Source: Anaerolineales bacterium
Lineage (GTDB): Bacteria > Chloroflexota > Anaerolineae > Aggregatilineales > UBA2796
Assembly: GCA_015075625.1 (NCBI GenBank)
Contig: JABTTZ010000002.1
Coordinates: 620,001-684,000, forward strand
Direction of reading: 5' to 3'
DNA: 64,000 nt
In this document: piece after piece, positions 1 through 64,000 of the stretch
Numbering within the stretch: the stretch's first letter is position 1
Layout of the letters: every line of letters starts with the position of its first letter
Notes under the pieces: generated by a model
The model's input: the letters and a program-made list of their open reading frames with translations, nothing else
What the model was told of the DNA's origin: nothing
Database searches by the model: none
Made by a program: the position numbers and the translations under genes

Positions 1-17
1 CTGACCCACACGGATGA

Positions 18-443
18 TCAGGCACTCGCGTTTGTTGTGGCAATGGGCTGAGCGGGGGGATCACTAGGCGCTTCCAAATTGCCCGTATCTCCCAATAACC
101 GGCGCGTCATGGTGATCAATTCGTGAACACTGATTGGCTTTTGCAAGAACAAATCGGCAAGCTCTCCCTCAGGGGTGCCCATAGCCACTGCGTTGCTGCT
201 GACCATAATCACTTTCACCATCCGCATCGTGGCTTCCCTTCGGATATGGGCAAGAACTTCTAACCCCGTCATCCTCGGCATGTTGACATCCATAATGACA
301 ACATCCGGCAGATGTTTCACCAGCGCAGCAATCCCTTCTATCCCGTCACAGGCAAGGCGAACATCGAAATTCGCCTTGCGAAACACCCGTGTGTAAATCA
401 ACCGTAGATCGTCGTTGTCTTCCACAATGAGAACGCTGCGCAT
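18..443 (-). CDS. Single-domain response regulator (CheY-like receiver)
   Basis: A stand-alone receiver domain of 141 residues with no output domain. The acidic pocket is E8-D9, the phospho-acceptor is D52 (IMDVNMP), the switch serines are S81/S82 and the conserved lysine is K101 followed by proline. Such proteins relay phosphate from histidine kinases to other proteins or serve as phosphate sinks. The last ~25 residues are a low-complexity Pro/Ala/Thr tail. It is the distal gene of a minus-strand block of receivers, with 37 bases to the next gene. No kinase is directly paired with it; the nearest is the GAF kinase at 2299-3474. Receiver identity is clear, the partner is unknown. Confidence 0.85.
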   Translation of the reverse strand: MRSVLIVEDNDDLRLIYTRVFRKANFDVRLACDGIEGIAALVKHLPDVVIMDVNMPRMTGLEVLAHIRREATMRMVKVIMVSSNAVAMGTPEGELADLFLQKPISVHELITMTRRLLGDTGNLEAPSDPPAQPIATTNASA

Positions 444-480
444 AGGGTGTGGACTCTCGTTGGAATGAACCTAATCGAAT

Positions 481-942
481 TTAAAGGGTGCTGCGTGAGC
501 TAGGGATGCGATTTAAGATGCGCCCAATATCCTTAACCAAGGTCATGACATTGAACGGTTTGCTGATGTAGCCATCAAAGCCGGCACTCACAATCCGCTC
601 TTTGTCGCCGTCAATAGCATAGGCCGTCACGGCAATGGTGGGAATATTGGTATAAGCGGGGTTTCCCCGGATGATTTCGATCATCTCGTACCCATCGACT
701 TCCGGCATCCGAATATCGGCAAGGATCAGATTCGGGCAGATTTTTTCTAAAATCGCCAACCCCTCACGTCCATTGCGGGCGGTGTGGACGATTGCGCCAT
801 GATAGTTCAGCACAGAACGAATCACGGTTACGTTATCTGGGGTGTCGTCCACAACAAGGATATTCCAACCTTCCACGCTGAGGGGAATTTCACGGGTGAT
901 TTTATGAGGTGGGAGCGGTGGGGTCATGGTTGAATTAGCCAT
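481..942 (-). CDS. Single-domain response regulator (receiver)
   Basis: Receiver domain after a ~25-residue proline-containing N-terminal extension. Numbered from an upstream TTG (954), the acidic pair is D36-D37, the phospho-acceptor D80 (ILADIRMPEVDG), the switch threonine T110 and the lysine K132 (SKPF). I take the ATG at 942 rather than that TTG, because the purine stretch AGAAGG lies almost on top of the TTG; neither spacing is ideal. The sequence resembles receivers found in hybrid kinases more than NarL-type ones. No output domain follows. It lies between two other receiver genes, suggesting a multi-component phosphorelay whose exact wiring cannot be read from sequence. Confidence 0.85.
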   Translation of the reverse strand: MANSTMTPPLPPHKITREIPLSVEGWNILVVDDTPDNVTVIRSVLNYHGAIVHTARNGREGLAILEKICPNLILADIRMPEVDGYEMIEIIRGNPAYTNIPTIAVTAYAIDGDKERIVSAGFDGYISKPFNVMTLVKDIGRILNRIPSSRSTL

Positions 943-1093
943 TGTAATACTCAAGCCTTCTGTGCTTTATAAGGGCGAAAATGGGTCAGGATTAGCGCAG
1001 TGGAAGGTGCCTTTATGGAACCCTAAGCAAGCATACTACACATTGAAATTCGTCTTCAAGCAGGATGCACATTTTTCAGGAAAAATTCACAGC

Positions 1094-1516
1094 CTATACC
1101 TTTAGTGCTTCAACCAATGCCTCATGAAGCTGCTCGAACGAGGCATACTTTGCCACACAGCTTACCGCCCCCGCTCGCAGCATTGCCGTTCGCAGGTGGG
1201 CGTCCTCAAACCCGATAAGGGCGATCACACGCACTTCTGGACACCGTTCGCGCAGCATATAGGCAACGTCAATTCCATTGAGCTTGGGCATTGAAATATC
1301 CAAAAAAATCACGTCTGGATGGGTCTTCAGGCATAACTCCACCGCCCCCATACCATCGTGTGCCATACCAAGCAACGTTACACCATCGATTGCGCTTAGA
1401 AAGCGCTTTAGGCTTTGACACATGGGGGCAAAATCATCGGCTATAACAACCTGCACCGTTCTTGATAATGGCTCACTGTGCAAGGGGTAGCCAATGTGAC
1501 TATTTTGTTGGATCAT
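1094..1516 (-). CDS. Receiver domain protein, NarL-like but without the DNA-binding domain
   Basis: About 140 residues. The receiver resembles that of LuxR/NarL regulators but stops before any helix-turn-helix. Counting from the ATG at 1516 the acidic pair is D27-D28, the phospho-acceptor D73 (IFLDISMPKLNG) and the lysine K123. The position that normally holds a switch Thr/Ser reads isoleucine (VIALIGF), so phosphorylation signalling may be altered. The ATG at 1516 has GGA eight bases upstream and leaves ~20 residues before the receiver; an ATG at 1597 would add 27 unconserved residues. It may be a truncated NarL-type regulator or a phosphate sink. Confidence 0.75.
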   Translation of the reverse strand: MIQQNSHIGYPLHSEPLSRTVQVVIADDFAPMCQSLKRFLSAIDGVTLLGMAHDGMGAVELCLKTHPDVIFLDISMPKLNGIDVAYMLRERCPEVRVIALIGFEDAHLRTAMLRAGAVSCVAKYASFEQLHEALVEALKV

Positions 1517-1660
1517 GGTACGTTCCGTTAAGTACTGTGGCACGGTACTGATTCCCCCAATAGCGATAATCATATGCTCAAATAGTGGAGAATACATCCG
1601 TAAAGAGGGGGGTTTTGCCCTAGCCGATAGTCTAGTTTTCTCCCTAGTCGCTCAGAGCCA

Positions 1661-2302
1661 TTACTTCACCAGTTTCTTCTCCAGCGCCAAAGCGACTGCC
1701 TCGGTGCGGCTGGTGACGCCCAATTTGGTGAGGATACTGCTGATGTGAAATTTCACTGTGGAAAGGCTGACGGTCAATCGCTCCGCTATTTGTGGATTGC
1801 TCATCCCCTTCACGAGGAGAGTCAGCACCTCTTGCTCGCGTGTGGTAAGCATGTAATCGGGGAGCGGGGGTTGGGTTGCCGTTCGTACCAGTGCTTCTGT
1901 CGCCTCTGGATCAAGGTAACGCAAGCCAGCAACAGCATTGCGAATGGCGCGTTCAAGCTCCTCAAAGGTAACACTCTTGAGGACGTAGCCTGTTGCCCCC
2001 GCCTGAAGGGCGGTTTTGACCATTTCATCCTCTTTAGAACTGGTGAGAATGATGATTTTGACCTCAGGTTGGGCGGTTTTGATGTGGCGGGTGGCCGCAA
2101 TACCGTCCATACGGGGCATCAGGATGTCCATCAAGATAACATCGGGCTTCGCATTGGCACATAGTTGTACGGCATCTTCGCCATTGGCGGCTTCGGCAAC
2201 CAATTCCATATCGCTGAAGGCGCGTAAAAAAACCCCTAATCCGCGCCGCACAACATCGTGATCATCCACTAACATAACCCGAATCATTGGCGCATCACTC
2301 AT
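1661..2302 (-). CDS. NarL/LuxR-family response regulator
   Basis: A 213-residue DNA-binding regulator. The receiver has D13-D14, phospho-acceptor D59 (ILMDILMPRMDG), T87 and K109 (VLKS). A C-terminal LuxR-type helix-turn-helix begins at LTTREQEVL near residue 150 and includes NPQIAERL and STVKFHISSIL. The start is the ATG at 2302: it overlaps the stop of the upstream kinase as ATGA and has GGAGGA three bases before it, so the two are translationally coupled. The kinase at 2299-3474 is therefore its cognate sensor. A decayed relative of the pair lies at 52-53.8 kb. Target genes are unknown. Confidence 0.93.
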   Translation of the reverse strand: MSDAPMIRVMLVDDHDVVRRGLGVFLRAFSDMELVAEAANGEDAVQLCANAKPDVILMDILMPRMDGIAATRHIKTAQPEVKIIILTSSKEDEMVKTALQAGATGYVLKSVTFEELERAIRNAVAGLRYLDPEATEALVRTATQPPLPDYMLTTREQEVLTLLVKGMSNPQIAERLTVSLSTVKFHISSILTKLGVTSRTEAVALALEKKLVK

Positions 2303-3474
2303 GCATCCTCCTGGACATTCCAAACCAATTCGACCAAACATCCTTTGTCGGGAGCGCTGATGCATTGGAACTGCGCACCGACTCCGGTGGCGCGTTCGTG
2401 CATGATCATCAAGCCCATATGCCCTGATTGAATCATCTTAAGATCGAACCCTTTGCCATTATCGCGGATAGAGAGCCGCACACCCTCTAGCGTGCGGATG
2501 AGGTGTGCCTCAACAAAAGTTGCCCCCGAATGTTTGAAGATGTTATTTAACGCTTCTTGTGCTACACGGTAAAAGACAAGCTGGACCTTACTGGGAAGAT
2601 CACGCTCACCCTCAACATTCAAGGTGTACTCTACCATCATACGCCCGGCAAGGGCGTTCATAAGGTGCGTTAACAATTCCCGCATGTTTGCTGTTTCTAG
2701 GGTATGCGGGCGTAGTTCAAAAAGCATCGTTCGCATCTCTGCCAATGCCCCAAGATTCAAGCGGGCAAGCTCCACAAGACCTTCTTGAACGGCGTCACTC
2801 CCTTTTTTCCACAGGTGGGGCAGCGTCTGGGCAACCATGCTGGCAGAAAAAAGCGTCTGAGTGACGGAATCATGAAGTTCGCGGGCAAGCCGTTGGCGTT
2901 CGCTGTTGACAGCAAGCGCCTTCACTTCTTCTGTCCGTTCAGCAATCTTTTGTTCAAGCATCTCGTTGAATCGCGCATTCTCAATGCACACAGCGGCATG
3001 GCTGGCAATATAGCCAAAGATTTCTAAATCAGCATCGCGGAATAAATCTGTTAGCGTGCGGTTCTCCACGTATAACCCGCCGATCACTGTCCCCCGTGCG
3101 ATGAGAGGGGCGCACATCACCGAACGGAGTTTCAAGGCGTGAACACTATGAGCATTGGAATAGAAAGGGTCTTCAATGGCACTGGCGGTAATCAGTGCTT
3201 TTTCTGTGGTGATTGCCTGTCCTAAAATAGTATAACTGATCTGCATCTCTGGTTCAGAAATCTCGCCCCCACCACGACTTCGTTTCACGCGGAAATCGAG
3301 TTCGCCCGTTTCCCCTATAAGAACAAGAAACCCATATTCTGCCCCAAACATATCAAGCGTGGTATCCATCGAGTATTGCAAGAGGGGGTCAAGGGCGCGT
3401 GTCTCCGCCATCTGACGACTAATATCAATCAGTTTGGGAAGGCGTTCGTCATAGAGAACAGGCTTCTCAGTCAT
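2299..3474 (-). CDS. GAF-domain sensor histidine kinase (HisKA_3/NarX type)
   Basis: A cytosolic histidine kinase of ~391 residues without membrane segments. A GAF domain spans roughly residues 20-170, then a short coiled coil, then a HisKA_3 dimerisation box (RQRLARELHDSVTQ, phosphorylated His about 201) and a HATPase_c domain with DNGKGFD. This architecture pairs with NarL-type regulators, and the next gene is exactly that, with a 4-base ATGA overlap. The ligand of the GAF domain cannot be told from sequence. A GTG three bases upstream (3477) is an equally possible start. A purine-rich AGGA lies about nine bases before the ATG. Confidence 0.92.
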   Translation of the reverse strand: MTEKPVLYDERLPKLIDISRQMAETRALDPLLQYSMDTTLDMFGAEYGFLVLIGETGELDFRVKRSRGGGEISEPEMQISYTILGQAITTEKALITASAIEDPFYSNAHSVHALKLRSVMCAPLIARGTVIGGLYVENRTLTDLFRDADLEIFGYIASHAAVCIENARFNEMLEQKIAERTEEVKALAVNSERQRLARELHDSVTQTLFSASMVAQTLPHLWKKGSDAVQEGLVELARLNLGALAEMRTMLFELRPHTLETANMRELLTHLMNALAGRMMVEYTLNVEGERDLPSKVQLVFYRVAQEALNNIFKHSGATFVEAHLIRTLEGVRLSIRDNGKGFDLKMIQSGHMGLMIMHERATGVGAQFQCISAPDKGCLVELVWNVQEDA

Positions 3475-3660
3475 CACGATCTGTCCTGCTAGTTATTTTC
3501 ACTGCTAATTATCGTTCTTTGTCATTCTTACGCCACTTTGTCAATTTAGCAAAAAGGGAACAGCAAAAAACACCCTACGTGTTAAGGGTTTTGGTTCAGC
3601 ATTGCTCAACCACCCCTTTACATAACACAGGGTAAACGAACCCCAATCTCACTGGGTAAG

Positions 3661-3681
3661 CTCTAATCAAATTGCTCAACC
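3661..3681 (+). repeat. 21-base direct repeat, copy 1
   Basis: This 21-base sequence beginning CTCTAATCAAATTGC recurs without mismatch at 4019-4039. The two copies bracket the hairpin and the G/C-rich dispersed repeat. A shorter related piece (ATTGCTCAACC) lies at about 3601. Confidence 0.8.
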
Positions 3682-3720
3682 TAAGTACAAATACAATGAA
3701 ACGGCGGGATAACGCATGAT

Positions 3721-3742
3721 CCCGCTGCTATAAAGCAGCGGG
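3721..3742. repeat. Hairpin, part of the AAAGCAGCGGGCTGA repeat family
   Basis: CCCGCTGCT and AGCAGCGGG form a perfect 9-bp stem around a 4-base loop. The right arm runs into GCTGAAAACAGCC, wording shared with intergenic copies near 8.56 and 22.28 kb. No U-tract follows on either strand, so it does not look like an intrinsic terminator. Confidence 0.6.
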
Positions 3743-3889
3743 CTGAAAACAGCCACCCCTTCGGGGCTTAAAAGGCATCGCTGCACCGATTGTTCTACCT
3801 TCTTTACCCCAATGGACTTTTGTGACGGTACTTAGTAGTCCACCACAGTAATTTCTAAAGAACCCCTATCCCCCCTGCCCCTCTTTCCC

Positions 3890-4014
3890 CGCACGCGGAG
3901 AAAGGGGAGAAATTCTGCGGGCGAGGGGGTGAGGGGGCTTCCCCCTCAAAGACGTGATTCCCCCTTCTCCTTGTGGGAGAAGGAGGGTAGGAGGATGAGG
4001 GCAACTGCGTAACG
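3890..4014 (-). repeat. Dispersed G/C-rich repeat, copy 1 (related to 36598-36730)
   Basis: Read on the minus strand it begins ACGTTACGCAGTTGCCCTCA and continues through a pyrimidine-rich arm, GGAGAAGGGGGAATC, and a TTGAGGGG/CCCCCTCA inverted pair. The first ~65 bases closely match the element at 36.6 kb. The far terminal inverted repeat seen there is not recognisable here, so this may be a truncated or diverged copy. Confidence 0.65.
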
Positions 4015-4018
4015 TCTA

Positions 4019-4039
4019 CTCTAATCAAATTGCTCAACC
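4019..4039 (+). repeat. 21-base direct repeat, copy 2
   Basis: Identical to 3661-3681, 358 bases downstream. It abuts the end of the dispersed repeat and lies just before the 55-base element at 4045-4099. Confidence 0.8.
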
Positions 4040-4044
4040 GAGAA

Positions 4045-4099
4045 CATGTTTCAAGGAGATTGCCCTTATTGATTGATCTGCCGGCTCATCACCCTATAC
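4045..4099 (+). repeat. 55-base upstream element, copy A
   Basis: Begins CATGTTTCAAGGAGATTGCC and ends CATCACCCTATAC. By eye it matches 55826-55881 at about 44 of 56 positions with one gap. Both copies lie 100-170 bases before a plus-strand gene (potD-like here, accC there) in the same orientation, so it may be regulatory or a short mobile repeat. Confidence 0.6.
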
Positions 4100-4221
4100 G
4101 TATTGCTCTCTGATGCTCCCTTCGCTACAATGATCCTGTGCGGTAGACCCTCGGCGCGTCAGCGTTGGGGACGTTTGGCAGACCTAACCTTGTGAGATTG
4201 TCTAATCTAGGAGTAACCTCC

Positions 4222-5307
4222 ATGCGCAAAGGCATGATCCTCGTCGTGATCCTTGTTTTGGTTGGCGTCTCGCTCGGCGTTCGGGCAAAGGCGCAGCCCG
4301 AACTAGACAGCGAACTTTACATCTACAATTGGTCGGACTACATGGATGAGTCCTTGCTTGAAGAATACGAAACGCAGTTTGGGGTCAAAATCACCTACGA
4401 CACCTTTGCCTCGCTAGAGGAGATGTTCGCCAAAATTCAAGCTGGGGCAGAGTATGACGTGATCTTCCCCTCCGACTTTATGATCGCCCGCATGATTGAA
4501 CTGAACTTGCTTCAAAAGTATGATAAAGCGAACGTCCCCAACCTGAGTAACGTTGGCGGGGAATACCGTGAGGTGTGGTTTGATCCCGGTGCGGAATACT
4601 GCGTTCCCTACCAATGGGGATCAACGGGACTGGCGGTTTCGCGCAAGCTGGATCGTATTCCCGATAGTTGGGGGGCGCTTTTTGACCCCGAACAGGCGGC
4701 ATACTACGCCCAAAACGGCGGGATCAACATCCTTGACGACCAGCGCGAGGTGATCGGCGCGGCGTTGAAATACCTCGGCTATTCGCTGAATGAAACCGAT
4801 CCAGCGCACCTTGAGGCGGCACGCGATCTAATCATCGCCGCAAAGGGAAATTTCCTCTACTATAACAGCAGCGATTATCAAGATACCCTGCTCATCCCGG
4901 GCGAAGTGGCGCTCTCCCATTCATGGGATGGCTCTACTGTCAAGGCAGCAATTGCCACCAAGAGCGAGGAATTTCCGCTTGGCGAGTGGATTCATATTGT
5001 GCCAAAGGAAGGGGCAACGCGCTTCATGGAGGGGATGTGTATTCCAGCGACGGTGAACGCCAAGCGGAAGGCGACGGCGGAACACTTCATCAACTTCATG
5101 ATGATTCCTGAACATGCCGCCCGCAACAGCAACGTGACCGGCTATTACTCCACAAACACGCCCGCCTTTGAGTTCTTCCTTCCAGAGTTGAAAGAACTGC
5201 TGCCCTCAGTGGACGTGATTGAAACGTTGGAGTGGATGCGTCCTCTGCCAGAAGAATCGATGCGGTTGTGGGATCAGATTTGGACGGAAATTCGAGCGGC
5301 AGGGTGA
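4222..5307 (+). CDS. potD: Spermidine/putrescine-type ABC transporter substrate-binding protein
   Basis: A 361-residue extracytoplasmic binding protein of the PotD/PotF family. An N-terminal signal segment (VVILVLVGVSLGV) ends in AKA before Gln, a signal peptidase I type site with no lipobox. The mature protein opens with LYIYNWSDYMDE, typical of PotD, and keeps YDVIFPSDF, the QWGSTGL region and the HSWDG region. The ATG at 4222 follows TAGGAG by eight bases; an upstream in-frame ATG would precede the signal peptide without a ribosome site. No PotA, PotB or PotC gene is near, so the gene is an orphan component. Polyamine specificity is inferred from family. Confidence 0.88.
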   Translation: MRKGMILVVILVLVGVSLGVRAKAQPELDSELYIYNWSDYMDESLLEEYETQFGVKITYDTFASLEEMFAKIQAGAEYDVIFPSDFMIARMIELNLLQKYDKANVPNLSNVGGEYREVWFDPGAEYCVPYQWGSTGLAVSRKLDRIPDSWGALFDPEQAAYYAQNGGINILDDQREVIGAALKYLGYSLNETDPAHLEAARDLIIAAKGNFLYYNSSDYQDTLLIPGEVALSHSWDGSTVKAAIATKSEEFPLGEWIHIVPKEGATRFMEGMCIPATVNAKRKATAEHFINFMMIPEHAARNSNVTGYYSTNTPAFEFFLPELKELLPSVDVIETLEWMRPLPEESMRLWDQIWTEIRAAG

Positions 5308-5377
5308 GCAGAGACACCCCCCCACCTTTCGTTATCATTTCGTAGGGACGCCCCTCAGTCTAACGACAAGGGCACCC

Positions 5378-5671
5378 TCAATACCGATTCCGACGCGGGC
5401 GGACAGCAATCCGCCCATCCCGCTGCTTGCGCACCCAAGCAAGGTAGGTTTGGATGTCGAGGTCGGCGCGGATTGCCTCTAGGGTTGATTTTTCGCGGGC
5501 GAGCGTCCGGTTGCGGAAGAAACGGTGCAGTGTGGCGTGGCAGGGACTGCACAACTCCACCGTTTCCCTCCCCCCCTCCGACTTCGGGATGATGTGGTGC
5601 TTGGAAAGGTAACTCACCTCTCGCTCACAAAGGGTGCAGCGGAGCGGGGTAGTTTTTTCGTTGTCGGGCAT
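5378..5671 (-). CDS. HNH endonuclease family protein
   Basis: A 97-residue protein with an HNH-type fold: CTLC near residue 12, HHIIPKSEGG near 25, then LCSPCHATLH. The two Cys pairs fit a structural zinc site, and the His-His/His set fits the metal-bound catalytic site. The C-terminal half is basic and helical. It starts two bases after the stop of the FmdB-type zinc-ribbon gene upstream, so the two are co-transcribed. Small solitary HNH proteins may be nucleases or nucleic-acid binders; nothing nearby indicates a restriction system or homing element. Confidence 0.8.
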   Translation of the reverse strand: MPDNEKTTPLRCTLCEREVSYLSKHHIIPKSEGGRETVELCSPCHATLHRFFRNRTLAREKSTLEAIRADLDIQTYLAWVRKQRDGRIAVRPRRNRY

Positions 5672-5673
5672 AG

Positions 5674-6096
5674 CTAGAAATCACCTCCGCCTAACCCCCC
5701 ATCATCAGCCCCGCCACCGAGAATGTCCCCTGCCGCCCCCGATGCCTCCAACGAGGACTCAATCGATTCGGGGTCTTCGCCCTTCTCCAAGCGCCCGACC
5801 ACCTCGTTGAACTCATCCCCGAGGTCTTCGCCCGACTCAGCGCTCATGCGGCGCATGAAGCGTCCGAGCGTTTGCGGGTCGGCGTCCTCTAGTCCCGCCA
5901 ATGCAGAGTCGTCCTCCATGGCGTCGAAGCGCGAATCCTCCGAACGCAAGATCGCCACCCGCCGGATAGAGCGGACGACGTTTTTTCCCTGACAGCGCGG
6001 GCAGGTTTTTTCCGCCGTGTCATAGTCGGCAAAGGATTTGAAGCGAAGCACCCCGCGCCAACGGCAGTCGGGGCAGCGAAAATCATAAGAAGGCAT
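5674..6096 (-). CDS. FmdB-family zinc ribbon protein
   Basis: 140 residues. The N-terminus MPSYDFRCPDC with a second CPRC pair at about residues 32-35 is the FmdB/CxxC_CxxC_SSSS regulatory zinc ribbon. The rest is acidic, contains a helical stretch (LGRFMRRMSAESGEDLG) and ends in a Gly/Asp-rich tail. The family is widespread and of uncertain function; FmdB itself was named for a possible regulatory role in the formamidase operon. It lies directly upstream of the HNH gene on the same strand. Confidence 0.82.
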   Translation of the reverse strand: MPSYDFRCPDCRWRGVLRFKSFADYDTAEKTCPRCQGKNVVRSIRRVAILRSEDSRFDAMEDDSALAGLEDADPQTLGRFMRRMSAESGEDLGDEFNEVVGRLEKGEDPESIESSLEASGAAGDILGGGADDGGLGGGDF

Positions 6097-6261
6097 GGCT
6101 TTGGTCTACTCCGCCGATCCGTCCAACGATGATGACTCTATGGTAGCGAAAATGCTCACCATCAGCCACCCCTAAACGCTTGCTGCTCACTCCCTAAAGA
6201 AGGGGCTTGTCGGCTTGCCCTATTGCCCCTTCCCATTCTGCGTTGATTGGCGGGAAAACGC

Positions 6262-6267
6262 TATAAT
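6262..6267 (+). promoter_or_regulatory. Likely -10 box for glgB
   Basis: A perfect TATAAT, 54 bases before the chosen glgB start, in an otherwise empty gap. No good -35 box is spaced 16-18 bases upstream; TTGATT is only 13 bases away. It is reported as a -10 element alone. Confidence 0.35.
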
Positions 6268-6320
6268 CCTTTTTGTAAACATCGTTCATTTTGGTACGCG
6301 CTTATTTAGGTAATGTTACT

Positions 6321-8501
6321 ATGCCCAACGATACCCTTACTGCCGCAATTGACGCCCTCATGCACGCTATGCATGGCGCACCCTTTGAGATTCTCGGTAT
6401 TCATGATGCCGGGGATGGACAATCGATCATCCGCACCGTTCAACCGCACCTTCAGGGGGTGACGGTGGTTGTAGGGAAGGCGCGTCACCCGATGACAAAA
6501 CGCCATGAGTACGGGTTGTGGGAGGTAACCATCCCCACACCGGGCGAGGGCTATCACATGATGGGGACAACCACTGATGGGCAACCGATCACCTTTGATG
6601 ATCCCTACAGTTTTCCCCCCACCCTCACCGATTATGATATTTACCTTCTGGGCGAAGGGACGCACCTGAACGCTTACGACAAACTTGGCGCACACCTCAT
6701 CGAGATTGATGGGGTGGCGGGGGTGCGCTTCACCGTTTGGGCGCCCAATGCAAAGCGGATCAGCATTGTGGGTAATTTCAATGGGTGGGATGACCGGATG
6801 CACCCTATGCGCCACCTATCCAATGGCTTCTGGGAGCTTTTCATCCCCGGTATGAAAGATGGCGAGGTCTATAAATACGACATTCTCTCCCACAATGCCG
6901 GCTATAAGGGGCAAAAATGCGATCCCTACGGCTTCCGCACGGAAGTCCGCCCCAACAACGCCTCGATTGTCTGCGACCTCAGCGGCTACACCTGGGGCGA
7001 TGCCGAATGGATGGGCAGCCGTGAAGCGCGAAACGGTTTGAAAGCGCCCGTCGCCATTTATGAAGTCCATTTGGGGTCGTGGCGGCGCAAAGAGGATGGG
7101 ACATGGCTCAGCTATCGGGAACTTGCCCATGAATTGGTCGATTACGTCAAATCAATGAACTTTACGCACATTGAATTGATGCCTGTTGCCGAACACCCCC
7201 TCGATGCCTCATGGGGGTACCAAGTGACAGGCTATTTTGCCCCCACCAGCCGCTTCGGATCGCCCGCCGATTTCATGTACTTTGTGGATCGCTGCCATCA
7301 AAATGGGATCGGTGTCCTCCTAGACTGGGTACCGGCGCACTTTCCGAAGGACGGTCATGCCCTCAGCTACTTTGATGGGACGCACCTTTACGAACACGCC
7401 GATTCGCGGCAGGGCGAACACCCCGATTGGGGGACGCTGATCTTCAACTATGGACGTAACGAGGTGCGTAATTTCTTGATCTCGAATGCCCTGTTTTGGT
7501 TAGATAAATATCATATCGATGGGCTGCGGGTGGACGCCGTGTCCTCCATGCTTTACCTCGATTTTTCTCGCAAGGCAGGGGAGTGGATTCCCAACCGCTA
7601 TGGGAGCAACGAAAACCTTGAGGCGATCAGTTTCTTAAAGCAGTTCAATGAGATCGTTCACGATAAATTCCCCGGCGCTGTCACGGTGGCAGAAGAATCC
7701 ACCGCATGGGCAATGGTTTCCCGCCCCGTCTACATTGGCGGATTGGGCTTCACCTACAAATGGAACATGGGCTGGATGCACGACACCCTGAAGTACATCA
7801 GCAAAGACCCCGTGTACCGCCGTTGGGAACACAATTCGCTGACCTTTTCGATGCTCTATGCCTTCAACGAAAACTTCGTCCTCTCCCTCTCCCATGATGA
7901 AGTTGTCCATATGAAAGGCTCGCTGATTCACAAGATCGCTGGCGATTGGTGGCAAAAATTCGCTACGCTGCGGCTCTTGCTCGGCTACCAATACACACAT
8001 CCGGGCAAAAAGCTCAACTTCATGGGGGCGGAATTCGGGCAGTGGAACGAATGGAGCGAGACACGCTCGCTCGATTGGTATTTGCTTGAACTTCCTACCC
8101 ACACTAGTATGCAGGCGTGGACACGCGACCTGAACAGGTTTTACTGCGAGAACCCCGCCCTTTACGAGGTTGATTTCGATTGGACAGGGTTCAAGTGGAT
8201 CAACGCCAACGACTCTGATAACAGCATCTTCAGCTATGCTCGCTTTGCGGCGGATGCCTCCAACTTTCTGGTGGTGGTTTTGAACCTCACCCCTGTTGTC
8301 CGCGAGAGGTATACCATTGGCGTGCCGGAAGCAGGCGCCTACCGTGAAGTGCTGAACAGCGATTCAGCGTTTTACGGGGGGAGCAATGTTGGCAATGGGG
8401 GCGGGGTACAGGCATCGGACAGTCCATGGGGCGAATTCCCCGCCTCGCTTTCTCTCACCATCCCCCCTTTAGGGATGCTCATCTTGAAACGCGATAAATG
8501 A
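6321..8501 (+). CDS. glgB: 1,4-alpha-glucan branching enzyme (GH13)
   Basis: Makes the alpha-1,6 branches of glycogen. The ~726-residue protein has an N-terminal CBM48-like region (FTVWAPNAKRISIVGNFNGW), the GH13 barrel and a C-terminal beta domain ending PLGMLIL. The catalytic residues sit at positions matching E. coli GlgB: nucleophile D405 in LRVDAVSSM, acid/base E458 in VAEES and D526 in LSHDEVVH. The ATG at 6321 is preferred to an upstream TTG because the protein then starts at a typical position; an AGGT lies upstream. No other glycogen gene (glgA, glgC, glgP) is adjacent, so the gene stands alone. Confidence 0.96.
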   Translation: MPNDTLTAAIDALMHAMHGAPFEILGIHDAGDGQSIIRTVQPHLQGVTVVVGKARHPMTKRHEYGLWEVTIPTPGEGYHMMGTTTDGQPITFDDPYSFPPTLTDYDIYLLGEGTHLNAYDKLGAHLIEIDGVAGVRFTVWAPNAKRISIVGNFNGWDDRMHPMRHLSNGFWELFIPGMKDGEVYKYDILSHNAGYKGQKCDPYGFRTEVRPNNASIVCDLSGYTWGDAEWMGSREARNGLKAPVAIYEVHLGSWRRKEDGTWLSYRELAHELVDYVKSMNFTHIELMPVAEHPLDASWGYQVTGYFAPTSRFGSPADFMYFVDRCHQNGIGVLLDWVPAHFPKDGHALSYFDGTHLYEHADSRQGEHPDWGTLIFNYGRNEVRNFLISNALFWLDKYHIDGLRVDAVSSMLYLDFSRKAGEWIPNRYGSNENLEAISFLKQFNEIVHDKFPGAVTVAEESTAWAMVSRPVYIGGLGFTYKWNMGWMHDTLKYISKDPVYRRWEHNSLTFSMLYAFNENFVLSLSHDEVVHMKGSLIHKIAGDWWQKFATLRLLLGYQYTHPGKKLNFMGAEFGQWNEWSETRSLDWYLLELPTHTSMQAWTRDLNRFYCENPALYEVDFDWTGFKWINANDSDNSIFSYARFAADASNFLVVVLNLTPVVRERYTIGVPEAGAYREVLNSDSAFYGGSNVGNGGGVQASDSPWGEFPASLSLTIPPLGMLILKRDK

Positions 8502-8557
8502 GGCGCTGACCAGCACCTTCACTGCATGGGCGCCCCCTGGGGCGTCCGTCTGACCCC

Positions 8558-8680
8558 GTGCTAAAGCCGCGGGCTGAAATCAACCGCACTTACGGAGCGG
8601 TTATCCCTAGTGCAGTGGCTTCAGACGCGCCCCCCCCAACTCCCCTATCACCCCTGCTTTCAGCCCAACGGCTTTAGCAC
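8558..8680. repeat. Inverted-repeat element (GTGCTAAAGCCG family)
   Basis: GTGCTAAAGCCGCGGGCTGA at 8558 is repeated in inverted form at 8658-8680 (TTTCAGCCCAACGGCTTTAG, then CAC) with one extra base and few mismatches. About 78 bases separate the arms. Related words occur at 3721 and 22279. It resembles a REP/BIME or short non-autonomous element and contains no gene. Confidence 0.55.
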
Positions 8681-8768
8681 CGAGGGCAGGTTTTCTGTAA
8701 AGGTTTTACAATCTTTATACAATTCTTATAACTTGCAGCATAGGTGGCAACTAAATGGGATTTTCACT

Positions 8769-9611
8769 GTGAACAGAGCGACGCTCAATCATCGCCTCCC
8801 CCTTCTCAATCTAATCGCCTATGCCGCGACGATCCTGATGAATTTCGTCTCCCAAGCGCCGGGGGTCTTTACCCAAACGGTGGGCAAACTAGGCGAAAGT
8901 CGGGCAATCTTTTTCCTTCCTGCTGGCTATGTATTCGCCATTTGGGGGATGATCTACCTCGGCTTGGGAGCATATGTCCTCTATCAGGGGCGTCCCCCCC
9001 CAACGGGAGAACCCCATCATCGGCAAGATAAGCGGATGGTTCATCCTCAGCAGTGTAGGAAATATTGCCTGGCTTTTCTTATCCCTCGCCAACCAAACGG
9101 CGATCAGCACGCTTGCCATGCTGGTTATCCTCGTCTCCCTGATCATAATCTACCTTCGTTTAGGGATTTGGCGTGGTGGGGGAAGCAGCCGCGAAGGCTG
9201 GCTGGTGCATACGTCCTTCAGCATCTACTTAGGCTGGATCACCGTAGCGACGGTGGCAAACATCGCGGCGGCGCTCTATGATGCTGGCGTAGTGACCCTT
9301 TTATGGGGATCAATGCCGATCTATGGGCGGCAATCATGATGGCTGTGGCGGGGATGCTCACCCTGCTGATGATCGCCCTTCGGCATGATACAGCCTATGC
9401 GCTTGTTGTGGTATGGGCGTTGGTGGGAAGCTACAACCGCCCCTTCGGGACGGCGGTCTTTCGCCTGCTCTCAGGGTTGAATGCGGGCATGGTCGATACG
9501 GTGGCGCTCATGGTGGCGCTGATTGTGGCTGGCGGAATCCTCACGGCGTTTGTGGCGCGTTACACCAGTGCTGCCTTTGCCAAACCTTCCAACCCGTCTA
9601 TGTCGTCCTGA
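8769..9611 (+). pseudogene. TspO/MBR-like (tryptophan-rich sensory) membrane protein, two frameshifts
   Basis: Three consecutive frames together encode one hydrophobic protein of ~280 residues resembling Chloroflexota tryptophan-rich sensory proteins. The order is FLPAGYVFAIWGMIYLGLGA, then QRENPIIGKISGWFILSS, then INADLWAAIMMAVAGM and a C-terminus around 9611. The first break is in a run of eight C at about 8994-9001 (seven would restore the frame). The second is near 9315, where one more G is needed. Both fall in homopolymers, so base-calling errors are as likely as true decay. The start is a GTG at 8769. The 3' end overlaps the convergent LLM gene by ~52 bases. Confidence 0.7.
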
Positions 9612-10474
9612 TCAAGCCATTGCAGCATGATCCGTTGGACTCCAACGCGCTCATACTCGCCAATCTGATCCTGAATCTCGCTTGGCGTCCCAACGACGAC
9701 GCCAAGTGCCCGCAGCCCCTCCCGCGAGCGTTCTCCCAACCGCCCCTTCACCGCTGCCTCTGTTCGCCCAAAGTAACACCCAGTCATCAGCGTTCGGCGG
9801 ACATCGGTAGGCTTTCGTCCGGCGGCAACCAGCAAATCATCAAGGCGGGCGTTGCCCGCAGCAATATCAGCCGGGGGCATAAAGACGGCATTCCATTCGT
9901 GGGCATATTTCGCCACCAACGGAAGGGTCTTTTTCGGTCCGCGTCCGCCAATCACAATAGGGAGAGCGCGTGCCGGACGGGGAAGAAGGGTTGCTCCTCG
10001 CAGGCGGTAATATGTCCCTTCAAAATGGACGGGGGTATCGCTCCCCAAGAGGCGCGTCATAACCTCTAAACCTTCCTCGAAACGGGCAAAGCGGGCGGGA
10101 AGTTCGAGCAAATCCCACCCATACTGATCGTGTTCGCGTTTTTGCCACCCCGCGCCAACACCCAGTTGCAGCCGTCCACCAGAGAGATCATCCACTGCCG
10201 CCGCCATACGTGCCGTCATGGAGGGGTGACGAAAGGACACTGGCGAGACGAGCGGACCGAATTCAATCCGTTTTGTGTGGCTTGCCAACCAAGTGAGGGA
10301 TACCCACAGTTCAAGGGAGTCCTTGTCGGGGGCATCGGCGTTCGTGTAGTGATCGGAGCGATAAAGCCCGACGAAGCCGCAATCTTCCACTGTACGGGCA
10401 AGGCGCTGCCACCGCGCCCACGTTAGCCCATCCTGCCCTTCAATCATGATGGCAATTTCCATAGGTAATTTCAC
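9560..10474 (-). CDS. LLM-class flavin/F420-dependent oxidoreductase
   Basis: A bacterial luciferase-like TIM-barrel oxidoreductase of 304 residues. Recognisable parts are LYRSDHYTNA near residue 40, RIEFGPLVSPVSFRHP, the LSGGRLQLGVGAGW motif near 100-113 and the VIGGRGPKKTLPLVAKYA segment. The GTG at 10474 follows GAGGA. The gene is the last of a minus-strand group that includes cofC, cofD and an FbiB-type reductase, which makes F420 rather than FMN the likely hydride carrier; that is an inference from context. The substrate cannot be predicted. Confidence 0.88.
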   Translation of the reverse strand: MKLPMEIAIMIEGQDGLTWARWQRLARTVEDCGFVGLYRSDHYTNADAPDKDSLELWVSLTWLASHTKRIEFGPLVSPVSFRHPSMTARMAAAVDDLSGGRLQLGVGAGWQKREHDQYGWDLLELPARFARFEEGLEVMTRLLGSDTPVHFEGTYYRLRGATLLPRPARALPIVIGGRGPKKTLPLVAKYAHEWNAVFMPPADIAAGNARLDDLLVAAGRKPTDVRRTLMTGCYFGRTEAAVKGRLGERSREGLRALGVVVGTPSEIQDQIGEYERVGVQRIMLQWLDQDDIDGLEGLAKAALV

Positions 10475-10530
10475 GGCGTCCTCTGTTGCCCTTAGACGAC
10501 AAAGGACGCCGCATGTCTCCTTTCAATAGA

Positions 10531-11154
10531 TCAATAATAGAGCGGAGATGCCGCGGCGCCGCTCCATTGTTCGTAATGGGTCAGGTCGTCGGGGGTGTCC
10601 AAATCAAGGGCGATCCGCTCTGAGCGGTAAACCTGTACGGTAGCTCCTGCCTCCCGCGCTAAGGTCATGTGGCGGGCAAAACTCCCCTCGCCAAAGCCAA
10701 AAGGTATTAACCCAGGTGGGGCGATGAATAGAGCGTTTGTCCCTTCTTCAAAGCGATCCGGGGCAATGACTACCGAGGCATTAAAGCGCCCCATGTGAAC
10801 GATCTTTTCGACATCTTCACCCGTATAAAGCGGGAGATCGGAGGGCATGACTAAGATCGCCTCTGCCCCCTGTACGCGGACAACCTCTGCCGCCCGTGCC
10901 AACGCTGCGTTCAACTCTGGAGCGCCGCTTTCCTGCACGGTAAAAACGCCCATATCACGGGCAATTGCCAGCGCCCGCGAATCGCGGCTGACAACGGTCA
11001 CACCGGTGATCACCGGCGCCTCTTTAAGGGTCAAAATACCATGCCGCAGCATCCGCTCTGCCAACGCCTCGCGTTGTTCCGCCGTGAGGACGTTTGCCAA
11101 CCGACTCTTCGCCCGGACAAACGGTTTCACCGGGATGATCGCCCATACGCGCAT
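10531..11154 (-). CDS. cofC: 2-phospho-L-lactate / phosphoenolpyruvate guanylyltransferase (CofC/FbiD)
   Basis: Activates 2-phospholactate or phosphoenolpyruvate with GTP as the donor for the F420 tail. The 207-residue nucleotidyltransferase fold shows IIPVKPFVRAKSRLA at the N-terminus (guanine nucleotide binding), ILVMPSDLPLYT with the metal-binding Asp, and LDLDTPDDL near the C-terminus. The start has GAGGAG eight bases upstream. The cofD gene lies 18 bases upstream on the same strand, so both are likely co-transcribed. Bacterial FbiD enzymes generally use phosphoenolpyruvate; which substrate is used here cannot be read. Confidence 0.93.
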   Translation of the reverse strand: MRVWAIIPVKPFVRAKSRLANVLTAEQREALAERMLRHGILTLKEAPVITGVTVVSRDSRALAIARDMGVFTVQESGAPELNAALARAAEVVRVQGAEAILVMPSDLPLYTGEDVEKIVHMGRFNASVVIAPDRFEEGTNALFIAPPGLIPFGFGEGSFARHMTLAREAGATVQVYRSERIALDLDTPDDLTHYEQWSGAAASPLYY

Positions 11155-11172
11155 AAAAGTATCTCCTCAATT

Positions 11173-12144
11173 TTAATCTAACACACTCAGCAAACGGCGG
11201 CGTTCAGCAGCAGCCCAATCCAGCAAGGTACGCGCCACCATCAGGCGGCGTTCGGGGGTGTCCAACATAATCTCGGCGGGGTGAAGGGTCAGCCCTGCCA
11301 TCCCCGTCAGCCCCTCGGCATCATGGGGATCAACGAGCATTCCATCCAGCAGGTTTGCCGAAGCATAGTAGGCATAAATGCCCGCAACGCTAGCCTCTAG
11401 TCCTAATTCGCCCATGATTTTCACCGTAGGTCCCTTGATCGCCTTCCCCCCAATCAGCGGACTAACGGCAAGGGCGATCCCGCGCCGCCGTTCAAGCGCT
11501 GTCCGTATCTCTTGTACAGCAAGAATCGGTGCAATGCTCAAAACGGGGTTGGAGGGGGCAAGCACAATCAGGTCGGCTTCCTCAATAGAGTGGAGAACAC
11601 CCGGCGCGGCGTCGGCATTTGCCGCCCCTGCGTAGTGGATTGCCCGTGCAGTGGGCTGCCAACGGTGACGAACAAAATAGCTTTGGAAATCCAGCAGTCC
11701 ATGTTCGGCGGTGTCAATCTGTGTGGCAACGGGCTGATCAGTCATCGGGAGCAAGCGTGTTGCCACCCCTAAGCGCTTTGCCAGATCTGCCATCACCACA
11801 CTGAGCGGAAGTCCCCCGGAGAGCCATTCCGTGCGCAGGATACTGGTTGCCACATCGCGATCCCCCAAGCCAAACCAGACCTCCTCGCCATAGGCTGCCA
11901 ACATGCCAATCATCTCGCGGGTGTCGTCGGCAATGCCCCACCCCGCCGCGCCAATCCGCCCGGCAAGCGTGTAGAGGATCGAATCCAAATCGGGCGAGAC
12001 GGCAAGACCGTGAAAACGGAAATCGTCCCCTGTGTTGGCGATGACGGTGAGCGCCCCGGCTGGAAGCGCCCGCGCTAAGCCATCGACCATCCGCGCCCCG
12101 CCGCCCCCACCAGCAAGGACAACAACGGAAGGTGTTAGCGCCAT
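11173..12144 (-). CDS. cofD: 2-phospho-L-lactate transferase (CofD/FbiA)
   Basis: Transfers the phospholactyl or enolpyruvyl group to the deazaflavin Fo, giving F420-0 or dehydro-F420-0. The N-terminus VVVLAGGGGGARMVDGLARA is the family's nucleotide-binding loop, followed by ANTGDDFRFHGL, SPDLDSILYTLAG and WGIADDT; later parts include VLAPSNPVLSI and SPLIGGKAIKGPT. The ATG at 12144 places this motif at residue ~7 and overlaps the reductase gene upstream by 10 bases, which argues for coupled translation. A longer reading frame upstream would add 28 residues with no similarity. Length (323) is normal. Confidence 0.94.
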   Translation of the reverse strand: MALTPSVVVLAGGGGGARMVDGLARALPAGALTVIANTGDDFRFHGLAVSPDLDSILYTLAGRIGAAGWGIADDTREMIGMLAAYGEEVWFGLGDRDVATSILRTEWLSGGLPLSVVMADLAKRLGVATRLLPMTDQPVATQIDTAEHGLLDFQSYFVRHRWQPTARAIHYAGAANADAAPGVLHSIEEADLIVLAPSNPVLSIAPILAVQEIRTALERRRGIALAVSPLIGGKAIKGPTVKIMGELGLEASVAGIYAYYASANLLDGMLVDPHDAEGLTGMAGLTLHPAEIMLDTPERRLMVARTLLDWAAAERRRLLSVLD

Positions 12145-12746
12145 AAAAGCCTCGTTTCCAAACTGTGGCGGGTCGATGCCCGCGTTACAGCGGGGTAACC
12201 CAATGTAATGAGTGCTTGCGGCTGCCAATCATCGGGAAGTGCTAGCGCGTCCCGAACGACCTCTGGGCAAAAAAGCGGCGCACACATCCAGCACGCCCCC
12301 AACCCCTCGGCGTGTGCGGCAAGAAGGATGTTTTGGACTGCCATTGCCGTACTTTGCACCGCCATAAGGTGTTCGGCAGCGCTGCGACGCGGGTCGGGGT
12401 AGTGATCCATGTCAATGAGGCTGAGGGCGGCAATAATCACGATGGGCGCTGCTGTGATGCGGGCGTAGGAACGCCCCGTATCCGCCGCAATTGCCTCGGC
12501 AGAAACACCATCCACCGTCAAATCCGCCCGGAGTTGCTCGCCCATTGCCTGTGCCAAACGCTCCCGCCTCTCGCCCTGTTCAGTAACGGCGAAACGCCAT
12601 GGTTGGCGGTTATGCGCAGAAGGTGACCAGATTGCCAAAGAAAGCAACGTTTCCACCACCTCCCGCGAGACGGGACGATCCGTATAACGGCGGATCGAAC
12701 GCCTACCTCTGATTATATGCCCAATTTCAGACGCCACAGATGACAC
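12135..12746 (-). CDS. Nitroreductase-fold protein like the FbiB C-terminal domain (dehydro-F420 reductase)
   Basis: A 203-residue FMN-binding nitroreductase: RRSIRRYTDRPVSREVVE at the N-terminus, WSPSAHNRQPWRF and the GLGACWMCAP segment. In actinobacterial FbiB this domain is fused C-terminally to the gamma-glutamyl ligase and reduces dehydro-F420-0. Here it stands alone, but its 10-base overlap with cofD makes the same role likely. The ligase half (cofE) is not in the window. The start appears to be a GTG at 12746. A generic nitroreductase with no F420 role cannot be excluded by sequence alone. Confidence 0.8.
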   Translation of the reverse strand: MSSVASEIGHIIRGRRSIRRYTDRPVSREVVETLLSLAIWSPSAHNRQPWRFAVTEQGERRERLAQAMGEQLRADLTVDGVSAEAIAADTGRSYARITAAPIVIIAALSLIDMDHYPDPRRSAAEHLMAVQSTAMAVQNILLAAHAEGLGACWMCAPLFCPEVVRDALALPDDWQPQALITLGYPAVTRASTRHSLETRLLWR

Positions 12747-12813
12747 TCGTTTTACAAAATGGTTGCGGAATCATAAAAAGAACGCAAAAGAGTGTAGAAG
12801 AAAACGACCTACC

Positions 12814-13623
12814 CTACCGCAGACTCCCTAAGGCAAAGATATAGATCACCAAAAGGGCAGCAGCATAAATGAGCGGGATGTACCATGTCTGGCGAAAGGG
12901 ACGCCCGCGCACGATGCGCTGGCGTGGCGCTCCGCCCTCGCTAGGGGTGAAGAACTCACCCGATGGGAGGTAGAGCGGGGTGATCAGGCTGCCGAGGATA
13001 ATCCCCCCCACAAAACCGCCTATATGACCCCAGTTATCAATGCCCCGCGTGCCGGGGATTACCTGTGTCAGCAGCCCCAACCCAAAATTCAACGCAGCAA
13101 AGCCAGCGAGGTTGCGCAGTTCGCGCTTGCCAAGTTCCCCAAAGAGGATGCGATTTTGGTAGATGAATACTATATAACTACCAAAGATGGCAAAGATCGC
13201 CCCCGACGCACCAATAGACGTTCCGCGATTGAAGATCAGGCTGGCAAGCGAACCGCTTAGCCCACCAAGAAGGTAAATGGCGGCAAAACGCCCCCGTCCC
13301 CACATGTGTTCAAGGCTGCGCCCATAGAAAAATAAGGCAAAGGCGTTGAACAGGAGGTGGATTTGCCCGGCATGGAGGAACATCGCCGTGAATAGACGGT
13401 AATGCTCCCCATAGCGTACCACACGCTGAAAATCCAGCGCCCCCCATGTGAGCAGCGGGTAACTGAGCGTCGCCGTGTCGCTGACCTGTTGGTAAACGCC
13501 CTCGACAAGGAGCGCACCGATAAGGATAGTAAGGATGGTATAGGTGAGCAATGGGCGTTCCAGAAAGGGTATGGCTTGGGGGGAGGGAGCAGCCGGCATT
13601 GATGGGGCAGGTTGGTGAGTCAT
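12814..13623 (-). CDS. Rhomboid-family intramembrane serine protease
   Basis: 269 residues with a Pro-rich cytoplasmic N-terminus and about six membrane helices. The catalytic serine is S140 in GASGAIFAIFG and the catalytic histidine is H200 in NWGHIGGFVGG; the HxxxN-type segment HLLFNAFALFFYG is also present. All active-site features are intact, so it should cleave substrates within the membrane. The C-terminus has a short basic loop and one more hydrophobic helix. It is separated from the F420 genes by 67 bases on the same strand. Substrates are unknown. Confidence 0.92.
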   Translation of the reverse strand: MTHQPAPSMPAAPSPQAIPFLERPLLTYTILTILIGALLVEGVYQQVSDTATLSYPLLTWGALDFQRVVRYGEHYRLFTAMFLHAGQIHLLFNAFALFFYGRSLEHMWGRGRFAAIYLLGGLSGSLASLIFNRGTSIGASGAIFAIFGSYIVFIYQNRILFGELGKRELRNLAGFAALNFGLGLLTQVIPGTRGIDNWGHIGGFVGGIILGSLITPLYLPSGEFFTPSEGGAPRQRIVRGRPFRQTWYIPLIYAAALLVIYIFALGSLR

Positions 13624-13777
13624 CTTGGTGAGCCTCGTGTGAATGATAGGATTTTATCAGATAGGAAGGTGAAAATCGTTAAAAGGGATAGAGAATCCCT
13701 TAAAACGCCGTGCTGCCCGCCATGCCGTAGCGCAAACTGATAGATTTCTGTAAGTTTAAATTTTTGCAAAAATAGCA

Positions 13778-13783
13778 TATAAT
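13778..13783 (+). promoter_or_regulatory. Likely -10 box for the Nudix gene
   Basis: TATAAT in an A/T-rich stretch, 72 bases upstream of the Nudix start. The -35 region (TTTAAA, 17 bases upstream) is weak. A strong hairpin lies between this box and the start codon. Confidence 0.4.
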
Positions 13784-13796
13784 TTGTGTATATGTC

Positions 13797-13825
13797 GGCG
13801 AATCACCTCTTGAGGCTGATTCGCC
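13797..13825 (+). promoter_or_regulatory. Hairpin in the 5' leader of the Nudix gene
   Basis: GGCGAATC and GATTCGCC form a perfect 8-bp outer stem, and CCTC/GAGG a 4-bp inner stem closing a TT loop. It lies 14 bases after the putative -10 box and 30 bases before the start codon, so it would be at or near the mRNA 5' end. It could be an RNA stability or control element or a dyad operator. Confidence 0.5.
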
Positions 13826-13854
13826 TTATCGCACACACAGACGGAGAAAAGATT

Positions 13855-14295
13855 ATGGCGATGCCAGCCCGTGTACCTGCGGTTCGGGCAGTAATTGCCC
13901 ACGAGGGTCGGTTTCTTCTTGTCCAACATCATAACCAACTGCCCGCGAATGCCGGAAAATGGGGACTGCCGGGTGGGCGCATTGAGGCAACCGACAAGGA
14001 TTTGATCTTTGCCTTAGAGCGCGAACTTCACGAAGAATTTGCCATGCAGATTAATTTGGTTGGCTTTGTGGCAATGTATACCTTCCGGGACCGCTCACAT
14101 CATATTTTTCTGGCGACTCCGCGCTCATTGGAATTCACCATTGATCGTAAAGAGATCGTTGATACCCAGTGGTGTACGCTGGAAGAAGTGCGCTCGCAGC
14201 ATGATAGTGGGCGGCTGCACGCCGGCTTTGAATTAGCGGCAATCCGCGCCAGTCTTGCCCGCTATGGCGGCGCCGTTTCAGGGCGCACCGCGTAG
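13855..14295 (+). CDS. Nudix hydrolase
   Basis: 146 residues. The Nudix box is present as GLPGGRIEATDKDLIFALER followed by ELHEEF; the two metal-binding glutamates of REhxEE are kept, while the usual Gly after EE is Phe. It hydrolyses a nucleoside diphosphate linked to another group; the substrate cannot be told. The ATG at 13855 is preceded by GGAG at good spacing. An earlier ATG at 13786 would fall within the leader hairpin and lacks a ribosome site. The gene has its own promoter-like box and a clear terminator downstream. Confidence 0.88.
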   Translation: MAMPARVPAVRAVIAHEGRFLLVQHHNQLPANAGKWGLPGGRIEATDKDLIFALERELHEEFAMQINLVGFVAMYTFRDRSHHIFLATPRSLEFTIDRKEIVDTQWCTLEEVRSQHDSGRLHAGFELAAIRASLARYGGAVSGRTA

Positions 14296-14350
14296 GGAGA
14301 CAAAGGCTTGGCATACTATCTCGTGTATGCCTTGCTTAGGCACACAACGA

Positions 14351-14389
14351 AAGCGCCCGCGCTGTTTGAGAGCGTGGGCGCTTTTTTTA
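14351..14389 (+). terminator. Intrinsic terminator (Nudix gene; possibly bidirectional)
   Basis: AGCGCCCGCGCT and AGCGTGGGCGCT form a near-perfect 12-bp stem followed by seven T on the plus strand. On the minus strand the same stem is followed by TTTCGTT, so it may also end the 16S-tRNA-Ile transcript. Confidence 0.85.
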
Positions 14390-14403
14390 TTGAATATAGG
14401 GAG

Positions 14404-14477
14404 TGGGTGAGAGAGGACTCGAACCTCTGACCTTCCGGTTATCAGCCGGATGCTCTAACCAGCTGAGCTACTCACCC
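14404..14477 (-). tRNA. tRNA-Ile (GAT)
   Basis: 74 bases on the minus strand. The acceptor arm GGGTGAG pairs with CTCACCC, the D arm reads GCTCAGCTGGTTAGAGC, the anticodon loop CTGATAA gives anticodon GAT, and the T arm contains GGTTCGAGTCC. No CCA is encoded; the 3' end is a discriminator A followed by CTC. It lies about 150 bases downstream of the 16S gene, its usual place in a bacterial rRNA operon, but no 23S follows. Confidence 0.97.
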
Positions 14478-14630
14478 GATGAGGAGCGGTCAGGCGGTGC
14501 GAAGGCACATTAACCATTGAAACGTGAGGAGAAAGGGCATCCCAGAACAAGCTCAACCGAGTTGGCGACGATGATATTACAGAAGGGGTACTCGTGTTAC
14601 CTTTCACCCTCATCGCGCACGGACTCTTAG

Positions 14631-16112
<1,482 letters not shown>

Positions 16113-16560
16113 GTTGGTGTCCTTTCGGACAGCAGAGAAAGTTCCTTCCTCTGACGGGTTTTGACTTTACTGTGCTTGCCAACAGTGACTAACCGTTGGT
16201 CAAGCTACCTTGCTTGGTATGCTGTTGCTTTCTTCTCACGTTTCAATTGTTAAGGTGCCACCAACGCTGTTTGTTCAAAACAGGGGACAAAACCGGCTGC
16301 GCGCCGGTCACAGGGGACTACCATCCAAGATTGTTTGCACATCTTGTCTGCCGTCTTCTTACCCTGCGCCCTCTCCTTTGGTTGTTTTAAGCCGCTCAGC
16401 TTCTTCTCAGTCCCTCAGCGCCTTATGTCCCACATTCTAGCACACCTCTCCACACGCGCAAGGGGCAATATTTTCTTTCCCTCCTTTTCGTTTCTTTTTC
16501 GTTTCATCCTCCCCTGGTTCTCCTCTCCAGGTGGGGACAATCAAGTTTTTCGGTGATTTC
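16113..16560. other. 16S rRNA leader and promoter region
   Basis: No protein gene is visible. The segment holds the putative rRNA promoter (16434-16461) and a ~320-base leader upstream of mature 16S. A small hairpin (GTCC GAAA GGAC on the minus strand) sits about 20 bases before the mature 5' end and might be a processing site. Confidence 0.6.
16434..16461 (-). promoter_or_regulatory. Putative 16S rRNA promoter
   Basis: On the minus strand TTGCGC, 16 bases, then TAGAAT with an extended TGC just before the -10. This is the best promoter-like arrangement upstream of 16S. The same layout (TTGCCG, 16 bases, TAGAAT) precedes the endonuclease III gene at 17547-17574, which supports it. Confidence 0.5.
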
Positions 16561-17403
16561 TTATGAATGCCGAAAAGTGATTGTGAAACTGAGTCGCCCT
16601 AAGCGAACCTCATCGCCATCGCGGAGGACGCGCACCTCACGCGGGTGAAGGCGCTGATTGTTGATAAAGGTGTGATTTTTACTGCTCAAATCCATGATCT
16701 GGACGGTATGCTCATCGCGCTTCAAAGAGGCATGAAGGCGCGAAACTCCCAAGCCTTCGGCGTCAAAGCTGGAAAGATCAACATCCGGTTTCATCGGGCT
16801 ATCTGCGGAAGAACGCCCTAGAACGATTTCTTTATCGGAAAACACACTCACCGGAATAGAGACCCCTTGAATCATGATCAGAATTTTGGAGGACATCCCA
16901 AAGTAGGCTGTCCCAAGCCGTTCACGGGGGTCACCACTTTGATCGATCAACCCCTTCGTAGACCCTACCGAAGCGCCTGCTGTTGCCAAAAGCGACCCAC
17001 AAGCATAACAATACTTATCGCCTTGCCGATTTTGTTTCCCGCATTGGGAACAGAACACTTTTCCCGCTGGCGGGTGATCGCCAAAGCCATTCACATCTGG
17101 CGCAGCCGAAGGAAGTGGCTTGATCGGTGAGGATGTGCCGCCTGAAGGCGTGGCTGAGTTCCCCCCAATCGGGCGAATCACAGGGCTTTTCTTAGGTGGT
17201 GGGGGCGTGTCTTTTGTTTTTTCCAAAAGGTAGTTGTTCGTCTCCCGCGCTTCCCACTGCCGCACAAGCAAGTTCAATTGGCTGCGATCTCCCTGATCCA
17301 ACTGATCTACAAGGGATTGTAAGGCTTTGATCGCCGCATCAATCGAAGCGCCATTTTGCCGCAACCTCACATATTCTGAATAAATATCCGTCACATTGGG
17401 CAT
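16561..17403 (-). CDS. Zinc-ribbon and FHA domain protein
   Basis: 280 residues. An N-terminal helical region (1-55) is followed by a Pro/Ser-rich linker, a double-Cys zinc ribbon (CSQCGKQ...CYACG, about residues 117-136) and a C-terminal FHA domain (about 190-275) with LGRSS, SRLHASL and SSKNHTFIN. FHA domains bind phosphothreonine peptides, so this is probably a target or adaptor of a Ser/Thr kinase such as the large FHA kinase at 58-61.7 kb; that link is an inference. The usual SxNGTFVNG is changed to SKNHTFINN. The gene lies just upstream of the rRNA promoter on the same strand. Confidence 0.88.
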   Translation of the reverse strand: MPNVTDIYSEYVRLRQNGASIDAAIKALQSLVDQLDQGDRSQLNLLVRQWEARETNNYLLEKTKDTPPPPKKSPVIRPIGGNSATPSGGTSSPIKPLPSAAPDVNGFGDHPPAGKVFCSQCGKQNRQGDKYCYACGSLLATAGASVGSTKGLIDQSGDPRERLGTAYFGMSSKILIMIQGVSIPVSVFSDKEIVLGRSSADSPMKPDVDLSSFDAEGLGVSRLHASLKRDEHTVQIMDLSSKNHTFINNQRLHPREVRVLRDGDEVRLGRLSFTITFRHS

Positions 17404-17546
17404 TTTCTCGCCCCCCGCTAGGCGCCATATTCACTACAGGGTGTTCTTTCTCTAAATTCTATCCGAAAATTCTATGAGAGGGAGGGATTTTCCCTTATGG
17501 CGTATCTCAAACCATTCTCAAACCAGATTGACACAGGTTTACTCTG

Positions 17547-17574
17547 TTGCCGCATCCCCGGATACGGCTAGAAT
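17547..17574 (+). promoter_or_regulatory. Putative promoter of the endonuclease III gene
   Basis: TTGCCG, a 16-base spacer, and TAGAAT. Transcription from here would begin near 17581, inside a longer open frame, which supports the GTG at 17603 as the real start. Confidence 0.45.
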
Positions 17575-17602
17575 AATAATCAAAGGGGAAAGAGTCTACG
17601 GC

Positions 17603-18319
17603 GTGCCATCATCCAAACTCGTTCGCTTACAGGCAACCTATCAAGCAGTGGCTGCGGTGCTTCGGCAGTCATTCGGAACACCGCTATGGGTTCCTTGCTG
17701 TCCGCCTGTGGATGAACTCGTCAATTGTATTCTTAGCCAATCAACGACAGATACGAATCGGGATCGGGCATTTGCCCTCTTGAAAGGCGCTTTTCCAACA
17801 TGGGAAGCTGTGCGCGATGCGCCGCTGAGCGCAGTAGTAGAAGCGATCCGTCCAGCAGGACTGGCAAACCAGAAAGCGCCGCGCATCCAAAACGCCCTTC
17901 GCTATATCACCGCACAGCGTGGATCAATCACCCTTGATTTCCTTGGCGACATGCCAGTGAGCGAGGCGAAAGCGTGGTTGATGGACATCGATGGGGTTGG
18001 ACCCAAAACAGCCGCCATCGTCCTTTGTTTTGCCTTTGGCAAGCCCGCCTTCCCTGTGGATACACACATTCATCGTGTTGCCGGACGGATTGGCTTGCTC
18101 CCCGCGAAGATGAGCGCGGAGAAGGCACACGATCTGATGGAATCGATCATCCCCCCGGAAGATTATTATCCGGGACACCTGAATCTCATCCGCTTGGGGC
18201 GCGAGATTTGCACCGCACGCCGCGCCTATTGCGAGCGTTGCCCGTTAACCGCGTGGTGCGATTATTATCAACATTCTCAAAAATCATCTCAGACGAAATC
18301 CAAAGGGACATCCTCATGA
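17603..18319 (+). CDS. nth: Endonuclease III-like DNA glycosylase (HhH-GPD, 4Fe-4S)
   Basis: Removes damaged pyrimidines in base-excision repair. The helix-hairpin-helix (IDGVGPKTAAIV) with its catalytic Lys and the following VDTHIHRVAGRIGL with the catalytic Asp are intact. A C-terminal cluster of four cysteines (C-x6-C-x2-C-x5-C, CTARRAYCERCPLTAWC) binds 4Fe-4S. The GTG at 17603 has AAAGGGGAAAGAG about 10 bases upstream and an upstream promoter-like site; an ATG at 17474 would add 43 unconserved residues. The stop overlaps the next gene's ATG (ATGA), tying its translation to a sensor kinase, an unusual partnership. Confidence 0.9.
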   Translation: MPSSKLVRLQATYQAVAAVLRQSFGTPLWVPCCPPVDELVNCILSQSTTDTNRDRAFALLKGAFPTWEAVRDAPLSAVVEAIRPAGLANQKAPRIQNALRYITAQRGSITLDFLGDMPVSEAKAWLMDIDGVGPKTAAIVLCFAFGKPAFPVDTHIHRVAGRIGLLPAKMSAEKAHDLMESIIPPEDYYPGHLNLIRLGREICTARRAYCERCPLTAWCDYYQHSQKSSQTKSKGTSS

Positions 18320-20154
18320 CCGGACAGCCAACTCCCACTGCTCAAGAGCTTGATCTTTCGTTGGTGAGCGCCCGCCAGACTCTCTCAATCTTGCGTTCGC
18401 AGGCGCAATCCGGGCGCTTAGAGGCAAAGTTTGTCGATCAGCGTTTAGGAGCGCTGGAACAACTTCTTGAATCGCTGATGGAAGACCGCAAACGAAGCGG
18501 GCAGCACCAACGCTTGGCAAAACTTTACGAGGTCAGCCGCGTGATTGGTTCGTCGCTCGATCTGACCACCGTGTTGAATCAGGTTATGGATGCCATTATC
18601 CAACTGAGCGGCGCTGAGCGCGGTTTTTTGGTCATGCTCGATGATGACGGCAAATTAGATGTGAAGGTTGCCCGCAACTTTGACCAAAACAACATTGAGG
18701 CAAGCGCTGTGGCGATCAGCCGCACGGTGACGAACAAAGTCCTCGAAACCGGACAGCCCATCGTCACCACGAATGCCCAAGAAGACCCGCGCTTTGCCGG
18801 ACAGCACAGCATCGTTGCTCAATCGCTGCGGAGCATCATGGCATCCCCACTGCGGGTACGTGGGCAGGTGATCGGGGTTGTCTATGTCGATAATCGGGTG
18901 CGGGCGGGCTTATTCAGTGAGCAAGACCTTGATGTGTTGGATGCCTTTGCCGGACAAGCGGGTATTGCCATTGAGAATGCGCGGTTGTTCAGCGCCACCG
19001 ATCAGGCACTCTCTGCCCGCGTGGAAGAACTCACCCAAATGCAGCGTATGGATCGTCAACTGAACGAGACACTTGATCTGACAAAAGCAATGGCGACCAC
19101 CCTAGAGTGGTCAAGCCGTTCCTGCGCGGCAGAAGGGGCAAGTTTGGGGCTTTTGGATAGCGAGGGGATGATGATTCGGGTTGTGGCGCAACACGGCGCC
19201 CCCGATATTTTTACCGATCAACAAGTCCTGCCCCTTGATCATCCTCTGATGCGCCCTGTATTGGAGAGCCGAACGGCGTATCAGGATGTCACCGAGGGCA
19301 AGCACCGCCTAATTGTGCCGATCAGCCGCGAACGCCGCGTAATCGGGATCATTGCCCTCAGCAGCCCCGACGCGGCAAGTTTCAAAGAAGACAACCGCGC
19401 CCTCTTGATGCGCATTGCAGACCGTGCCGCCATCGCCATTGAAAACGCTCGCCTCTATGACCAAGTACAAGCGGCAAACACAGCAAAGACCGAATTCGTG
19501 GGAATTGTCGCCCACGAACTGAAAGGACCCATGACCAGCATCAGCGGTTATGTTGACCTGATGACGATGGCAGGACCCGTCACCGAGAGACAGCAAGGCT
19601 TCATCAACACAATCAAAAACGCTGTCCAACGGATGAAACTGCTCGTCAGCGATCTGAACGATATCAGCCGCATCGAAACCGGACAAATGCGCGTCGATGT
19701 GGTGGAAACAAGTGTCTTGGATACGATCAACTCCACCCGCGAGGCGATCATCCTAGAAGTGGAGAAACGCAACCACCAACTCCTTGTCGATGTGGAGCCA
19801 GATTTGCCTCTGGTGCGGGCGGATAAAGATCGGCTGTTGCAAGTCCTCTTAAACACCGCCAGCAACGCCTACAAATACACCCCCGATGGCGGCAAAATTA
19901 CGATCAGCGCCAAACGCACGGGGAATTTGGTCGGGATTGCTGTTGCGGATAACGGAGTGGGTCTTTCCCCTGAACAAGTGACCAAGCTAGGGACAAAGTT
20001 TTGGCGGGCAGAAAACGGCTTACAGCAGCCAGGGACAGGGTTGGGCTTTGCTATTACGCGGGCGCTGATTGAGGCGATGAAGGGTGAATTGGCGGTGACC
20101 AGTCAGATTGGGGTGGGGACATCGATCACCTTCACCTTACCCGTAGCGAAATAA
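18316..20154 (+). CDS. Histidine kinase with two GAF domains
   Basis: About 612 residues, no membrane segment. A helical N-terminus is followed by GAF 1 (about 75-220, with RGFLVMLDDDGKLDV and QAGIAIENARLF), a linker, GAF 2 (about 240-385), a HisKA domain with FVGIVAHELKGPMTSISG (phospho-His 400) and HATPase_c with DNGVGLS and GTGLGFAI. The start is the ATG at 18316, overlapping the nth stop; the frame stays open upstream but that part is the nth gene read in another frame. No response regulator is adjacent. The first GAF resembles that of the left-end kinase. Confidence 0.92.
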   Translation: MTGQPTPTAQELDLSLVSARQTLSILRSQAQSGRLEAKFVDQRLGALEQLLESLMEDRKRSGQHQRLAKLYEVSRVIGSSLDLTTVLNQVMDAIIQLSGAERGFLVMLDDDGKLDVKVARNFDQNNIEASAVAISRTVTNKVLETGQPIVTTNAQEDPRFAGQHSIVAQSLRSIMASPLRVRGQVIGVVYVDNRVRAGLFSEQDLDVLDAFAGQAGIAIENARLFSATDQALSARVEELTQMQRMDRQLNETLDLTKAMATTLEWSSRSCAAEGASLGLLDSEGMMIRVVAQHGAPDIFTDQQVLPLDHPLMRPVLESRTAYQDVTEGKHRLIVPISRERRVIGIIALSSPDAASFKEDNRALLMRIADRAAIAIENARLYDQVQAANTAKTEFVGIVAHELKGPMTSISGYVDLMTMAGPVTERQQGFINTIKNAVQRMKLLVSDLNDISRIETGQMRVDVVETSVLDTINSTREAIILEVEKRNHQLLVDVEPDLPLVRADKDRLLQVLLNTASNAYKYTPDGGKITISAKRTGNLVGIAVADNGVGLSPEQVTKLGTKFWRAENGLQQPGTGLGFAITRALIEAMKGELAVTSQIGVGTSITFTLPVAK

Positions 20155-20492
20155 ACAGAGGGTGGGAAGTGTTGAACCGCTGCCCTCAACGCGACAGGAA
20201 TTTTTCGCTATCTGATCAACACCCGGTGCGTTAGCATCGGGTGAGAGATGCTTGCTATCGAAATCCCTTTTCCCCTTTCATTCATCCTACGTCTGTTCAT
20301 CTCAAAATGACTCCCATCGAGCAAAAATACGCCTTCCTTCTCCTCATTACCTTGGGAGGGGATTTTTGGTTGTGACATTCCTCACCACTAAGTCATGAAT
20401 TATGACATGCCCAGAAGATGATCGCCCTTTTCGTACCCTGCGTTATAATAGTTAAGACTGTAAGAAACGATTTTTTGAAAGGAAGTTTCACA
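20155..20492. other. Intergenic region upstream of the acyl-CoA ligase
   Basis: No gene seen. A hairpin at 20221-20242 (ACCCGGTGC / GCATCGGGT, one wobble pair) lacks a U-tract. A TATAAT at 20444-20449 lies 43 bases before the ligase start and is a plausible -10 box, with no convincing -35. Confidence 0.5.
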
Positions 20493-22253
20493 ATGGCAGT
20501 TACTTACGCTGATAAACCCTGGATCAAAGGCTATGACAAGGGTGTTCCCGCCTCATGTATGCCCTACCCCAAGCACACCCTCTTTCAATTTCTGACGGAT
20601 GCCGCCAAAAAGAACCCAAGTGCGCTGTGTACACTCACTTCGGCACACTTACCCCTCTTGGGAAGGCAAGCGGCAACCACCACCTATGGCGAGATCGAGT
20701 CCAAGAGCGATGCTTTTGCTGTTGCGCTTGCCGAACTTGGGGTGAAAAAGGGAGATCGGGTGGCAATTATCCTTCCCAACTGCGCTCAATTCGTCATTGC
20801 CTTCTATGGGATTATGAAAGCGGGGGCGATTGTCTGCGCCCTGAACCCCACCTACCCGCCTGACAAGCTGAAAGAACTGCTCCAAGATTGCGGGGCAAAC
20901 ACCGTCGTCGTCCTGACGAAGTTCTACGACGGGATTAAGCAGATACAGGCAGACACACCAGTAAAGAACGTCATTGCCACAAATATCAAAGAATACCTTC
21001 CTCCCATTGCTGGTTTCCTCTTTACCATTGCCAAAGAAAAAAAGGAAGGTCACGCCATCGAGAAACACGCCGCCGATCACTGGATGGGCGATCTGGTGGG
21101 GAAATATGCCGGACGCAAACCGAACGTCACGGTGACGCCTGAAGACGAGGCGATCTTCCAATACACGGGCGGAACAACGGGCATTTCCAAAGCCGCCGTA
21201 GCTACCCATCAGGCGTTGGTCAATAACGCGCTCATGATGCGAGCGGCGTTTGGGAACTATCTCGATCCATCTGGCGAGGTGCTGTTGGCAGCAATTCCCC
21301 TCTTTCATGTCTTTGGGATGGTTGCTGTCCTAACCCTCGGCATCTCTACGGGCAGCAAACTGCTGATGGTGGCAAACCCCCGCGAGATTGACGAAATGTT
21401 GGAGGTGATCACCGCCTACAAACCAACGGTCTTTATGGGCGTCCCCGCGCTTTACAACGCGATCAACAACAACAAGGGTGTGCTGGAGGGGAAGTACAAC
21501 ATTAAGTCGATCAAAGCCTGTTGCAGTGGCTCTGCCCCGCTTGCCCCGGCAACAAAGCAGCGCTTTGAACAGCTTTCTGGCGGCAAACTTTGCGAAGGGT
21601 TTGGGATGAGCGAATGCCCAACAGCGGTAGCCGTCAACCCGCTGGATGGCGTCCCGCGTGATGGCAGCATTGGGCTGCCCCTGCCCGATGTTGAGATGCG
21701 CATCATCAACATTGATGATGGCAAGACGGAAATGCCGCAAGGTGAGGCGGGCGAGTTGGCGATTTGGTCGCCCAACTTGATGAAGGGCTACCACAACAAA
21801 CCCAAAGAGACCGAGACGGCGCTGCGGGTTATGGACGACGGACGGAAGTGGCTTTTCACCGGCGATATTGCCTATATGGACGAGGACGGCTACTTCTATA
21901 TCGTGGATCGCAAGAAGGACATGGCGCTCATCGGCGGATTCAACGTCTATCCGGCGAATGTTGAGAAAATCTTCATGGAACACCCGGCTGTGCAAGATGT
22001 GGGCGTTGCTGCTATTCCACACCCCGATCCATCGAAGGAAGGGCAAGAGGCAGTGAAGGCGTGGATCATTCTCAAACCGGGGCAGACCGCCACCGCCGAG
22101 GACTTGATCAAATTTGCCGGAACAAAACTTGCCCCCTACGAAGTTCCCTACCGTATTGAGTTCATCTCCGAACTACCCAAGACGCTGGTGGGGAAAGTCC
22201 TCCGCCGCGAATTGGTCAAGATGGAGATGGAATCGCGGGCGAAAAAGAATTAA
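20493..22253 (+). CDS. fadD: Long-chain acyl-CoA synthetase (AMP-binding family)
   Basis: Activates fatty acids with ATP and CoA. The 586-residue enzyme has the AMP/ATP P-loop YTGGTTGISKAA, GFGMSECPTAV, WLFTGDIAYMDEDGYFYIVDR (adenylation hinge), GFNVYPANVE and the C-terminal catalytic lysine in KTLVGKVLRREL. The ATG at 20493 follows AAAGGAAG by seven bases. It resembles FadD-type ligases, though chain length cannot be judged. The gene is monocistronic, with a perfect TATAAT upstream. The carboxylase pair at 56-58 kb may work in the same acyl-CoA metabolism. Confidence 0.93.
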   Translation: MAVTYADKPWIKGYDKGVPASCMPYPKHTLFQFLTDAAKKNPSALCTLTSAHLPLLGRQAATTTYGEIESKSDAFAVALAELGVKKGDRVAIILPNCAQFVIAFYGIMKAGAIVCALNPTYPPDKLKELLQDCGANTVVVLTKFYDGIKQIQADTPVKNVIATNIKEYLPPIAGFLFTIAKEKKEGHAIEKHAADHWMGDLVGKYAGRKPNVTVTPEDEAIFQYTGGTTGISKAAVATHQALVNNALMMRAAFGNYLDPSGEVLLAAIPLFHVFGMVAVLTLGISTGSKLLMVANPREIDEMLEVITAYKPTVFMGVPALYNAINNNKGVLEGKYNIKSIKACCSGSAPLAPATKQRFEQLSGGKLCEGFGMSECPTAVAVNPLDGVPRDGSIGLPLPDVEMRIINIDDGKTEMPQGEAGELAIWSPNLMKGYHNKPKETETALRVMDDGRKWLFTGDIAYMDEDGYFYIVDRKKDMALIGGFNVYPANVEKIFMEHPAVQDVGVAAIPHPDPSKEGQEAVKAWIILKPGQTATAEDLIKFAGTKLAPYEVPYRIEFISELPKTLVGKVLRRELVKMEMESRAKKN

Positions 22254-22254
22254 A

Positions 22255-22440
22255 GAGGATCGAGCCGTATAATCGCCCGCCGCGAAAGCAGCGGGCTGAG
22301 ATCAGGGAAAGAGATATACCCTGCTTTCGGCACGCAGGCTTTCGCCCCGTGCCTTCGTCGCATCATTATAGGCTGCGCATCTGCACCCCGTAGGGGCGCC
22401 CCAATATGGTCGCCCGTCACTTTAAAGTCCCAAGGGCGTG
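22255..22440. repeat. Dispersed intergenic repeats (AAAGCAGCGGGCTGA and GTAGGGGCG types)
   Basis: The gap holds GAAAGCAGCGGGCTGAGATC with a partly complementary partner about 40 bases on (CTGCTTTCGGCACGCAGGCT), then CCCCGTAGGGGCGCCCCAAT followed by ATGGTCGCCC. Similar words lie at 3.72 and 8.56 kb and, for the second type, at 5.34, 24.69, 28.20 and 49.41 kb. Confidence 0.55.
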
Positions 22441-22463
22441 GTTGTTCCCTCCCCCTTCCCCCC

Positions 22464-23957
22464 TTAATCCAACGACCCCGCCAAAACTGCCTCTGTGGAG
22501 GGAACTTCCCGTTCAAATTCGCCTACACTGATCCGACTTAAGATTGCTAATGTCACGCCAAAACCTACCGTCTGTGCGGCAAACACCGCCCCATAGGCAA
22601 GCGGAGCGCGTTCACCCGTCAGCGCCAGCGCCACATCAAGGATAATCCCGCCGAGCGCAACGCCCATCCCCCGCGCCAGCGTGCTAGAGACCGTCCAAAG
22701 GGCAAGGTATAGCCCCGCCCCCCAGACCCGCGTCATGTCCATCATCAAGCCGAGCGATCCGACCGTCCACATCCCCAAGCCAATGCCCATGACGATCAGG
22801 TTAATCGTCACCAACGGGCGGATTTGAAAAACGGCACAGACGATGAATAAGGCAAAGGTGATCAACAGAACGGCGACCCCCCACCGCGAGAGCGCCATGT
22901 TTGTGACCCGTTTGGGGTAGCGACGCGCCAAAACCAAGCTGACGACGATCCCAATCAGAGCGAGGCTGCCCCAATAGGTAGAGAATCGATTCGTCGTGGC
23001 AAGGGGCATCCCGAACACTTTTCCAGCAAAGGGTTCAAGGATCACATCTTGGATATAGAAAAAGAGATTTCCAAAGGCAAGGAAGATGAAAAATAGGCGC
23101 GTTTGCTTGCTGGCGAGGACGCGGCGCATCTCCCCCCAAAAAGGAAGCGTATCCGGGGCACTTTCCGCCCCTTCGCGGTAAGAGCCTTTCTGCGCTGGTT
23201 TTTCCTCGCCCACTACAGCGAAGAACCAGATGCCCGCCATAAACAGCGGGGCAATCAGAAACAGGCTCAGAAACCCCTCACGGGTGAAATCGGGCAGCAG
23301 GCGGCTGTAGAAAATCCCCGCCACCGCAAACCCGATGATCAAAAACATCCACACAACACTCACGGCACGGGTGCGCTGCGTTTTTGGCGTGCGGTCATAA
23401 AGCAGCGAGAGGAATGTCGTCCCGCTGAAGGTTGATCCCAAACTAAAGAGCAAGAGGGCGGCAACCACCCCTAACCAGCCAAGTGGATCACTGTGATTGA
23501 CGGTGACGGTGATGTTCATCGTCCCTAGCGAGAAAATTTCCACAAAGGGATCGTAGCCCCGCGCCAAAAGCAGTGTGGAACCCCCAAGCAGCACATAGCT
23601 GGCAACCATCATCAGCCGCCCACCCCACACATAGGGAAGGCGGTGGTAGCCGAAGATCGCTCGTTTATCTGAGCGCCGCCCAACCCATACAGAAAGGGGG
23701 GCAAGGAAGTACCGCAGCGCCAAAAGCAGGGCAACAGGCGTCGCTGCATAGCCTAGCTCTTGAATCATGACTCGATTCCACACGCCATTTGCCAAAATAT
23801 CGGCAAGGGCTGAGCCAATGTGGAATGTTCCGATCTTCAGGTTACGCAGCAGGGAGAGATTGCTAAAGAGTGCTGTCGTCTTTGTTGTAGACGCCTCGGA
23901 AGGCGCGGCAGGAGTCAACGGGGGGGCGGCGCTCCCCGCTGTGTTTGCAAGCTGCAT
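22464..23957 (-). CDS. PucC-family (BCD) major facilitator transporter
   Basis: 497 residues with about 12 membrane helices. It carries marks of the PucC/LhaA family: GRRSDKRAIFGYHRLPYVW in the first cytoplasmic loop and FYIQDVILEPFAGKVFG mid-protein. In phototrophs these proteins assist assembly or pigment loading of light-harvesting complexes. No photosynthesis gene is in the window, so the function here may differ, or the rest of the apparatus lies elsewhere. The N-terminal 35 residues are Ala/Pro/Thr-rich and cytoplasmic. The gene stands alone on the minus strand, convergent with the acyl-CoA ligase. Confidence 0.87.
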   Translation of the reverse strand: MQLANTAGSAAPPLTPAAPSEASTTKTTALFSNLSLLRNLKIGTFHIGSALADILANGVWNRVMIQELGYAATPVALLLALRYFLAPLSVWVGRRSDKRAIFGYHRLPYVWGGRLMMVASYVLLGGSTLLLARGYDPFVEIFSLGTMNITVTVNHSDPLGWLGVVAALLLFSLGSTFSGTTFLSLLYDRTPKTQRTRAVSVVWMFLIIGFAVAGIFYSRLLPDFTREGFLSLFLIAPLFMAGIWFFAVVGEEKPAQKGSYREGAESAPDTLPFWGEMRRVLASKQTRLFFIFLAFGNLFFYIQDVILEPFAGKVFGMPLATTNRFSTYWGSLALIGIVVSLVLARRYPKRVTNMALSRWGVAVLLITFALFIVCAVFQIRPLVTINLIVMGIGLGMWTVGSLGLMMDMTRVWGAGLYLALWTVSSTLARGMGVALGGIILDVALALTGERAPLAYGAVFAAQTVGFGVTLAILSRISVGEFEREVPSTEAVLAGSLD

Positions 23958-24147
23958 GAGGGAAATCCCCTAAAATCTACATAAACAAGATGAGCTTCTG
24001 TAGATTTTAGAAGGTTTTAGTTAAGTTGGCAAAAATAGGTTCAGCGGCATTTTGCATGTATAGGCTGACTATTCCCTAGTGATCTTGCTGTGGCGATGAA
24101 GCAGCCTAACATCACAATAAAGATGGTCGTGACCAGGCGTATCGCTT

Positions 24148-24501
24148 TCATTCTGGCAGTGAACAGGTTTCAAAGCCATTGGTACTAGGTATTGACACAT
24201 ACTTTTTCCGCCATCGAATGTCAGTGCTGTATACACTGCCAACCATAGGCACATCGACTTGACATAAAAGATTGCCAGCCAAATCATAAACACGGGCAAA
24301 CCCATCTCGGTCACTCCCCTGACCGGGCATGGCAAAAATGGGGATTCCTGGCTTTGTGTAGGTAATGACTTTGTATTTTCCGTCAGGGCTGAAAAAGACG
24401 GCACGTTCTGGGGCAATGGATAGGATCACAACGGCGGAAATGACGATTATGATCACACCAATAAGCAAGGCAATTGCAATCCGCGTCACGTATTTTTTCA
24501 T
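24148..24501 (-). CDS. Small membrane-anchored protein of unknown function
   Basis: 117 residues. The N-terminus MKKYVTRIAIALLIG leads into a single hydrophobic helix (about 7-30), followed by an exported domain with FFSPDGKYKVITYTKP, MPGQGSDRDGFARVYD and SVYSTDIRW. The pattern suggests a compact beta-rich domain; I do not recognise a named family. The ATG at 24501 has AGGT just upstream; a longer frame to 24666 would add a second unlikely N-terminus. It sits alone, with 200 bases to the glycosyltransferase gene. The coding call rests on a normal signal-anchor layout. Confidence 0.6.
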   Translation of the reverse strand: MKKYVTRIAIALLIGVIIIVISAVVILSIAPERAVFFSPDGKYKVITYTKPGIPIFAMPGQGSDRDGFARVYDLAGNLLCQVDVPMVGSVYSTDIRWRKKYVSIPSTNGFETCSLPE

Positions 24502-24701
24502 GTACCTGTTCAATAGTTTGTGCGACACACTGGGGCAACAGTAATACACCCAATGTGAAATTGGGGTGTCCGCAAATAGAAAAAGGAACTTCTGCCAAGA
24601 AGGGGAAAACTCAAAAGTGATCAAACTTGGAGGCGACCCAATGGACATAGAGGCGTTTAATGCCACCCTACATACATTTTCGGACGCGCTGTAGCGCGTC
24701 C

Positions 24702-25754
24702 CTACGCAGTTTCAGAGGGGGGGGCATCTGGTGTAGGCGCGGGGGCGCGATGGCGGGGGGCATGGTTGCGCTCCAAGCCAAAGGTATCGGCAACAATGTA
24801 CAGCGGACGCCCGCGCACCTCGTCGTAAATCCGCCCCAGATATTGCCCCAAAACGAAGAAAAAGAAGAACTGGAACGAGCTAAGAAGCAAAATGAGCGAG
24901 ATCGCCGTTGCCTGCCCCTCAAAAAATTGAATCCCCGTCGCCAGTCGCAGCAGCGCCACAATGGGAATTGCCACTACCGAGAGGATGAACAAGGCAAAGC
25001 TGGCGTACATGGCAAGGCGTAAGGGGAAGAAGGAAAAGCCTGTCACGGCATCCCATGCCAGTTTCACCATCTTGCGGAGGGGATAATTCGTCTTGCCCCA
25101 TTCGCGGGGATTGCGGTCATAGTTCACGCCCGCCTGCCGAAAGCCAACCCAACTGGTCATCCCACGAATGAAGCGGTTGTGTTCGCGCATGGCGTTGATG
25201 GCGTTCACCACACGTCGATCCATCAGGCGAAAATCGCCCGTATCAAGAGGGATGTCAATATCGGTGATGCGGTAGATGATCCGGTAGAACAGTTTCGCCG
25301 TAAAGAGCTTGAACCACGTTTCCCCTGGGCGCTTATTGCGTACCGCATAGACCACCTCGTAGCCCTCGCGCCATTTTGCCACCATATCAATAATCGTTTC
25401 GGGCGGGTCTTGAAGGTCGCTATCAATGATGATCACGGCATCACCTTGTGTGAAGTCCATACCAGCGGTGACGGCGATTTGGTGTCCAAAGTTGCGGGCG
25501 AAATCGACAAGGCGCACGCGGGAGTCTTGTTCGTGAATTTGGCGCATTTGCTCTAGCGAATTATCGCGGCTGCCATCGTTGACCATGACCAGTTCCCAGG
25601 GGTCTCCGATGCTGTCAAGGGTATTCCGCAAGCGTTCATAAAAGCGGACGATCCCTTCGCCTTCGTTGTAAACGGGCGCCACGACAGAAAGGATCGGTTT
25701 GAGAATGGTGGTTGGTTGTGGGTGGTTCATCACGTGTTGGGGTTGGGTATTCAT
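24702..25754 (-). CDS. Family 2 glycosyltransferase (polyprenyl-phosphate sugar transferase, GtrB/DPM-like)
   Basis: A GT-A fold of ~235 residues followed by two membrane helices. Motifs are SVVAPVYNEGEGI, MVNDGSRDNS, DFARNFGHQIAVTAGMD, the metal-binding IIDSDLQDPPE and the TGDFRLMDRRVV segment. Such enzymes move a sugar from a nucleotide donor to undecaprenyl or dolichyl phosphate, feeding envelope glycans. The helices are about 250-275 and 290-315; the tail is Pro-rich and cytoplasmic. The ATG at 25754 is preferred; one at 25730 is possible. The gene is divergent from nrfH. Confidence 0.9.
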   Translation of the reverse strand: MNTQPQHVMNHPQPTTILKPILSVVAPVYNEGEGIVRFYERLRNTLDSIGDPWELVMVNDGSRDNSLEQMRQIHEQDSRVRLVDFARNFGHQIAVTAGMDFTQGDAVIIIDSDLQDPPETIIDMVAKWREGYEVVYAVRNKRPGETWFKLFTAKLFYRIIYRITDIDIPLDTGDFRLMDRRVVNAINAMREHNRFIRGMTSWVGFRQAGVNYDRNPREWGKTNYPLRKMVKLAWDAVTGFSFFPLRLAMYASFALFILSVVAIPIVALLRLATGIQFFEGQATAISLILLLSSFQFFFFFVLGQYLGRIYDEVRGRPLYIVADTFGLERNHAPRHRAPAPTPDAPPSETA

Positions 25755-25845
25755 CACACGAGCATTGTACCCCAACTTGGTTGGGAATCCTCAGTCGGGT
25801 CGGAAAAGGGGTGAAGATCGATGCACGGCGAATGGATGCCCATCT

Positions 25846-25859
25846 TTGATCGCAATCGA
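25846..25859 (+). promoter_or_regulatory. FNR/CRP-like dyad upstream of nrfHA
   Basis: TTGAT, four bases, ATCGA: nine of ten half-site positions match the FNR consensus TTGAT-N4-ATCAA. It lies 99 bases before nrfH in the gap shared with the divergent glycosyltransferase. Nitrite reductase genes are often under FNR-type control, so the position is meaningful, but a single site can arise by chance. Confidence 0.4.
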
Positions 25860-25957
25860 CAAAAATTAGGGAAATTTAGTGACAGAGAACACTTGAAAAT
25901 CATATTTCCATTTGTTACAGTCCCTCGCGGGTGAGTTTTTACACGTCAGGAGTGGGC

Positions 25958-26467
25958 ATGGACTCTGCACCAAATCCCCCAACCGTAGCCCCCCCACGCC
26001 GTCCCTTTCCCTTTGCCATGTGGGTGATCATCGCTGGTATCATCGGCTGCACCATCGGCTTGGGAAGTTTCACCTTCATTTATGCGCGGGGCTATTCCTA
26101 CCTTACCGATGACCCCAACGCCTGCGCGAACTGCCATATTATGAACGATGTTTTTAAGGCGTGGAGTCGGGGCAGCCATAAAGCCGTTGCCACCTGCAAC
26201 GACTGTCACACGCCGCATACTTCCCTTGTGGAAAAGTACCTCGTCAAAGCGATCAATGGCTTCAACCACAGCGTCGCCTTCACCACCGGCAACTTTCACG
26301 AGCCAATCCAGATCACTGGCATGAATCGGGAGATTGCCCTTCATAACTGCCTTTCTTGTCATGCCACCGCCGTCTCGTGGATTGCCCACGATGGGCGCGG
26401 CGCGGTGAATGACTGTTTGCATTGCCATGCTGAAGTCGGTCACGACGAACAACGTTCAGGGAGATAG
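25958..26467 (+). CDS. nrfH: Cytochrome c nitrite reductase, small (quinol-oxidising) subunit NrfH
   Basis: A membrane-anchored tetraheme cytochrome of the NapC/NirT family that passes electrons from quinol to NrfA. After a proline-rich N-terminus one membrane helix (about residues 20-42) is followed by exactly four CxxCH motifs: CANCH, CNDCH, CLSCH and CLHCH. The ATG at 25958 has AGGAG five bases upstream; a GTG at 25931 lacks a ribosome site. nrfA begins seven bases after the stop. Heme maturation genes are not seen nearby. Confidence 0.95.
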   Translation: MDSAPNPPTVAPPRRPFPFAMWVIIAGIIGCTIGLGSFTFIYARGYSYLTDDPNACANCHIMNDVFKAWSRGSHKAVATCNDCHTPHTSLVEKYLVKAINGFNHSVAFTTGNFHEPIQITGMNREIALHNCLSCHATAVSWIAHDGRGAVNDCLHCHAEVGHDEQRSGR

Positions 26468-26473
26468 CCTATT

Positions 26474-27787
26474 ATGTCCTCATCCCCCCGACAGTTTAAA
26501 CGGGTTCATCTGGCGGCGCTCTTTGGCGCGTTTGTCTTTGGCGGTGTCTTAGTGATGGGCTTGGCGGCACTGCTGCTGAACATCAACGAGCGCCAAGTTG
26601 AGGCACGGGTGTTCCCCGCCCAAATTCAACCCATCCCCGAAGGCGAGATTGATCCCGCCGTGTGGGGGATGAATTTCCCCCGCCAATATGCTAGTTTTAT
26701 GGAGACGAAAGAAGATACCTTAGAAACACCTTTTGGCGGCAGCAAACCGATTGATAAGTTAGAGCGCTACCCCGTCCTCACACGGTTGTGGGCGGGCTAT
26801 GCCTTCAGCGTCGCCTACAGCGAAGAACGGGGGCATTATTACGCCCTGATTGACCAAAAAGAGACGAAGCGTCAAGAGGTGGTCAAGCAACCCGGCGCCT
26901 GCGCCAACTGCCACGCTGGTGAAGCGCCCTCGCTGATTGCCTCGATGGGGTGGGAGGCATTTAACAAAACACCCTACGCTGAACTCTCTGATAAGCTCCA
27001 TTCGGGGTCGGTCTGTGCCGATTGCCATGAGCCGAACACAATGACCTTGCGCGTGACGCGCCCTGCCTTTATGAATGCTATGGCGGTACGCGGGGTCGAT
27101 ATTGCCACCGCCAGCCGTCAAGAGATGCGTACCTATGTCTGCGCCCAATGCCACGTTGAATATTACTTTGCGGGTGAGGGGAAAGCGCTGACCTTCCCCT
27201 GGAAAAATGGGCTGTCCATCGACGCCATCGATCAATACTACCAAGACATTGCCTTCACCGATTTCAAAAACAAAGAGACCGGCGCGGGGATGATCAAGAT
27301 TCAGCATCCCGAATACGAGATGTTCAGCAGCAGCCTGCACGCCCGTTCAGGGGTTAGCTGTGCCGATTGCCACATGCCTTACGTCCGCGAAGGGGCGGTC
27401 AAAGTCTCCGATCACCATTGGCGCAGCCCGATTGCCAACATCAGCAACGCCTGCCAAACCTGTCACAAGTTTGACGAGGCGACGCTCCGCGCCCGAATCG
27501 ACATCATTCAAAACAACACCAGTCTGCTGTTGCGCAGCGCCGAAAGCGCCCTCACCGATGCGATGGATGCTATCATTGCGGCGCGGAACGGCGGCGCCAC
27601 CGATGAGACGCTCTCCGCTGCGCTAATCTTCATCCGTCGCGCTCAAATGCGTTGGGATTTCGTCTTTTCTGAAAACAGCACGGGCTTTCATAACCCACAA
27701 GAATCGGCACGGGTCTTAGGCGATGCGATCAACTTTGCCCGCCAAGCCCAGATTGAGGCGATCAAGCTCACTCCCCCTGCGCCATAA
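26474..27787 (+). CDS. nrfA: Ammonia-forming cytochrome c nitrite reductase NrfA (CxxCH type)
   Basis: Reduces nitrite to ammonium with six electrons from NrfH. An N-terminal membrane-anchor or signal helix (about 12-36) precedes the pentaheme domain. Five CxxCH motifs are present: CANCH (C143), CADCH, CAQCH, CADCH and CQTCH. The active-site heme of classical NrfA uses CxxCK; no CxxCK exists here, so this belongs to the variant type with histidine at that place. CAQCHVEYYF and LTFPW around the catalytic/calcium site are kept. Length (437) is typical. The 3' end overlaps the convergent gene by 20 bases. Confidence 0.94.
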   Translation: MSSSPRQFKRVHLAALFGAFVFGGVLVMGLAALLLNINERQVEARVFPAQIQPIPEGEIDPAVWGMNFPRQYASFMETKEDTLETPFGGSKPIDKLERYPVLTRLWAGYAFSVAYSEERGHYYALIDQKETKRQEVVKQPGACANCHAGEAPSLIASMGWEAFNKTPYAELSDKLHSGSVCADCHEPNTMTLRVTRPAFMNAMAVRGVDIATASRQEMRTYVCAQCHVEYYFAGEGKALTFPWKNGLSIDAIDQYYQDIAFTDFKNKETGAGMIKIQHPEYEMFSSSLHARSGVSCADCHMPYVREGAVKVSDHHWRSPIANISNACQTCHKFDEATLRARIDIIQNNTSLLLRSAESALTDAMDAIIAARNGGATDETLSAALIFIRRAQMRWDFVFSENSTGFHNPQESARVLGDAINFARQAQIEAIKLTPPAP

Positions 27788-28151
27788 GTGCCGCCGCCGC
27801 GCCGATCAACGCCCCCGCCGCACCCCACGCGGGGGCGCGTTCCAACATACCAAGCAAAATCGGCAGGGGAAAATCTGGTAAGGGGTGGGCATGGACGGCG
27901 TTTTTCAGGAACATCAGCCCCACGCTGATCAGCGCCGCGCTCACCCCCGCCGCCCCCCCAAAAAATAGCCATCGTAACCCACCGCGCCCACTCCCCGTCA
28001 CTCGCCACCCCGCCAGAATCCCGCCCGCAACCCCTAGTGTGGCAACCATGCGCAGATCATTGAGATCAAGGGTGACCCACACAAAAACGGCGACGCCAAA
28101 AAACAGCATTGCCAGACGGAATCGTTTGGGATGTTTCCCATCAAAAGGCAT
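27768..28151 (-). CDS. Small polytopic membrane protein of unknown function
   Basis: 127 residues with about four hydrophobic segments (FRLAMLFFGVAVFVWVTL, VATLGVAGGILAGW, WLFFGGAAGVSAALISVGL, GAAGALIGAAAALMA) linked by short charged loops. I do not recognise a family. The ATG at 28151 is chosen over a TTG one codon upstream. It converges on nrfA with a 20-base overlap at the 3' end, so transcripts from both sides would be complementary there. Nothing links it to nitrite reduction. Confidence 0.6.
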   Translation of the reverse strand: MPFDGKHPKRFRLAMLFFGVAVFVWVTLDLNDLRMVATLGVAGGILAGWRVTGSGRGGLRWLFFGGAAGVSAALISVGLMFLKNAVHAHPLPDFPLPILLGMLERAPAWGAAGALIGAAAALMAQGE

Positions 28152-28189
28152 CAAATGGTTTAGCCCCTATCGGTGAATGGGTAAGCACC

Positions 28190-28325
28190 CCACACCCCCG
28201 TAGGGACGTCCCAAGGGGTGTCCACCTCTCGCTCAACGGCACATCACATCATCGGACGTGCCGCACGGCGCTCTTCCCTTCCCCCGTACACAGGGGAAGG
28301 GGATGGGGGTTGGGAGTTCTGGCTA
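28190..28325. repeat. Dispersed intergenic repeats (GTAGGGACG type and G-rich arm)
   Basis: CGTAGGGACGTCCCAAGGGG followed by a CTTCCCC/GGGGAAG inverted pair and a G-rich stretch (GGATGGGGGTTGGG). The first word belongs to the family also seen at 5.34, 22.39, 24.69 and 49.41 kb. No gene is seen here. Confidence 0.45.
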
Positions 28326-28335
28326 ACTCCGCACC

Positions 28336-29454
28336 TCATTGGGCAATCGGAATACGGATGGTGAAGGTTGTTCCCACCCCAAAGGTGCTGTCTACCAAAA
28401 CATCGCCGTTGTGCAGTTCAACGATGCGCTGGACGATGGGCAGCCCTGCCCCCGCCCCCTGATCTTCATGGACATGGCGCTTGATTTGGTAAAAAATCTC
28501 GAAGATATGCTCCAGTTCTTCAGTATCAATGCCGCGCCCTTTATCGTTGACCGAAAAAAGAACAAACCCATCTTCGGCGCGGGCGCTCACGGTGACTGAT
28601 CCTTCCGGTTTGTCGCTGAATTTCACCCCATTGTCAATCAGTTGGATGAGCGCCGAACGAAACAGTTCCTTATCGGTGACAATGGAGGGATAACTCTCGC
28701 TCAGATCGCTGATCAAGCGCACCCCATGCTCGCTGGCAAGGACGGCACAGTGTTGACACGCCCCCCGGATAATTCCGGCAATATCCTTTGTTGGGCGCTT
28801 GCGAATACCGAAGGTGCGCTGTGCCTCGCCCGTCTCCAATTCCACCAGCAAAATGAAGTTTTCGACCAAACGGCGGAGGCGATCTGCCCCCGAACTGATA
28901 CCCTTCAGGTATTCGCGCATGTCGTCTAGAGAGAGTTTGCCAATATCCATGTTCAGCAGGTCGGCATAGGCAACCATCGGCGTCAGCGGCGTGCGAAATT
29001 CGTGGTGAAGGATGGTCAAGATGCGCTTTTTCAGTTCGCCAATTTGTTCTTGTTGGGCGGCGCTCATATCGCGGAAACGGCGCAGTTTGTTGGCAACGAC
29101 CATGACGAGATCATCGGGGTCAAAGGGTTTTGTAAGGTAATGATCGACGCCTGCCTCAAAGCCAATCCGAATATCGGTTTTTTCGCCCTTCGCCGTCAGA
29201 AAAATGAGCGGAATATTCACCCATTGTATGTTTTGGCGCATTTCTTCAAGAAACTGCAAGCCGCTCATCTCTGGCATCATAATATCCGAGACGATCAAAT
29301 CTGGCGGACGCCCCATCGCCTCAAGTGCCGTTAAGCCTTCTCGCCCGTTCAGCGCAATGACGACGTTGTAGCCTTGCAAGGTGAGAATATCTTGAATGCC
29401 ATGGACAATATGAAGTTCATCTTCGATGACGAGGATGGTTGGCTGTCTTGTCAT
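28336..29454 (-). CDS. Receiver-histidine kinase hybrid (N-terminal receiver)
   Basis: 372 residues: receiver domain (1-125; E11-D12, phospho-acceptor D57 in VSDIMMPEMSG, T88, K109 in LTKPF), a HisKA domain with LTILHHEFRTPLTPM (phospho-His about 151), and HATPase_c with DNGVKFSD, NDKGRGI and a GAGAGLPIV glycine box. A receiver placed before the kinase suggests it is itself controlled by phosphorylation, like cyanobacterial and Chloroflexota relay kinases. No sensor domain is seen. The gene is solitary; possible partners are the orphan receivers at 0-1.6 kb. Confidence 0.92.
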   Translation of the reverse strand: MTRQPTILVIEDELHIVHGIQDILTLQGYNVVIALNGREGLTALEAMGRPPDLIVSDIMMPEMSGLQFLEEMRQNIQWVNIPLIFLTAKGEKTDIRIGFEAGVDHYLTKPFDPDDLVMVVANKLRRFRDMSAAQQEQIGELKKRILTILHHEFRTPLTPMVAYADLLNMDIGKLSLDDMREYLKGISSGADRLRRLVENFILLVELETGEAQRTFGIRKRPTKDIAGIIRGACQHCAVLASEHGVRLISDLSESYPSIVTDKELFRSALIQLIDNGVKFSDKPEGSVTVSARAEDGFVLFSVNDKGRGIDTEELEHIFEIFYQIKRHVHEDQGAGAGLPIVQRIVELHNGDVLVDSTFGVGTTFTIRIPIAQ

Positions 29455-29554
29455 GAAATCACCCCCAAATCGCTTTTAAGAATTGCTCTTGGCTTGCCCT
29501 TAGCCTATCACAAAAGCCTTTAGGGGGGAACTATACGAGTTCAAACAATTTGAG

Positions 29555-30013
29555 CTACCCTTCCTCAATCAGGCGCTTCACCCCCTCGCGGATGCTATCC
29601 GCCGGACTAACCTTCACCTGTGAAACTGCCAAGTCCCCTGCCTCGTCAAAGATAAAATGGCTGCGAATAATGCCCATAAATTTCCGCCCATACAACGATC
29701 TTTCACCCCACGCGCCAAGTATTTCGATCAGGGCATGGGTGGGATCGCTCAACAGGGTGTAGGGGAGATTCTGTTTTTTCTTCCACCGTGCAAGGGCGCT
29801 AGGGGGATCGCTGCTTAAGCCAAAGACAACGGTATGATTTTCTGTGATTTGGGGAAAGGCATCCCGAAAGCCGCAGGCTTGCGTGGTGCAGCCGGGCGTA
29901 TCGGCGCGGGGAAAGACGAAGATCAAGACACGGCGCCCCACATATTCGGCAAGATGGATGGGCTTGCCTTCTTCATTCAAAAGTGTTAAGGCAGAAAAAT
30001 CCTTTAGATTCAT
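29555..30013 (-). CDS. bcp: Peroxiredoxin, Bcp/PrxQ type
   Basis: A thioredoxin-dependent peroxidase of 152 residues that removes hydrogen and organic peroxides. FPRADTPGCTTQACGFRD shows the peroxidatic Cys42 and the resolving Cys47 five residues on, the atypical 2-Cys PrxQ pattern. LSSDPPSALARW and YTLLSDPTHALIEILGAWGE also fit. It lies 28 bases after radA on the same strand and may be co-transcribed with it. All catalytic residues are present. Confidence 0.94.
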   Translation of the reverse strand: MNLKDFSALTLLNEEGKPIHLAEYVGRRVLIFVFPRADTPGCTTQACGFRDAFPQITENHTVVFGLSSDPPSALARWKKKQNLPYTLLSDPTHALIEILGAWGERSLYGRKFMGIIRSHFIFDEAGDLAVSQVKVSPADSIREGVKRLIEEG

Positions 30014-30041
30014 AGGGAATGCCCTTCTCTACTCTGAATGG

Positions 30042-31478
30042 TCAGGAGGAAGACTCCTTAGATTCGCCCCCTTTGGCGCGTCCTTCGCGGGGTAAGACGG
30101 TATCCAGCGCGTCGATCAAGCGCCGCACAGGGATGGTCACAATTCCTTCGGGAGGAGGGTCGCCGCGCCGGATTGTTTTGGGGATCAGGCAGCGCTTAAA
30201 GCCCAATTTTGCCGCCTCACGCAGGCGCGTGCTAAGCTGGCTCACGGCGCGGAGTTCGCCGCTCAAGCCGATCTCCCCGATAATGGCAATGTCGGCAGGG
30301 ATAGGGCGATCCCACACACTGGAGGCAATGGCGACGGCAACCGCCAAATCTGCGGCAGGTTCGTCAATTGCCAAGCCGCCGATCACGTTCACGAAAATAT
30401 CCTGATTAAAGAGCTTGATTCCCACCCGCCGCGCCAGTACCGCTGTCACCAACTGCAAGCGATTCGTATCGACCCCGTTCGCGGTGCGGCGGGGGTTGGG
30501 ATATGCCGTCTCGCTGGCAAGCGCCTGCACTTCTACCAAGAGGGGGCGCGTCCCTTCCATCGTCACAACGATTGCCGACCCCGGCGCGTTCACAAGGCGC
30601 TCGGCAAGGAACACCTCTGAAGGGTTTGTCACCTCCACCATGCCCGAATCGCGCATTTCAAAAACGCCCACTTCGCTGGTTGCCCCAAAGCGGTTTTTCA
30701 CGCTGCGCAAAAGGCGATACGCCTGAAAGGAATCCCCTTCTAAATAGAGGACGGTATCGACAATGTGTTCAAGAACGCGGGGTCCGGCAATGACGCCTTC
30801 TTTGGTCACATGCCCCACTAGAAAAACGCATGTGCCGGTGTTTTTGGCATATGCCTGCAAGCGTGCTGTACATTCGCGGATCTGCGTCACCGTCCCTGCG
30901 GAGGATGGCTTGTCGTCGCTGTAGGTGGTCTGGATCGAATCAACGATCATCACATGGGGTTGAAGGGCTTGGGCGTGGTTCAGGATTGCCTCAAGATTTG
31001 TCTCGGTGACAAGGTAGAGGCTCTCGGCATTGACGTTTAGGCGCTCTGCCCGCATTTTGATTTGGCGGACGCTCTCTTCGCCAGAAACATAGAGGACTTT
31101 TCCCACCGTCTCGGCAACCACAGCCGCGATCTGGGTTAGCAAGGTTGATTTGCCAATGCCCGGATCACCTCCGACAAGGACGATGCTCCCCGGCACAATC
31201 CCGCCACCGAGGACGCGGGAGAATTCCGGTACAGGCAGTATCCACCGTGCATCATCTTCGGCGGGGATGTCCCGCAGGCGCTGCGGCGTCGAGTGGGGAA
31301 GCACGCTCCCACCCACCCCAGCGGCGCTCCCCGCCCCGCGCTTTTTTGTCGGTTCGGCGGGCGTTTCCATCACCTCGACAAAGGTGTTCCACTCCCCGCA
31401 GCTAGAACAGCGCCCCATCGAACGGGGGGAGCGCTTCCCACAGTTGGAACACTCAAAGTAGCTGCTCGGCTTTGCCAA
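30042..31478 (-). CDS. radA: DNA repair protein RadA (Sms)
   Basis: A RecA-like helicase acting at recombination intermediates. Order: zinc finger (CSNCG...CSSCG, about residues 10-28), Walker A GGDPGIGKST, the RadA KNRFG motif in SVKNRFGATSEVGVF, and a C-terminal Lon-like domain (DIFVNVIGGLAIDEPAADLA, IIGEIGLSGELR). I place the start at a TTG (31478), giving MAKPSSYFECSNCG, the family's usual N-terminus, seven bases after the upstream stop; a frame to 31532 would add 18 residues overlapping that gene. It lies in a run YggT - DUF167 - radA - bcp. Confidence 0.93.
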   Translation of the reverse strand: MAKPSSYFECSNCGKRSPRSMGRCSSCGEWNTFVEVMETPAEPTKKRGAGSAAGVGGSVLPHSTPQRLRDIPAEDDARWILPVPEFSRVLGGGIVPGSIVLVGGDPGIGKSTLLTQIAAVVAETVGKVLYVSGEESVRQIKMRAERLNVNAESLYLVTETNLEAILNHAQALQPHVMIVDSIQTTYSDDKPSSAGTVTQIRECTARLQAYAKNTGTCVFLVGHVTKEGVIAGPRVLEHIVDTVLYLEGDSFQAYRLLRSVKNRFGATSEVGVFEMRDSGMVEVTNPSEVFLAERLVNAPGSAIVVTMEGTRPLLVEVQALASETAYPNPRRTANGVDTNRLQLVTAVLARRVGIKLFNQDIFVNVIGGLAIDEPAADLAVAVAIASSVWDRPIPADIAIIGEIGLSGELRAVSQLSTRLREAAKLGFKRCLIPKTIRRGDPPPEGIVTIPVRRLIDALDTVLPREGRAKGGESKESSS

Positions 31479-31485
31479 GAGCGGG

Positions 31486-31818
31486 CTAATCCGAATCCGA
31501 GACGCCCGGATCGGGGCGCAGACGCTCGTCAATGTCGGCGGTAGTCACCCCTTCGATGGAGATCATTTTGTCGCGGTGGTCGTGTCCGGCGATGATCTCA
31601 ACGGCTTTTTCGGGAACGCCCAAACGCGAGGCAAGGAAGGCGATCAGAGCGGCATTTGCCTGCCCATCGGTTGGCGGGGCAGTCAGCCGGATTTTCAATG
31701 TGCCGTCCTCCTGAACACCAACCACTTCATCCCGTTGGGCGCGTGTTACCAACCGCACGGCGAACGCGGCGCCCAGCTTGGCATTAGAAAACTTATGGTC
31801 GTCCTTGCGCGTCGTCAT
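31486..31818 (-). CDS. DUF167 / YggU family protein
   Basis: 110 residues. AFAVRLVTRAQRDEV, LKIRLTAPPTDGQANAALIA, FLASRLGVPEKAVEII and GHDHRDKMISIEG match the small YggU/DUF167 fold, whose function is unknown. The pattern TAPPxDGxANxAL is diagnostic. In many bacteria it follows a yggT gene, as here: YggT ends 22 bases upstream on the same strand. The C-terminal tail is acidic. Confidence 0.9.
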   Translation of the reverse strand: MTTRKDDHKFSNAKLGAAFAVRLVTRAQRDEVVGVQEDGTLKIRLTAPPTDGQANAALIAFLASRLGVPEKAVEIIAGHDHRDKMISIEGVTTADIDERLRPDPGVSDSD

Positions 31819-31840
31819 CCCATAATCCTTTCGACACAGA

Positions 31841-32107
31841 TCAGAAAAGTGCGCGTATGAGGGAAATCAACAATGCCTGAATTACAAACGACCCCACCAA
31901 AACGGCGAGTGGGCTGAAATCGATCATCCCTCGTTGGGGAAGCATCCGCCGGACGGGGGCAAGAATCGGTTCGGTTAAATTATAGACGATCTTGTACGCT
32001 TGGTTCAGCGTTGGATCGGGATTGATATAACTCATCAGCACCCGCGCTAAGATGAGCAGATTGAACAGGAAAAAAAACACCTGAATCAGGTTGATCAGTC
32101 CACCCAT
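31841..32107 (-). CDS. YggT-family membrane protein
   Basis: 88 residues with two membrane helices (about 8-28 and 62-85). The family core is seen in LLILARVLMSYINPDPTLN, YNLTEPILAPVRRMLP and GMIDFSPLAVLV. Members are linked to ion homeostasis and, in chloroplasts and cyanobacteria, to thylakoid or division roles; the function in other bacteria is unsettled. It is first in the run leading to radA. Confidence 0.9.
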   Translation of the reverse strand: MGGLINLIQVFFFLFNLLILARVLMSYINPDPTLNQAYKIVYNLTEPILAPVRRMLPQRGMIDFSPLAVLVGSFVIQALLISLIRALF

Positions 32108-32313
32108 AGAATCGCCGCCTACCGTTTATTACCCATTATGAGCGCTAGTAGAGGGGATGATCGGTCTCATCCCTTCCCCAAATCACCATGAATTGTACGT
32201 GATCATGAGCAATTGATACAAGAAAGCCCACCACGCGCCATTTTCCCACCGTGCTGTGATAGAATCGCCCTGATTGTGGTCTGTCCTATTCACGCTGTAG
32301 TGAAGGAGTCCTC

Positions 32314-33648
32314 GTGAGTTTACGCCGCCTATCGGGTTTATCAACTGCCTCGCTGCTGTGGGGCGCTGCGCTGGTTATGTTTGTCGTCCTAGTGACATTC
32401 TCCTTCACCACCCTAACCCTCACGGCTGCCCAACCAAAGGCAACCCCGATCCCCCCTACATTTGGGTCTATTTTGGGGGGTGGCGGGCAAGCACAGCCAA
32501 CCTTCACCCCGTCACCACCCGCCCCAACACCTACCCTCCCCACCTTACACAGCGCCATGATGGGCATTCAAATTCACCCCATTCTAGAGATTAGCGCGTG
32601 GTGGGCAATGGTGGATCGGGCGCAGTTCATGGGCTTTAAGTGGATCAAGGTGCAGGTGAACTGGGCAGAGATGGAGACAGAGCCGGGCGTCTATTCACAG
32701 GCATTCAGCGTCGTTCGGGATAATCTCTTTTATGCCGGACAGCGCGGCTTTAACATCCTGATCAGCGTTGTCAACGCCCCCGATTGGGCGCGTCCGGCAG
32801 CGGCGCGGGGGCAGCAGAACGGTGCGCCAAGCGACCCCCAAACCTACGCAAACTTTCTGAACGCCATTTTCAACGCTTGGGGGACACAGTATATTCAAGC
32901 AGTAGAGGTCTGGAACGAGCCAAACCTCCGCCGCGAATGGACGGGGCATCCCGCCACCGCTGCCGCCTACAAACCCTACTTCGACGCTGCCTACAACGCC
33001 ATTCGCGCCCACAGTGGCGAGATCGTCGTCATTACGGCGGGGCTTGCTCCGGCGGGCGATACCGCCGATGGCTCTGTCGATGATCGGCGCTGGTTGAGGG
33101 AACTCTACGCGGCGGGCTTGCCCGTAAATGATCCGAATTTTGCCATTGGGATTCACCCCTATGGATGGGCAAACGCGCCGGATGCCCGCTGCTGTGCGAA
33201 CCCCTCGCAAGGATGGGACAATCAACGTTTTTTCTTTTTCCTCGATACGATTGCCGATTACCGTCAGATTATGGTCGAAAACAATCATGCCAACGGCAAA
33301 CTGTGGGCAACGGAATTTGGGTGGGCAACCTTCGATGGGCTGCGCTACAAGGATCATCTCAGCGGTCCACCTGCTATCCCACCTAGCGACCCCGCGTTGG
33401 GATGGATGAATCGTCTGACAGAAATACAGCAAGCAACCTACGTCATCCGTGCCTTTGAACTTGCCCAAACAGGGGATTTAGCGGGCTTCATGGGCCCGCT
33501 GTTTCTGTGGAACATGAATTTCGCTTCCCTAACGGGCTATATCAACGAGAACACGCCGAGTCTGCCAGAGGCGGGGTTCAGCGTTCTGAACAGCGATTGG
33601 GGGACACGCCCCCTTTACGATGCACTGCAATTTGCCCCGAAAGAGTAA
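32314..33648 (+). CDS. Secreted or anchored TIM-barrel glycoside hydrolase-like protein
   Basis: 444 residues. An N-terminal hydrophobic signal/anchor helix (about 15-38) is followed by a Pro/Thr linker (about 40-76) and a (beta/alpha)8 domain. Two candidate catalytic glutamates sit in AVEVWNEPNLRREW (acid/base) and LWATEFGWATFDG (nucleophile), as in clan GH-A families such as GH39 or GH5. The exact family and substrate are not assignable. The GTG at 32314 follows GAAGGAG. The protein probably acts on glycans outside the cell. It is monocistronic. Confidence 0.83.
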   Translation: MSLRRLSGLSTASLLWGAALVMFVVLVTFSFTTLTLTAAQPKATPIPPTFGSILGGGGQAQPTFTPSPPAPTPTLPTLHSAMMGIQIHPILEISAWWAMVDRAQFMGFKWIKVQVNWAEMETEPGVYSQAFSVVRDNLFYAGQRGFNILISVVNAPDWARPAAARGQQNGAPSDPQTYANFLNAIFNAWGTQYIQAVEVWNEPNLRREWTGHPATAAAYKPYFDAAYNAIRAHSGEIVVITAGLAPAGDTADGSVDDRRWLRELYAAGLPVNDPNFAIGIHPYGWANAPDARCCANPSQGWDNQRFFFFLDTIADYRQIMVENNHANGKLWATEFGWATFDGLRYKDHLSGPPAIPPSDPALGWMNRLTEIQQATYVIRAFELAQTGDLAGFMGPLFLWNMNFASLTGYINENTPSLPEAGFSVLNSDWGTRPLYDALQFAPKE

Positions 33649-33705
33649 AGAATGACGGGGGGCGCACACCCCCTTCCTCCTACATAGGGGCTGAGGGAAT
33701 CAAAA

Positions 33706-33727
33706 GGGCGGGTCTGATGACCCGCCC
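33706..33727 (-). terminator. Probable terminator of the S1-domain gene
   Basis: GGGCGGGTC and GACCCGCCC form a perfect 9-bp stem with a 4-base loop, followed by TTTT on the minus strand and 22 bases past the S1-gene stop. On the plus strand the tail is A-rich, so it would not serve the glycosidase gene as a classic terminator. Confidence 0.6.
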
Positions 33728-33748
33728 AAAGAAAAAATGCGCTGGCAG

Positions 33749-35089
33749 TTAAATGCCGGTTTGTTCTTCTGTTTCCTCGGCATCAGGAGCGGCTTCGGAC
33801 ATCTCGTTATGATCGTCATGTCCATTACTACCGTTTTCTGCCCCGCCGTTCGCGCTGGCAAGGGGTGTTTCCAGCACTGCCCCCTCTGCCCCTTCAACAC
33901 TCTCTAAGAGTGTCTCACCAGGGAGGAGTATCGCGCCACCTTCAGCACCTTCCATCCCTTCGATGATCGGCTGCTCTACACCCCACCGTTGGGTGAACCC
34001 CACACGGCGCTTATCCGGCTCTAGACGGCTGATGCGTAAGCCCAGACGATCACTTTTCTTCACATAGCTGTGCGGCTCTTTGAGTGTGCCGTCGCCCATC
34101 TCGCTGAGATGCAGCAGCCCCTCTAGCCCGTCATCAAGGGCGATGAACGCCCCAAACTCAACAACGTTCGTCACTGTGCCTTCCACCTGCTGCCCCTCGT
34201 GGTAGCGATTCATCGCATCCGACCAAGGATCAGGCAGCAGGCGCTTGCGGCTGAGGGCAATACGATTGGTATCGCGATCCAAGCTGAGGACATACACCTC
34301 AATCTCATCGCCAATGCGCAAGACATCTTTCGGGTGGTCAACGCGGTGCCACGCCAGTTCGCTGACATGGATCAACCCATCTGCCCCACCCAGATTGACG
34401 AACGCGCCAAAATCGCGCAGCCCGGTGACCAGCCCCTTCACCACGTCACCTTCCATCAATTCGGAAAGCAGCCGTGCTTTCTGCTGCAAACGCCATTCTT
34501 TCTGTGCTTCGCGTTCGCTGAAGATCAGGCGGCGGCGAGTTTGATCGACCTCGATCACTTTCACTCCCAACGTCCGCCCCATCAGCGTCCCAAGCGAATC
34601 GCGGCGGTCTGTTCCACCGGCGCCCATCGTTAACAGGTGCGAGGTGGGAATGAACCCTTCCAAGCGCCGCCAACGGACAAGCACACCGCCGCGATTGTGT
34701 CCGGTGATGTTGACCTCAACGACATCTTCTGTGCCGTGCAAGCGCCGCGCCTCGTCCCAGTCGTGTTGTTGCAAGCCCTGGCTGATCGAGACGATCAAAT
34801 TGCCTTCGGCATCGCGGGTACTCAACACATAGACCGGAACTTTCGCCCCGATAACGAGAAGTGCCTTGTAATCCTCGTCAAGGTGGTCAAGGTCTTGGGC
34901 AGGGACAATGCCATCCTGCTTCAAACCCATCCCAATAATAATGTCGCCTTTGCCGTCGATCTGGATGATCTCCGCGTCGGGATAAATATCCCCACGCTCT
35001 GGCTGTTTTTGCGCTTGGAGCGATTCTTCCAATAACTGCTCAAATTCCGCCCGCAACTGCTTCTCACGTTCCGACTTATCCACGCCCAT
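33749..35089 (-). CDS. S1-domain RNA-binding protein (ribosomal protein S1-like)
   Basis: About 446 residues with four OB/S1 repeats. Clear units start near AEIIQIDGKGDIIIGM, EVNITGHNRGGVLVRW, DVVKGLVTGLRDFGAFVNLG and QVEGTVTNVVEFGAFIALDD; the last two show the classic S1 signature. An N-terminal coiled segment (EREKQLRAEFEQLLEESL) and an acidic, Gly/Asn/Glu-rich C-terminal tail of ~70 residues flank them. This fits the bacterial S1-like protein that helps mRNA load on the ribosome, though with fewer repeats than the six of E. coli RpsA. The ATG at 35089 is chosen; the upstream extension to 35269 is not S1-like. Confidence 0.86.
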   Translation of the reverse strand: MGVDKSEREKQLRAEFEQLLEESLQAQKQPERGDIYPDAEIIQIDGKGDIIIGMGLKQDGIVPAQDLDHLDEDYKALLVIGAKVPVYVLSTRDAEGNLIVSISQGLQQHDWDEARRLHGTEDVVEVNITGHNRGGVLVRWRRLEGFIPTSHLLTMGAGGTDRRDSLGTLMGRTLGVKVIEVDQTRRRLIFSEREAQKEWRLQQKARLLSELMEGDVVKGLVTGLRDFGAFVNLGGADGLIHVSELAWHRVDHPKDVLRIGDEIEVYVLSLDRDTNRIALSRKRLLPDPWSDAMNRYHEGQQVEGTVTNVVEFGAFIALDDGLEGLLHLSEMGDGTLKEPHSYVKKSDRLGLRISRLEPDKRRVGFTQRWGVEQPIIEGMEGAEGGAILLPGETLLESVEGAEGAVLETPLASANGGAENGSNGHDDHNEMSEAAPDAEETEEQTGI

Positions 35090-35465
35090 GACCCGTTCAA
35101 CCGCCTTTTGTGGTTTAGGATTCCCCCTCAACAGGGGGTTACGATGTTTTGTCCACGACATCTTTCGCAGAATGGCGAAATGACCCGGCGCACAACCGAG
35201 CAGGTGAATCCTCAGAGTAGGAAATGAGGGATTGCGCGAATTGTGGCGTTCTCGCTTAGGTTGCGTCAATGATCTTGGACACGCCCACTTAGAAATGAAT
35301 TCTATCAGTGTGCAGCCTATTTTGACAACCCTGATTCAATGTATGTTCGGGGAAATGTTGTGAACTTGATATGTTTGTTAGACACACCGAGAGAAACAAA
35401 CCTTACGATTCCCCCTCAATGGGCATCATCGTTTCCTTTTAAGGGCTGTGAACGGAGCGCGAGGG

Positions 35466-35918
35466 ATGAAAACAGTTATTCAACGGGTGCGGCGTGCCGC
35501 CGTGCGTGTCGATGATCAGGTTGTGGGTGCAGTGGACGGCGGACTCCTCATTTTGCTCGGGATTGGGCAGGGCGATACCGAGGCAGAGGCAAAATGGCTG
35601 GCAGAGCGCATCGCTGTTCTGCGCATTTTTCCCGATGAGGACGATAAATTTAACCGATCCCTTCTCGATACAGGCGGCGGAGCGCTGGTCGTCTCTCAAT
35701 TTACACTCTTTGGCGATGCTGCTGGCGGACGCCGCCCTAGCTTTATCAAAGCCGCTCCCCCTGCTATTGCCGCGCCGCTGTGTGATCGCTTTGTAGAGTA
35801 CCTGCGCGGCATGGGTGTTCGCCATGTGGAAACCGGCATTTTTGGCGCAAAGATGATCGTGGAGTTAGCCAACGATGGTCCTGTCACGATTCTGCTGGAT
35901 CGTGACCCACGCCCGTAG
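35466..35918 (+). CDS. dtd: D-aminoacyl-tRNA deacylase
   Basis: Hydrolyses D-amino acids mischarged on tRNA. 150 residues with the family start [17 protein letters not shown], the active-site SQFTLFGD with catalytic Thr, KAAPP, and the trans-acting [10 protein letters not shown] block where Gly-Pro usually forms the chiral selection site. The ATG at 35466 has GAGCGCGAGGG directly upstream. The gene is complete and monocistronic. Confidence 0.95.
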
Positions 35919-36010
35919 AACTGGTCTCTTGACGGCAGTGGCGCGTCCGTGTATCCTACACAATAGAACATACGAGCTATCGCTTGCCGAATGTAGAAAG
36001 GTTATTTTCC

Positions 36011-36562
36011 ATGGGATTGTCAAAAGATCAGCGGAAGGAACTCCTCAGCCTTGTGAAAGCCCGTTTTGAGACCCACCTGAAACGCCACCCTAAAATCGAA
36101 TGGGCGAGCGTCCAAGCAAAGCTAGAGGCAAATCCTAGTGCGCTGCACGCGCTTTATGAGATGGAACGAACGGGTGGTGAGCCGGATGTTGTCGGTTATG
36201 ATGCGGCAACGGGCGAGTATCTCATCTATGATTGTTCGCCAGAAAGTCCACAGGGTCGCCGCAGCCTGTGTTATGACGACGACGCGCTGGAGGCACGGAA
36301 AGCGAATAAACCAACAGGCAGCGCGGTGGGGGCAGCAGCCGCTATGGGCATTGTTCTTTTGACCGAAGGCGAATACCGGGCATTGCAAAGGCTTGGGGAG
36401 TTTGATACAAAAACCTCAAGTTGGGTAAAAACGCCAGTGGCAATTAGAGAACGTGGCGGCGCCATTTTTGCCGATTACCGCTATGGTGCGGTATTCATCT
36501 ATCACAATGGCGCGGACTCATACTATGCGGCGAGGGGGTTTCGCGGCGTGCTAAGGGTCTGA
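36011..36562 (+). CDS. DUF4256 family protein
   Basis: 183 residues matching a conserved protein family of unknown function: RHPKIEWASVQAKLEANP, MERTGGEPDVVGYDAATG, YDCSPESPQGRRSLCYD, FDTKTSSWVKTP and FIYHNGADSYYAARGFRG. The high Trp/Tyr/Asp/Glu conservation hints at an enzymatic or binding role, but none is known to me. The ATG at 36011 follows AGAAAGG by nine bases. It stands alone between dtd and a repeat element. Confidence 0.85.
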   Translation: MGLSKDQRKELLSLVKARFETHLKRHPKIEWASVQAKLEANPSALHALYEMERTGGEPDVVGYDAATGEYLIYDCSPESPQGRRSLCYDDDALEARKANKPTGSAVGAAAAMGIVLLTEGEYRALQRLGEFDTKTSSWVKTPVAIRERGGAIFADYRYGAVFIYHNGADSYYAARGFRGVLRV

Positions 36563-36597
36563 ACCGTGCGAGAGCGCTGACCTTCAAAAGCATATAG

Positions 36598-36730
36598 ACG
36601 TTACGCAGTTGCCCTCATCCCCTACCCCCTTCTCTCAGTAGGAGAAGGGGGAATCCATTTTTTGAGGGGCTTCCCCCTCAAACTCCCCCTTTCGATGAAT
36701 ATAGGGTAAACAAGTTCAACTGCGTAAGTT
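36598..36730 (+). repeat. MITE-like element with terminal inverted repeats
   Basis: TTACGCAGTTG at 36601-36611 is matched by its perfect inverse CAACTGCGTAA at 36717-36727; the outer bases also partly pair. Inside lie CCCTTCTC/GGAGAAGGGG and TTGAGGGG/CCCCCTCA inverted pairs. At ~130 bases with no coding capacity, this looks like a non-autonomous mobile element. A related copy, inverted, lies at 3890-4014. No transposase of matching type was found. Confidence 0.6.
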
Positions 36731-36839
36731 CTAAGTATATTGACAAACGACACCCCTCGGCGTGACGCCCCTCACTGCTCATTAACGGAGGGGCATGTTA
36801 CACTGTGGCAACCTCTAACACAAAGCATGAGAGTGCCGT

Positions 36840-37454
36840 ATGCGTCAATGGATCGCCCGTCTGTGGTTTGGATGCCTTGCCCTTGTCCTCATCGTGAGCG
36901 CCTGCAACGCGCCCGCCGCATTCCCAACCAGCACACCTTCAACCGGGGTGACAACTTTCGACCCGCCGATTATCCTGAGCGCCTTCACGATGACCGCAGC
37001 CGATGGCAGCCCCGCCGATCTTGCCACGCTTAAGGGGCATTACACGCTTTTGTCCTTTGGCTACACCCATTGCCCCGATGTTTGCCCCATTACGCTTGGC
37101 TATTTCACCCAGATCAAAGCGGCGCTTGCCGAGGACGCCGCAGGGTTGACGATTCTGTTCGTCAGCGTTGATGGCGCACGGGATACGCCCGAACGTCTGC
37201 GCGAGTACCTGAACAACTTCGACAAAGACTTTCTTGGCTTCACCGGCGACGATGCTGCCGCACGAGCGCTGATCGGGCAGTTTGGCGGGCAGTTTACCCT
37301 GAACAACGGGGGGGGCTTGCGTGATAACTACACGGTGGATCATACCGCCTCGTCCTATCTGGTGAATCCGCAAGGGGAAATCATTCGTAAGTTTTCCTAC
37401 GGGTCAGAGGTGGAAATTGTCGCCAAGGCAATCCGACAGGCGCTGAAAGGATGA
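36840..37454 (+). CDS. SCO1/SenC family copper-binding lipoprotein
   Basis: 204 residues. Signal peptide with lipobox VLIVSAC places a lipidated Cys22 at the membrane surface. The thioredoxin-fold domain has the copper ligands in THCPDVCPITLG (C-x3-C) and the distal His in YTVDHTASSYL. SCO proteins deliver copper to the CuA site of cytochrome oxidase or act as thiol-disulfide reductases. No oxidase genes are nearby. It ends 12 bases from the convergent glpD stop. Confidence 0.93.
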   Translation: MRQWIARLWFGCLALVLIVSACNAPAAFPTSTPSTGVTTFDPPIILSAFTMTAADGSPADLATLKGHYTLLSFGYTHCPDVCPITLGYFTQIKAALAEDAAGLTILFVSVDGARDTPERLREYLNNFDKDFLGFTGDDAAARALIGQFGGQFTLNNGGGLRDNYTVDHTASSYLVNPQGEIIRKFSYGSEVEIVAKAIRQALKG

Positions 37455-37466
37455 GTGTCCCCCACC

Positions 37467-39206
37467 CTACCCCCGCTGAGGGCGGAGCAGCAGCCACACC
37501 CCCAACACGCCGATAAGCACGGCAAACGCGCTGAGCAGCGGCAGAGGGTTTTTCTTTTTCGCCCGCACAATGCCCCTCAGCAGCGTGGCAGGATCGGAGA
37601 TCAGGGCGCGATCCGGGACGCTGTAATGAGCCGCCCATAACTCCTGATAGGCGGCTTCTTCCGCCGCCCATCGCCCATCGTCCCACCCTAACTCACGCTG
37701 GCAAACCGCCCGAATACGCGGCAGGTGATCGACGCCCCCACGCGGCAGGAGCATCCCAATCCGCGTCCGTCGCAGCAAGAGATCATCAAGGTGCTGAACG
37801 GACTCGCAGTGTGCCGAATGGCGCAGTTCTGCCCACAGAGACAGTGTGCCGGGGATCGGCTCAGCTTCCTCCGGGTGGGCGGCGATAAAGCCGAAGATTT
37901 CCAGTGCGTGCGTGCTGTAACGCCCCATAATCCGTTCAACCTGCGCTACCGAAAGAGGTATCGCAGCTAAATCATCCTCGGTGGGCATGGGCGGGTTAGG
38001 ATCGATGGGCGGCGCGGCGCGATCTGGTTCGGGCATGTCGGGAAGGTAGCGGTGGGCAGCGGCGAGGGCATCCAGCGCCATGAGACGGAAGGTCGTCAGC
38101 TTGCCGCCCGTGACGGTGATCAGCCCCTCCTCGTCCCAAACGGCATAATCGCGGGATTCCTTCGAGGGATCGGCTTTCCCCGTCCCTACGACGGGGCGGA
38201 CGCCCGCCCATGTCCCAATCACATCGTCCAGAGTCACCCCCGCAGCGGGGAACTGCCACAGCGCTCCGGCTAAGAGGTAGCTCACCTCCTCCGGGCTGAT
38301 TCGCGGTTCTGCCCGCAGATCGTCGTGATGGTCAACATCGGTTGTCCCGATGAGGGTGACACCCTCCCAGGGGTAGACAAAGACGGGGCGACCATCCAGC
38401 GGGTGGGCAAAACTGACCACTTGCGCCACTGGCAAACGCCACGCGGGAATGACAAGGTGACTTCCCCGCAGGGGGCGGATTTTCGCTGCCGCGCCAACTT
38501 GCCCGCGCAGATCATCCGCCCAAGCCCCTGTCGCCGCAATGACAACACGGGCGCGAATCGGCGCTTCTTCGCCCGTCGCACCCTCAAGGGTATTCACCCC
38601 AACGACCCGCCCGCCTTCACGGATCAGGCGTTCGGCGGCGCAGTAGTTGAGCGCCAACGCTCCCCGTGCGTCGGCATCGTTCAGCACGCGCATGACAAGG
38701 CGGGCGTCGTCCGTTTGGGCGTCTACATAGCGAAAGCCGCCAAGCAGCCCCTCGCGACGCAGATGGGGGGCAAGCATGAGGAATTCTTCTGCGCTGTAAT
38801 GACTGTGGGCGGTGTGACGTCTTTCGCCCGTTGCCATGACATCGTAAAGGGATAGTCCGGCGCGGTAGGCAAGCGCCCCCGGTGTATCGCCCGCGTAGGT
38901 GGCGATCAGAAAGCCGAGTTCTTCTACCAGCCCGGGCGCGGCGTTCAGCAATGCCCCTCGTTCGCGGACGCTCTCGTAGGTTAACTGCACATCGCCTGTT
39001 TTCAGATAGCGCAGCCCGCCGTGAACCATCTTTGAGGATCGGCTGCTCGTCCCCCACGCAAAATCACGCCGTTCGATGAGCGAAGCCCTCAATCCCAACC
39101 GTGCCGCTTGGTGAAGAATGCCTGCGCCAGTGATCCCGCCGCCAATGACCAGCACATCCCATGCCGTCGTTTTCAAGCGTTCCCAACGTTCGCTGCGGTG
39201 GATCAT
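37467..39206 (-). CDS. glpD: FAD-dependent glycerol-3-phosphate dehydrogenase
   Basis: 579 residues. FAD-binding DVLVIGGGITGAGILHQA at the N-terminus, then GTSSRSSKMVHGGLRYL, typical of GlpD, and a C-terminal helical domain. The last ~25 residues (PLLSAFAVLIGVLGVWLLL) form an extra hydrophobic helix, which could anchor the enzyme to the membrane; this is not usual for the family. It oxidises glycerol-3-phosphate to dihydroxyacetone phosphate, passing electrons to quinone. Its ATG overlaps the stop of the AGPS-like gene (ATGA), so both are coupled. Confidence 0.93.
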   Translation of the reverse strand: MIHRSERWERLKTTAWDVLVIGGGITGAGILHQAARLGLRASLIERRDFAWGTSSRSSKMVHGGLRYLKTGDVQLTYESVRERGALLNAAPGLVEELGFLIATYAGDTPGALAYRAGLSLYDVMATGERRHTAHSHYSAEEFLMLAPHLRREGLLGGFRYVDAQTDDARLVMRVLNDADARGALALNYCAAERLIREGGRVVGVNTLEGATGEEAPIRARVVIAATGAWADDLRGQVGAAAKIRPLRGSHLVIPAWRLPVAQVVSFAHPLDGRPVFVYPWEGVTLIGTTDVDHHDDLRAEPRISPEEVSYLLAGALWQFPAAGVTLDDVIGTWAGVRPVVGTGKADPSKESRDYAVWDEEGLITVTGGKLTTFRLMALDALAAAHRYLPDMPEPDRAAPPIDPNPPMPTEDDLAAIPLSVAQVERIMGRYSTHALEIFGFIAAHPEEAEPIPGTLSLWAELRHSAHCESVQHLDDLLLRRTRIGMLLPRGGVDHLPRIRAVCQRELGWDDGRWAAEEAAYQELWAAHYSVPDRALISDPATLLRGIVRAKKKNPLPLLSAFAVLIGVLGVWLLLRPQRG

Positions 39207-40810
39207 GGCAGTAACTTTCCGGGGTTCATAAGCCCCTCTGGATCAAAGGTGGCGAATAGAGTTCCCATTGCCTGCAAACCTAAAACACCTTTTTCCGCCT
39301 TTAGGTAGGGAGTGTGATCCAGTCCAACGCCGTGTTGGTGGCTGATCGTTGCCCCCCGCGCCATGATCACGCGGCTGGCGGCGTCCTTCAGGGCAAACCA
39401 GCGGCGGAGCGTTTCCTCATGGTTGAGGGAGGGACGAAAGACATAGGTCGTGTAGATGCTTGCCCCATGCGGGTAGACATGGGAGAGGTGGGTAAAGACA
39501 TGGACACGCTCGCCCACATCACTGAGCGCAGGGCGAATAGCATCCTCAATTCCTTTCATCGTCGCGGGGACGTTCGCCCACGTCGTCGCTGTCTCAAGGG
39601 TATCCACTGCGTAACCGCTTTCCCAAAGGGTGTTACGCAAGTAGGGCGTGCGGAAACGCCCTTTGCGCCATGTTGAGCCAAAGAGCCGCCCCACACGCCC
39701 CAATGAGACACCGCCGTGTTTGCGACACCATGCGCCAGCTTCGGCAAGGGCTGCCCGTACAAGGCGGTTTTGTCCGGTAGCTGCCATAAGCAAAAGACAT
39801 TTTCCCGCGCTGATTCCCAACCGACCTAAGACGCTCTCAATCAGGGCAATAAGCTGCTCCCGTCCGGCAAGGGCAAGGTTTGTCAGCGTCTCCGTTGGGT
39901 TGCTCAGCCGGAGCATGGAGAGGGGGACACCCGCTTGAACAATGCTCCGCGCCGCCGCCATCCCTGCGGCAAAATCGGGGAAGAACACGCCAGTGAACAC
40001 CTCCCGTTCGGGCAGCGGCATCACGCGCATGGCGGCATCGGTAAGCACCCCCAAACGCCCCTCTGATCCTAAAACGATCTCACGGAGGTCTATCCCTGCT
40101 GCCGAGGCGGGAAAAACGGGAAGGTCAAGCCGCCCAATGGGGGTTTCCACCCGCCCGCCGGCAAAGAGCCGCTCAATCCGCCCATAGTAGAGGGACTGCT
40201 GACCGCTGGAACGGGCGGCAACCCACCCACCAATGGTGGAATATTCCCACGACTGCGGGAAATGCCCCAGTGTGTAGCCCGCTGCCCGCAGTTGCGATTC
40301 AACCTCAACGCCGTTCGCCCCCGCCCCAAAGGTGGCAATCTGAGAGTCCCGATCAAGCCCCTGAAGGCGGTTCAACCGCGCCAACGAAAGCGTCAGAATG
40401 GGTGCGGCGGCGGCATCCTCACGGCGAGGATTGATATGCCCAACGACGCTTGTCCCCCCGCCGTAGGGAATCACCCACACGCCGTGATCACGGGCAAACC
40501 GGAGGAGCGCTGCCACCTCATCGGCGCTTTCGGGGAAGGCTACGCCATCAGGAAAAACGCCGATTTCCCCCGAACGGAGCGCTACCCAGTCCGGGAAGCT
40601 TTGCCCCCGCGCATGGCGCAGGCGAATCTCAGGATCGGTCTTGATCAGGGCGTGGGCGGGAAGGCGCGAGGGAGGGACGGTTCGCAGCACATCGCCCAAT
40701 GTGGCATCCTTCAGGCGCACAGGCGACCCCACAAGACGGGTGATCAGATCGAGTCCGTGCAGCGGGGGATTAACCGAATCATCCCCCCAACCATTCCAAC
40801 GGCGCGTCAT
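39203..40810 (-). CDS. FAD-binding oxidase, alkyldihydroxyacetonephosphate synthase-like
   Basis: 535 residues of the FAD_binding_4 (VAO) family. The FAD part shows VAFPESADEVAALLRFAR and YGGGTSVVGH; the cap part ends with ISHQHGVGLDHTPYLKAEKG, close to the histidine-rich block of alkylglycerone-phosphate synthase (AGPS), which swaps the acyl chain of acyl-DHAP for a fatty alcohol in ether-lipid synthesis. Coupling to glpD, whose product is dihydroxyacetone phosphate, supports that role. A glycolate-oxidase-like function is the main alternative. An acyl-DHAP acyltransferase was not seen. Confidence 0.85.
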   Translation of the reverse strand: MTRRWNGWGDDSVNPPLHGLDLITRLVGSPVRLKDATLGDVLRTVPPSRLPAHALIKTDPEIRLRHARGQSFPDWVALRSGEIGVFPDGVAFPESADEVAALLRFARDHGVWVIPYGGGTSVVGHINPRREDAAAAPILTLSLARLNRLQGLDRDSQIATFGAGANGVEVESQLRAAGYTLGHFPQSWEYSTIGGWVAARSSGQQSLYYGRIERLFAGGRVETPIGRLDLPVFPASAAGIDLREIVLGSEGRLGVLTDAAMRVMPLPEREVFTGVFFPDFAAGMAAARSIVQAGVPLSMLRLSNPTETLTNLALAGREQLIALIESVLGRLGISAGKCLLLMAATGQNRLVRAALAEAGAWCRKHGGVSLGRVGRLFGSTWRKGRFRTPYLRNTLWESGYAVDTLETATTWANVPATMKGIEDAIRPALSDVGERVHVFTHLSHVYPHGASIYTTYVFRPSLNHEETLRRWFALKDAASRVIMARGATISHQHGVGLDHTPYLKAEKGVLGLQAMGTLFATFDPEGLMNPGKLLP

Positions 40811-40850
40811 AAGCTCTCGTTTCTAAGGTCTATACAAAAGCGAACTCAGC

Positions 40851-41300
40851 CTAAAACAAACTCAACTGCGTCAGGTCTTGGGCGGGGGGGGGCGGCGGTT
40901 GTTCTGCAGGCGACGGGAGGGCTGAGGCAATTTCCGATTCGTCGTGTGCCTGTGGTTCTTCAACATATGTGGCAGGGGAAACATCCGGCTTCGGCTCAAT
41001 CATGACGGCAAGGGCAGCCTCCAAGCGTGCCAGCGCCATCTCCTCGGCGGGGGTTGTCTCCACGCGGGGCATGTCTGATTCCTCCTCAACGGGTGGGCTG
41101 TTAATTTCCGACTCGGCATCGTGCGAGGGAGGGATCCCTTCGTACTGAAGGGCGTCCAACTCGTGAGAATCGACCCCAATACGGAGCAAGACACCGCGCA
41201 AACTTGCCTCGTTGGAGGTATCTTGCTCCACTACCACGAAACGGTAATGTGCTATCAAACAGGCGTACCATTCCTCCGCAAAGGGATTATAGGTGGGCAT
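40851..41300 (-). CDS. Small acidic protein ending in a beta-clamp-binding-like motif
   Basis: 149 residues, no family recognised. A folded-looking N-terminal part (1-55: FAEEWYACLIAHYRFVVVEQ, LRGVLLRIGVDSHELDAL) is followed by an acidic, proline-rich disordered tail. The last residues are LTQLSLF-stop; QLSLF matches the consensus pentapeptide (QL[S/D]LF) used by bacterial polymerases and repair proteins to bind the DnaN sliding clamp, and it sits at the extreme C-terminus after a flexible tail as in many such partners. It is in a run with NurA and a nuclease. The clamp role is inference. Confidence 0.7.
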   Translation of the reverse strand: MPTYNPFAEEWYACLIAHYRFVVVEQDTSNEASLRGVLLRIGVDSHELDALQYEGIPPSHDAESEINSPPVEEESDMPRVETTPAEEMALARLEAALAVMIEPKPDVSPATYVEEPQAHDESEIASALPSPAEQPPPPPAQDLTQLSLF

Positions 41301-41347
41301 CGGTTAGACCTTTTGCCTCCTCGTTCCGAGATGAATTCTGTTAGGAA

Positions 41348-42757
41348 TTACAGCGTGAAACTTTGCCCAAAGGTCGGCAGATCAATGTGTTCCAAACCCA
41401 CCTCTGCCGTCAAGCCTTGTTTCAGTGAAAGCAGCGGCTTTTCTTCGCCATGCACAAGGAAGGTTCGGCGGGGCTTCTTCTTGATCGCCCCTGCCCAATT
41501 TAACAAATCCGTCCGTCCAGCGTGTGCCGAAAAGCCGCTGATGCGAACGATCTCCGCACGAACATCAAACTTTTCGCCAAAGATGCTCACGGGCGATTCA
41601 TGGTTTTCCAGTTTACGCCCTAGTGTGTGTTCCGCCTGAAAACCAACCAGCAAAATGGTGTTCCGCTTCTGCTCAATGTTGTTGCGCAGATGGTGCAAAA
41701 TGCGCCCCGATTCCGCCATCCCACTGGCGCTAATGATCACAATGGGGCGATCAATCCCATTCAGCGCCTTGCTGTCATCCGCCGAGCGCGTGTATTTCAA
41801 CCCCCTAAACCCAAAGGGATCGCGGCTGGCGGCTGAGCCGCTAATGAATTCGCGGATTTCTTCATCATAACATTCAGGGTGGTTGCTGAACACACCGGTG
41901 ACATTCACGGCGAGTGGGCTATCGACATATATCTCCATCGGCGGGATTTTCTGCTCAAGGGTGAGTTGGTGTAGGGTGTACACAAGCTCTTGCGCCCGTC
42001 CAACGGCAAAGGAGGGGATGATCACCTTGCCCCCCCGTGCATAGGTGCGTCCGATCACATCTTGGAGGATCGCTTTCGCATCGTCATAGCTTTCGTGATC
42101 TTTATCGCCGTAGGTGCTTTCCATAATCAGCACATCCGCCTCATCAATGGTCGATGGGTCGCGCAGGATGGGCGCCCCGGGTGAGCCAATATCGCCGCTA
42201 AAGACCAACTGAATGTCTTTGCCCGCCTCACGGTCTTCGATGGTCAGGCTGGTAATGGCGCTCCCTAGCATATGTCCAGCATCACGAAAGGTGAGTGCGA
42301 TTCCGGGCAAAATCTCAACAGTGCGTTCGTAGCCCACACTCCGCAGGTATTTCAGTGCCTTCACCGCATCCTCTTGGGTGTAGAGCGGTTTGAAGGGGGG
42401 CAGTCCCTCACGGGTGCGAATCTTGTTCGTAAATTTGACATCGCTCTCTTGAATGTGGGCGCTGTCGAGGAGCATTGCCCCGCACAGGTCTTGAGTTGCC
42501 CCTGTGCAGAAAATATCCCCCCGAAAGCCGTTCTTTACCAGCATAGGAATATTTCCGGCGTGGTCGGTATGGGCGTGGGAGAGAACCATCACATCGATCT
42601 GCGCCGCATCAAAGGGAAGTTTGCGGTTTTTATCAAAGGCTTCCGAGCGCTTGCCCTGAAACAAGCCGCAGTCCAGCAAGATGCGCCGCCCGTTGACCTC
42701 AATGAGGTGTTTGCTACCCGTCACTTCGTGGGCAGCCCCATGAAAGGTAATCTTCAT
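41348..42757 (-). CDS. Metallo-beta-lactamase/beta-CASP nuclease with RMMBL domain
   Basis: 469 residues. The zinc-binding motif is SHAHTDHAGN (H61, H63, D65, H66), with FRDAGHMLGSA and FSGDIGSPG as further metal ligands, a beta-CASP insert (IIPSFAVGRAQE, YVDSPLA, ISASGMAESGR) and the terminal RMMBL part (FSAHAGRTDLL, FLVHGE). This is the CPSF73/YSH1-like branch of RNA nucleases, distinct from RNase J. Bacterial members are thought to process RNA; DNA-acting beta-CASP enzymes (Artemis, SNM1/Pso2) also exist. The gene begins 14 bases after the HAS-barrel gene. Confidence 0.92.
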   Translation of the reverse strand: MKITFHGAAHEVTGSKHLIEVNGRRILLDCGLFQGKRSEAFDKNRKLPFDAAQIDVMVLSHAHTDHAGNIPMLVKNGFRGDIFCTGATQDLCGAMLLDSAHIQESDVKFTNKIRTREGLPPFKPLYTQEDAVKALKYLRSVGYERTVEILPGIALTFRDAGHMLGSAITSLTIEDREAGKDIQLVFSGDIGSPGAPILRDPSTIDEADVLIMESTYGDKDHESYDDAKAILQDVIGRTYARGGKVIIPSFAVGRAQELVYTLHQLTLEQKIPPMEIYVDSPLAVNVTGVFSNHPECYDEEIREFISGSAASRDPFGFRGLKYTRSADDSKALNGIDRPIVIISASGMAESGRILHHLRNNIEQKRNTILLVGFQAEHTLGRKLENHESPVSIFGEKFDVRAEIVRISGFSAHAGRTDLLNWAGAIKKKPRRTFLVHGEEKPLLSLKQGLTAEVGLEHIDLPTFGQSFTL

Positions 42758-42771
42758 GATTCGTGTCTTTC

Positions 42772-43362
42772 TTATGGTTTGATGAGGCGCAGCAAGTGAT
42801 TTAAGCGGGGGAGATCACCGCTTAACAATTGCGCCAAACGCCGTCCAGATCGTACCAGAAAATCGCGTTGTTCGCGCTCATGACGTGCCAATGCCGCGTT
42901 TTTGACCGCTGCCGCCAGCAATTCCTCCGCCGGCACTTCCGAGGTGTTCAGAATCAGGCGGAAGAAATCGGCGTTCTCGGTGAAGGCGATCACGGTGTCG
43001 GCATCGCATAGGTAGACTGGATCAAGGCTGAGCGGCGGACGCGGCGGCAGCGCTTGATAAATATCGCCGCGCACCTGATAGCCAATGTTGACGATGCTGA
43101 TCTCAACCGGAATCATCCGGTTTTCGCGCTGGTCACGGATGGCAGCGGTGGTCAGGTTATTCGCCATGATCAACTGGCGAACGAGCGGATCGTCGTCAAT
43201 GCGAATGGCGTAGATCAGCCCGATGATGCGCAAGGACTCATCATGTTCGGTGTAGACGAACGCGCCAAAATACGGCGTCGTAATCTCACTGCCGCGCATC
43301 CCGCAGGCATACCCTGTTGTGCTTGCGCGTAAGACGCGCCCAATCAAGCCCGAATCGTCCAC
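42772..43362 (-). CDS. Stand-alone HAS-barrel-like protein (HerA N-terminal-type domain)
   Basis: 196 residues. The N-terminal ~110 (GLIGRVLRASTTGYACGM, TTPYFGAFVYTEHD, RIIGLIYAIRIDDDPLVRQL) resemble the HAS barrel, the small domain at the start of HerA and ATP synthase subunits; in HerA it helps dock the NurA nuclease. No P-loop or ATPase core follows; instead there is a helical C-terminus (AAVKNAALARHEREQRDFLV). The GTG at 43362 has GAAGGAG 11 bases upstream. It lies 20 bases after nurA, fitting a NurA partner. The domain call is by pattern and needs profile confirmation. Confidence 0.68.
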   Translation of the reverse strand: MDDSGLIGRVLRASTTGYACGMRGSEITTPYFGAFVYTEHDESLRIIGLIYAIRIDDDPLVRQLIMANNLTTAAIRDQRENRMIPVEISIVNIGYQVRGDIYQALPPRPPLSLDPVYLCDADTVIAFTENADFFRLILNTSEVPAEELLAAAVKNAALARHEREQRDFLVRSGRRLAQLLSGDLPRLNHLLRLIKP

Positions 43363-43382
43363 GTTGGCATCGACTCCTTCAA

Positions 43383-44588
43383 TTAAACCCCTTCATGGTG
43401 GCGGCGACCATAGCGAGCAAGGTGTTTGCTGCTCAATTTTTGAGACATTTCCAACCGCTGCCGATTTTTCAAGAGCGCTACTGCAATCATGTCGTCAAGA
43501 TAACGCTTCTCGGCGGGCTGCACCACAGCGATTTCATCGGCACGGGTTAACGCATAGGGATAACGATCTGTGATCTGGCACTGGCGGTGAAGGATGGACT
43601 GCACGGCGTTGACCAGCGGCTTGTTACGTGCCACCCACATGGGCAGTTCCACCCGCACAATGTAGGGGGCTTGTCCGGTTGAGGCGGCGTTTAGATAGAA
43701 AAAGACGATCTCTTGATGGTCGCCATGCCGTTCTTTGTATTCTTTGTTCAGCGGACTTTGCTGAATCATCAGCCCAGAGCGACTCCCAGGGGGCAGCAGG
43801 CGGGCATAGAGATCGCTGTCGGTGATGTTCTCCAAAAGCGGAACGCTGACGTTCAGGCGGGTTACTTCGTCTTCGGTGAGGGTCATCAGGTAAAGCGTAT
43901 AGACAAGGAAGCGGCTGGAGGGGCGATCCACATAGCCGGTCAGGGCAACACCCTCATCAAAGAGGAAATCCATCGCCTCGTGGTAGTCCATCGTCAACAT
44001 GCCCGCGTTCGGAATATCTTTCCCCATCGGCATTCCGATCAGGGGTCCGTCATAAAGCGCGATACGCGGCGTGGCGTCGTCCCCTTTACGGATGGCGACT
44101 TTGGCAAGGGTTTGCATTTCATAGACCGTTCGCCGCGCATTGATTGCCCCACTGCTGATCAAGCGCCCCTCGCTGTCACGGATGTCTTCCTCGCGGTAGT
44201 ACAACTGCGGCTCAACCACGATCTCCGGCAGGCGATCCGTGCCGTGATGATAGATGAACACACCAATATTCGTTAGCCAGTAAGGGGCGGGCGCGTGTTG
44301 GTCGGGGTAGATTTGCGAACCATCCGCCGCGTAGATCGTTGCCAAATCTGGCGCGGGGCAAAGGTCAATCGGTCTATTCAGCGGCTCATCCATTGGCGCA
44401 GCGCCGCGAAACCCGGCGTCATTGTGACGGGCGAGTAAGATGCGCTCCCAAATTTCATTCAGATCAGTTGCCTTCATCAGCAGATCAAAGGCAGTTTCGG
44501 TCTGCTCCAAAATGCTGCTGCGCTGATCGGCAACTTCCAAGCCCATTTGCGCGACTTGCGGTTCAATCTTCTCAAAAGGGAGTGCCAT
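43383..44588 (-). CDS. nurA: NurA-domain nuclease
   Basis: 401 residues. The NurA domain is marked by IYAADGSQIYPDQH (metal-binding D89), RIALYDGPLIG (D180), the LVYTLYLMTL region and the C-terminal YPYALTRADEIAVV. NurA is a 5'-3' nuclease which in archaea acts with HerA, Mre11 and Rad50 in end resection; bacterial forms occur in thermophiles, cyanobacteria and Chloroflexota. It is the first gene of a long minus-strand run. HerA is absent from the window, but a HAS-barrel protein follows immediately. A ~45-residue helical N-terminus precedes the domain. Confidence 0.85.
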   Translation of the reverse strand: MALPFEKIEPQVAQMGLEVADQRSSILEQTETAFDLLMKATDLNEIWERILLARHNDAGFRGAAPMDEPLNRPIDLCPAPDLATIYAADGSQIYPDQHAPAPYWLTNIGVFIYHHGTDRLPEIVVEPQLYYREEDIRDSEGRLISSGAINARRTVYEMQTLAKVAIRKGDDATPRIALYDGPLIGMPMGKDIPNAGMLTMDYHEAMDFLFDEGVALTGYVDRPSSRFLVYTLYLMTLTEDEVTRLNVSVPLLENITDSDLYARLLPPGSRSGLMIQQSPLNKEYKERHGDHQEIVFFYLNAASTGQAPYIVRVELPMWVARNKPLVNAVQSILHRQCQITDRYPYALTRADEIAVVQPAEKRYLDDMIAVALLKNRQRLEMSQKLSSKHLARYGRRHHEGV

Positions 44589-44684
44589 AGTGTCTGCTGT
44601 GTCTCAGAACGTCTGTGCGATCATCAGCGCGAGTCTATCATGAGACAGGCACAGCGTCAATCGTCCCTCCCGAGCGAAGGCTGA

Positions 44685-44690
44685 TATACT
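44685..44690 (+). promoter_or_regulatory. Possible -10 box giving a leaderless mRNA
   Basis: TATACT preceded by TGA, seven bases before the GNAT start codon. The same box lies six bases before accC. At this distance transcription would start on or next to the ATG. Confidence 0.35.
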
Positions 44691-44697
44691 TGTGGCT

Positions 44698-45453
44698 ATG
44701 ACACAGATGCACTTTCACCGAAACTGGATAGCCCTCTTTGAGGCAATCGCCAACGAGATTGAGGGGGCATATTGCTGGCGCGATGCCGGCGTTTTTTACG
44801 GCATCACTGGCATGGATACCTCTGTCTTTAATGTCGCCATTTTGGAGGATCGCCAACCGCTGACAGCAGGGCGGTTGGAGCGGATTGGCGTGCAGATGAT
44901 GAACATCCCCTTACCTTACTCGATTCAGTTTTGCCACCACCTTCGCCAGCCGCAGTCCGATCTTGCCATTCTGGAGCGTGGGCATTACCTCAATTTGTTC
45001 ATCGATCCGCTGCGTTGGCATGGTGGGGCGCTGCCCGTTATTCCTACACCAGAGATCAGGGTGCGCAGTCTGGAAATGGGGGCAAGCACAGAGGATTACA
45101 CCCGCGTGGTGATTACCGCCTTTGATTTGATGAACGAGGCGAAATCCTTTCTCGACCTGATGCTGCGCCTGCGGAATGGCTATCATGTGGTCGCTTACCT
45201 AGAGGGTGAGCCTGTAGGAACGGGAACGGTCATGCTGTGTGGGGGCGTTGCCGGCGTCTATAATGTGGCGGCAATGCCCGGAGTGCGACGGCGCGGCGTG
45301 GGTCGGGCAATTATGACCGCACTCCATGCCGAGGCGCTCCGCTGTGGCTATCCGGGGACGGCGTTGGCGTCCTCCACCTTGGGCATCGGCTTGTATGCCG
45401 CGTTGGGCTATCAGGACGACGGCTATCAGCTTGCCTACGAGATCAGAAGCTAA
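44698..45453 (+). CDS. GNAT-family N-acetyltransferase
   Basis: About 251 residues: an N-terminal region of ~120 with no clear family and a C-terminal GNAT domain with acetyl-CoA binding PGVRRRGVGRAIMTALHAEA and LYAALGYQDDGYQLAYEI. The substrate is unknown. The ATG at 44698 has no ribosome site; a -10-like TATACT ends eight bases before it, consistent with a leaderless mRNA. The gene is divergent from nurA (110-base gap), so a shared control region is possible. Confidence 0.85.
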   Translation: MTQMHFHRNWIALFEAIANEIEGAYCWRDAGVFYGITGMDTSVFNVAILEDRQPLTAGRLERIGVQMMNIPLPYSIQFCHHLRQPQSDLAILERGHYLNLFIDPLRWHGGALPVIPTPEIRVRSLEMGASTEDYTRVVITAFDLMNEAKSFLDLMLRLRNGYHVVAYLEGEPVGTGTVMLCGGVAGVYNVAAMPGVRRRGVGRAIMTALHAEALRCGYPGTALASSTLGIGLYAALGYQDDGYQLAYEIRS

Positions 45454-45497
45454 CTCCTCTTTAAAAACGTAAAACACCGAGTAAGGAATGACACCTC

Positions 45498-46691
45498 ATG
45501 ATGGATTCCTCTGTTCAAATTGAAAAAATTCACCAAGCCCTTGCTATCCTGAAGGAAAAAGATGTTGATGTCTGGTTGACTTTTGTTCGCGAGACAAGCC
45601 ACAATGCCGACCCCGCCCTCCCGCTGATCTCCCCCGCCGATGTCACCTGGCACTCTGCTTTCATCTTGACGAAAACGGGGCGAAAGGTCGTCATTGTTGG
45701 GCGCTATGAGGTCGAAAATTTTAAGCGCATGAATGTTTGGGACGAGGTGATCGGTTACGACAAGAGCATCCAACCCGCCTTGCTAGAGGTACTGGAAAAA
45801 ATTGCCCCCCGTCAGATCGCCGTGAACTATTCGGAGAGCGATACCGCCGCTGATGGGCTTTCGCACGGGATGTACCTCACCTTGCAGCGCTATTTTGCTG
45901 GAAAAGGGTGGGAATTGATCTCGGCGGAAGGGGTTTTGAATGCCTTGCGTGGGCGCAAAACTGCTGCCGAGATCGCCCGCATCCGTGCGGCGGTGGCAAT
46001 GACCGATGAAATTGTCGATCAGATCACCGAATTTTTGCGTCCAGGTCTGAGCGAGCAGCAGATTTACGAATTCGTCCATAACGAATATAAACAGCGCGGC
46101 GTGATCGCCTCGTGGGATGCTGCCTACTGCCCAACGGTGACGGTGGGTCCGGAGTCTCCGGTGGGGCATGTCTCTGCCTCCGAGCACTATGTGACGCAAG
46201 CAGGTCACCTTGTGCGCATCGATCAGGGCGTTGTGCTGAACGATTACATCTCCGACATTCAGCGTGTGTGGTATTTACAGCCCGCCGGGGAAAGCGCCGT
46301 TCCACAGCCCGTCCGCCATGCCTTCGAGTCCGTCCGGGCGGCTATTGAAGCCGCCCGTGCTGTGCTGAAACCCGGTGTTGAAGGGTGGGTGGTTGATGAT
46401 GCCGCCCGCACGACGATCACCGCAGCGGGCTACCCTGAATACCAGCACGCCGTTGGGCATGGCATTGGACGGACGGTGCATGATGGGGCAACGCTCTTGG
46501 GTCCAAAATGGGAACGCTATGGGCAAACCCCCTATGGGGTGGTGGAGGTTGGCAATTGTTTCACATTGGAATTAGGCGTCAGTGTGGCGGGCTATGGCTT
46601 GGTCAGCCTAGAGGAAGATGTTGTCGTCACCGAGACAGGGGCAGAGTACCTTCACGAACCACAGCGTGACTTGATCATTGTTCCGTGTTAG
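45498..46691 (+). CDS. M24-family metallopeptidase (Xaa-Pro aminopeptidase-like)
   Basis: 397 residues: a creatinase-type N-terminal domain (~1-160) and a pita-bread catalytic domain. Metal ligands are present in VRIDQGVVLNDYISDIQR (two Asp), VGHGIGRTVHD (His), TLELG (Glu) and LEEDVVV (Glu), so the enzyme should bind two metals. It would cleave Xaa-Pro dipeptides or N-termini; creatinase or ectoine hydrolase activity cannot be excluded. AAGGA lies upstream of the ATG. It precedes panB by ~40 bases on the same strand. Confidence 0.9.
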   Translation: MMDSSVQIEKIHQALAILKEKDVDVWLTFVRETSHNADPALPLISPADVTWHSAFILTKTGRKVVIVGRYEVENFKRMNVWDEVIGYDKSIQPALLEVLEKIAPRQIAVNYSESDTAADGLSHGMYLTLQRYFAGKGWELISAEGVLNALRGRKTAAEIARIRAAVAMTDEIVDQITEFLRPGLSEQQIYEFVHNEYKQRGVIASWDAAYCPTVTVGPESPVGHVSASEHYVTQAGHLVRIDQGVVLNDYISDIQRVWYLQPAGESAVPQPVRHAFESVRAAIEAARAVLKPGVEGWVVDDAARTTITAAGYPEYQHAVGHGIGRTVHDGATLLGPKWERYGQTPYGVVEVGNCFTLELGVSVAGYGLVSLEEDVVVTETGAEYLHEPQRDLIIVPC

Positions 46692-46733
46692 CGTCTACCT
46701 ATGGTTAAACGCGGCGTTGAGGCACGCCACACG

Positions 46734-47573
46734 ATGCGCACAACCCTTTACGACATTCAAAAAATGAAGGCAGAACGGACGCCAATCCCCGTCCTCACCG
46801 CCTATGACGCGACAACGGCGCGGATCGCAGAGACGGCGGGTATTCCCTTGATCCTTGTTGGGGATTCCTTGGGGATGGTGGTACAGGGCAACGAGACGCC
46901 AATCAGCGTCACCCTAGAGGAGATGATCTATCATGGGCGGGTTGTCGTCCGCACGACGAAAAAACCCCTCATCGTTGTTGATCTCCCCTTCATGACCTAT
47001 AAAATCAGCGCTGAACAAGCCCTAGCGAGCGCCGCCCGCGTCATGCAAGAAACGGGCGCTGGCGGCGTGAAATTGGAAGGCGGGTTGGAGGTTGCCCCAA
47101 CGGTTTATCGGATTGTCCAAAGCGGGATTCCGGTGATTGCCCATGTGGGACTGACGCCGCAAAGCTATCACCAGCAGGGCGGTTGGCGGGTGCAGGGGCG
47201 CGAGGCAACCGCCGCCAATGCCTTGTTGGAGGCGGCAAAGGCGCTGGAGGCGGCAGGGGCTTTCGCCATCGTCTTGGAGATGATCCCGATCACCGTCGCA
47301 AAGGTGATCAGCGAGACGCTTCACATCCCCACCATTGGCATTGGGGCGGGGATGCATACCGATGGACAAGTGCAGGTTTTTCACGATTTGGTTGGGCTTT
47401 CCGAACGGACGCCGAAACATGCGCAGCATTTTGGCGAGGCGGGTGAAGTGATGGTAAGAGCGCTGCGCGGCTATGCCGAGGCGGTGCAAGGGCGCACCTT
47501 CCCCACCGAGGCGAACGCCGCCGAACTGAGCGACGCCGCGAAACAGGCATTTGAGGACAGCTTAAACGGGTAA
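46734..47573 (+). CDS. panB: 3-methyl-2-oxobutanoate hydroxymethyltransferase
   Basis: First step of pantothenate/CoA synthesis: makes ketopantoate from alpha-ketoisovalerate using methylene-tetrahydrofolate. 279 residues with VLTAYDATTARIAE, ILVGDSLGMVVQG (metal-binding Asp), GGVKLEGG, AHVGLTPQS and IGIGAGMHTDGQVQVFHDLV. The ATG at 46734 gives the standard N-terminus MRTTLYDIQKMKAE; an ATG at 46701 would add 11 residues. panC and panD are not adjacent. Confidence 0.94.
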   Translation: MRTTLYDIQKMKAERTPIPVLTAYDATTARIAETAGIPLILVGDSLGMVVQGNETPISVTLEEMIYHGRVVVRTTKKPLIVVDLPFMTYKISAEQALASAARVMQETGAGGVKLEGGLEVAPTVYRIVQSGIPVIAHVGLTPQSYHQQGGWRVQGREATAANALLEAAKALEAAGAFAIVLEMIPITVAKVISETLHIPTIGIGAGMHTDGQVQVFHDLVGLSERTPKHAQHFGEAGEVMVRALRGYAEAVQGRTFPTEANAAELSDAAKQAFEDSLNG

Positions 47574-47598
47574 ATGGGCTTAAACAAGGGAACGTTTC

Positions 47599-48363
47599 AT
47601 GAATACACCAGAACGCACGCCGATTATTGATGTCAGAAATATCCACAAGCGCTTTCGCACGCCACAAGGGGCAGTGGTTCACGCCCTGAACGATGTGTCT
47701 TTGAAGGTCTACACGGGCGAAGTGATCATGATTATCGGACCGAGTGGGTCGGGTAAATCAACGATGCTGCGCTGTTTGAACCGCCTTGAATCGTTTGACA
47801 GCGGCTCGATTGTTGTGGATGGGACGCCGCTGGATACCGCCCACAACATCAACAAGGTACGGGCTGAGATTGGGATGGTCTTTCAAAGTTTCAATCTGTT
47901 CCCTCACTGCACTGTTTTGGATAACGTTTCGATGGCACAACGTGTCGTCCGCCGCCGAAATAAAAAAGAGGCGCAGGTGGTTAGTTTGGAACTGCTCAAA
48001 AAGGTTGGGATTCCCGAAAAGGCGAACGTTTATCCCGGTCAGCTTTCCGGCGGGCAGCAGCAGCGCGTTGCCATTGCCCGTTCGCTGGCGATGAACCCCA
48101 AAATTATGCTCTTTGATGAACCCACCAGCGCCCTTGACCCAGAGATGATCAAGGAAGTGCTTGATGTCATGCTTGACCTTGCCCGCGAAGGGATGACGAT
48201 GGTCGTCGTCAGCCACGAGATGGGCTTTGCCCGTGCCGCCGCTACCCGTGCGATCTTCATGGATCGTGGTGAGATTGTGGAGGAAGGCGCACCGGATACG
48301 CTCTTTGAAAACCCACAAACAGACCGAATGAAGCAGTTCCTGAGCAAGATTTTGAAACATTAG
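47599..48363 (+). CDS. Polar amino acid ABC transporter ATPase (GlnQ/HisP family)
   Basis: 254 residues. Walker [11 protein letters not shown]-loop [17 protein letters not shown], signature LSGGQQQR, Walker [14 protein letters not shown] and the H-loop VSHEMGFAR are all intact. [13 protein letters not shown] and the overall length point to the glutamine/histidine/arginine importer class. No permease or binding protein lies nearby, so it is an orphan ATPase. The ATG follows AAGGGAA. It comes 26 bases after panB and 14 bases before an aldo/keto reductase, likely one transcript. Confidence 0.92.
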
Positions 48364-48377
48364 GAGTGACACCCACG

Positions 48378-49391
48378 ATGGATTATCGCTATATGGGGAA
48401 AACCGGATTGCGCGTCAGCGAGCTTTGCTTGGGCGCAATGACCTTTGGGCGCGAGGCGGACGAGACGGAAAGTTTCCGGCTGATGGATTATTTCGCCGCG
48501 CAAGGGGGAAATTTTATTGATACCGCCGATGTGTACACGGGTGGCGTCTCGGAGACGATTGTCGGCAAGTGGTTAGCCAATAAAGTGCGCGATGCGTGGG
48601 TTATCGCCACGAAAGTTCGTTTTACGATGGGCGCGGGCGTGAATGATGTGGGGTTGAGCCGCAAACACATCCTTGCCGGTGTGGATGCCAGTCTAAAGCG
48701 GCTGAACACCGACTACATCGATCTGTACCAAGTTCACTGTTGGGATGATGGGACGCCCCTTGAGGAAACCCTCGGCACGCTGCACGGGTTGGTACAAAGG
48801 GGCAAGGTGCGCTATATCGGCGTCAGCAACTACGCCGGATGGCAGCTTCAAAAAGCCGTTGATTTGTCTAAGGCAAACGGATGGGAGACGTTCACCTGTT
48901 TGCAGCCGCTCTACAATTTGCTGCATCGCACGTTGGAATGGGAACTTCTGCCCGTCTGCCGGAATGAAGGGATCGGGATCATCCCCTGGTCGCCGCTGCG
49001 GGGTGGTTGGCTCAGCGGCAAATACAAGCGCGGCATGAGCGCCCCACCGCAAAATACCCGTGTTGAAGATGCTGAAAAACACGGCTGGAGCGAGTCTTGG
49101 CGCAACCTTGCCACCGAACGGACATGGACGATTCTAGACGAACTGCTGGCGGTCAGCAGCGAGATTGGGAAATCGCCCGCACAGGTGGCGCTCCGTTGGC
49201 TGCTGCAAAAACCTGCCGTCACTGCGCCAATCATCGGGGCGCGGCGGATGGATCAACTCAGTGACAACATGGCGTCTGTGGGCTGGATGCTCTCGGCGGA
49301 ACACATAGAGCGCTTGGATCGCGTGAGCGAACCAGAGGGCGTCTATCCCTACGATTTTATCCGCCGCTTCTTGCGCGGAAGGGTGGGGTAA
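48378..49391 (+). CDS. Aldo/keto reductase
   Basis: 338 residues, NADPH-dependent TIM-barrel reductase. N-terminus [19 protein letters not shown], catalytic Asp/Tyr in [12 protein letters not shown], Lys in VIATKVRF and His in [10 protein letters not shown]; cofactor contacts in [15 protein letters not shown] and [10 protein letters not shown]. It resembles the oxidoreductases related to voltage-gated channel beta subunits. The ATG at 48378 has AGGAG ten bases upstream; a GTG at 48366 would overlap the ribosome site. Substrate unknown. Confidence 0.92.
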
Positions 49392-49404
49392 TCTTACGTC
49401 TCCC

Positions 49405-49450
49405 CACCCCGTAGGGGCGACCCAGCGTGGTCGCTCGCGCCGGAACACCC
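49405..49450. repeat. Dispersed repeat (GTAGGGGCG type)
   Basis: CCCCGTAGGGGCGACCCAGC followed by GTGGTCGCTCGCGCCGG. It shares its core with copies near 22.39 and 28.20 kb, all in gaps between genes. Confidence 0.5.
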
Positions 49451-49560
49451 TGATCTGGCAGATCGGCGGGGAAGCGGTGGGTAGAATTCGCGGTGAGATT
49501 TTGCGCCTGACGAGGGGTAGGGTATTATTCCGAGGCGAAACGTTTCTTTCAGGGGGCTGT

Positions 49561-50649
49561 ATGCGTAAGCTCTATTCCGTCGCTGCCTTCGCGCTGGCTG
49601 TTGCGCTGTTCGTCACCGTTTTGGTGATGCCCGCGCCCGCTGCCCATGCGCAAGGGCAAACCGGATCAAATTGGACAGGCTTTTACTGGAACAACACAAA
49701 CTTCTCAGGAAGCCCTGCCTTCTCTCGGATCGACCCGGCGATAAATTTTAACTGGGCGTCTGGTTCGCCCGTCCCCGGCATTATCAATGCCGATAACTTC
49801 AGCGTCCGCTGGAGCAACCGGATTTTCTTCACCGCCGGAACATACCGCTTCCGGGCAGGCGCGGATGATGGTATTCGCGTCGCGATCAACGGGCAGTTGA
49901 TCATCAACCGATTCAGTACCGCCCCCGGCGCATTCACCATCAACACGGCGGATGTCAGCCTTGCTCAGGGCGATTACGAGATCATTGTTGATTACTTTGA
50001 AGGCGTTGGCGATGCCGGCGTCCTGTTCGATTGGCTGCCGATCAGCGCCATAGGGGCTGCCTCGCCAACCCCTGTTGGAACGGCATTCTTTGCCACACCG
50101 ATTCCGGTTGTTCCCACCGTTCAACTGACCCCCAAAGGGGTGGTGATTGTGGATAAGGCGAACGTCCGCAGTGGTCCGGGGGTGAACTATCCGGTGGTTG
50201 CCGAATTGTTCCGCGATACCACTGTCCTTGTCGCCGCCCGCAATGGCATTTATGGGATGGAAACGTGGTTTTTGATCAACCTTCCCAGTGGTGGGCAAGG
50301 TTGGATTTACCGCCGCGTCTTTTATCCTTATAACATCCCAGCAGATTTGCCAACCTCGGCTGCTACCTTCAGCGCACCGGAAGGGTCGGGGCAGCCCGGC
50401 GATCCGGTGGTTGCTTATGAAGCACGCGGGGTGGCAAAGGTGAACGTCACCGTGCGTAGTGCGCCAAGCACACGCACCGGCACACGCCTCGGTGTGATTC
50501 CCAAAGGCGGGGCATTCTTGATCACCAAACTCAGCACGAATCGGGCGTGGGTGAAGGTTATCTATGATAATCTGACGGGGTGGGTCTACATCCCGAATAT
50601 CACCACCACCACCGGCGGTCTGGGGCAACTCCCTCGCGGGAACGACTAA
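49561..50649 (+). CDS. Secreted protein with PA14-like and bacterial SH3 domains
   Basis: 362 residues. The signal peptide (VAAFALAVALFVTVLVMPAPAAHAQ) is cleaved after AHA. A PA14/GLEYA-like beta domain follows (NWTGFYWNNTNFSG, AGTYRFRAGADDGIRVAING, YEIIVDYFEGVGDAGVLFDW), then two SH3b domains (KANVRSGPGVNYPVV and VNVTVRSAPSTRTGTRLGVI). PA14 domains bind carbohydrate; SH3b domains often bind cell-wall peptides, so an extracellular glycan-binding or adhesion role is likely. A G-rich ribosome site precedes the ATG at 49561. Confidence 0.85.
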   Translation: MRKLYSVAAFALAVALFVTVLVMPAPAAHAQGQTGSNWTGFYWNNTNFSGSPAFSRIDPAINFNWASGSPVPGIINADNFSVRWSNRIFFTAGTYRFRAGADDGIRVAINGQLIINRFSTAPGAFTINTADVSLAQGDYEIIVDYFEGVGDAGVLFDWLPISAIGAASPTPVGTAFFATPIPVVPTVQLTPKGVVIVDKANVRSGPGVNYPVVAELFRDTTVLVAARNGIYGMETWFLINLPSGGQGWIYRRVFYPYNIPADLPTSAATFSAPEGSGQPGDPVVAYEARGVAKVNVTVRSAPSTRTGTRLGVIPKGGAFLITKLSTNRAWVKVIYDNLTGWVYIPNITTTTGGLGQLPRGND

Positions 50650-50694
50650 CCCCCACTCAGCGGGTGATCGCTCTCGATCACCCGCCATGCCATC

Positions 50695-51861
50695 ATGCCC
50701 ACACCAACAAGCAGCCAACCACGTCTCACCGTCGCTCAACGGGCTGCCCTCATGGGCGGTGGCGTTCTGGTTGCTGTCCTCGTCACCCTGCTTTTGCTGC
50801 GGGTGGTTGACCGCCGCAGCGAGGTGATCTTCACCGCCGGAATGGGCGATCTTTTTTTCCACCGTCCGGCGGCAGTTGCCCCCCCACCAAACCCCAATGA
50901 AATCCTCAGCCGGCACCGGATTGCCTGGGATGTCGATGGCTTTCGCCTGCCCGCCCGCCCCGCCGCCCGCTACGATGTGGTGGCGCTTGGTGATTCCTAT
51001 ACGGAAGGGACAAACGTCGCCCGCCCCTGGTCGGACGTTCTGGCAGAGCAATCCGGTTTGGCGGTCTACAACATGGGTTTTCGCGGCTTCGGTCCGGCGG
51101 AAGAATCCCGCGTGTTGAAGGATTACGGGCTAAAACACGCGCCGCGCTACGTCATTGTTGGCTTTTTCGAGGGGAACGATCTTTACGATGCGGTCTCTGC
51201 CCGCTGGCGAGGGGAGTTCATTCCACCGAACGTCCAACGGGAACAACTGAACACGCTCGGCACAAACTACACCCCGCCCACGCCCCATCCGCCGCCTTAT
51301 CAATTTCCTGTGCGCATAGCGATCAAGGGAATCACCCACGACATAGCGTTTCTAGATGGCTATTTGGGATGGGTGAACGGTGACTATGCCACCTATGCCG
51401 AATCCGACAACCTCCGTGAAGTAGATCGCTATTGGGGCGAGATGCAAACCGCGTTGGGCGAAACCCTTCCCGAAACGTGCCTTTTCATCGCCTATTTCCC
51501 TGCCGCACCCCATATTTACGCGCCGTATGTCGTCCCCGAAGACCGTACACAGATGCTCTCGACGGTAGAGGAAATGAGCCTACCGAAAGCCGGCGCGTTG
51601 ATCGAAGGGACGGTGATCCCCTCTGCCTTTGAAGATGTGCTGCCGCGCTTAGGCAACCAGCGCGATGCGCTGCGGGCGCTTGCCGAAAAACGTGGGATAG
51701 CCTTTATTGATCTTGTTCCTGTCTTTGAAGCGGCGGCGGCGCGAGGGGAAGTTCTCTATTACACCTACGATACCCACTGGAATCAGGCGGGGCATGACCT
51801 TGCCGGAGCGACCATTGCCGCCTATCTGAAGGACCATGGGGACGCCTGCCGCACCCCATAG
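50695..51861 (+). CDS. Membrane-anchored SGNH hydrolase-like protein
   Basis: 388 residues. One membrane helix near the N-terminus (about 20-42), then an SGNH/GDSL-type domain: catalytic Ser in VVALGDSYTEG, Asn in VGFFEGND and the Asp-His pair in YDTHWNQAGHDLAG. The layout resembles AlgX/AlgJ-like and other polysaccharide O-acetylation or deacetylation proteins, so it may modify a surface glycan outside the membrane. It follows the PA14/SH3 gene by 45 bases and could share its transcript. Confidence 0.85.
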   Translation: MPTPTSSQPRLTVAQRAALMGGGVLVAVLVTLLLLRVVDRRSEVIFTAGMGDLFFHRPAAVAPPPNPNEILSRHRIAWDVDGFRLPARPAARYDVVALGDSYTEGTNVARPWSDVLAEQSGLAVYNMGFRGFGPAEESRVLKDYGLKHAPRYVIVGFFEGNDLYDAVSARWRGEFIPPNVQREQLNTLGTNYTPPTPHPPPYQFPVRIAIKGITHDIAFLDGYLGWVNGDYATYAESDNLREVDRYWGEMQTALGETLPETCLFIAYFPAAPHIYAPYVVPEDRTQMLSTVEEMSLPKAGALIEGTVIPSAFEDVLPRLGNQRDALRALAEKRGIAFIDLVPVFEAAAARGEVLYYTYDTHWNQAGHDLAGATIAAYLKDHGDACRTP

Positions 51862-52042
51862 CGGCAATGGATGGCTGTATGCGAACAGCCGTTGGCGGCA
51901 ACTTGGTTTTGAGCATTTTTCACGAAAAGTTATCTATTCATCATAGACACTATGTACGTTGAGGTTTACCTCTACGAATACTATGATCTCCTTGTACTCA
52001 ACTCATAGTCACTACTATCGGTTGAGCAAAGGGGAGGTTGAT

Positions 52043-53317
52043 ATGGCATTTGAGATGCCTTTGGTTCGGACAGTAACGCGCACCCTAAGCAGCGTCATTA
52101 ACTGGAAAGATCGCGCTCTATACCTTGAACAGCGCATTGCGCAGCTTGAACACTGTCAACAAATGCACCATGCTGTAACCCAGATTATTGCACGTTCAAG
52201 CAATCTCGATAACGCTATCTCTCGTATAATCCAAGCATTGTGTGAAATGATTGGGTGGGATTTTGGTGCAGTGTGGCACCTTAACCGTGAAACAAATTGG
52301 TTGTTTTGCGAGGCGAGTTGGCACACGCCCGCCTATGCTTTCCCTGCGTTTACCCCTAGCTGCCTTGATGTAACGTTTGCGCCGGGGACGGGCTTACCCG
52401 GTCAAGTGTGGGCTAGTGGCAAACCAATGTGGATCAAGGATGTTGTCATTGAGAGCAGCTTTCTGCGCGGATCGCTGGCTGAACGTGACGGCTTACACGC
52501 CGGACTCGGTATTCCGATCCATACAGAAGGCGAAGTTATCGGCGTAATGACCTTCTTTAGCCGTCATATCGAAAATACGGATCGCGATCTTTTGCGTATG
52601 CTGGATACAATTGGCAGCTAAATTGGACTGTTTATCGAGCGCAAACGCATCGAATTGGCAGAACAAGAACAGTCCCGCAAATTAGCGGCACTCGAAGAAC
52701 GCCAGCGGCTTGCCCGCGATTTACATGATTCCTTGACTCAAACTTTGTTCGCCGCCAGCGTGATCGCCGAGATGCTACCGCACATGTGGCGTCGTTCGCC
52801 CGAACAAGTTCCTGCCAATCTTGATGAATTACACCAATTAACGAGCAGTGCTTTGATGGAAATGCGCGAACTGTTGGTTGAACTGCGACCCGTCAATAAC
52901 AACACCAAAGTTCCTCAGCCTAATCTTGCTGTAATGTTAAACGACCTCACCCTGTCGGTCACGAAGCGTTCACCCCTCAAAATTGAGCTTGACCTTAAAG
53001 ACTGCCAGTGCCTTTTGCCTGAGACGCAAATGGCATTCTTCCGCATTGCCCAAGAAGCGCTCAACAACGTTGTGAAGCACGCTTCCGCCACCCAAGTCTG
53101 GATTCAGGTGTCTATGGAGCAAGACCACCTACAACTGCATATCCGTGACAACGGGCGCGGTTTCAAAATGGATCATCTGTGCGAGGGTCATTTTGGGTTG
53201 AATATCATGCGCGAACGAGCCGAGCAGATCGGCGCACATTTCCGCATGAAAAGTATGCCCGGTCAAGGCACCCACATGACCGTGATTCGCTCATGCGAAG
53301 GCACGCCGTTATCGTAG
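52043..53317 (+). pseudogene. GAF sensor histidine kinase interrupted by a stop codon
   Basis: A GAF (about residues 30-190) plus HisKA_3/HATPase kinase. In the expected stretch TIGSQIGLFIERKR the Gln codon reads TAA (52619-52621); the frame continues unchanged on both sides, so one C-to-T change (CAA to TAA) would explain it. The second half keeps RQRLARDLHDSLTQTLF (phospho-His) and RDNGRGFK. AAAGGGGAGG precedes the ATG at 52043. It is clearly related to the intact kinase at 2299-3474, and its neighbour is also broken, so decay is more likely than recoding. If restarted, the second half could still make a kinase fragment. Confidence 0.85.
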
Positions 53318-53337
53318 CAGCGGGGCATGTAAGCGCA

Positions 53338-53783
53338 GTGAATAGCCATATTCAGGTGATGATTGTAGACGATCATGATGTTGTACGTCGTGGTCTGTCT
53401 TTGTTTCTCAGCGGGTTTGAGGATCTGCTCTTGGTTGGTGAGGCGGCGAATGGAGCCGACGCGATCCGGTTGTGTAGGGTCAGTTGCTTCCTAATGTGGT
53501 GCTGATGGATATGGTCATGCCCGACATGGATGGCATCACGGTGACTCGCACCATCCGCGCCGCGCACCCAGAAATGCATGTCGTTATCTTGACAGGTTCA
53601 AAAGAAGATGAGCTTGTGCAAGAAGTGCTGCAAGCCGGAGCCATGAATAACTATCTCGCCGCGATCCACACTGTGTTCATCGAACCACAGGTAATCCGCC
53701 AGTTTGATCCTAATGGACAATCCTTTGCGAATATCAATACACCGGATGACTTGGCTCGTGTGCGCCAGTGGTTAACACCCTAG
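53338..53783 (+). pseudogene. NarL-type response regulator remnant fused to a MobA-like C-terminus
   Basis: From a GTG at 53338 the receiver reads IQVMIVDDHDVVRRGLSLFL, like the regulator at 1661-2302. A one-base loss near 53475-53482 shifts the frame; it resumes as LLPNVVLMDMVMPDMDGITV. After VLQAGA the receiver ends abruptly and reads into RQFDPNGQSFANINTPDDLA, the C-terminus of a MobA/NTP-transferase-like protein. The DNA-binding domain of the regulator and most of the MobA-like gene are missing, as expected from a deletion joining two genes. Not functional as a regulator. Confidence 0.85.
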
Positions 53784-53877
53784 CCATAAATTTGGGAGTG
53801 ATTTTTGAGACAGTGGTGAAAAACGCACCGTTGGCAAGCAGCTTATGGATTCTTGAAGGCTCTCAAACAGAGTGGGT

Positions 53878-53898
53878 GGGAGGGGCAGCACCCCTCCC
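53878..53898. terminator. Hairpin at the 3' end of glmS
   Basis: GGGAGGGG and CCCCTCCC form a perfect 8-bp stem with a 5-base loop, eight bases past the glmS stop. No U-tract follows on the minus strand, so if it stops transcription it is not a classic intrinsic terminator. Confidence 0.4.
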
Positions 53899-53905
53899 CT
53901 GATGC

Positions 53906-55747
53906 TCACTCCACCGTGACGGATTTTGCTAGGTTGCGCGGTTGGTCAACATCACAGCCGCGTTCCACCGCAATGTAGTACGCCAGTAGTTGGAGTGGGA
54001 TCACGCTCAGCAGCGGCGAAAGCAGCGGGGAGACCTCCGGCACATACAACACATGATCCGCCTTTGTCGCAATGAACTGATCGCCCTCTGTGGCAATGGC
54101 AATCACCACCCCGCGCCGTGCCTTCGCTTGCTCAATCTGGCTGATCATTTTCTCGTACACGGCGTCTTTTAGGGCGATTGCCAAAACGGGCATGTCCTCA
54201 TCAATGAGGGCGATGGGTCCGTGTTTCATCTCACCCGCCGGATACCCCTCGGCGTGGATATAGCTGATCTCCTTCAGTTTGAGCGCCCCCTCAAGGGCAA
54301 TCGGGTAGTTGATTCCCCGTCCCAAGTATAGAAAATCGGTGTAGTGGAACAGCTTTTTCGCCAGCGCCTCCACTTCAGGCGCTCGATCCAAGATTTTCCC
54401 CACAAGGTCGGGCAGTTTGGCAAGTTCGGCGGTGTGAGCGCGGGCGTCTTCCGCCGTGATCGTCCCCCGAAGCTGCCCTAGATACAACCCCAACAGGTAT
54501 TGATCAACAACGCTGGCGGTGAATGCCTTTGTAGAGGCGACGCCGATTTCCGGTCCGGCGTGCATGGCAATATAGCCATCCGATTGGCGCATCGCTTGGC
54601 TGCCAATGGCATTCACGATGCTCCACAACCGCGCCCCTTTCGCCCGCGCTTCCTCCATCGCGGCAAGGGTGTCCACCGTCTCGCCACTTTGGGTAATGGC
54701 AAGGACAGCGCAATCAGGATCAAGAATCGGGTCACGGTAGCGGTATTCGCTCCCGTAATCCACCTCCACAGGCAGGCGGGCAAGCTGTTCGATGATGAAC
54801 TTTCCTACCAAACCGGCATAGGCGCTTGTCCCGCAGGCGACGGTGACCAGCCGTTTGAGCCGCCCCGCGTCCTCTGCGCTCAGCGGTAGTTCTGGCAGCG
54901 AGACACAGCCAGAGTCAAAGTCAATCCGTCCGCGGATGGTGTCCGTCAATGAGCGCCCTTGCTCAAAGATTTCCTTCTGCATAAAATGGCGATATTCGCC
55001 TCGTGCCGCGCTGATCGGGTCCCAGGCAATATCGTGAATCTCGGCATCCACAGGGACACTCTCCAGCGTTTGGACGTTGCAGCCCGTCGCCGTGACGGTT
55101 GCCATCTGCCGCGATTCAAGGAAAATAAGCTGCCGCGTGTATTCCAAAATAGCCGGAATATCCGAGGCGATGAACATCTCCGCCTCGCCCAGACCCAAGA
55201 CCACCCCCCCAGCGTTTCCAATGCGCACAGCGACGAGGCGATCCGGCTGCGCGGCGCTCATGACGACAATGGCATGAGCGCCGCGCAGGTGTTGGCAGGT
55301 TAGGCGCGTTGCCTCGGTCAGATCATGACCGGCGCGGGCAAACTCAGCGACGAGGTGAACAATCACCTCCGTATCCGTTTCGGAAGCAAAGACAACCCCG
55401 CGTTTTCTGAGGTCTTCGCGCAGGTCAAGATAGTTTTCGACAATCCCGTTGTGGACGACAACAAACTGCCCATCCATGCTGATATGAGGGTGGGCGTTCC
55501 GTTCGTTGGGCTGCCCATGCGTTGCCCATCGTGTGTGACCAATGCCCGTTGCCCCTATCAAGGGGTTCGCTGCTAGTTGACGCTCTAGATTTTCCAATTT
55601 TCCGACATCCCGCCGGAGGGTGATCGTCCCATCTTTGAACACGGCAACGCCCGCTGAGTCATAGCCACGATATTCAAGGCGTTTCAAACCGCCGAGGATC
55701 ACGCCCGCTGCGTCACGCTGCCCGATGTAGCCGACAATCCCACACAT
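53906..55747 (-). CDS. glmS: Glutamine-fructose-6-phosphate aminotransferase (isomerising)
   Basis: Makes glucosamine-6-phosphate for cell-wall and glycan synthesis. 613 residues: N-terminal glutaminase with Cys2 nucleophile (MCGIVGYIG), GHTRWATHG and VVHNGIVENY; two SIS domains with VACGTSAYAGLVGK, ITQSGETVDTLAAM, IGVASTKAFTA and the C-terminal LAKSVTVE. The ATG at 55747 exposes Cys2 and has GGAG upstream; an earlier ATG would bury it. No glmS ribozyme-like leader is apparent. Confidence 0.97.
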   Translation of the reverse strand: MCGIVGYIGQRDAAGVILGGLKRLEYRGYDSAGVAVFKDGTITLRRDVGKLENLERQLAANPLIGATGIGHTRWATHGQPNERNAHPHISMDGQFVVVHNGIVENYLDLREDLRKRGVVFASETDTEVIVHLVAEFARAGHDLTEATRLTCQHLRGAHAIVVMSAAQPDRLVAVRIGNAGGVVLGLGEAEMFIASDIPAILEYTRQLIFLESRQMATVTATGCNVQTLESVPVDAEIHDIAWDPISAARGEYRHFMQKEIFEQGRSLTDTIRGRIDFDSGCVSLPELPLSAEDAGRLKRLVTVACGTSAYAGLVGKFIIEQLARLPVEVDYGSEYRYRDPILDPDCAVLAITQSGETVDTLAAMEEARAKGARLWSIVNAIGSQAMRQSDGYIAMHAGPEIGVASTKAFTASVVDQYLLGLYLGQLRGTITAEDARAHTAELAKLPDLVGKILDRAPEVEALAKKLFHYTDFLYLGRGINYPIALEGALKLKEISYIHAEGYPAGEMKHGPIALIDEDMPVLAIALKDAVYEKMISQIEQAKARRGVVIAIATEGDQFIATKADHVLYVPEVSPLLSPLLSVIPLQLLAYYIAVERGCDVDQPRNLAKSVTVE

Positions 55748-55825
55748 AGACACTCCACATTTCACAGAATGGCGAGGGAGCTTACCGGATTTGCGGCGGG
55801 ATTGCGACTCCCCCTATAGCCATAG

Positions 55826-55881
55826 CATGTTTCAAAAAGATTACCCCTTATTGGTTGACAGCCCTACTCATCACACTATAC
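55826..55881 (+). repeat. 56-base upstream element, copy B
   Basis: Begins CATGTTTCAAAAAGATTACC and ends CATCACACTATAC. A relative of 4045-4099 (about 44 of 56 bases, one gap, by eye). It lies ~117 bases before accC in the same orientation as copy A to potD. Confidence 0.6.
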
Positions 55882-55985
55882 TTACCACTAGGGTATGGTG
55901 TGGTGATCACGGGATAGAATCACGACGCCCTTCCTTCTTGTGAGAAGGCTAATTGCAATCCAACCAGGGAGGGTACTGTACACGC

Positions 55986-55991
55986 TATACT
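55986..55991 (+). promoter_or_regulatory. Possible -10 box of accC (leaderless)
   Basis: TATACT six bases before the chosen accC ATG, with no ribosome site between. The same spacing is seen before the GNAT gene at 44698. No good -35 box was found. Confidence 0.35.
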
Positions 55992-55997
55992 TTTGCC

Positions 55998-57539
55998 ATG
56001 ATCCACACAATCCATACCATACGTCGTTTGTTGATTGCCAATCGGGGCGAGATCGCCGTCCGCATCATCCGCGCCTGCCGTGAACGCGGGATTGAATCCG
56101 TCGTCGTTTATGCCGACCCTGACGCTGGATCGATCCCTGTCCGCCTTGCCGATCACGCCGTGAGTCTTGGCGGATCGTCGCCTGCTGAGTCGTATTTGCA
56201 AGGGGAGCGTGTCATTGCCGCCGCCCTTTCTGCGGGCTGCGATGCTGTCCATCCGGGCTTTGGCTTCCTCTCCGAAAATGCTGATTTCGCCCAACGTGTT
56301 CGTGCGTCGGGGCTGATCTTCGTCGGACCCACTGCCGAATCGATTCGGGCGATGGGTGTCAAAACCGCCGCATTAGAGCGCGTTCGGGCGGCGGGTGTGC
56401 CAACCCTCCCCGGTTTTGCCGGCGATTCATCCAGCACCACAGCCGATTTTTTGCGGGCAGCAGCGGGCATTGGCTACCCCGTCCTCGTCAAAGCGGCGGC
56501 GGGCGGCGGCGGCAAAGGGATGCGCATTGTCCACGCCGAAGGCGATCTTCCCGATGCCCTCGAATCGGCGCAGCGTGAGGCGGGACGTGCCTTTGGTGAC
56601 GCTCGAGTTTTCCTCGAAAAATACATCGAGGATGCCCGCCATATTGAAATTCAACTTTTTGCCGATTCGGCGGGGAACACAGTGCATCTATTTGAACGCG
56701 AATGTTCCGTCCAACGCCGCCACCAGAAGATCATCGAAGAAACGCCCTCTCCCTACCTAACGCCCGATCTCCGCTCACAGATGGGCGAGGCGGCGGTGAA
56801 TGCCGCCCGCGCCATTGGCTACCTGAACGCCGGAACGGTGGAATTCATCGTTGATGCCCGCGATGGTCGGTTTTATTTCTTGGAGATGAACACCCGCCTT
56901 CAGGTGGAACACCCTATCACCGAACTGGTCACCGGCATTGACCTCGTTCACCTGCAACTGCGCATTGCCGAGGGGGAGCTTCTCCCTTTCCAACAGGCGG
57001 AAGTGATGCAGCGCGGACATGCCATCGAGTGCCGTATCTACGCCGAAGACCCCGCCCAAGACTTCCTCCCCCAAACAGGGACGATCCTCCGCGCCGTTGA
57101 ACCGCGTGCGCCGGGCGTGCGTGTCGATTCTGGCGTGGGGACGGGCGATGAAATCACTATCCACTACGACCCTATGATCGCCAAGCTGATTGTCCATGCC
57201 GAAACACGTGAAGCGGCGATTCGGCGGATGGATGCCGCCCTTGCCGAATATGTCATTTTGGGGCTGACAACGAATATCCCTTTCCTGCGTGACCTGTTGA
57301 ACCATCCGGTGTTTCTCGCTGGCGAGACAACGACAAACCTGATCGCTCGGCATTTCAACGCATGGCAGCCGTTCAGCGAACCCCCTCCAGCAGAGGTGAT
57401 TATTGCGGCGGCATTGGGAGAGATGTTCTTAGGGACGGCGGCGGCACCTACAGCGAACGCTGCCGTAGCCGAGGGCGATTTCTATTCCCCATGGGTGCGG
57501 ACGGATGGCTATCGCACAGGGATGGGAGGGGCGCTGTGA
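55998..57539 (+). CDS. accC: Biotin carboxylase (acetyl-/propionyl-CoA carboxylase alpha subunit)
   Basis: ATP-dependent carboxylation of biotin for malonyl- or methylmalonyl-CoA formation. 513 residues: RRLLIANRGEIAVRIIRAC, VHPGFGFLSENADFA, the ATP-grasp KAAAGGGGKGMRIVH, ERECSVQRRHQKIIEE, EMNTRLQVEHPITE and RIYAEDP. A C-terminal ~60 residues extend beyond the usual domain. Its stop overlaps the GTG of the biotin carrier gene (GTGA). No carboxyltransferase subunit lies nearby, so acetyl versus propionyl use is undecided. Confidence 0.94.
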   Translation: MIHTIHTIRRLLIANRGEIAVRIIRACRERGIESVVVYADPDAGSIPVRLADHAVSLGGSSPAESYLQGERVIAAALSAGCDAVHPGFGFLSENADFAQRVRASGLIFVGPTAESIRAMGVKTAALERVRAAGVPTLPGFAGDSSSTTADFLRAAAGIGYPVLVKAAAGGGGKGMRIVHAEGDLPDALESAQREAGRAFGDARVFLEKYIEDARHIEIQLFADSAGNTVHLFERECSVQRRHQKIIEETPSPYLTPDLRSQMGEAAVNAARAIGYLNAGTVEFIVDARDGRFYFLEMNTRLQVEHPITELVTGIDLVHLQLRIAEGELLPFQQAEVMQRGHAIECRIYAEDPAQDFLPQTGTILRAVEPRAPGVRVDSGVGTGDEITIHYDPMIAKLIVHAETREAAIRRMDAALAEYVILGLTTNIPFLRDLLNHPVFLAGETTTNLIARHFNAWQPFSEPPPAEVIIAAALGEMFLGTAAAPTANAAVAEGDFYSPWVRTDGYRTGMGGAL

Positions 57540-58018
57540 GCGAGTTTCGTTACCAATCCGGGGTGCGTACCAAGATCGAACGGCGGGCGGATGGGGTATA
57601 CGACATTACCGTGAATGGGGTCACCTATCGCGTAGAGGACGTTCGCGCCGAGGAAGGGCGGCTGCTTTTTCGTGTCGATGGCGTATGGCAAACGGCGCAT
57701 TATGCTCAAGAGGGTGCGGCGCGGCATGTGGCATGGCGCGGGGGGACGCATACCCTGATAAAGGCAGAAAGCCAACGGCAGCGACGTTCCGGCGCGAGAG
57801 AGGGCGGTGGTAGCCTGAGCGCCTCCATGCATAGTCAAGTGATCAGCGTTTTGGTGACAGTGGGCGATGCCGTTGTCAGAGGGCAGCCCCTCGTCGTCTT
57901 GGAGGCAATGAAGATGGAGATGCGCATCACCGCGCCAGTGGATGGGGTGGTGACGATGGTCAGTTGTGCGCCGGGTCAGATTGTAGAGAAGGGGCAGGTG
58001 TTGGTGGCGGTGGAGTGA
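57536..58018 (+). CDS. Biotin carboxyl carrier protein
   Basis: 160 residues. The C-terminal biotinyl domain has the biotinylated lysine in LEAMKMEMRITAP, with VGDAVVRGQPLVV and EKGQVLVAVE. The N-terminal part (RTKIERRADGVYDITVNGVT) is a beta-rich domain like that linking the carboxylase and carrier in fused propionyl-CoA carboxylases. The GTG start overlaps the accC stop by four bases, so the two are coupled halves of what is often one protein. It converges on the Ser/Thr kinase gene. Confidence 0.92.
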   Translation: MSEFRYQSGVRTKIERRADGVYDITVNGVTYRVEDVRAEEGRLLFRVDGVWQTAHYAQEGAARHVAWRGGTHTLIKAESQRQRRSGAREGGGSLSASMHSQVISVLVTVGDAVVRGQPLVVLEAMKMEMRITAPVDGVVTMVSCAPGQIVEKGQVLVAVE

Positions 58019-58041
58019 GCTACGCCGGCTCACCCTTTTCC

Positions 58042-58076
58042 TTTTTCGCCCGACGCGCAAGCGTCGGGCGAAAAAA
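58042..58076. terminator. Perfect inverted repeat between convergent genes
   Basis: TTTTTCGCCCGACGC and GCGTCGGGCGAAAAA are perfect complements around GCAA, a 15-bp stem. The A/T ends are reversed from a classic bidirectional terminator: neither transcript gets a U-tract after the hairpin. It may still block or process the two convergent transcripts. Confidence 0.5.
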
Positions 58077-58087
58077 CGCACAAAAAG

Positions 58088-61000
58088 TTACTGCACCACG
58101 ATGATATTGAACGCCGCACCGATGGGCATGTTCGGGGGGAACATATCGCCCGATTGCAGCGACACCGCCCACTGATTGCGTGCTGGATCGTAGTAAGCAG
58201 CGACGGGCTCATTGACGACGACCCCACCAGTGGTCAGGTTTTTGGTGATCAAAAACACCGCATCTGGACGCCCGTTTAAGGCGGGGGTGTCTAGGTAGGT
58301 CAGCGCTCCGATGGTATTGCTCCCATCGGCAATGACCATGAAGGCATTCCCACTTGGGCTGCCCACCAGGACATTGAAGGCGCTATTTTGGGGGAGTTCT
58401 GCCCCGTTTAGGTTCGTCACCACCCAATTTGACCCATCGAAAAAGACAGCTACCTCATTCGGATTGTTCACCGAAGCGCCCCAGTTTTGGGTGACGATCA
58501 CAATGGCACTGCTGTTGCCTGTTAGCGCCGGATTCAAGATAGGTGAGGTCGGTCCACTATGCCCAACAGCGGTATGGGTGAACGCCGCTGCGCCCGGGTT
58601 GATCGAATAGACAAGGAACGACGCGCCAATCGGCATGGCGGCGTTGTTTTCGTTGAACACTGCCCACTGCGAACCGGTGAAGTAAACCCCTAATGGATTC
58701 GCATTGTAGACGGGCGCTGCCCCATTGACCATCGAAACGGCAAAAACGACCTTCCCCGGCTGCCCGTTCGTTGTCAGTGCATCTAGGATCGTCTGGTTGC
58801 CAAAGGTGTTGCTGCCATCCCCTGTGAAGCGGAAGCCATCGGTGTTGATCACGGGCGGCGCGGTGGTGGCGGTGGGAACAAGCGCTGTCAGAGTGAGCGC
58901 CGCGTTCGCCGTCGCTTGGGCATCGAAGAAGGCTTGTGTTTGGGTAGCAGCAACGGCAACCGCCGTCCCACCGAGGTTGATCGCATCTTGTGTTTGGGTG
59001 GCGGCAACGGCAACCGCCGTCCCACCAAGGTTAATTGCATCTTGTGTTTGGGTGGCAAAGACAATCGCATTCGCCGTCCCCTGCGCAAAGACAGCGCTTG
59101 CCGTCGCCGTTGCCGCAGCATTTGCACCAGCGTTTGCTGTCCCTTGCGCATTAATGGCGTTTTGGGTCAGGGTTGCCGCCACACCTGCATTGATCGTCGC
59201 TTGAGCGTTGATCGCCGCTTGGGTTTGGGTGGCAGCCCCCGCACCGGCGATTGCTGTCGCCGTTGCATTGCCAGCAAGCGCCGTCTGCGTAGCAGCAATC
59301 TGCGTCCCTTGCGCTTGTACCGTCACGGCAAGGCTGGTCAGGGTCAGGAAATTTGCCTGCTGCGTTTGGGCAATCGCTGTGTTCGTGCTGTTCACGGAAA
59401 TCGCCGTTTGCGTCCCTTGCTGTTGGGCAATGAGCGCCGCCATCGTCGCCGTTTGGATAAAGGAAAACTGGGTTGCCTGTGCTGCTTGCGCCGTCGCTGT
59501 CAGGATGTTGTAGTAGGTGAACAGGGTGGCTTGGTAGTTGGCAATTGCCGTTTGGGTCGCCCCATTCGCATTGTTCCCCGCAGCGGCAGTCCCCGTCTGG
59601 TTGATCGCCAGTTGAGTGAGGACGAAATTGCCCGCCAGCGTTGCGTTGGCAACTTGTGTCAGGGTGATTTGTGCGCCAATCGTTGCATTGAAGTCAGGGG
59701 TTGCCGTCCCCGTCACAGTGGGGGTACTCGTCCCTGTCCCTGTGACGAGAAGCGCCTGTGCGGTCAGCGTCCGTCCAGCAATGACCGCCTGTTCGGTGGC
59801 GCGATTGTTGTTCACCAAGCTGATCAGTGGGATGCTGAGCGCGACCAAGACCGCGCAGGCAAAGAGCGCCGCCGGAAACAACCATGATGGAATGGAGGGA
59901 CTCACCTGCAATTCGGAGTCAACCAACTGCGGGTCAGCCGCCCCAGGGAGAATCCCGTTGACCGGATCGGGGATCACCTCCACGATGACGCGGAAGGGAA
60001 TCAACGCCCCACCAAGCGCTGGACGCTGGATAGGGGTGATGCTGATCGGCAGCGTTTGCGTCTCGCCCGGCTCTAGGCTTACCACAGGCTGCGCCATCCC
60101 AAAACTGAGTAATCGTTGGTTATCGGCGGCATTCACGTTGAACGAGGCGCGAACATTGCTGCGATTGTTGATCGTCAACATGAAGGGGTTCGGCGCTTTC
60201 AGCTTTGCCGGGTAGCCGCTGATGGCAAACCCCACTTGTGCGGGGGGTGGCACATTGCCACCCATTCCCGCCGCCATAACCGTGCGCGCCATGTCGGGCG
60301 ATGCTCCCACCGTGCGCAGTTGGCTTGGCGAAGGCTGTGCCGCACGCCCTGCCTCAATGCGCAGCCCAAATTCACCAACCCGTGCTTGGACGCCATAATC
60401 GAGCTTTTGGGGGATGTTCGGGAGCAGTTTTTGCCCCGCCACATACGAGCCGTTCGTTGAGCCGAGGTCGGTCAGGGTGTAGCTACCGTCCGCCTTGCGC
60501 TCAATCTTAGCGTGGCTGCGAGAGACCTTCTCCCCCTTTAAGATGATGTCTGAGGTGCTGTCGCGCCCAATGGTGAGAACGGGTTTATCCAGGGCAAAGG
60601 TTTTTGTCTCCCCACTTTGCGAGGCGATAATGACGCGATCCATCGTCGCTTGGGAGGCGGGCAACGCTTGGGCGGTGTAAGCCGGCAAATCGCTGATCGG
60701 CGGTTGGCTGGCAAGGTAGGTCAGCAAACTTTCCGGCGTGGTTGGGATCGATTCGGGCATGGCGGAGGGCTGCTTGGGTGGGGGGATAGTCACCATCGAA
60801 CGCGCTGCGCCCGCCGCATTGCCCAACGCCCGCGCCATATCGCTGCCCGATTGGTAGCGCTCTGAGGGACTTTTTGCCAATGCCTTCAAGATGATTTCTG
60901 AAATTGCCGCCGGAATACCTGGGCGAATTTGCGTTGGCATTGGCAAGGGATCGCTGGTGTGCATCCGAATCGCTTCGGTGATCGTCTTGGGGTTAAAGGG

Positions 61001-61651
61001 CAGCCGCCCAACGACCAACTCGTAGAGCATGACGCCGAGTGCGTAAATATCGGTACGCCCGTCCACTTCCTCGCCCCGACACTGTTCGGGCGACATATAC
61101 GGGTACGTCCCCATGGTTGTGCCGGGCATAGATTGGACGATGCTCTCGGCAAGTTTTGCCAAGCCAAAGTCCGTTAACACAGCGCGGAAACCATTCGTCG
61201 TGCCGCCGCTAGTGACGGGCTTGAGAAGGACGTTATCGGGCTTGATGTCGCGGTGTACCATCCCTTGCGCATGGGCATAGGCAAGCGCATCCGCCACCTG
61301 ACGGGTGAGATCCAGCGCCTCGCCGACATCCAACATCTTCCCCTCGCGGGCAAGGTAGGTCAGGTATTCGCGGACGCTCCCCCCACTGACATAATCGGTG
61401 ACAAGGATCAACTTGCCCTCAATCTCGCGGAATTCCAACACCTTGATGATGTTTGGGTGATCAAGGCTGGCAGCCGCCCGCGCCTCTTGGAGGAAACGCC
61501 GTTGAAAGTCCGTATTGCTGGCAAGGTGCGGGTGCATCAACTTCAAAGCGACAGGGCGCTGAAGATTGACATCCGTAGCGAGGTAGACTGTACCCATCCC
61601 GCCCGCCCCTAATTGGCGATCTAAGCGATAATGATCGATCATGTCCGACAT
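58088..61651 (-). CDS. Large membrane Ser/Thr protein kinase with FHA domain and extracellular repeats
   Basis: 1,187 residues. Kinase domain 1-265 with GAGGMGTVYLA, VALKLM (K37), VHRDIKPDN (D135) and DFG (D161); all catalytic residues intact. FHA domain about 355-430 (TIGRDSTSDI, SRSHAKIER, GSTNGSYV). A cytoplasmic beta-rich region then leads to one membrane helix near 588-612 (FPAALFACAVLVALSIPLIS). Outside lies ~300 residues of Ala/Thr/Gln-rich repeats, including an 18-residue unit repeated exactly, then three tandem ~80-residue units each with a DGSNT/GSQW/GAxFN-like pattern. An AGGAGA ribosome site precedes the start. It likely senses the envelope; ligand unknown. Confidence 0.93.
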   Translation of the reverse strand: MSDMIDHYRLDRQLGAGGMGTVYLATDVNLQRPVALKLMHPHLASNTDFQRRFLQEARAAASLDHPNIIKVLEFREIEGKLILVTDYVSGGSVREYLTYLAREGKMLDVGEALDLTRQVADALAYAHAQGMVHRDIKPDNVLLKPVTSGGTTNGFRAVLTDFGLAKLAESIVQSMPGTTMGTYPYMSPEQCRGEEVDGRTDIYALGVMLYELVVGRLPFNPKTITEAIRMHTSDPLPMPTQIRPGIPAAISEIILKALAKSPSERYQSGSDMARALGNAAGAARSMVTIPPPKQPSAMPESIPTTPESLLTYLASQPPISDLPAYTAQALPASQATMDRVIIASQSGETKTFALDKPVLTIGRDSTSDIILKGEKVSRSHAKIERKADGSYTLTDLGSTNGSYVAGQKLLPNIPQKLDYGVQARVGEFGLRIEAGRAAQPSPSQLRTVGASPDMARTVMAAGMGGNVPPPAQVGFAISGYPAKLKAPNPFMLTINNRSNVRASFNVNAADNQRLLSFGMAQPVVSLEPGETQTLPISITPIQRPALGGALIPFRVIVEVIPDPVNGILPGAADPQLVDSELQVSPSIPSWLFPAALFACAVLVALSIPLISLVNNNRATEQAVIAGRTLTAQALLVTGTGTSTPTVTGTATPDFNATIGAQITLTQVANATLAGNFVLTQLAINQTGTAAAGNNANGATQTAIANYQATLFTYYNILTATAQAAQATQFSFIQTATMAALIAQQQGTQTAISVNSTNTAIAQTQQANFLTLTSLAVTVQAQGTQIAATQTALAGNATATAIAGAGAATQTQAAINAQATINAGVAATLTQNAINAQGTANAGANAAATATASAVFAQGTANAIVFATQTQDAINLGGTAVAVAATQTQDAINLGGTAVAVAATQTQAFFDAQATANAALTLTALVPTATTAPPVINTDGFRFTGDGSNTFGNQTILDALTTNGQPGKVVFAVSMVNGAAPVYNANPLGVYFTGSQWAVFNENNAAMPIGASFLVYSINPGAAAFTHTAVGHSGPTSPILNPALTGNSSAIVIVTQNWGASVNNPNEVAVFFDGSNWVVTNLNGAELPQNSAFNVLVGSPSGNAFMVIADGSNTIGALTYLDTPALNGRPDAVFLITKNLTTGGVVVNEPVAAYYDPARNQWAVSLQSGDMFPPNMPIGAAFNIIVVQ
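58934..59095 (-). repeat. 54-base tandem repeat inside the kinase gene
   Basis: Copies start at 58934, 58988 and 59042, a 54-base period encoding the 18-residue unit TQTQDAINLGGTAVAVAA. The first two are nearly identical at the DNA level and the third diverges after about 20 bases. It lies in frame within the extracellular Ala/Thr/Gln-rich part and could vary in copy number. Confidence 0.85.
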
Positions 61652-61693
61652 AGAGGTATGTCTCCTATGGCTGTGTCGCCCGTGAATTCTGTC

Positions 61694-62374
61694 TCACTGT
61701 GTTCGGGGCGCGTTGAAAAAATACCGTTCCAGAGAACTATACCCGATCCACGAAAATAAATTTGGACGGGTGTCCAACGATTCGCGGTTCATAAACACTA
61801 GAAAGAGCGGCAGTTCTGGGTAAAGCCGTTCTTGTCCTTCCAAGTCTGGGCGGACGTGGATAAAGCGCAGCGCTTGCGCTTGATAGTAGGAATACACAAC
61901 TGGACCCTGCCCAACAGAGCTAAATTCGACATAATCGGGTGCGCCAAGTGCGGCAACCATATCCGCATAGACTAACCCCCTCAACGGCGAATAAGGGAGG
62001 TTTGTCACACTGCGCAGATGGATCGGGTTGATTTCGAGGGCAACCGACGCAAGGACGCCGTAGGCATCGCGCCGAACCGCCACAGCGACTCCTTCCCCGT
62101 TCAACAAAACGCCGTTGTTCGTGATGCTTGGGCTAAGCGCCAGATCGCGGGTGAGGGGATGTTGGCGAAGAATCATCAACGCCTCGTTATAGGGCGTTAC
62201 ACCCGGGCGAATCCCAAACAGGCAGGGGGTGGCGCAGGGCGATCCATCGGCATTGCGGAACATCCAAACGGCGGCGGGGCGTGTATCCAAGCGGCGGGGT
62301 AGCCCAAAGGTTACGGTGAGGATCAACGTGATTCCGGTAACCAATAGTAATACAGCAGCGAAAAAGCGACTCAC
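61694..62374 (-). CDS. Membrane-anchored protein of unknown function
   Basis: About 226 residues. After the GTG at 62374 (GAGGAT upstream) comes a hydrophobic anchor (FFAAVLLLVTGITLILTV), then an exported domain with a Cys pair in CATPCLFGIRPGVTPYNEAL, YADMVAALGAPDYVEFS and a Tyr-rich segment (VVYSYYQAQALRF). I do not recognise a named family; the C-x3-C motif with GIRPGVT may mark a lineage-specific group. It lies 42 bases upstream of the kinase gene on the same strand, so the two may be co-transcribed and work together at the membrane. Confidence 0.72.
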   Translation of the reverse strand: MSRFFAAVLLLVTGITLILTVTFGLPRRLDTRPAAVWMFRNADGSPCATPCLFGIRPGVTPYNEALMILRQHPLTRDLALSPSITNNGVLLNGEGVAVAVRRDAYGVLASVALEINPIHLRSVTNLPYSPLRGLVYADMVAALGAPDYVEFSSVGQGPVVYSYYQAQALRFIHVRPDLEGQERLYPELPLFLVFMNRESLDTRPNLFSWIGYSSLERYFFNAPRTQ

Positions 62375-62495
62375 CAGCGTGCCATCCTCATGGTCTATTC
62401 TGCCACTCAAGCCGAATGCTATAAGTGTGCAGCATAGAGACCCATTTTGAAAGCACCAACCGCAAAATACAACAGGTAATGAAGGAAATTCTCAC

Positions 62496-63683
62496 TTACG
62501 CTTCAATGAGTGCTGCCCACTGCCGGTTTAGGTAGCCTCCCACCAAATGAGTCATTGTCTCCACCTCAACCAAGAAGGAATCGTGACCAAAGGACGCCTC
62601 CACATGATGGTACTCTACGGCACGCCCCGACAGTGCGGTAATCAGTTCGCGTGCCTGTGCCGCCGTGTAAAGCCAATCGCTGCTGAAACTGATCACCAAG
62701 AATTTTGCGGTGACATGCGCCAGCGCCTCGCCCATATCGGCGCAGCCCTCGGCAATATCAAAATAATCAAGTGCTTTCGTCACATAAAGATAGCTGTTGG
62801 CATCAAAGCGCTGGACGAACTTTTCACCCTGATATTTCAGATAGCTTTCAACGGTGTATTCGGGAGCAAAGGTATAACGCCCTCCCGTTTGCAAATCGCG
62901 CCCGAATTTCGTTTCGAGTGAATACTCGCTCATATAGGTGATATGCCCAACCATGCGTGCCACTGCAAGACCCGCATCAGGTGGTGTTTTCCCGTAATAA
63001 TCCCCGTTGTTCCAATTTGGATCGGCGTAAATCGCCTGCCGCCCAATTTCGTTGAAGGCGATGTTTTGTGCGGACGAACGGGCGGTACTGGCAAGAAAGA
63101 GGACGTTCTGAACACGGTCTGGGTAATCCACTGCCCATTGAAGCGCCTGCATCCCGCCCATGCTCCCTCCGACGACGGCAAACAGGCGGTGAATGCCAAG
63201 ATGATCGAGCAAATGCCGCTGCGCTGCTACCATATCGCCAACGGTCAGGATCGGAAAACGCAGTCCATAGGGCTGACCGTCCGCCGCAAGCGACGATGGT
63301 CCCGTACTTCCCCGACAGCCGCCAATGACGTTGCTGCAAATGACAAAATAACGGTTCGTATCAAACATTTTTTCCGGACCTACCGCCTCGTCCCACCAGC
63401 CGGGCGCTTCGGCAGGATCATCGGTGTAGTAGCCGGCAACATGAGAATCCCCTGAGAGTGCGTGACAGATCAGAATTGCATTTCGGCAGTCGGCATCAAG
63501 CATTCCATAGGTTTCATAGGCAAGGGTGAAGGCGGGGAGAACACCCCCCCCCTGAAGGGGGAGCGCCTCGTTAAAATGAACGAGGTGGCGCTGGACAATG
63601 CCTACTGAATGACTATCACACATAGCAATATCCTGTGCAAAATCGGGTGTAGAGGCGGGTGTCGATAAGTTCTCCGCCATCAT
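62496..63683 (-). CDS. metX: Homoserine O-acetyltransferase
   Basis: Acylates homoserine in methionine synthesis. 395 residues, alpha/beta hydrolase fold: nucleophile S174 in VGGSMGGMQ, catalytic Asp in SFSSDWLYT and His in ASFGHDSFLVE; ICHALSGDSH and GGCRGSTGPSS are family blocks. Succinyl- and acetyl-specific MetX enzymes are hard to separate by eye. It follows the O-acetylhomoserine sulfhydrylase gene by 54 bases on the same strand, the classic metY-metX pair. The N-terminal ~35 residues are variable. Confidence 0.94.
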   Translation of the reverse strand: MMAENLSTPASTPDFAQDIAMCDSHSVGIVQRHLVHFNEALPLQGGGVLPAFTLAYETYGMLDADCRNAILICHALSGDSHVAGYYTDDPAEAPGWWDEAVGPEKMFDTNRYFVICSNVIGGCRGSTGPSSLAADGQPYGLRFPILTVGDMVAAQRHLLDHLGIHRLFAVVGGSMGGMQALQWAVDYPDRVQNVLFLASTARSSAQNIAFNEIGRQAIYADPNWNNGDYYGKTPPDAGLAVARMVGHITYMSEYSLETKFGRDLQTGGRYTFAPEYTVESYLKYQGEKFVQRFDANSYLYVTKALDYFDIAEGCADMGEALAHVTAKFLVISFSSDWLYTAAQARELITALSGRAVEYHHVEASFGHDSFLVEVETMTHLVGGYLNRQWAALIEA

Positions 63684-63737
63684 ATGCGAAAAGGGAACAA
63701 GGGCGACTCTATAGGGTCGCCCTAACGGTATGATTTG

Positions 63738-64000
<263 letters not shown>

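Follow-up and report, generated by a model that had tools for sequence, protein, structure and literature searches.

A stand-alone HAS-barrel protein encoded beside NurA and HerA in Chloroflexota, a probable third part of the DNA-break-processing machine

Outside the RecBCD/AddAB world, the NurA-HerA pair is one of the main machines for the processing of DNA ends. Its control is disputed: a 2026 study in Thermococcus doubts that NurA-HerA resects at all (PMC12977600). HAS barrels keep the toroid assembled in F1-ATPases and in HerA. NurA docks onto HerA's HAS barrel in Deinococcus radiodurans (PMC9960219), and in Thermococcus the NurA contact of this barrel is formed by helix alpha1 and the preceding loop (PMC12977600). 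Archaea carry herA, nurA, mre11 and rad50 in one operon (PMC12977600).

The window analysed here is a 64,000-nucleotide stretch of an Anaerolineales genome. Four open reading frames were verified on its minus strand, co-directional and separated by intergenic gaps of 20, 14 and 47 bases, as the initial annotation had described. They encode a 401 aa NurA-type nuclease (nurA, positions 43383–44588), a 196 aa protein with a GTG start and the predicted fold of a HAS barrel (42772–43362), a 469 aa TTHA0252-type beta-CASP/RMMBL metallo-RNase (41348–42757) and a small acidic protein of 149 aa with the C-terminal clamp-type motif QLSLF (40851–41300). Two further co-directional genes, FAD-linked oxidase-like and glycerol-3-phosphate-dehydrogenase-like, named from their translations alone, are found at 37467–40810, 40 bases after the QLSLF gene.

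The assignment of the first gene to NurA is borne out by a Pfam NurA match (E-value = 2.5e-24) and by an AlphaFold model (pLDDT 94.5) whose top Foldseek match is the S. solfataricus NurA structure 2ygk (E-value = 7.6e-11). The RNase H-like catalytic acids D89 (in DGS), E157 and D180 are present and conserved. A genome search showed this to be the sole NurA of the genome.

The 196 aa protein of the window itself matches no Pfam family, and PDB sequence searches with it and A1 as queries gave chance matches only. The HAS-barrel profile PF09378 is matched by 23 of its 56 homologues, with a best E-value of 3e-5. The AlphaFold model (pLDDT 92.3, pTM 0.87) consists of a beta barrel, residues 5–118 approximately, followed by C-terminal helices at 121–194. 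All of the best 50 Foldseek PDB matches of this model are HerA or HerA-like chains, aligned at their N-terminal barrels (to HerA, E-value = 2.1e-6), and VIA-align gives Z values of 11–14.7 against most of the HerA chains listed and about 9–11 against the N-terminal barrels of F1-ATPases. No P-loop domain match of the FtsK/HerA ATPase type was found in the protein. As modelled, the protein is a true HerA-ATP-Synthase (HAS) barrel in stand-alone form, which upholds the original reading of a HAS barrel that lacks an ATPase core. A profile-profile (HH) comparison of the HAS family with HerA did not reach a significant score, its weak match falling on a hairpin within the HerA barrel.

Two polar residues are strongly conserved in the segment that follows strand 4 and comprises a loop and the start of a helix: D58 is present in 53 and R62 in 52 of the 56 homologues. 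By the order of secondary structure elements only, this segment may be equivalent to the docking helix of HerA. No mapping of the acidic residues D78/E80/D81 of D. radiodurans HerA onto the HAS family was obtained. The C-terminal helical part of the family is likewise conserved. Natural NurA-HAS or HAS-HerA fusions were looked for and not found. A second HAS subfamily, searched for in all genome contigs with narrow patterns, turned up records of Chloroflexota type, of which two carry no label but 'Bacterium HR26/HR28'; it was not found in plasmid records, nor was the window protein in phage records. Cyanobacteria may have a similar protein.

A search of the genome (4.68 Mb, 98.5% complete) for herA gave one full-length copy at G000:C2:90502-92061, which lies on the same contig about 0.57 Mb away. 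Thus nurA and herA are both present, one copy each, and the initial statement that HerA is not in the window, while true of the window, is misleading as regards the genome. HerA (L002:952-2715) is 587 aa long and carries its own HAS barrel. A gene for an SbcD/Mre11-type nuclease (TIGR00619, E-value = 1.6e-36) is also found elsewhere in the genome, at G000:C5:74974-75771 (L207).

Among 150 genomes of the class Anaerolineae the HAS gene was detected in 109, NurA in 121 and HerA in 108; several of the genomes scored as HAS- or HerA-negative come from a divergent clade where the two genes adjoin nurA at lower similarity. NurA is encoded immediately upstream of HAS in 82 of the 109 HAS genomes and HerA immediately downstream in 39, with one or the other neighbour in 93, and the reversed gene order was not found among the 109. 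Where the fetched loci hold all three genes, the order is nurA>HAS>herA on one strand in every case (40/40). The same order is found in other classes of Chloroflexota, and over the phylum the HAS gene is present in 117 of 301 genomes. Co-occurrence in the 150 genomes gives Fisher 2x2 P values of 2e-12 for HAS with NurA and 3e-13 for HAS with HerA, but these overstate independence since the genomes are related. Two partial arrangements are also found: HAS beside NurA with HerA elsewhere, and HAS-herA pairs with no nurA in the fetched stretch (e.g. L042, L056, L059, L066). The initial annotation had proposed that the HAS protein recruits NurA to a partner other than HerA. This is not supported, because the genome does encode HerA, and other members of the phylum have the HAS gene positioned between nurA and herA.

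The NurA-HerA machine for processing DNA breaks probably has a third component that has been overlooked, the HAS protein. It bears the type of barrel that HerA uses for NurA docking and therefore most likely binds NurA. On balance it appears to be a phylum-wide third subunit of the resection machine, an adaptor or gate that would bind NurA and couple it to HerA. The analysis establishes what the genes are, the modelled fold, their co-occurrence across the phylum and their constant order; a physical contact of the HAS protein with NurA or HerA, its stoichiometry and an effect on resection are inferred. Chloroflexota would encode this machine as nurA-HAS-herA, in one clade with mre11-rad50 in front; at the present locus herA would have become separated while nurA and the HAS gene remained together, upstream of the beta-CASP RNase and the clamp-motif protein. 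It would bind NurA by mimicking or supplementing the HAS ring of HerA. As an adaptor or gate, it may set the seating of the NurA dimer on the HerA hexamer and the timing at which DNA is fed to it during double-strand-end resection. More tentatively, a three-part NurA-HAS-HerA machine may be the rule throughout the phylum, with the free HAS barrel as a docking layer of its own between nuclease and motor, or as a removable gate. Each HerA has its own HAS barrel, so the kind of docking described for Deinococcus has no need of a further one, and this counts against a third subunit.

The tight linkage of the HAS gene to nurA (adjacent in 82/109) would also be expected of an inhibitor or decoy occupying the HerA-docking face of NurA, or NurA's place on HerA, by which the nuclease would be held inactive until DNA ends become available. 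Competition is what one would naturally expect from a soluble duplicate of a docking domain. The partial distance correlation is likewise higher with NurA (HAS-NurA given HerA, 0.57; HAS-HerA given NurA, 0.24), a weak hint, confounded by shared ancestry, that HAS distances may track NurA more than HerA when the third protein is held fixed. However, HAS is kept with both partners across much of the phylum, and also beside herA alone, and the conserved C-terminal helical part would be superfluous for a minimal decoy. A decoy is the main rival, though an unlikely one. The published docking of HerA, the D58/R62 segment and the closer agreement of HAS distances with those of NurA together favour the adaptor or gate.

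The HAS-herA pairs with no nurA nearby could be read in another way, namely that the HerA motor is the sole partner of the HAS protein, which would serve e.g. as a factor for assembly or loading of the hexamer and adjoin nurA merely through a shared operon. The toroid-holding role of HAS barrels, together with the Z values of about 10 against the F1 barrels, would agree with this, but linkage to nurA is twice as frequent as linkage to herA (82 vs 39), and a HerA-only function is held to be improbable.

A divergent clade of Anaerolineae shows the order mre11-rad50-nurA-HAS-herA (L149, L150, L152-L154, L158-L161, L163; some cut by contig ends). The families were checked at L159, where a calcineurin-like phosphoesterase, an SMC_N protein with the Rad50 zinc hook, NurA and DUF87 are encoded; the 196 aa protein between NurA and HerA has no Pfam match there and is called HAS by position and length. 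At most other loci of the clade the protein in this position matches the HAS profile weakly, at about 1e-5 to 1e-9. By this company the HAS gene is tied to double-strand-end processing. The arrangement resembles an archaeal-like resection operon in bacteria.

The beta-CASP protein encoded downstream of HAS matches PF10996, PF07521 and Lactamase_B_6, and its nearest solved structure by PDB match is the Thermus RNase TTHA0252 (E-value = 2.6e-84). The zinc motifs HAHTDH, GH, GD and SAHAG are all intact and the MBL, beta-CASP and RMMBL parts are all present, so the identification as a beta-CASP/RMMBL metallonuclease with intact zinc ligands stands. Orthologues were found in 27 of 31 genomes searched, its own included. 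The small acidic protein has a net charge of −23 and gave no family match; homologues occur in 36 of 61 genomes searched, its own included. The QLSLF sequence, a motif of the QLxLF type, is at its exposed C-terminal end as originally noted, and is conserved: the last residues of 22 out of 31 complete homologues fit QLx[LFM]F exactly while other tail positions vary, with a chance of about 2e-5 per unrelated C-terminus. The tail supports clamp binding as a probable conserved trait of this protein, not a role with NurA.

The beta-CASP and QLSLF genes adjoin in the same order in the window (40851–42757) and at L171, L173, L174, L179-L186, L193, L200 and L205, apart from NurA-HAS in most relatives. 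This pairing, judged from gene order and sequence, suggests an RNase that may be tied to the sliding clamp. The idea that the clamp-motif protein ties a NurA module to replication forks finds no support. NurA, HAS and beta-CASP are contiguous in four of the eleven family genomes (G000, G431, G433, G440). The contig of G431 stops after the beta-CASP gene and the small-protein gene is found on a different contig, so that the complete four-gene run was read directly in three genomes (G000, G433, G440). In the remaining seven the NurA-HAS pair and the beta-CASP pair are on separate contigs. Thus the four-gene block is local, intact in only part of the family, and NurA-HAS and beta-CASP-QLSLF are two separately conserved pairs; the initial concept of a single four-protein module did not hold up.

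These data bear also on a fourth reading, in which the HAS protein substitutes for HerA and brings NurA to a different partner, within one repair module at forks that also includes the beta-CASP enzyme and the clamp-motif protein. The adjacency of the four genes here and in G433 and G440, and of the first three in G431 up to the contig end, is what such a module would show, as is the conserved clamp-type tail. It is nevertheless the least probable of the explanations, and a remote one: the genome encodes HerA, HAS is linked to herA elsewhere, and the two pairs are on different contigs in the other 7/11 family genomes.

If the HAS protein is a third subunit, then NurA-HerA would have an obvious regulator in a conserved component built on the docking fold, and the free HAS barrel would represent a mode of nuclease-motor coupling unseen in the two-part machines whose structures are available to date. 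The bacterial mre11-rad50-nurA-HAS-herA operons tie the machine to double-strand-break processing. The parts, NurA, HerA and the HAS barrel, are known; the three-part arrangement is what is new within the literature searched. It was not met in that search, which did not extend to a comparative-genomics study of the HerA-FtsK superfamily from 2004 that may mention stand-alone HAS barrels.

Among known systems, the HerA-based defence complexes DUF4297-HerA, SIR2-HerA and TdpAB are similar in that their HerA barrels match the HAS model and HerA has a partner enzyme in them as well. Unlike these, NurA and the HAS protein gave no PADLOC match, for which reason a defence reading was dropped, and the HAS gene, as a rule present in one copy, occurs in many families of the phylum. 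The PF09378 domain at the N-terminus of HerA and of the F1-ATPase alpha and beta subunits has the same barrel fold and gives weak profile matches, but here the barrel is a protein in its own right, followed by C-terminal helices and lacking an ATPase core. The Deinococcus radiodurans end-resection complex is likewise built of a NurA nuclease and a HerA hexameric translocase whose N-terminal HAS barrel docks NurA (PMC9960219). That complex has a HerA:NurA ratio of 6:2 and no such subunit (PMC9960219), whereas the pair in Chloroflexota comes with a separate gene for a HAS barrel. The second Anaerolineae clade, with mre11-rad50-nurA-HAS-herA, groups the same resection functions as the archaeal herA/nurA/mre11/rad50 operon (PMC12977600) but differs from it by the extra HAS-barrel gene between nurA and herA.

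Follow-up and report, generated by a model that had tools for sequence, protein, structure and literature searches.

Does a small protein that ends in a sequence reading like a docking motif for DnaN, the bacterial sliding clamp, serve as a client of that clamp, and if so, what would it do there? The question is raised by a candidate clamp client encoded on the minus strand at 40851–41300 of a 64,000-nucleotide stretch of an Anaerolineales genome, referred to here as the window. The ORF starts with ATG and specifies 149 amino acids, with the stop codon included in the coordinates. Its C-terminus is AQDLTQLSLF followed by the stop, so that the original prediction of LTQLSLF directly before the stop is borne out. 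That prediction carried no strand; the plus-strand reading of 40851–41300 is interrupted by two stops. An acidic, proline-rich tail had also been described and is indeed present at about residues 58–144.

Domain Organization and Family Distribution

AlphaFold2 modeling and conservation among 124 family members divide the protein into three parts, all on the minus strand. An N-terminal three-helix domain (41130–41300, residues 1–57) has helices at residues 8–24, 28–40, and 45–55. It is followed by an acidic, Pro-rich linker (40869–41129, residues 58–144), mostly unstructured according to AlphaFold2 with a predicted helix at 84–99, and by the C-terminal pentapeptide QLSLF (40854–40868, residues 145–149), the putative DnaN-binding motif. 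An initial search with the single sequence over 101 genomes gave matches in 71 (E ≤ 1); many of the weakest covered the tail alone. Family membership was defined instead by a profile of the N-terminal domain (profile A2, 27 rows, cut-off E 0.01), which matches 131 of 154 genomes of the order and 82 of the 90 good-quality genomes. There is one match per genome, except in three of the 131, which have two partial matches. Some lineages of the order are without the gene, and the weakest profile matches include two in family f3 and one that spans 14 positions at the edge of a contig. In a sample of 396 genomes from the class, all 31 with a match fall within the order. Of 400 genomes sampled from the phylum, four had a match (E ≤ 0.01): two belong to the order itself, and the matches in the other two are partial and weak and were judged to be chance. 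The family was therefore not convincingly matched outside its order and appears confined to it, absence elsewhere being drawn from these phylum and class samples and not from every genome.

Profile libraries offer no name for this family. A Pfam search of the 149-residue protein gave no match up to E 10, and the same search with 30 family members gave scattered weak matches, the best to DUF5791 (E 0.0018, in 2 of the 30). No AAA+ or other regulator domain was found by Pfam in the protein itself or in the 30 members, whose weak matches are unrelated. Matches were likewise weak for the 30 members in NCBIfam (best E 0.028) and for 27 N-terminal domains in PHROGs (best E 0.011), while a sequence search of the PDB reached E 0.012 at best with a molecule named NF6. 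A search of viral contigs produced 15 pattern matches and no relatives. A literature search, which was not exhaustive, turned up no publication that deals with this protein or with clamp clients from its order. The family thus appears to be missing from the libraries searched and would be new, with a docking mechanism that is already known.

Conservation of the Terminal Pentapeptide

To follow the pentapeptide through the family, we retrieved 134 stretches, of which 132 came from the 131 genomes of the order, and a family ORF was found in 131 stretches (all but L240, L243, and L244). Seven of the 131 (L114, L141, L237, L238, L239, L241, and L242) were dropped before motif counts because they were weak, split, cut by a contig end, or contained N. 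Among the 124 complete members, 114 have Qxx[LMF]F at the very end, 103 end in Q[LMI]x[LMF]F, and 48 end in the strict form QL[SD]LF. The corresponding counts among 44 representatives thinned to less than 60% identity are 36, 31, and 18. The original prediction proposed an alignment of homologues as a check, and in that alignment no part of the tail is as conserved as the pentapeptide: information content in the full set reaches 3.75 bits for the Gln and 3.79 bits for the Phe, followed by 3.20, 2.48, and 2.30 bits for positions 4, 3, and 2, vs 0.8–2.7 bits for positions −20 to −6, where the strongest signal is a proline two residues before the Gln (2.66 bits). QxxLF is given as a general clamp-binding consensus in one report, which also places QLSLF at the C-terminus of PolC and describes positions 1, 4, and 5 as critical (PMC12309361). 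Having Q1, F5, and then Leu, Met, or Phe at position 4 as the strongest columns is therefore the pattern expected of clamp-binding motifs. Once the set is thinned, positions 3 and 4 tie at 2.64 bits, a result that one would not predict from the weight given in print to positions 1, 4, and 5.

A chance match was considered and ruled out by the 114 homologues together with two controls. Shuffling the tails gave Qxx[LMF]F in 23 of 124,000 cases, and the motif ends only 1 of 1456 neighboring ORFs of at least 100 residues, a set of mechanical calls that includes spurious antisense frames. That single ORF is the uracil-DNA glycosylase of genome G001. Among ORFs in conserved neighbor clusters, 0 of 840 have the motif. 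The coding 15-mers of the 103 members that end in Q[LMI]x[LMF]F occur in 85 different forms, with both Gln codons and both Phe codons in use, which indicates that the protein and not the DNA is conserved.

Homologues without the pentapeptide had been named as an outcome that would count against a clamp motif, and here the result is divided: the motif is kept at the end of the large majority described above, but 7 of the 124 lack it (L130, L138, L139, L140, L143, L144, and L197). Three further members (L142, L196, and L209) have the pentapeptide plus one or two extra residues. Inspection of three frames downstream of the motif-less members restored it in none. L130 lies 84 nt from a contig end, and the terminal stretch of L144 is atypical. 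In family f5, the three complete members (L138, L139, and L140) are all genuinely short at 71–72 residues and end just after the helical domain. Apparently, the helical domain can persist without the motif in some lineages, and these short f5 proteins suggest an independent function for it.

Helical Domain and Linker

The three-helix domain is predicted with high confidence. In the AlphaFold2 model of the full-length protein, pLDDT is 94–97 over residues 11–50, and the domain modeled alone forms the same three helices (pLDDT 91–94, pTM 0.68). The linker of the full-length model is of low confidence (pLDDT about 58–78) apart from the helix at 84–99, and residues 101–149 (pLDDT about 60–75) have no regular structure in the model, which would place the motif at a flexible terminus. 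In most clamp binders, the residues involved are located at the N- or C-terminus (PMC2705854). Linkers of the family vary in length and sequence and are usually very acidic, with a mean net charge of −21.8 for the tails (range −49 to 0) vs −2.7 for the domain; total protein length runs from 71 to 222 residues.

The most conserved domain columns among the 124 members are F7, W11, L15, Y19, V22, D27, L34, V37, G42, and L48, and these would mostly reflect the needs of a hydrophobic core and helix caps. No catalytic signature is present among the conserved columns of the helical domain. A metal site at C14 and H18, which among the first 30 members resembled a CxxxH pair, was rejected after C14 proved to be Ser in 35 and H18 to be Gln in 42 of the 124. 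Fold searches returned no relative either: Foldseek gave no match at E 0.001 or better against the PDB, with the full model or the domain alone, nor against viral models. Second looks with VIA reached Z scores of at most 7.5 (3bey, rmsd 5.8, 68 residues) and at most 5.7, within the range stated for unrelated helical models. Domains of clamp-loader subunits (3zh9, 8giy, and 8umv) are among the very weak fold matches of the three-helix domain, with Foldseek E of 6.6–9.3, VIA Z of 2.2–2.6, and rmsd of 3.4–4.8, values that are indistinguishable from chance helix-bundle similarity.

The Clamp and Other Proteins with the Same Tail

A search of the whole genome with a DNA pattern for QLxLF followed by TRR gave five matches, and the reversed control pattern gave 13, which makes DNA-level frequency alone uninformative. 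QLxLF followed by a stop ends three ORF frames of at least 60 residues, namely, the protein discussed here, a uracil-DNA glycosylase, and a helicase-like ORF; of the other two matches, one is followed by TGG, which is no stop, and one ends no ORF of at least 60 residues. The glycosylase (PF03167, 1.2e-34; 1501–2208 of locus L248, minus strand) has homologues in 60 of 61 genomes. Loci were obtained for 30 of these glycosylases; in 29 of the 30 tails examined, a linker rich in Pro and acidic residues leads into a terminal Qxx[LMF]F, and the 30th ends in QMGLFD. This glycosylase (L248, with homologues in L252–L281) is a probable second clamp client of the order. The helicase-like ORF (1501–3018 of locus L246, minus strand; PF00271, 5.6e-5) ends in QQLALF, with 505 residues seen before it is cut at the locus edge, and its neighbor at 592–1491 of the same locus looks primase-like by eye, perhaps as part of a mobile element. 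An internal QLGMF is found in DnaE.

The clamp itself is encoded in the same genome (1114–2238 of locus L245, minus strand). This DnaN has all three clamp domains and is 28% identical to DnaN of Escherichia coli, relative to which it keeps G174, R176, the Pro of FPD, the Asn and Tyr of NVxY, and the terminal YVVMPM. Changes include, in E. coli numbering, H175 to Y, L177 to M, and R246 to A, among others. The positions compared are ones that we take to line the clamp cleft.

Genomic Neighborhood

Directly upstream in the window, 47 nt away on the same strand, is a gene for an RNase-type β-CASP/RMMBL metallo-hydrolase (41348–42757, minus strand; Pfam PF10996 2.1e-39 and PF07521 2.5e-15). Upstream of that gene, within 42772–44588 on the minus strand, are a 196-residue ORF without a Pfam match and a NurA gene (PF09376, 2.5e-24), and downstream of the 149-residue ORF are two flavoprotein genes. 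In 57 of the 123 stretches with at least 1.5 kb of upstream sequence, the gene directly upstream is a β-CASP gene in the same orientation and no more than 800 nt away, and 43 of these 57 neighbors overlap the family gene or sit within 30 nt of it. When β-CASP presence was counted by hand over the 154 genomes (E 1e-100 or better), 83 genomes had both genes, 48 this gene only, 16 β-CASP only, and 7 neither. In family f4 the β-CASP gene is present but elsewhere, and nearly all genomes of genus g31 have no β-CASP match. An obligate β-CASP partner was rejected, since these counts show no positive association; the link is one of neighborhood and not of obligate function.

Other neighbors are more scattered. 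In 59 of 114 stretches, a TadA-like gene lies no more than 3 kb downstream in the same orientation. We take neighbor cluster 0 to be TadA and count RNase D and CorA among the upstream neighbors, in each case from the sequence read by eye. RNA-related genes recognized by eye (RNase D, β-CASP, and TadA) recur around the gene across much of the order (L111–L242). Another neighbor, cluster 20 (for example, in L157), is an uncharacterized 271-residue ORF that begins with a membrane-type segment and contains CxC/CxxC cysteines; it directly follows the gene in 14 of the 15 loci holding the cluster. A NurA/HerA partner was set aside, as NurA is nearby in only 3 of the 131 loci listed (L111, L114, and L121). 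Of the loci listed, only L114 and L121 repeat the gene order NurA, 196-residue ORF, β-CASP. No universal genome context for the gene was found, and no partner emerged from the neighborhoods.

Proposed Role and Alternatives

Selection for DnaN binding best accounts for a clamp motif that is retained across the order behind a linker that is otherwise not conserved. Together with the like tail on nearly all of the glycosylase homologues, this conservation supports the original suggestion of a new clamp client, and from these sequence comparisons we consider it very probable that the protein binds DnaN through its C-terminal motif. Given such binding, an adaptor or recruitment role is likely, and it is the most economical reading because there is no catalytic signature and no standout family or fold match. 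Overall, we lean toward a DnaN client that acts as a clamp-tethered adaptor. QLSLF would insert into the hydrophobic cleft of DnaN, and the long acidic linker would let the three-helix module reach away from the clamp ring. The module, with its conserved hydrophobic core, would bind a partner, either protein or nucleic acid, that would thereby be brought to replicating or repaired DNA. Both the adaptor role and the partner are offered as a guess.

The main rival to the adaptor is a regulator that competes for the cleft. Its tail would occupy the DnaN cleft and restrict entry by DnaE, the glycosylase, and other clients, the helical domain would serve as a sensor or dimerizer, and the protein would presumably act in the manner of Hda, YabA, or SocB but be distinct from all three. 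The conserved clamp motif, the single copy across the order, the highly acidic linker, and the missing catalytic signature all suit such a protein, but Pfam searches found no AAA+ or other regulator domain, motif-less members exist, and an ordinary long linker with a motif common to a repair enzyme would fit recruitment equally well. Because the f5 proteins point to a domain with its own function, an adaptor also fits better than a pure competitor, and we regard regulation of this kind as unlikely. Still less probable is a bridge from the upstream β-CASP RNase to the clamp, with RNA cleavage at primers or R-loops at forks. The close spacing of the two genes, which overlap or nearly touch in 43 stretches, and the frequent RNase D and TadA neighbors speak for it; the hand count over 154 genomes, the relocated β-CASP gene of f4, and its absence from the matches of nearly all g31 genomes speak against it.

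The pentapeptide might also be a different C-terminal signal, such as a degron or another docking motif, with no relation to the clamp. DnaN binding of the tail is putative, and QLxLF is an imperfect predictor: one source describes this bacterial consensus as often poorly conserved and as absent from some clamp binders (PMC2705854). However, the motif matches the experimentally studied PolC C-terminus (PMC12309361), and it recurs at the end of a repair glycosylase while being nearly absent from neighboring ORFs, so that we give another signal very little credence. A further tentative proposal, which we regard as rather doubtful, is that the family is an order-specific, nonenzymatic replisome component, a clamp adaptor or regulator evolved by a whole order of Chloroflexota, whose new three-helix domain recruits an enzyme to DnaN or controls access to DnaN, a job that would be done elsewhere by unrelated proteins such as Hda or YabA. 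The best-known bacterial clamp interactomes are those of E. coli and Bacillus subtilis, and a family found in 131 of 154 genomes of its order, whose domain has no name in the profile libraries searched, would point to a part of replication or repair in Chloroflexota that is hidden from model organisms. A direct prediction follows: the five-residue peptide should bind the cognate DnaN.

Relation to Known Clamp Binders

PolC of B. subtilis resembles this protein in having QLSLF at its extreme C-terminus, with the same positions best conserved. In contrast to PolC-type clients, the protein described here has no polymerase or recognizable enzymatic domain and offers only a helical module of 55 residues. 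The uracil-DNA glycosylase of the order (PF03167) shares the acidic, Pro-rich linker and the terminal QLSLF-type motif but has a catalytic UDG domain, and the N-terminal parts of the two proteins are unrelated. Hda, YabA, and SocB are clamp-binding regulators. Compared with them, our protein has no AAA+ or other recognized domain and gives no sign of a toxin or mobile origin, and yet, like them, it could be a protein that targets the clamp but takes no enzymatic part in DNA synthesis.
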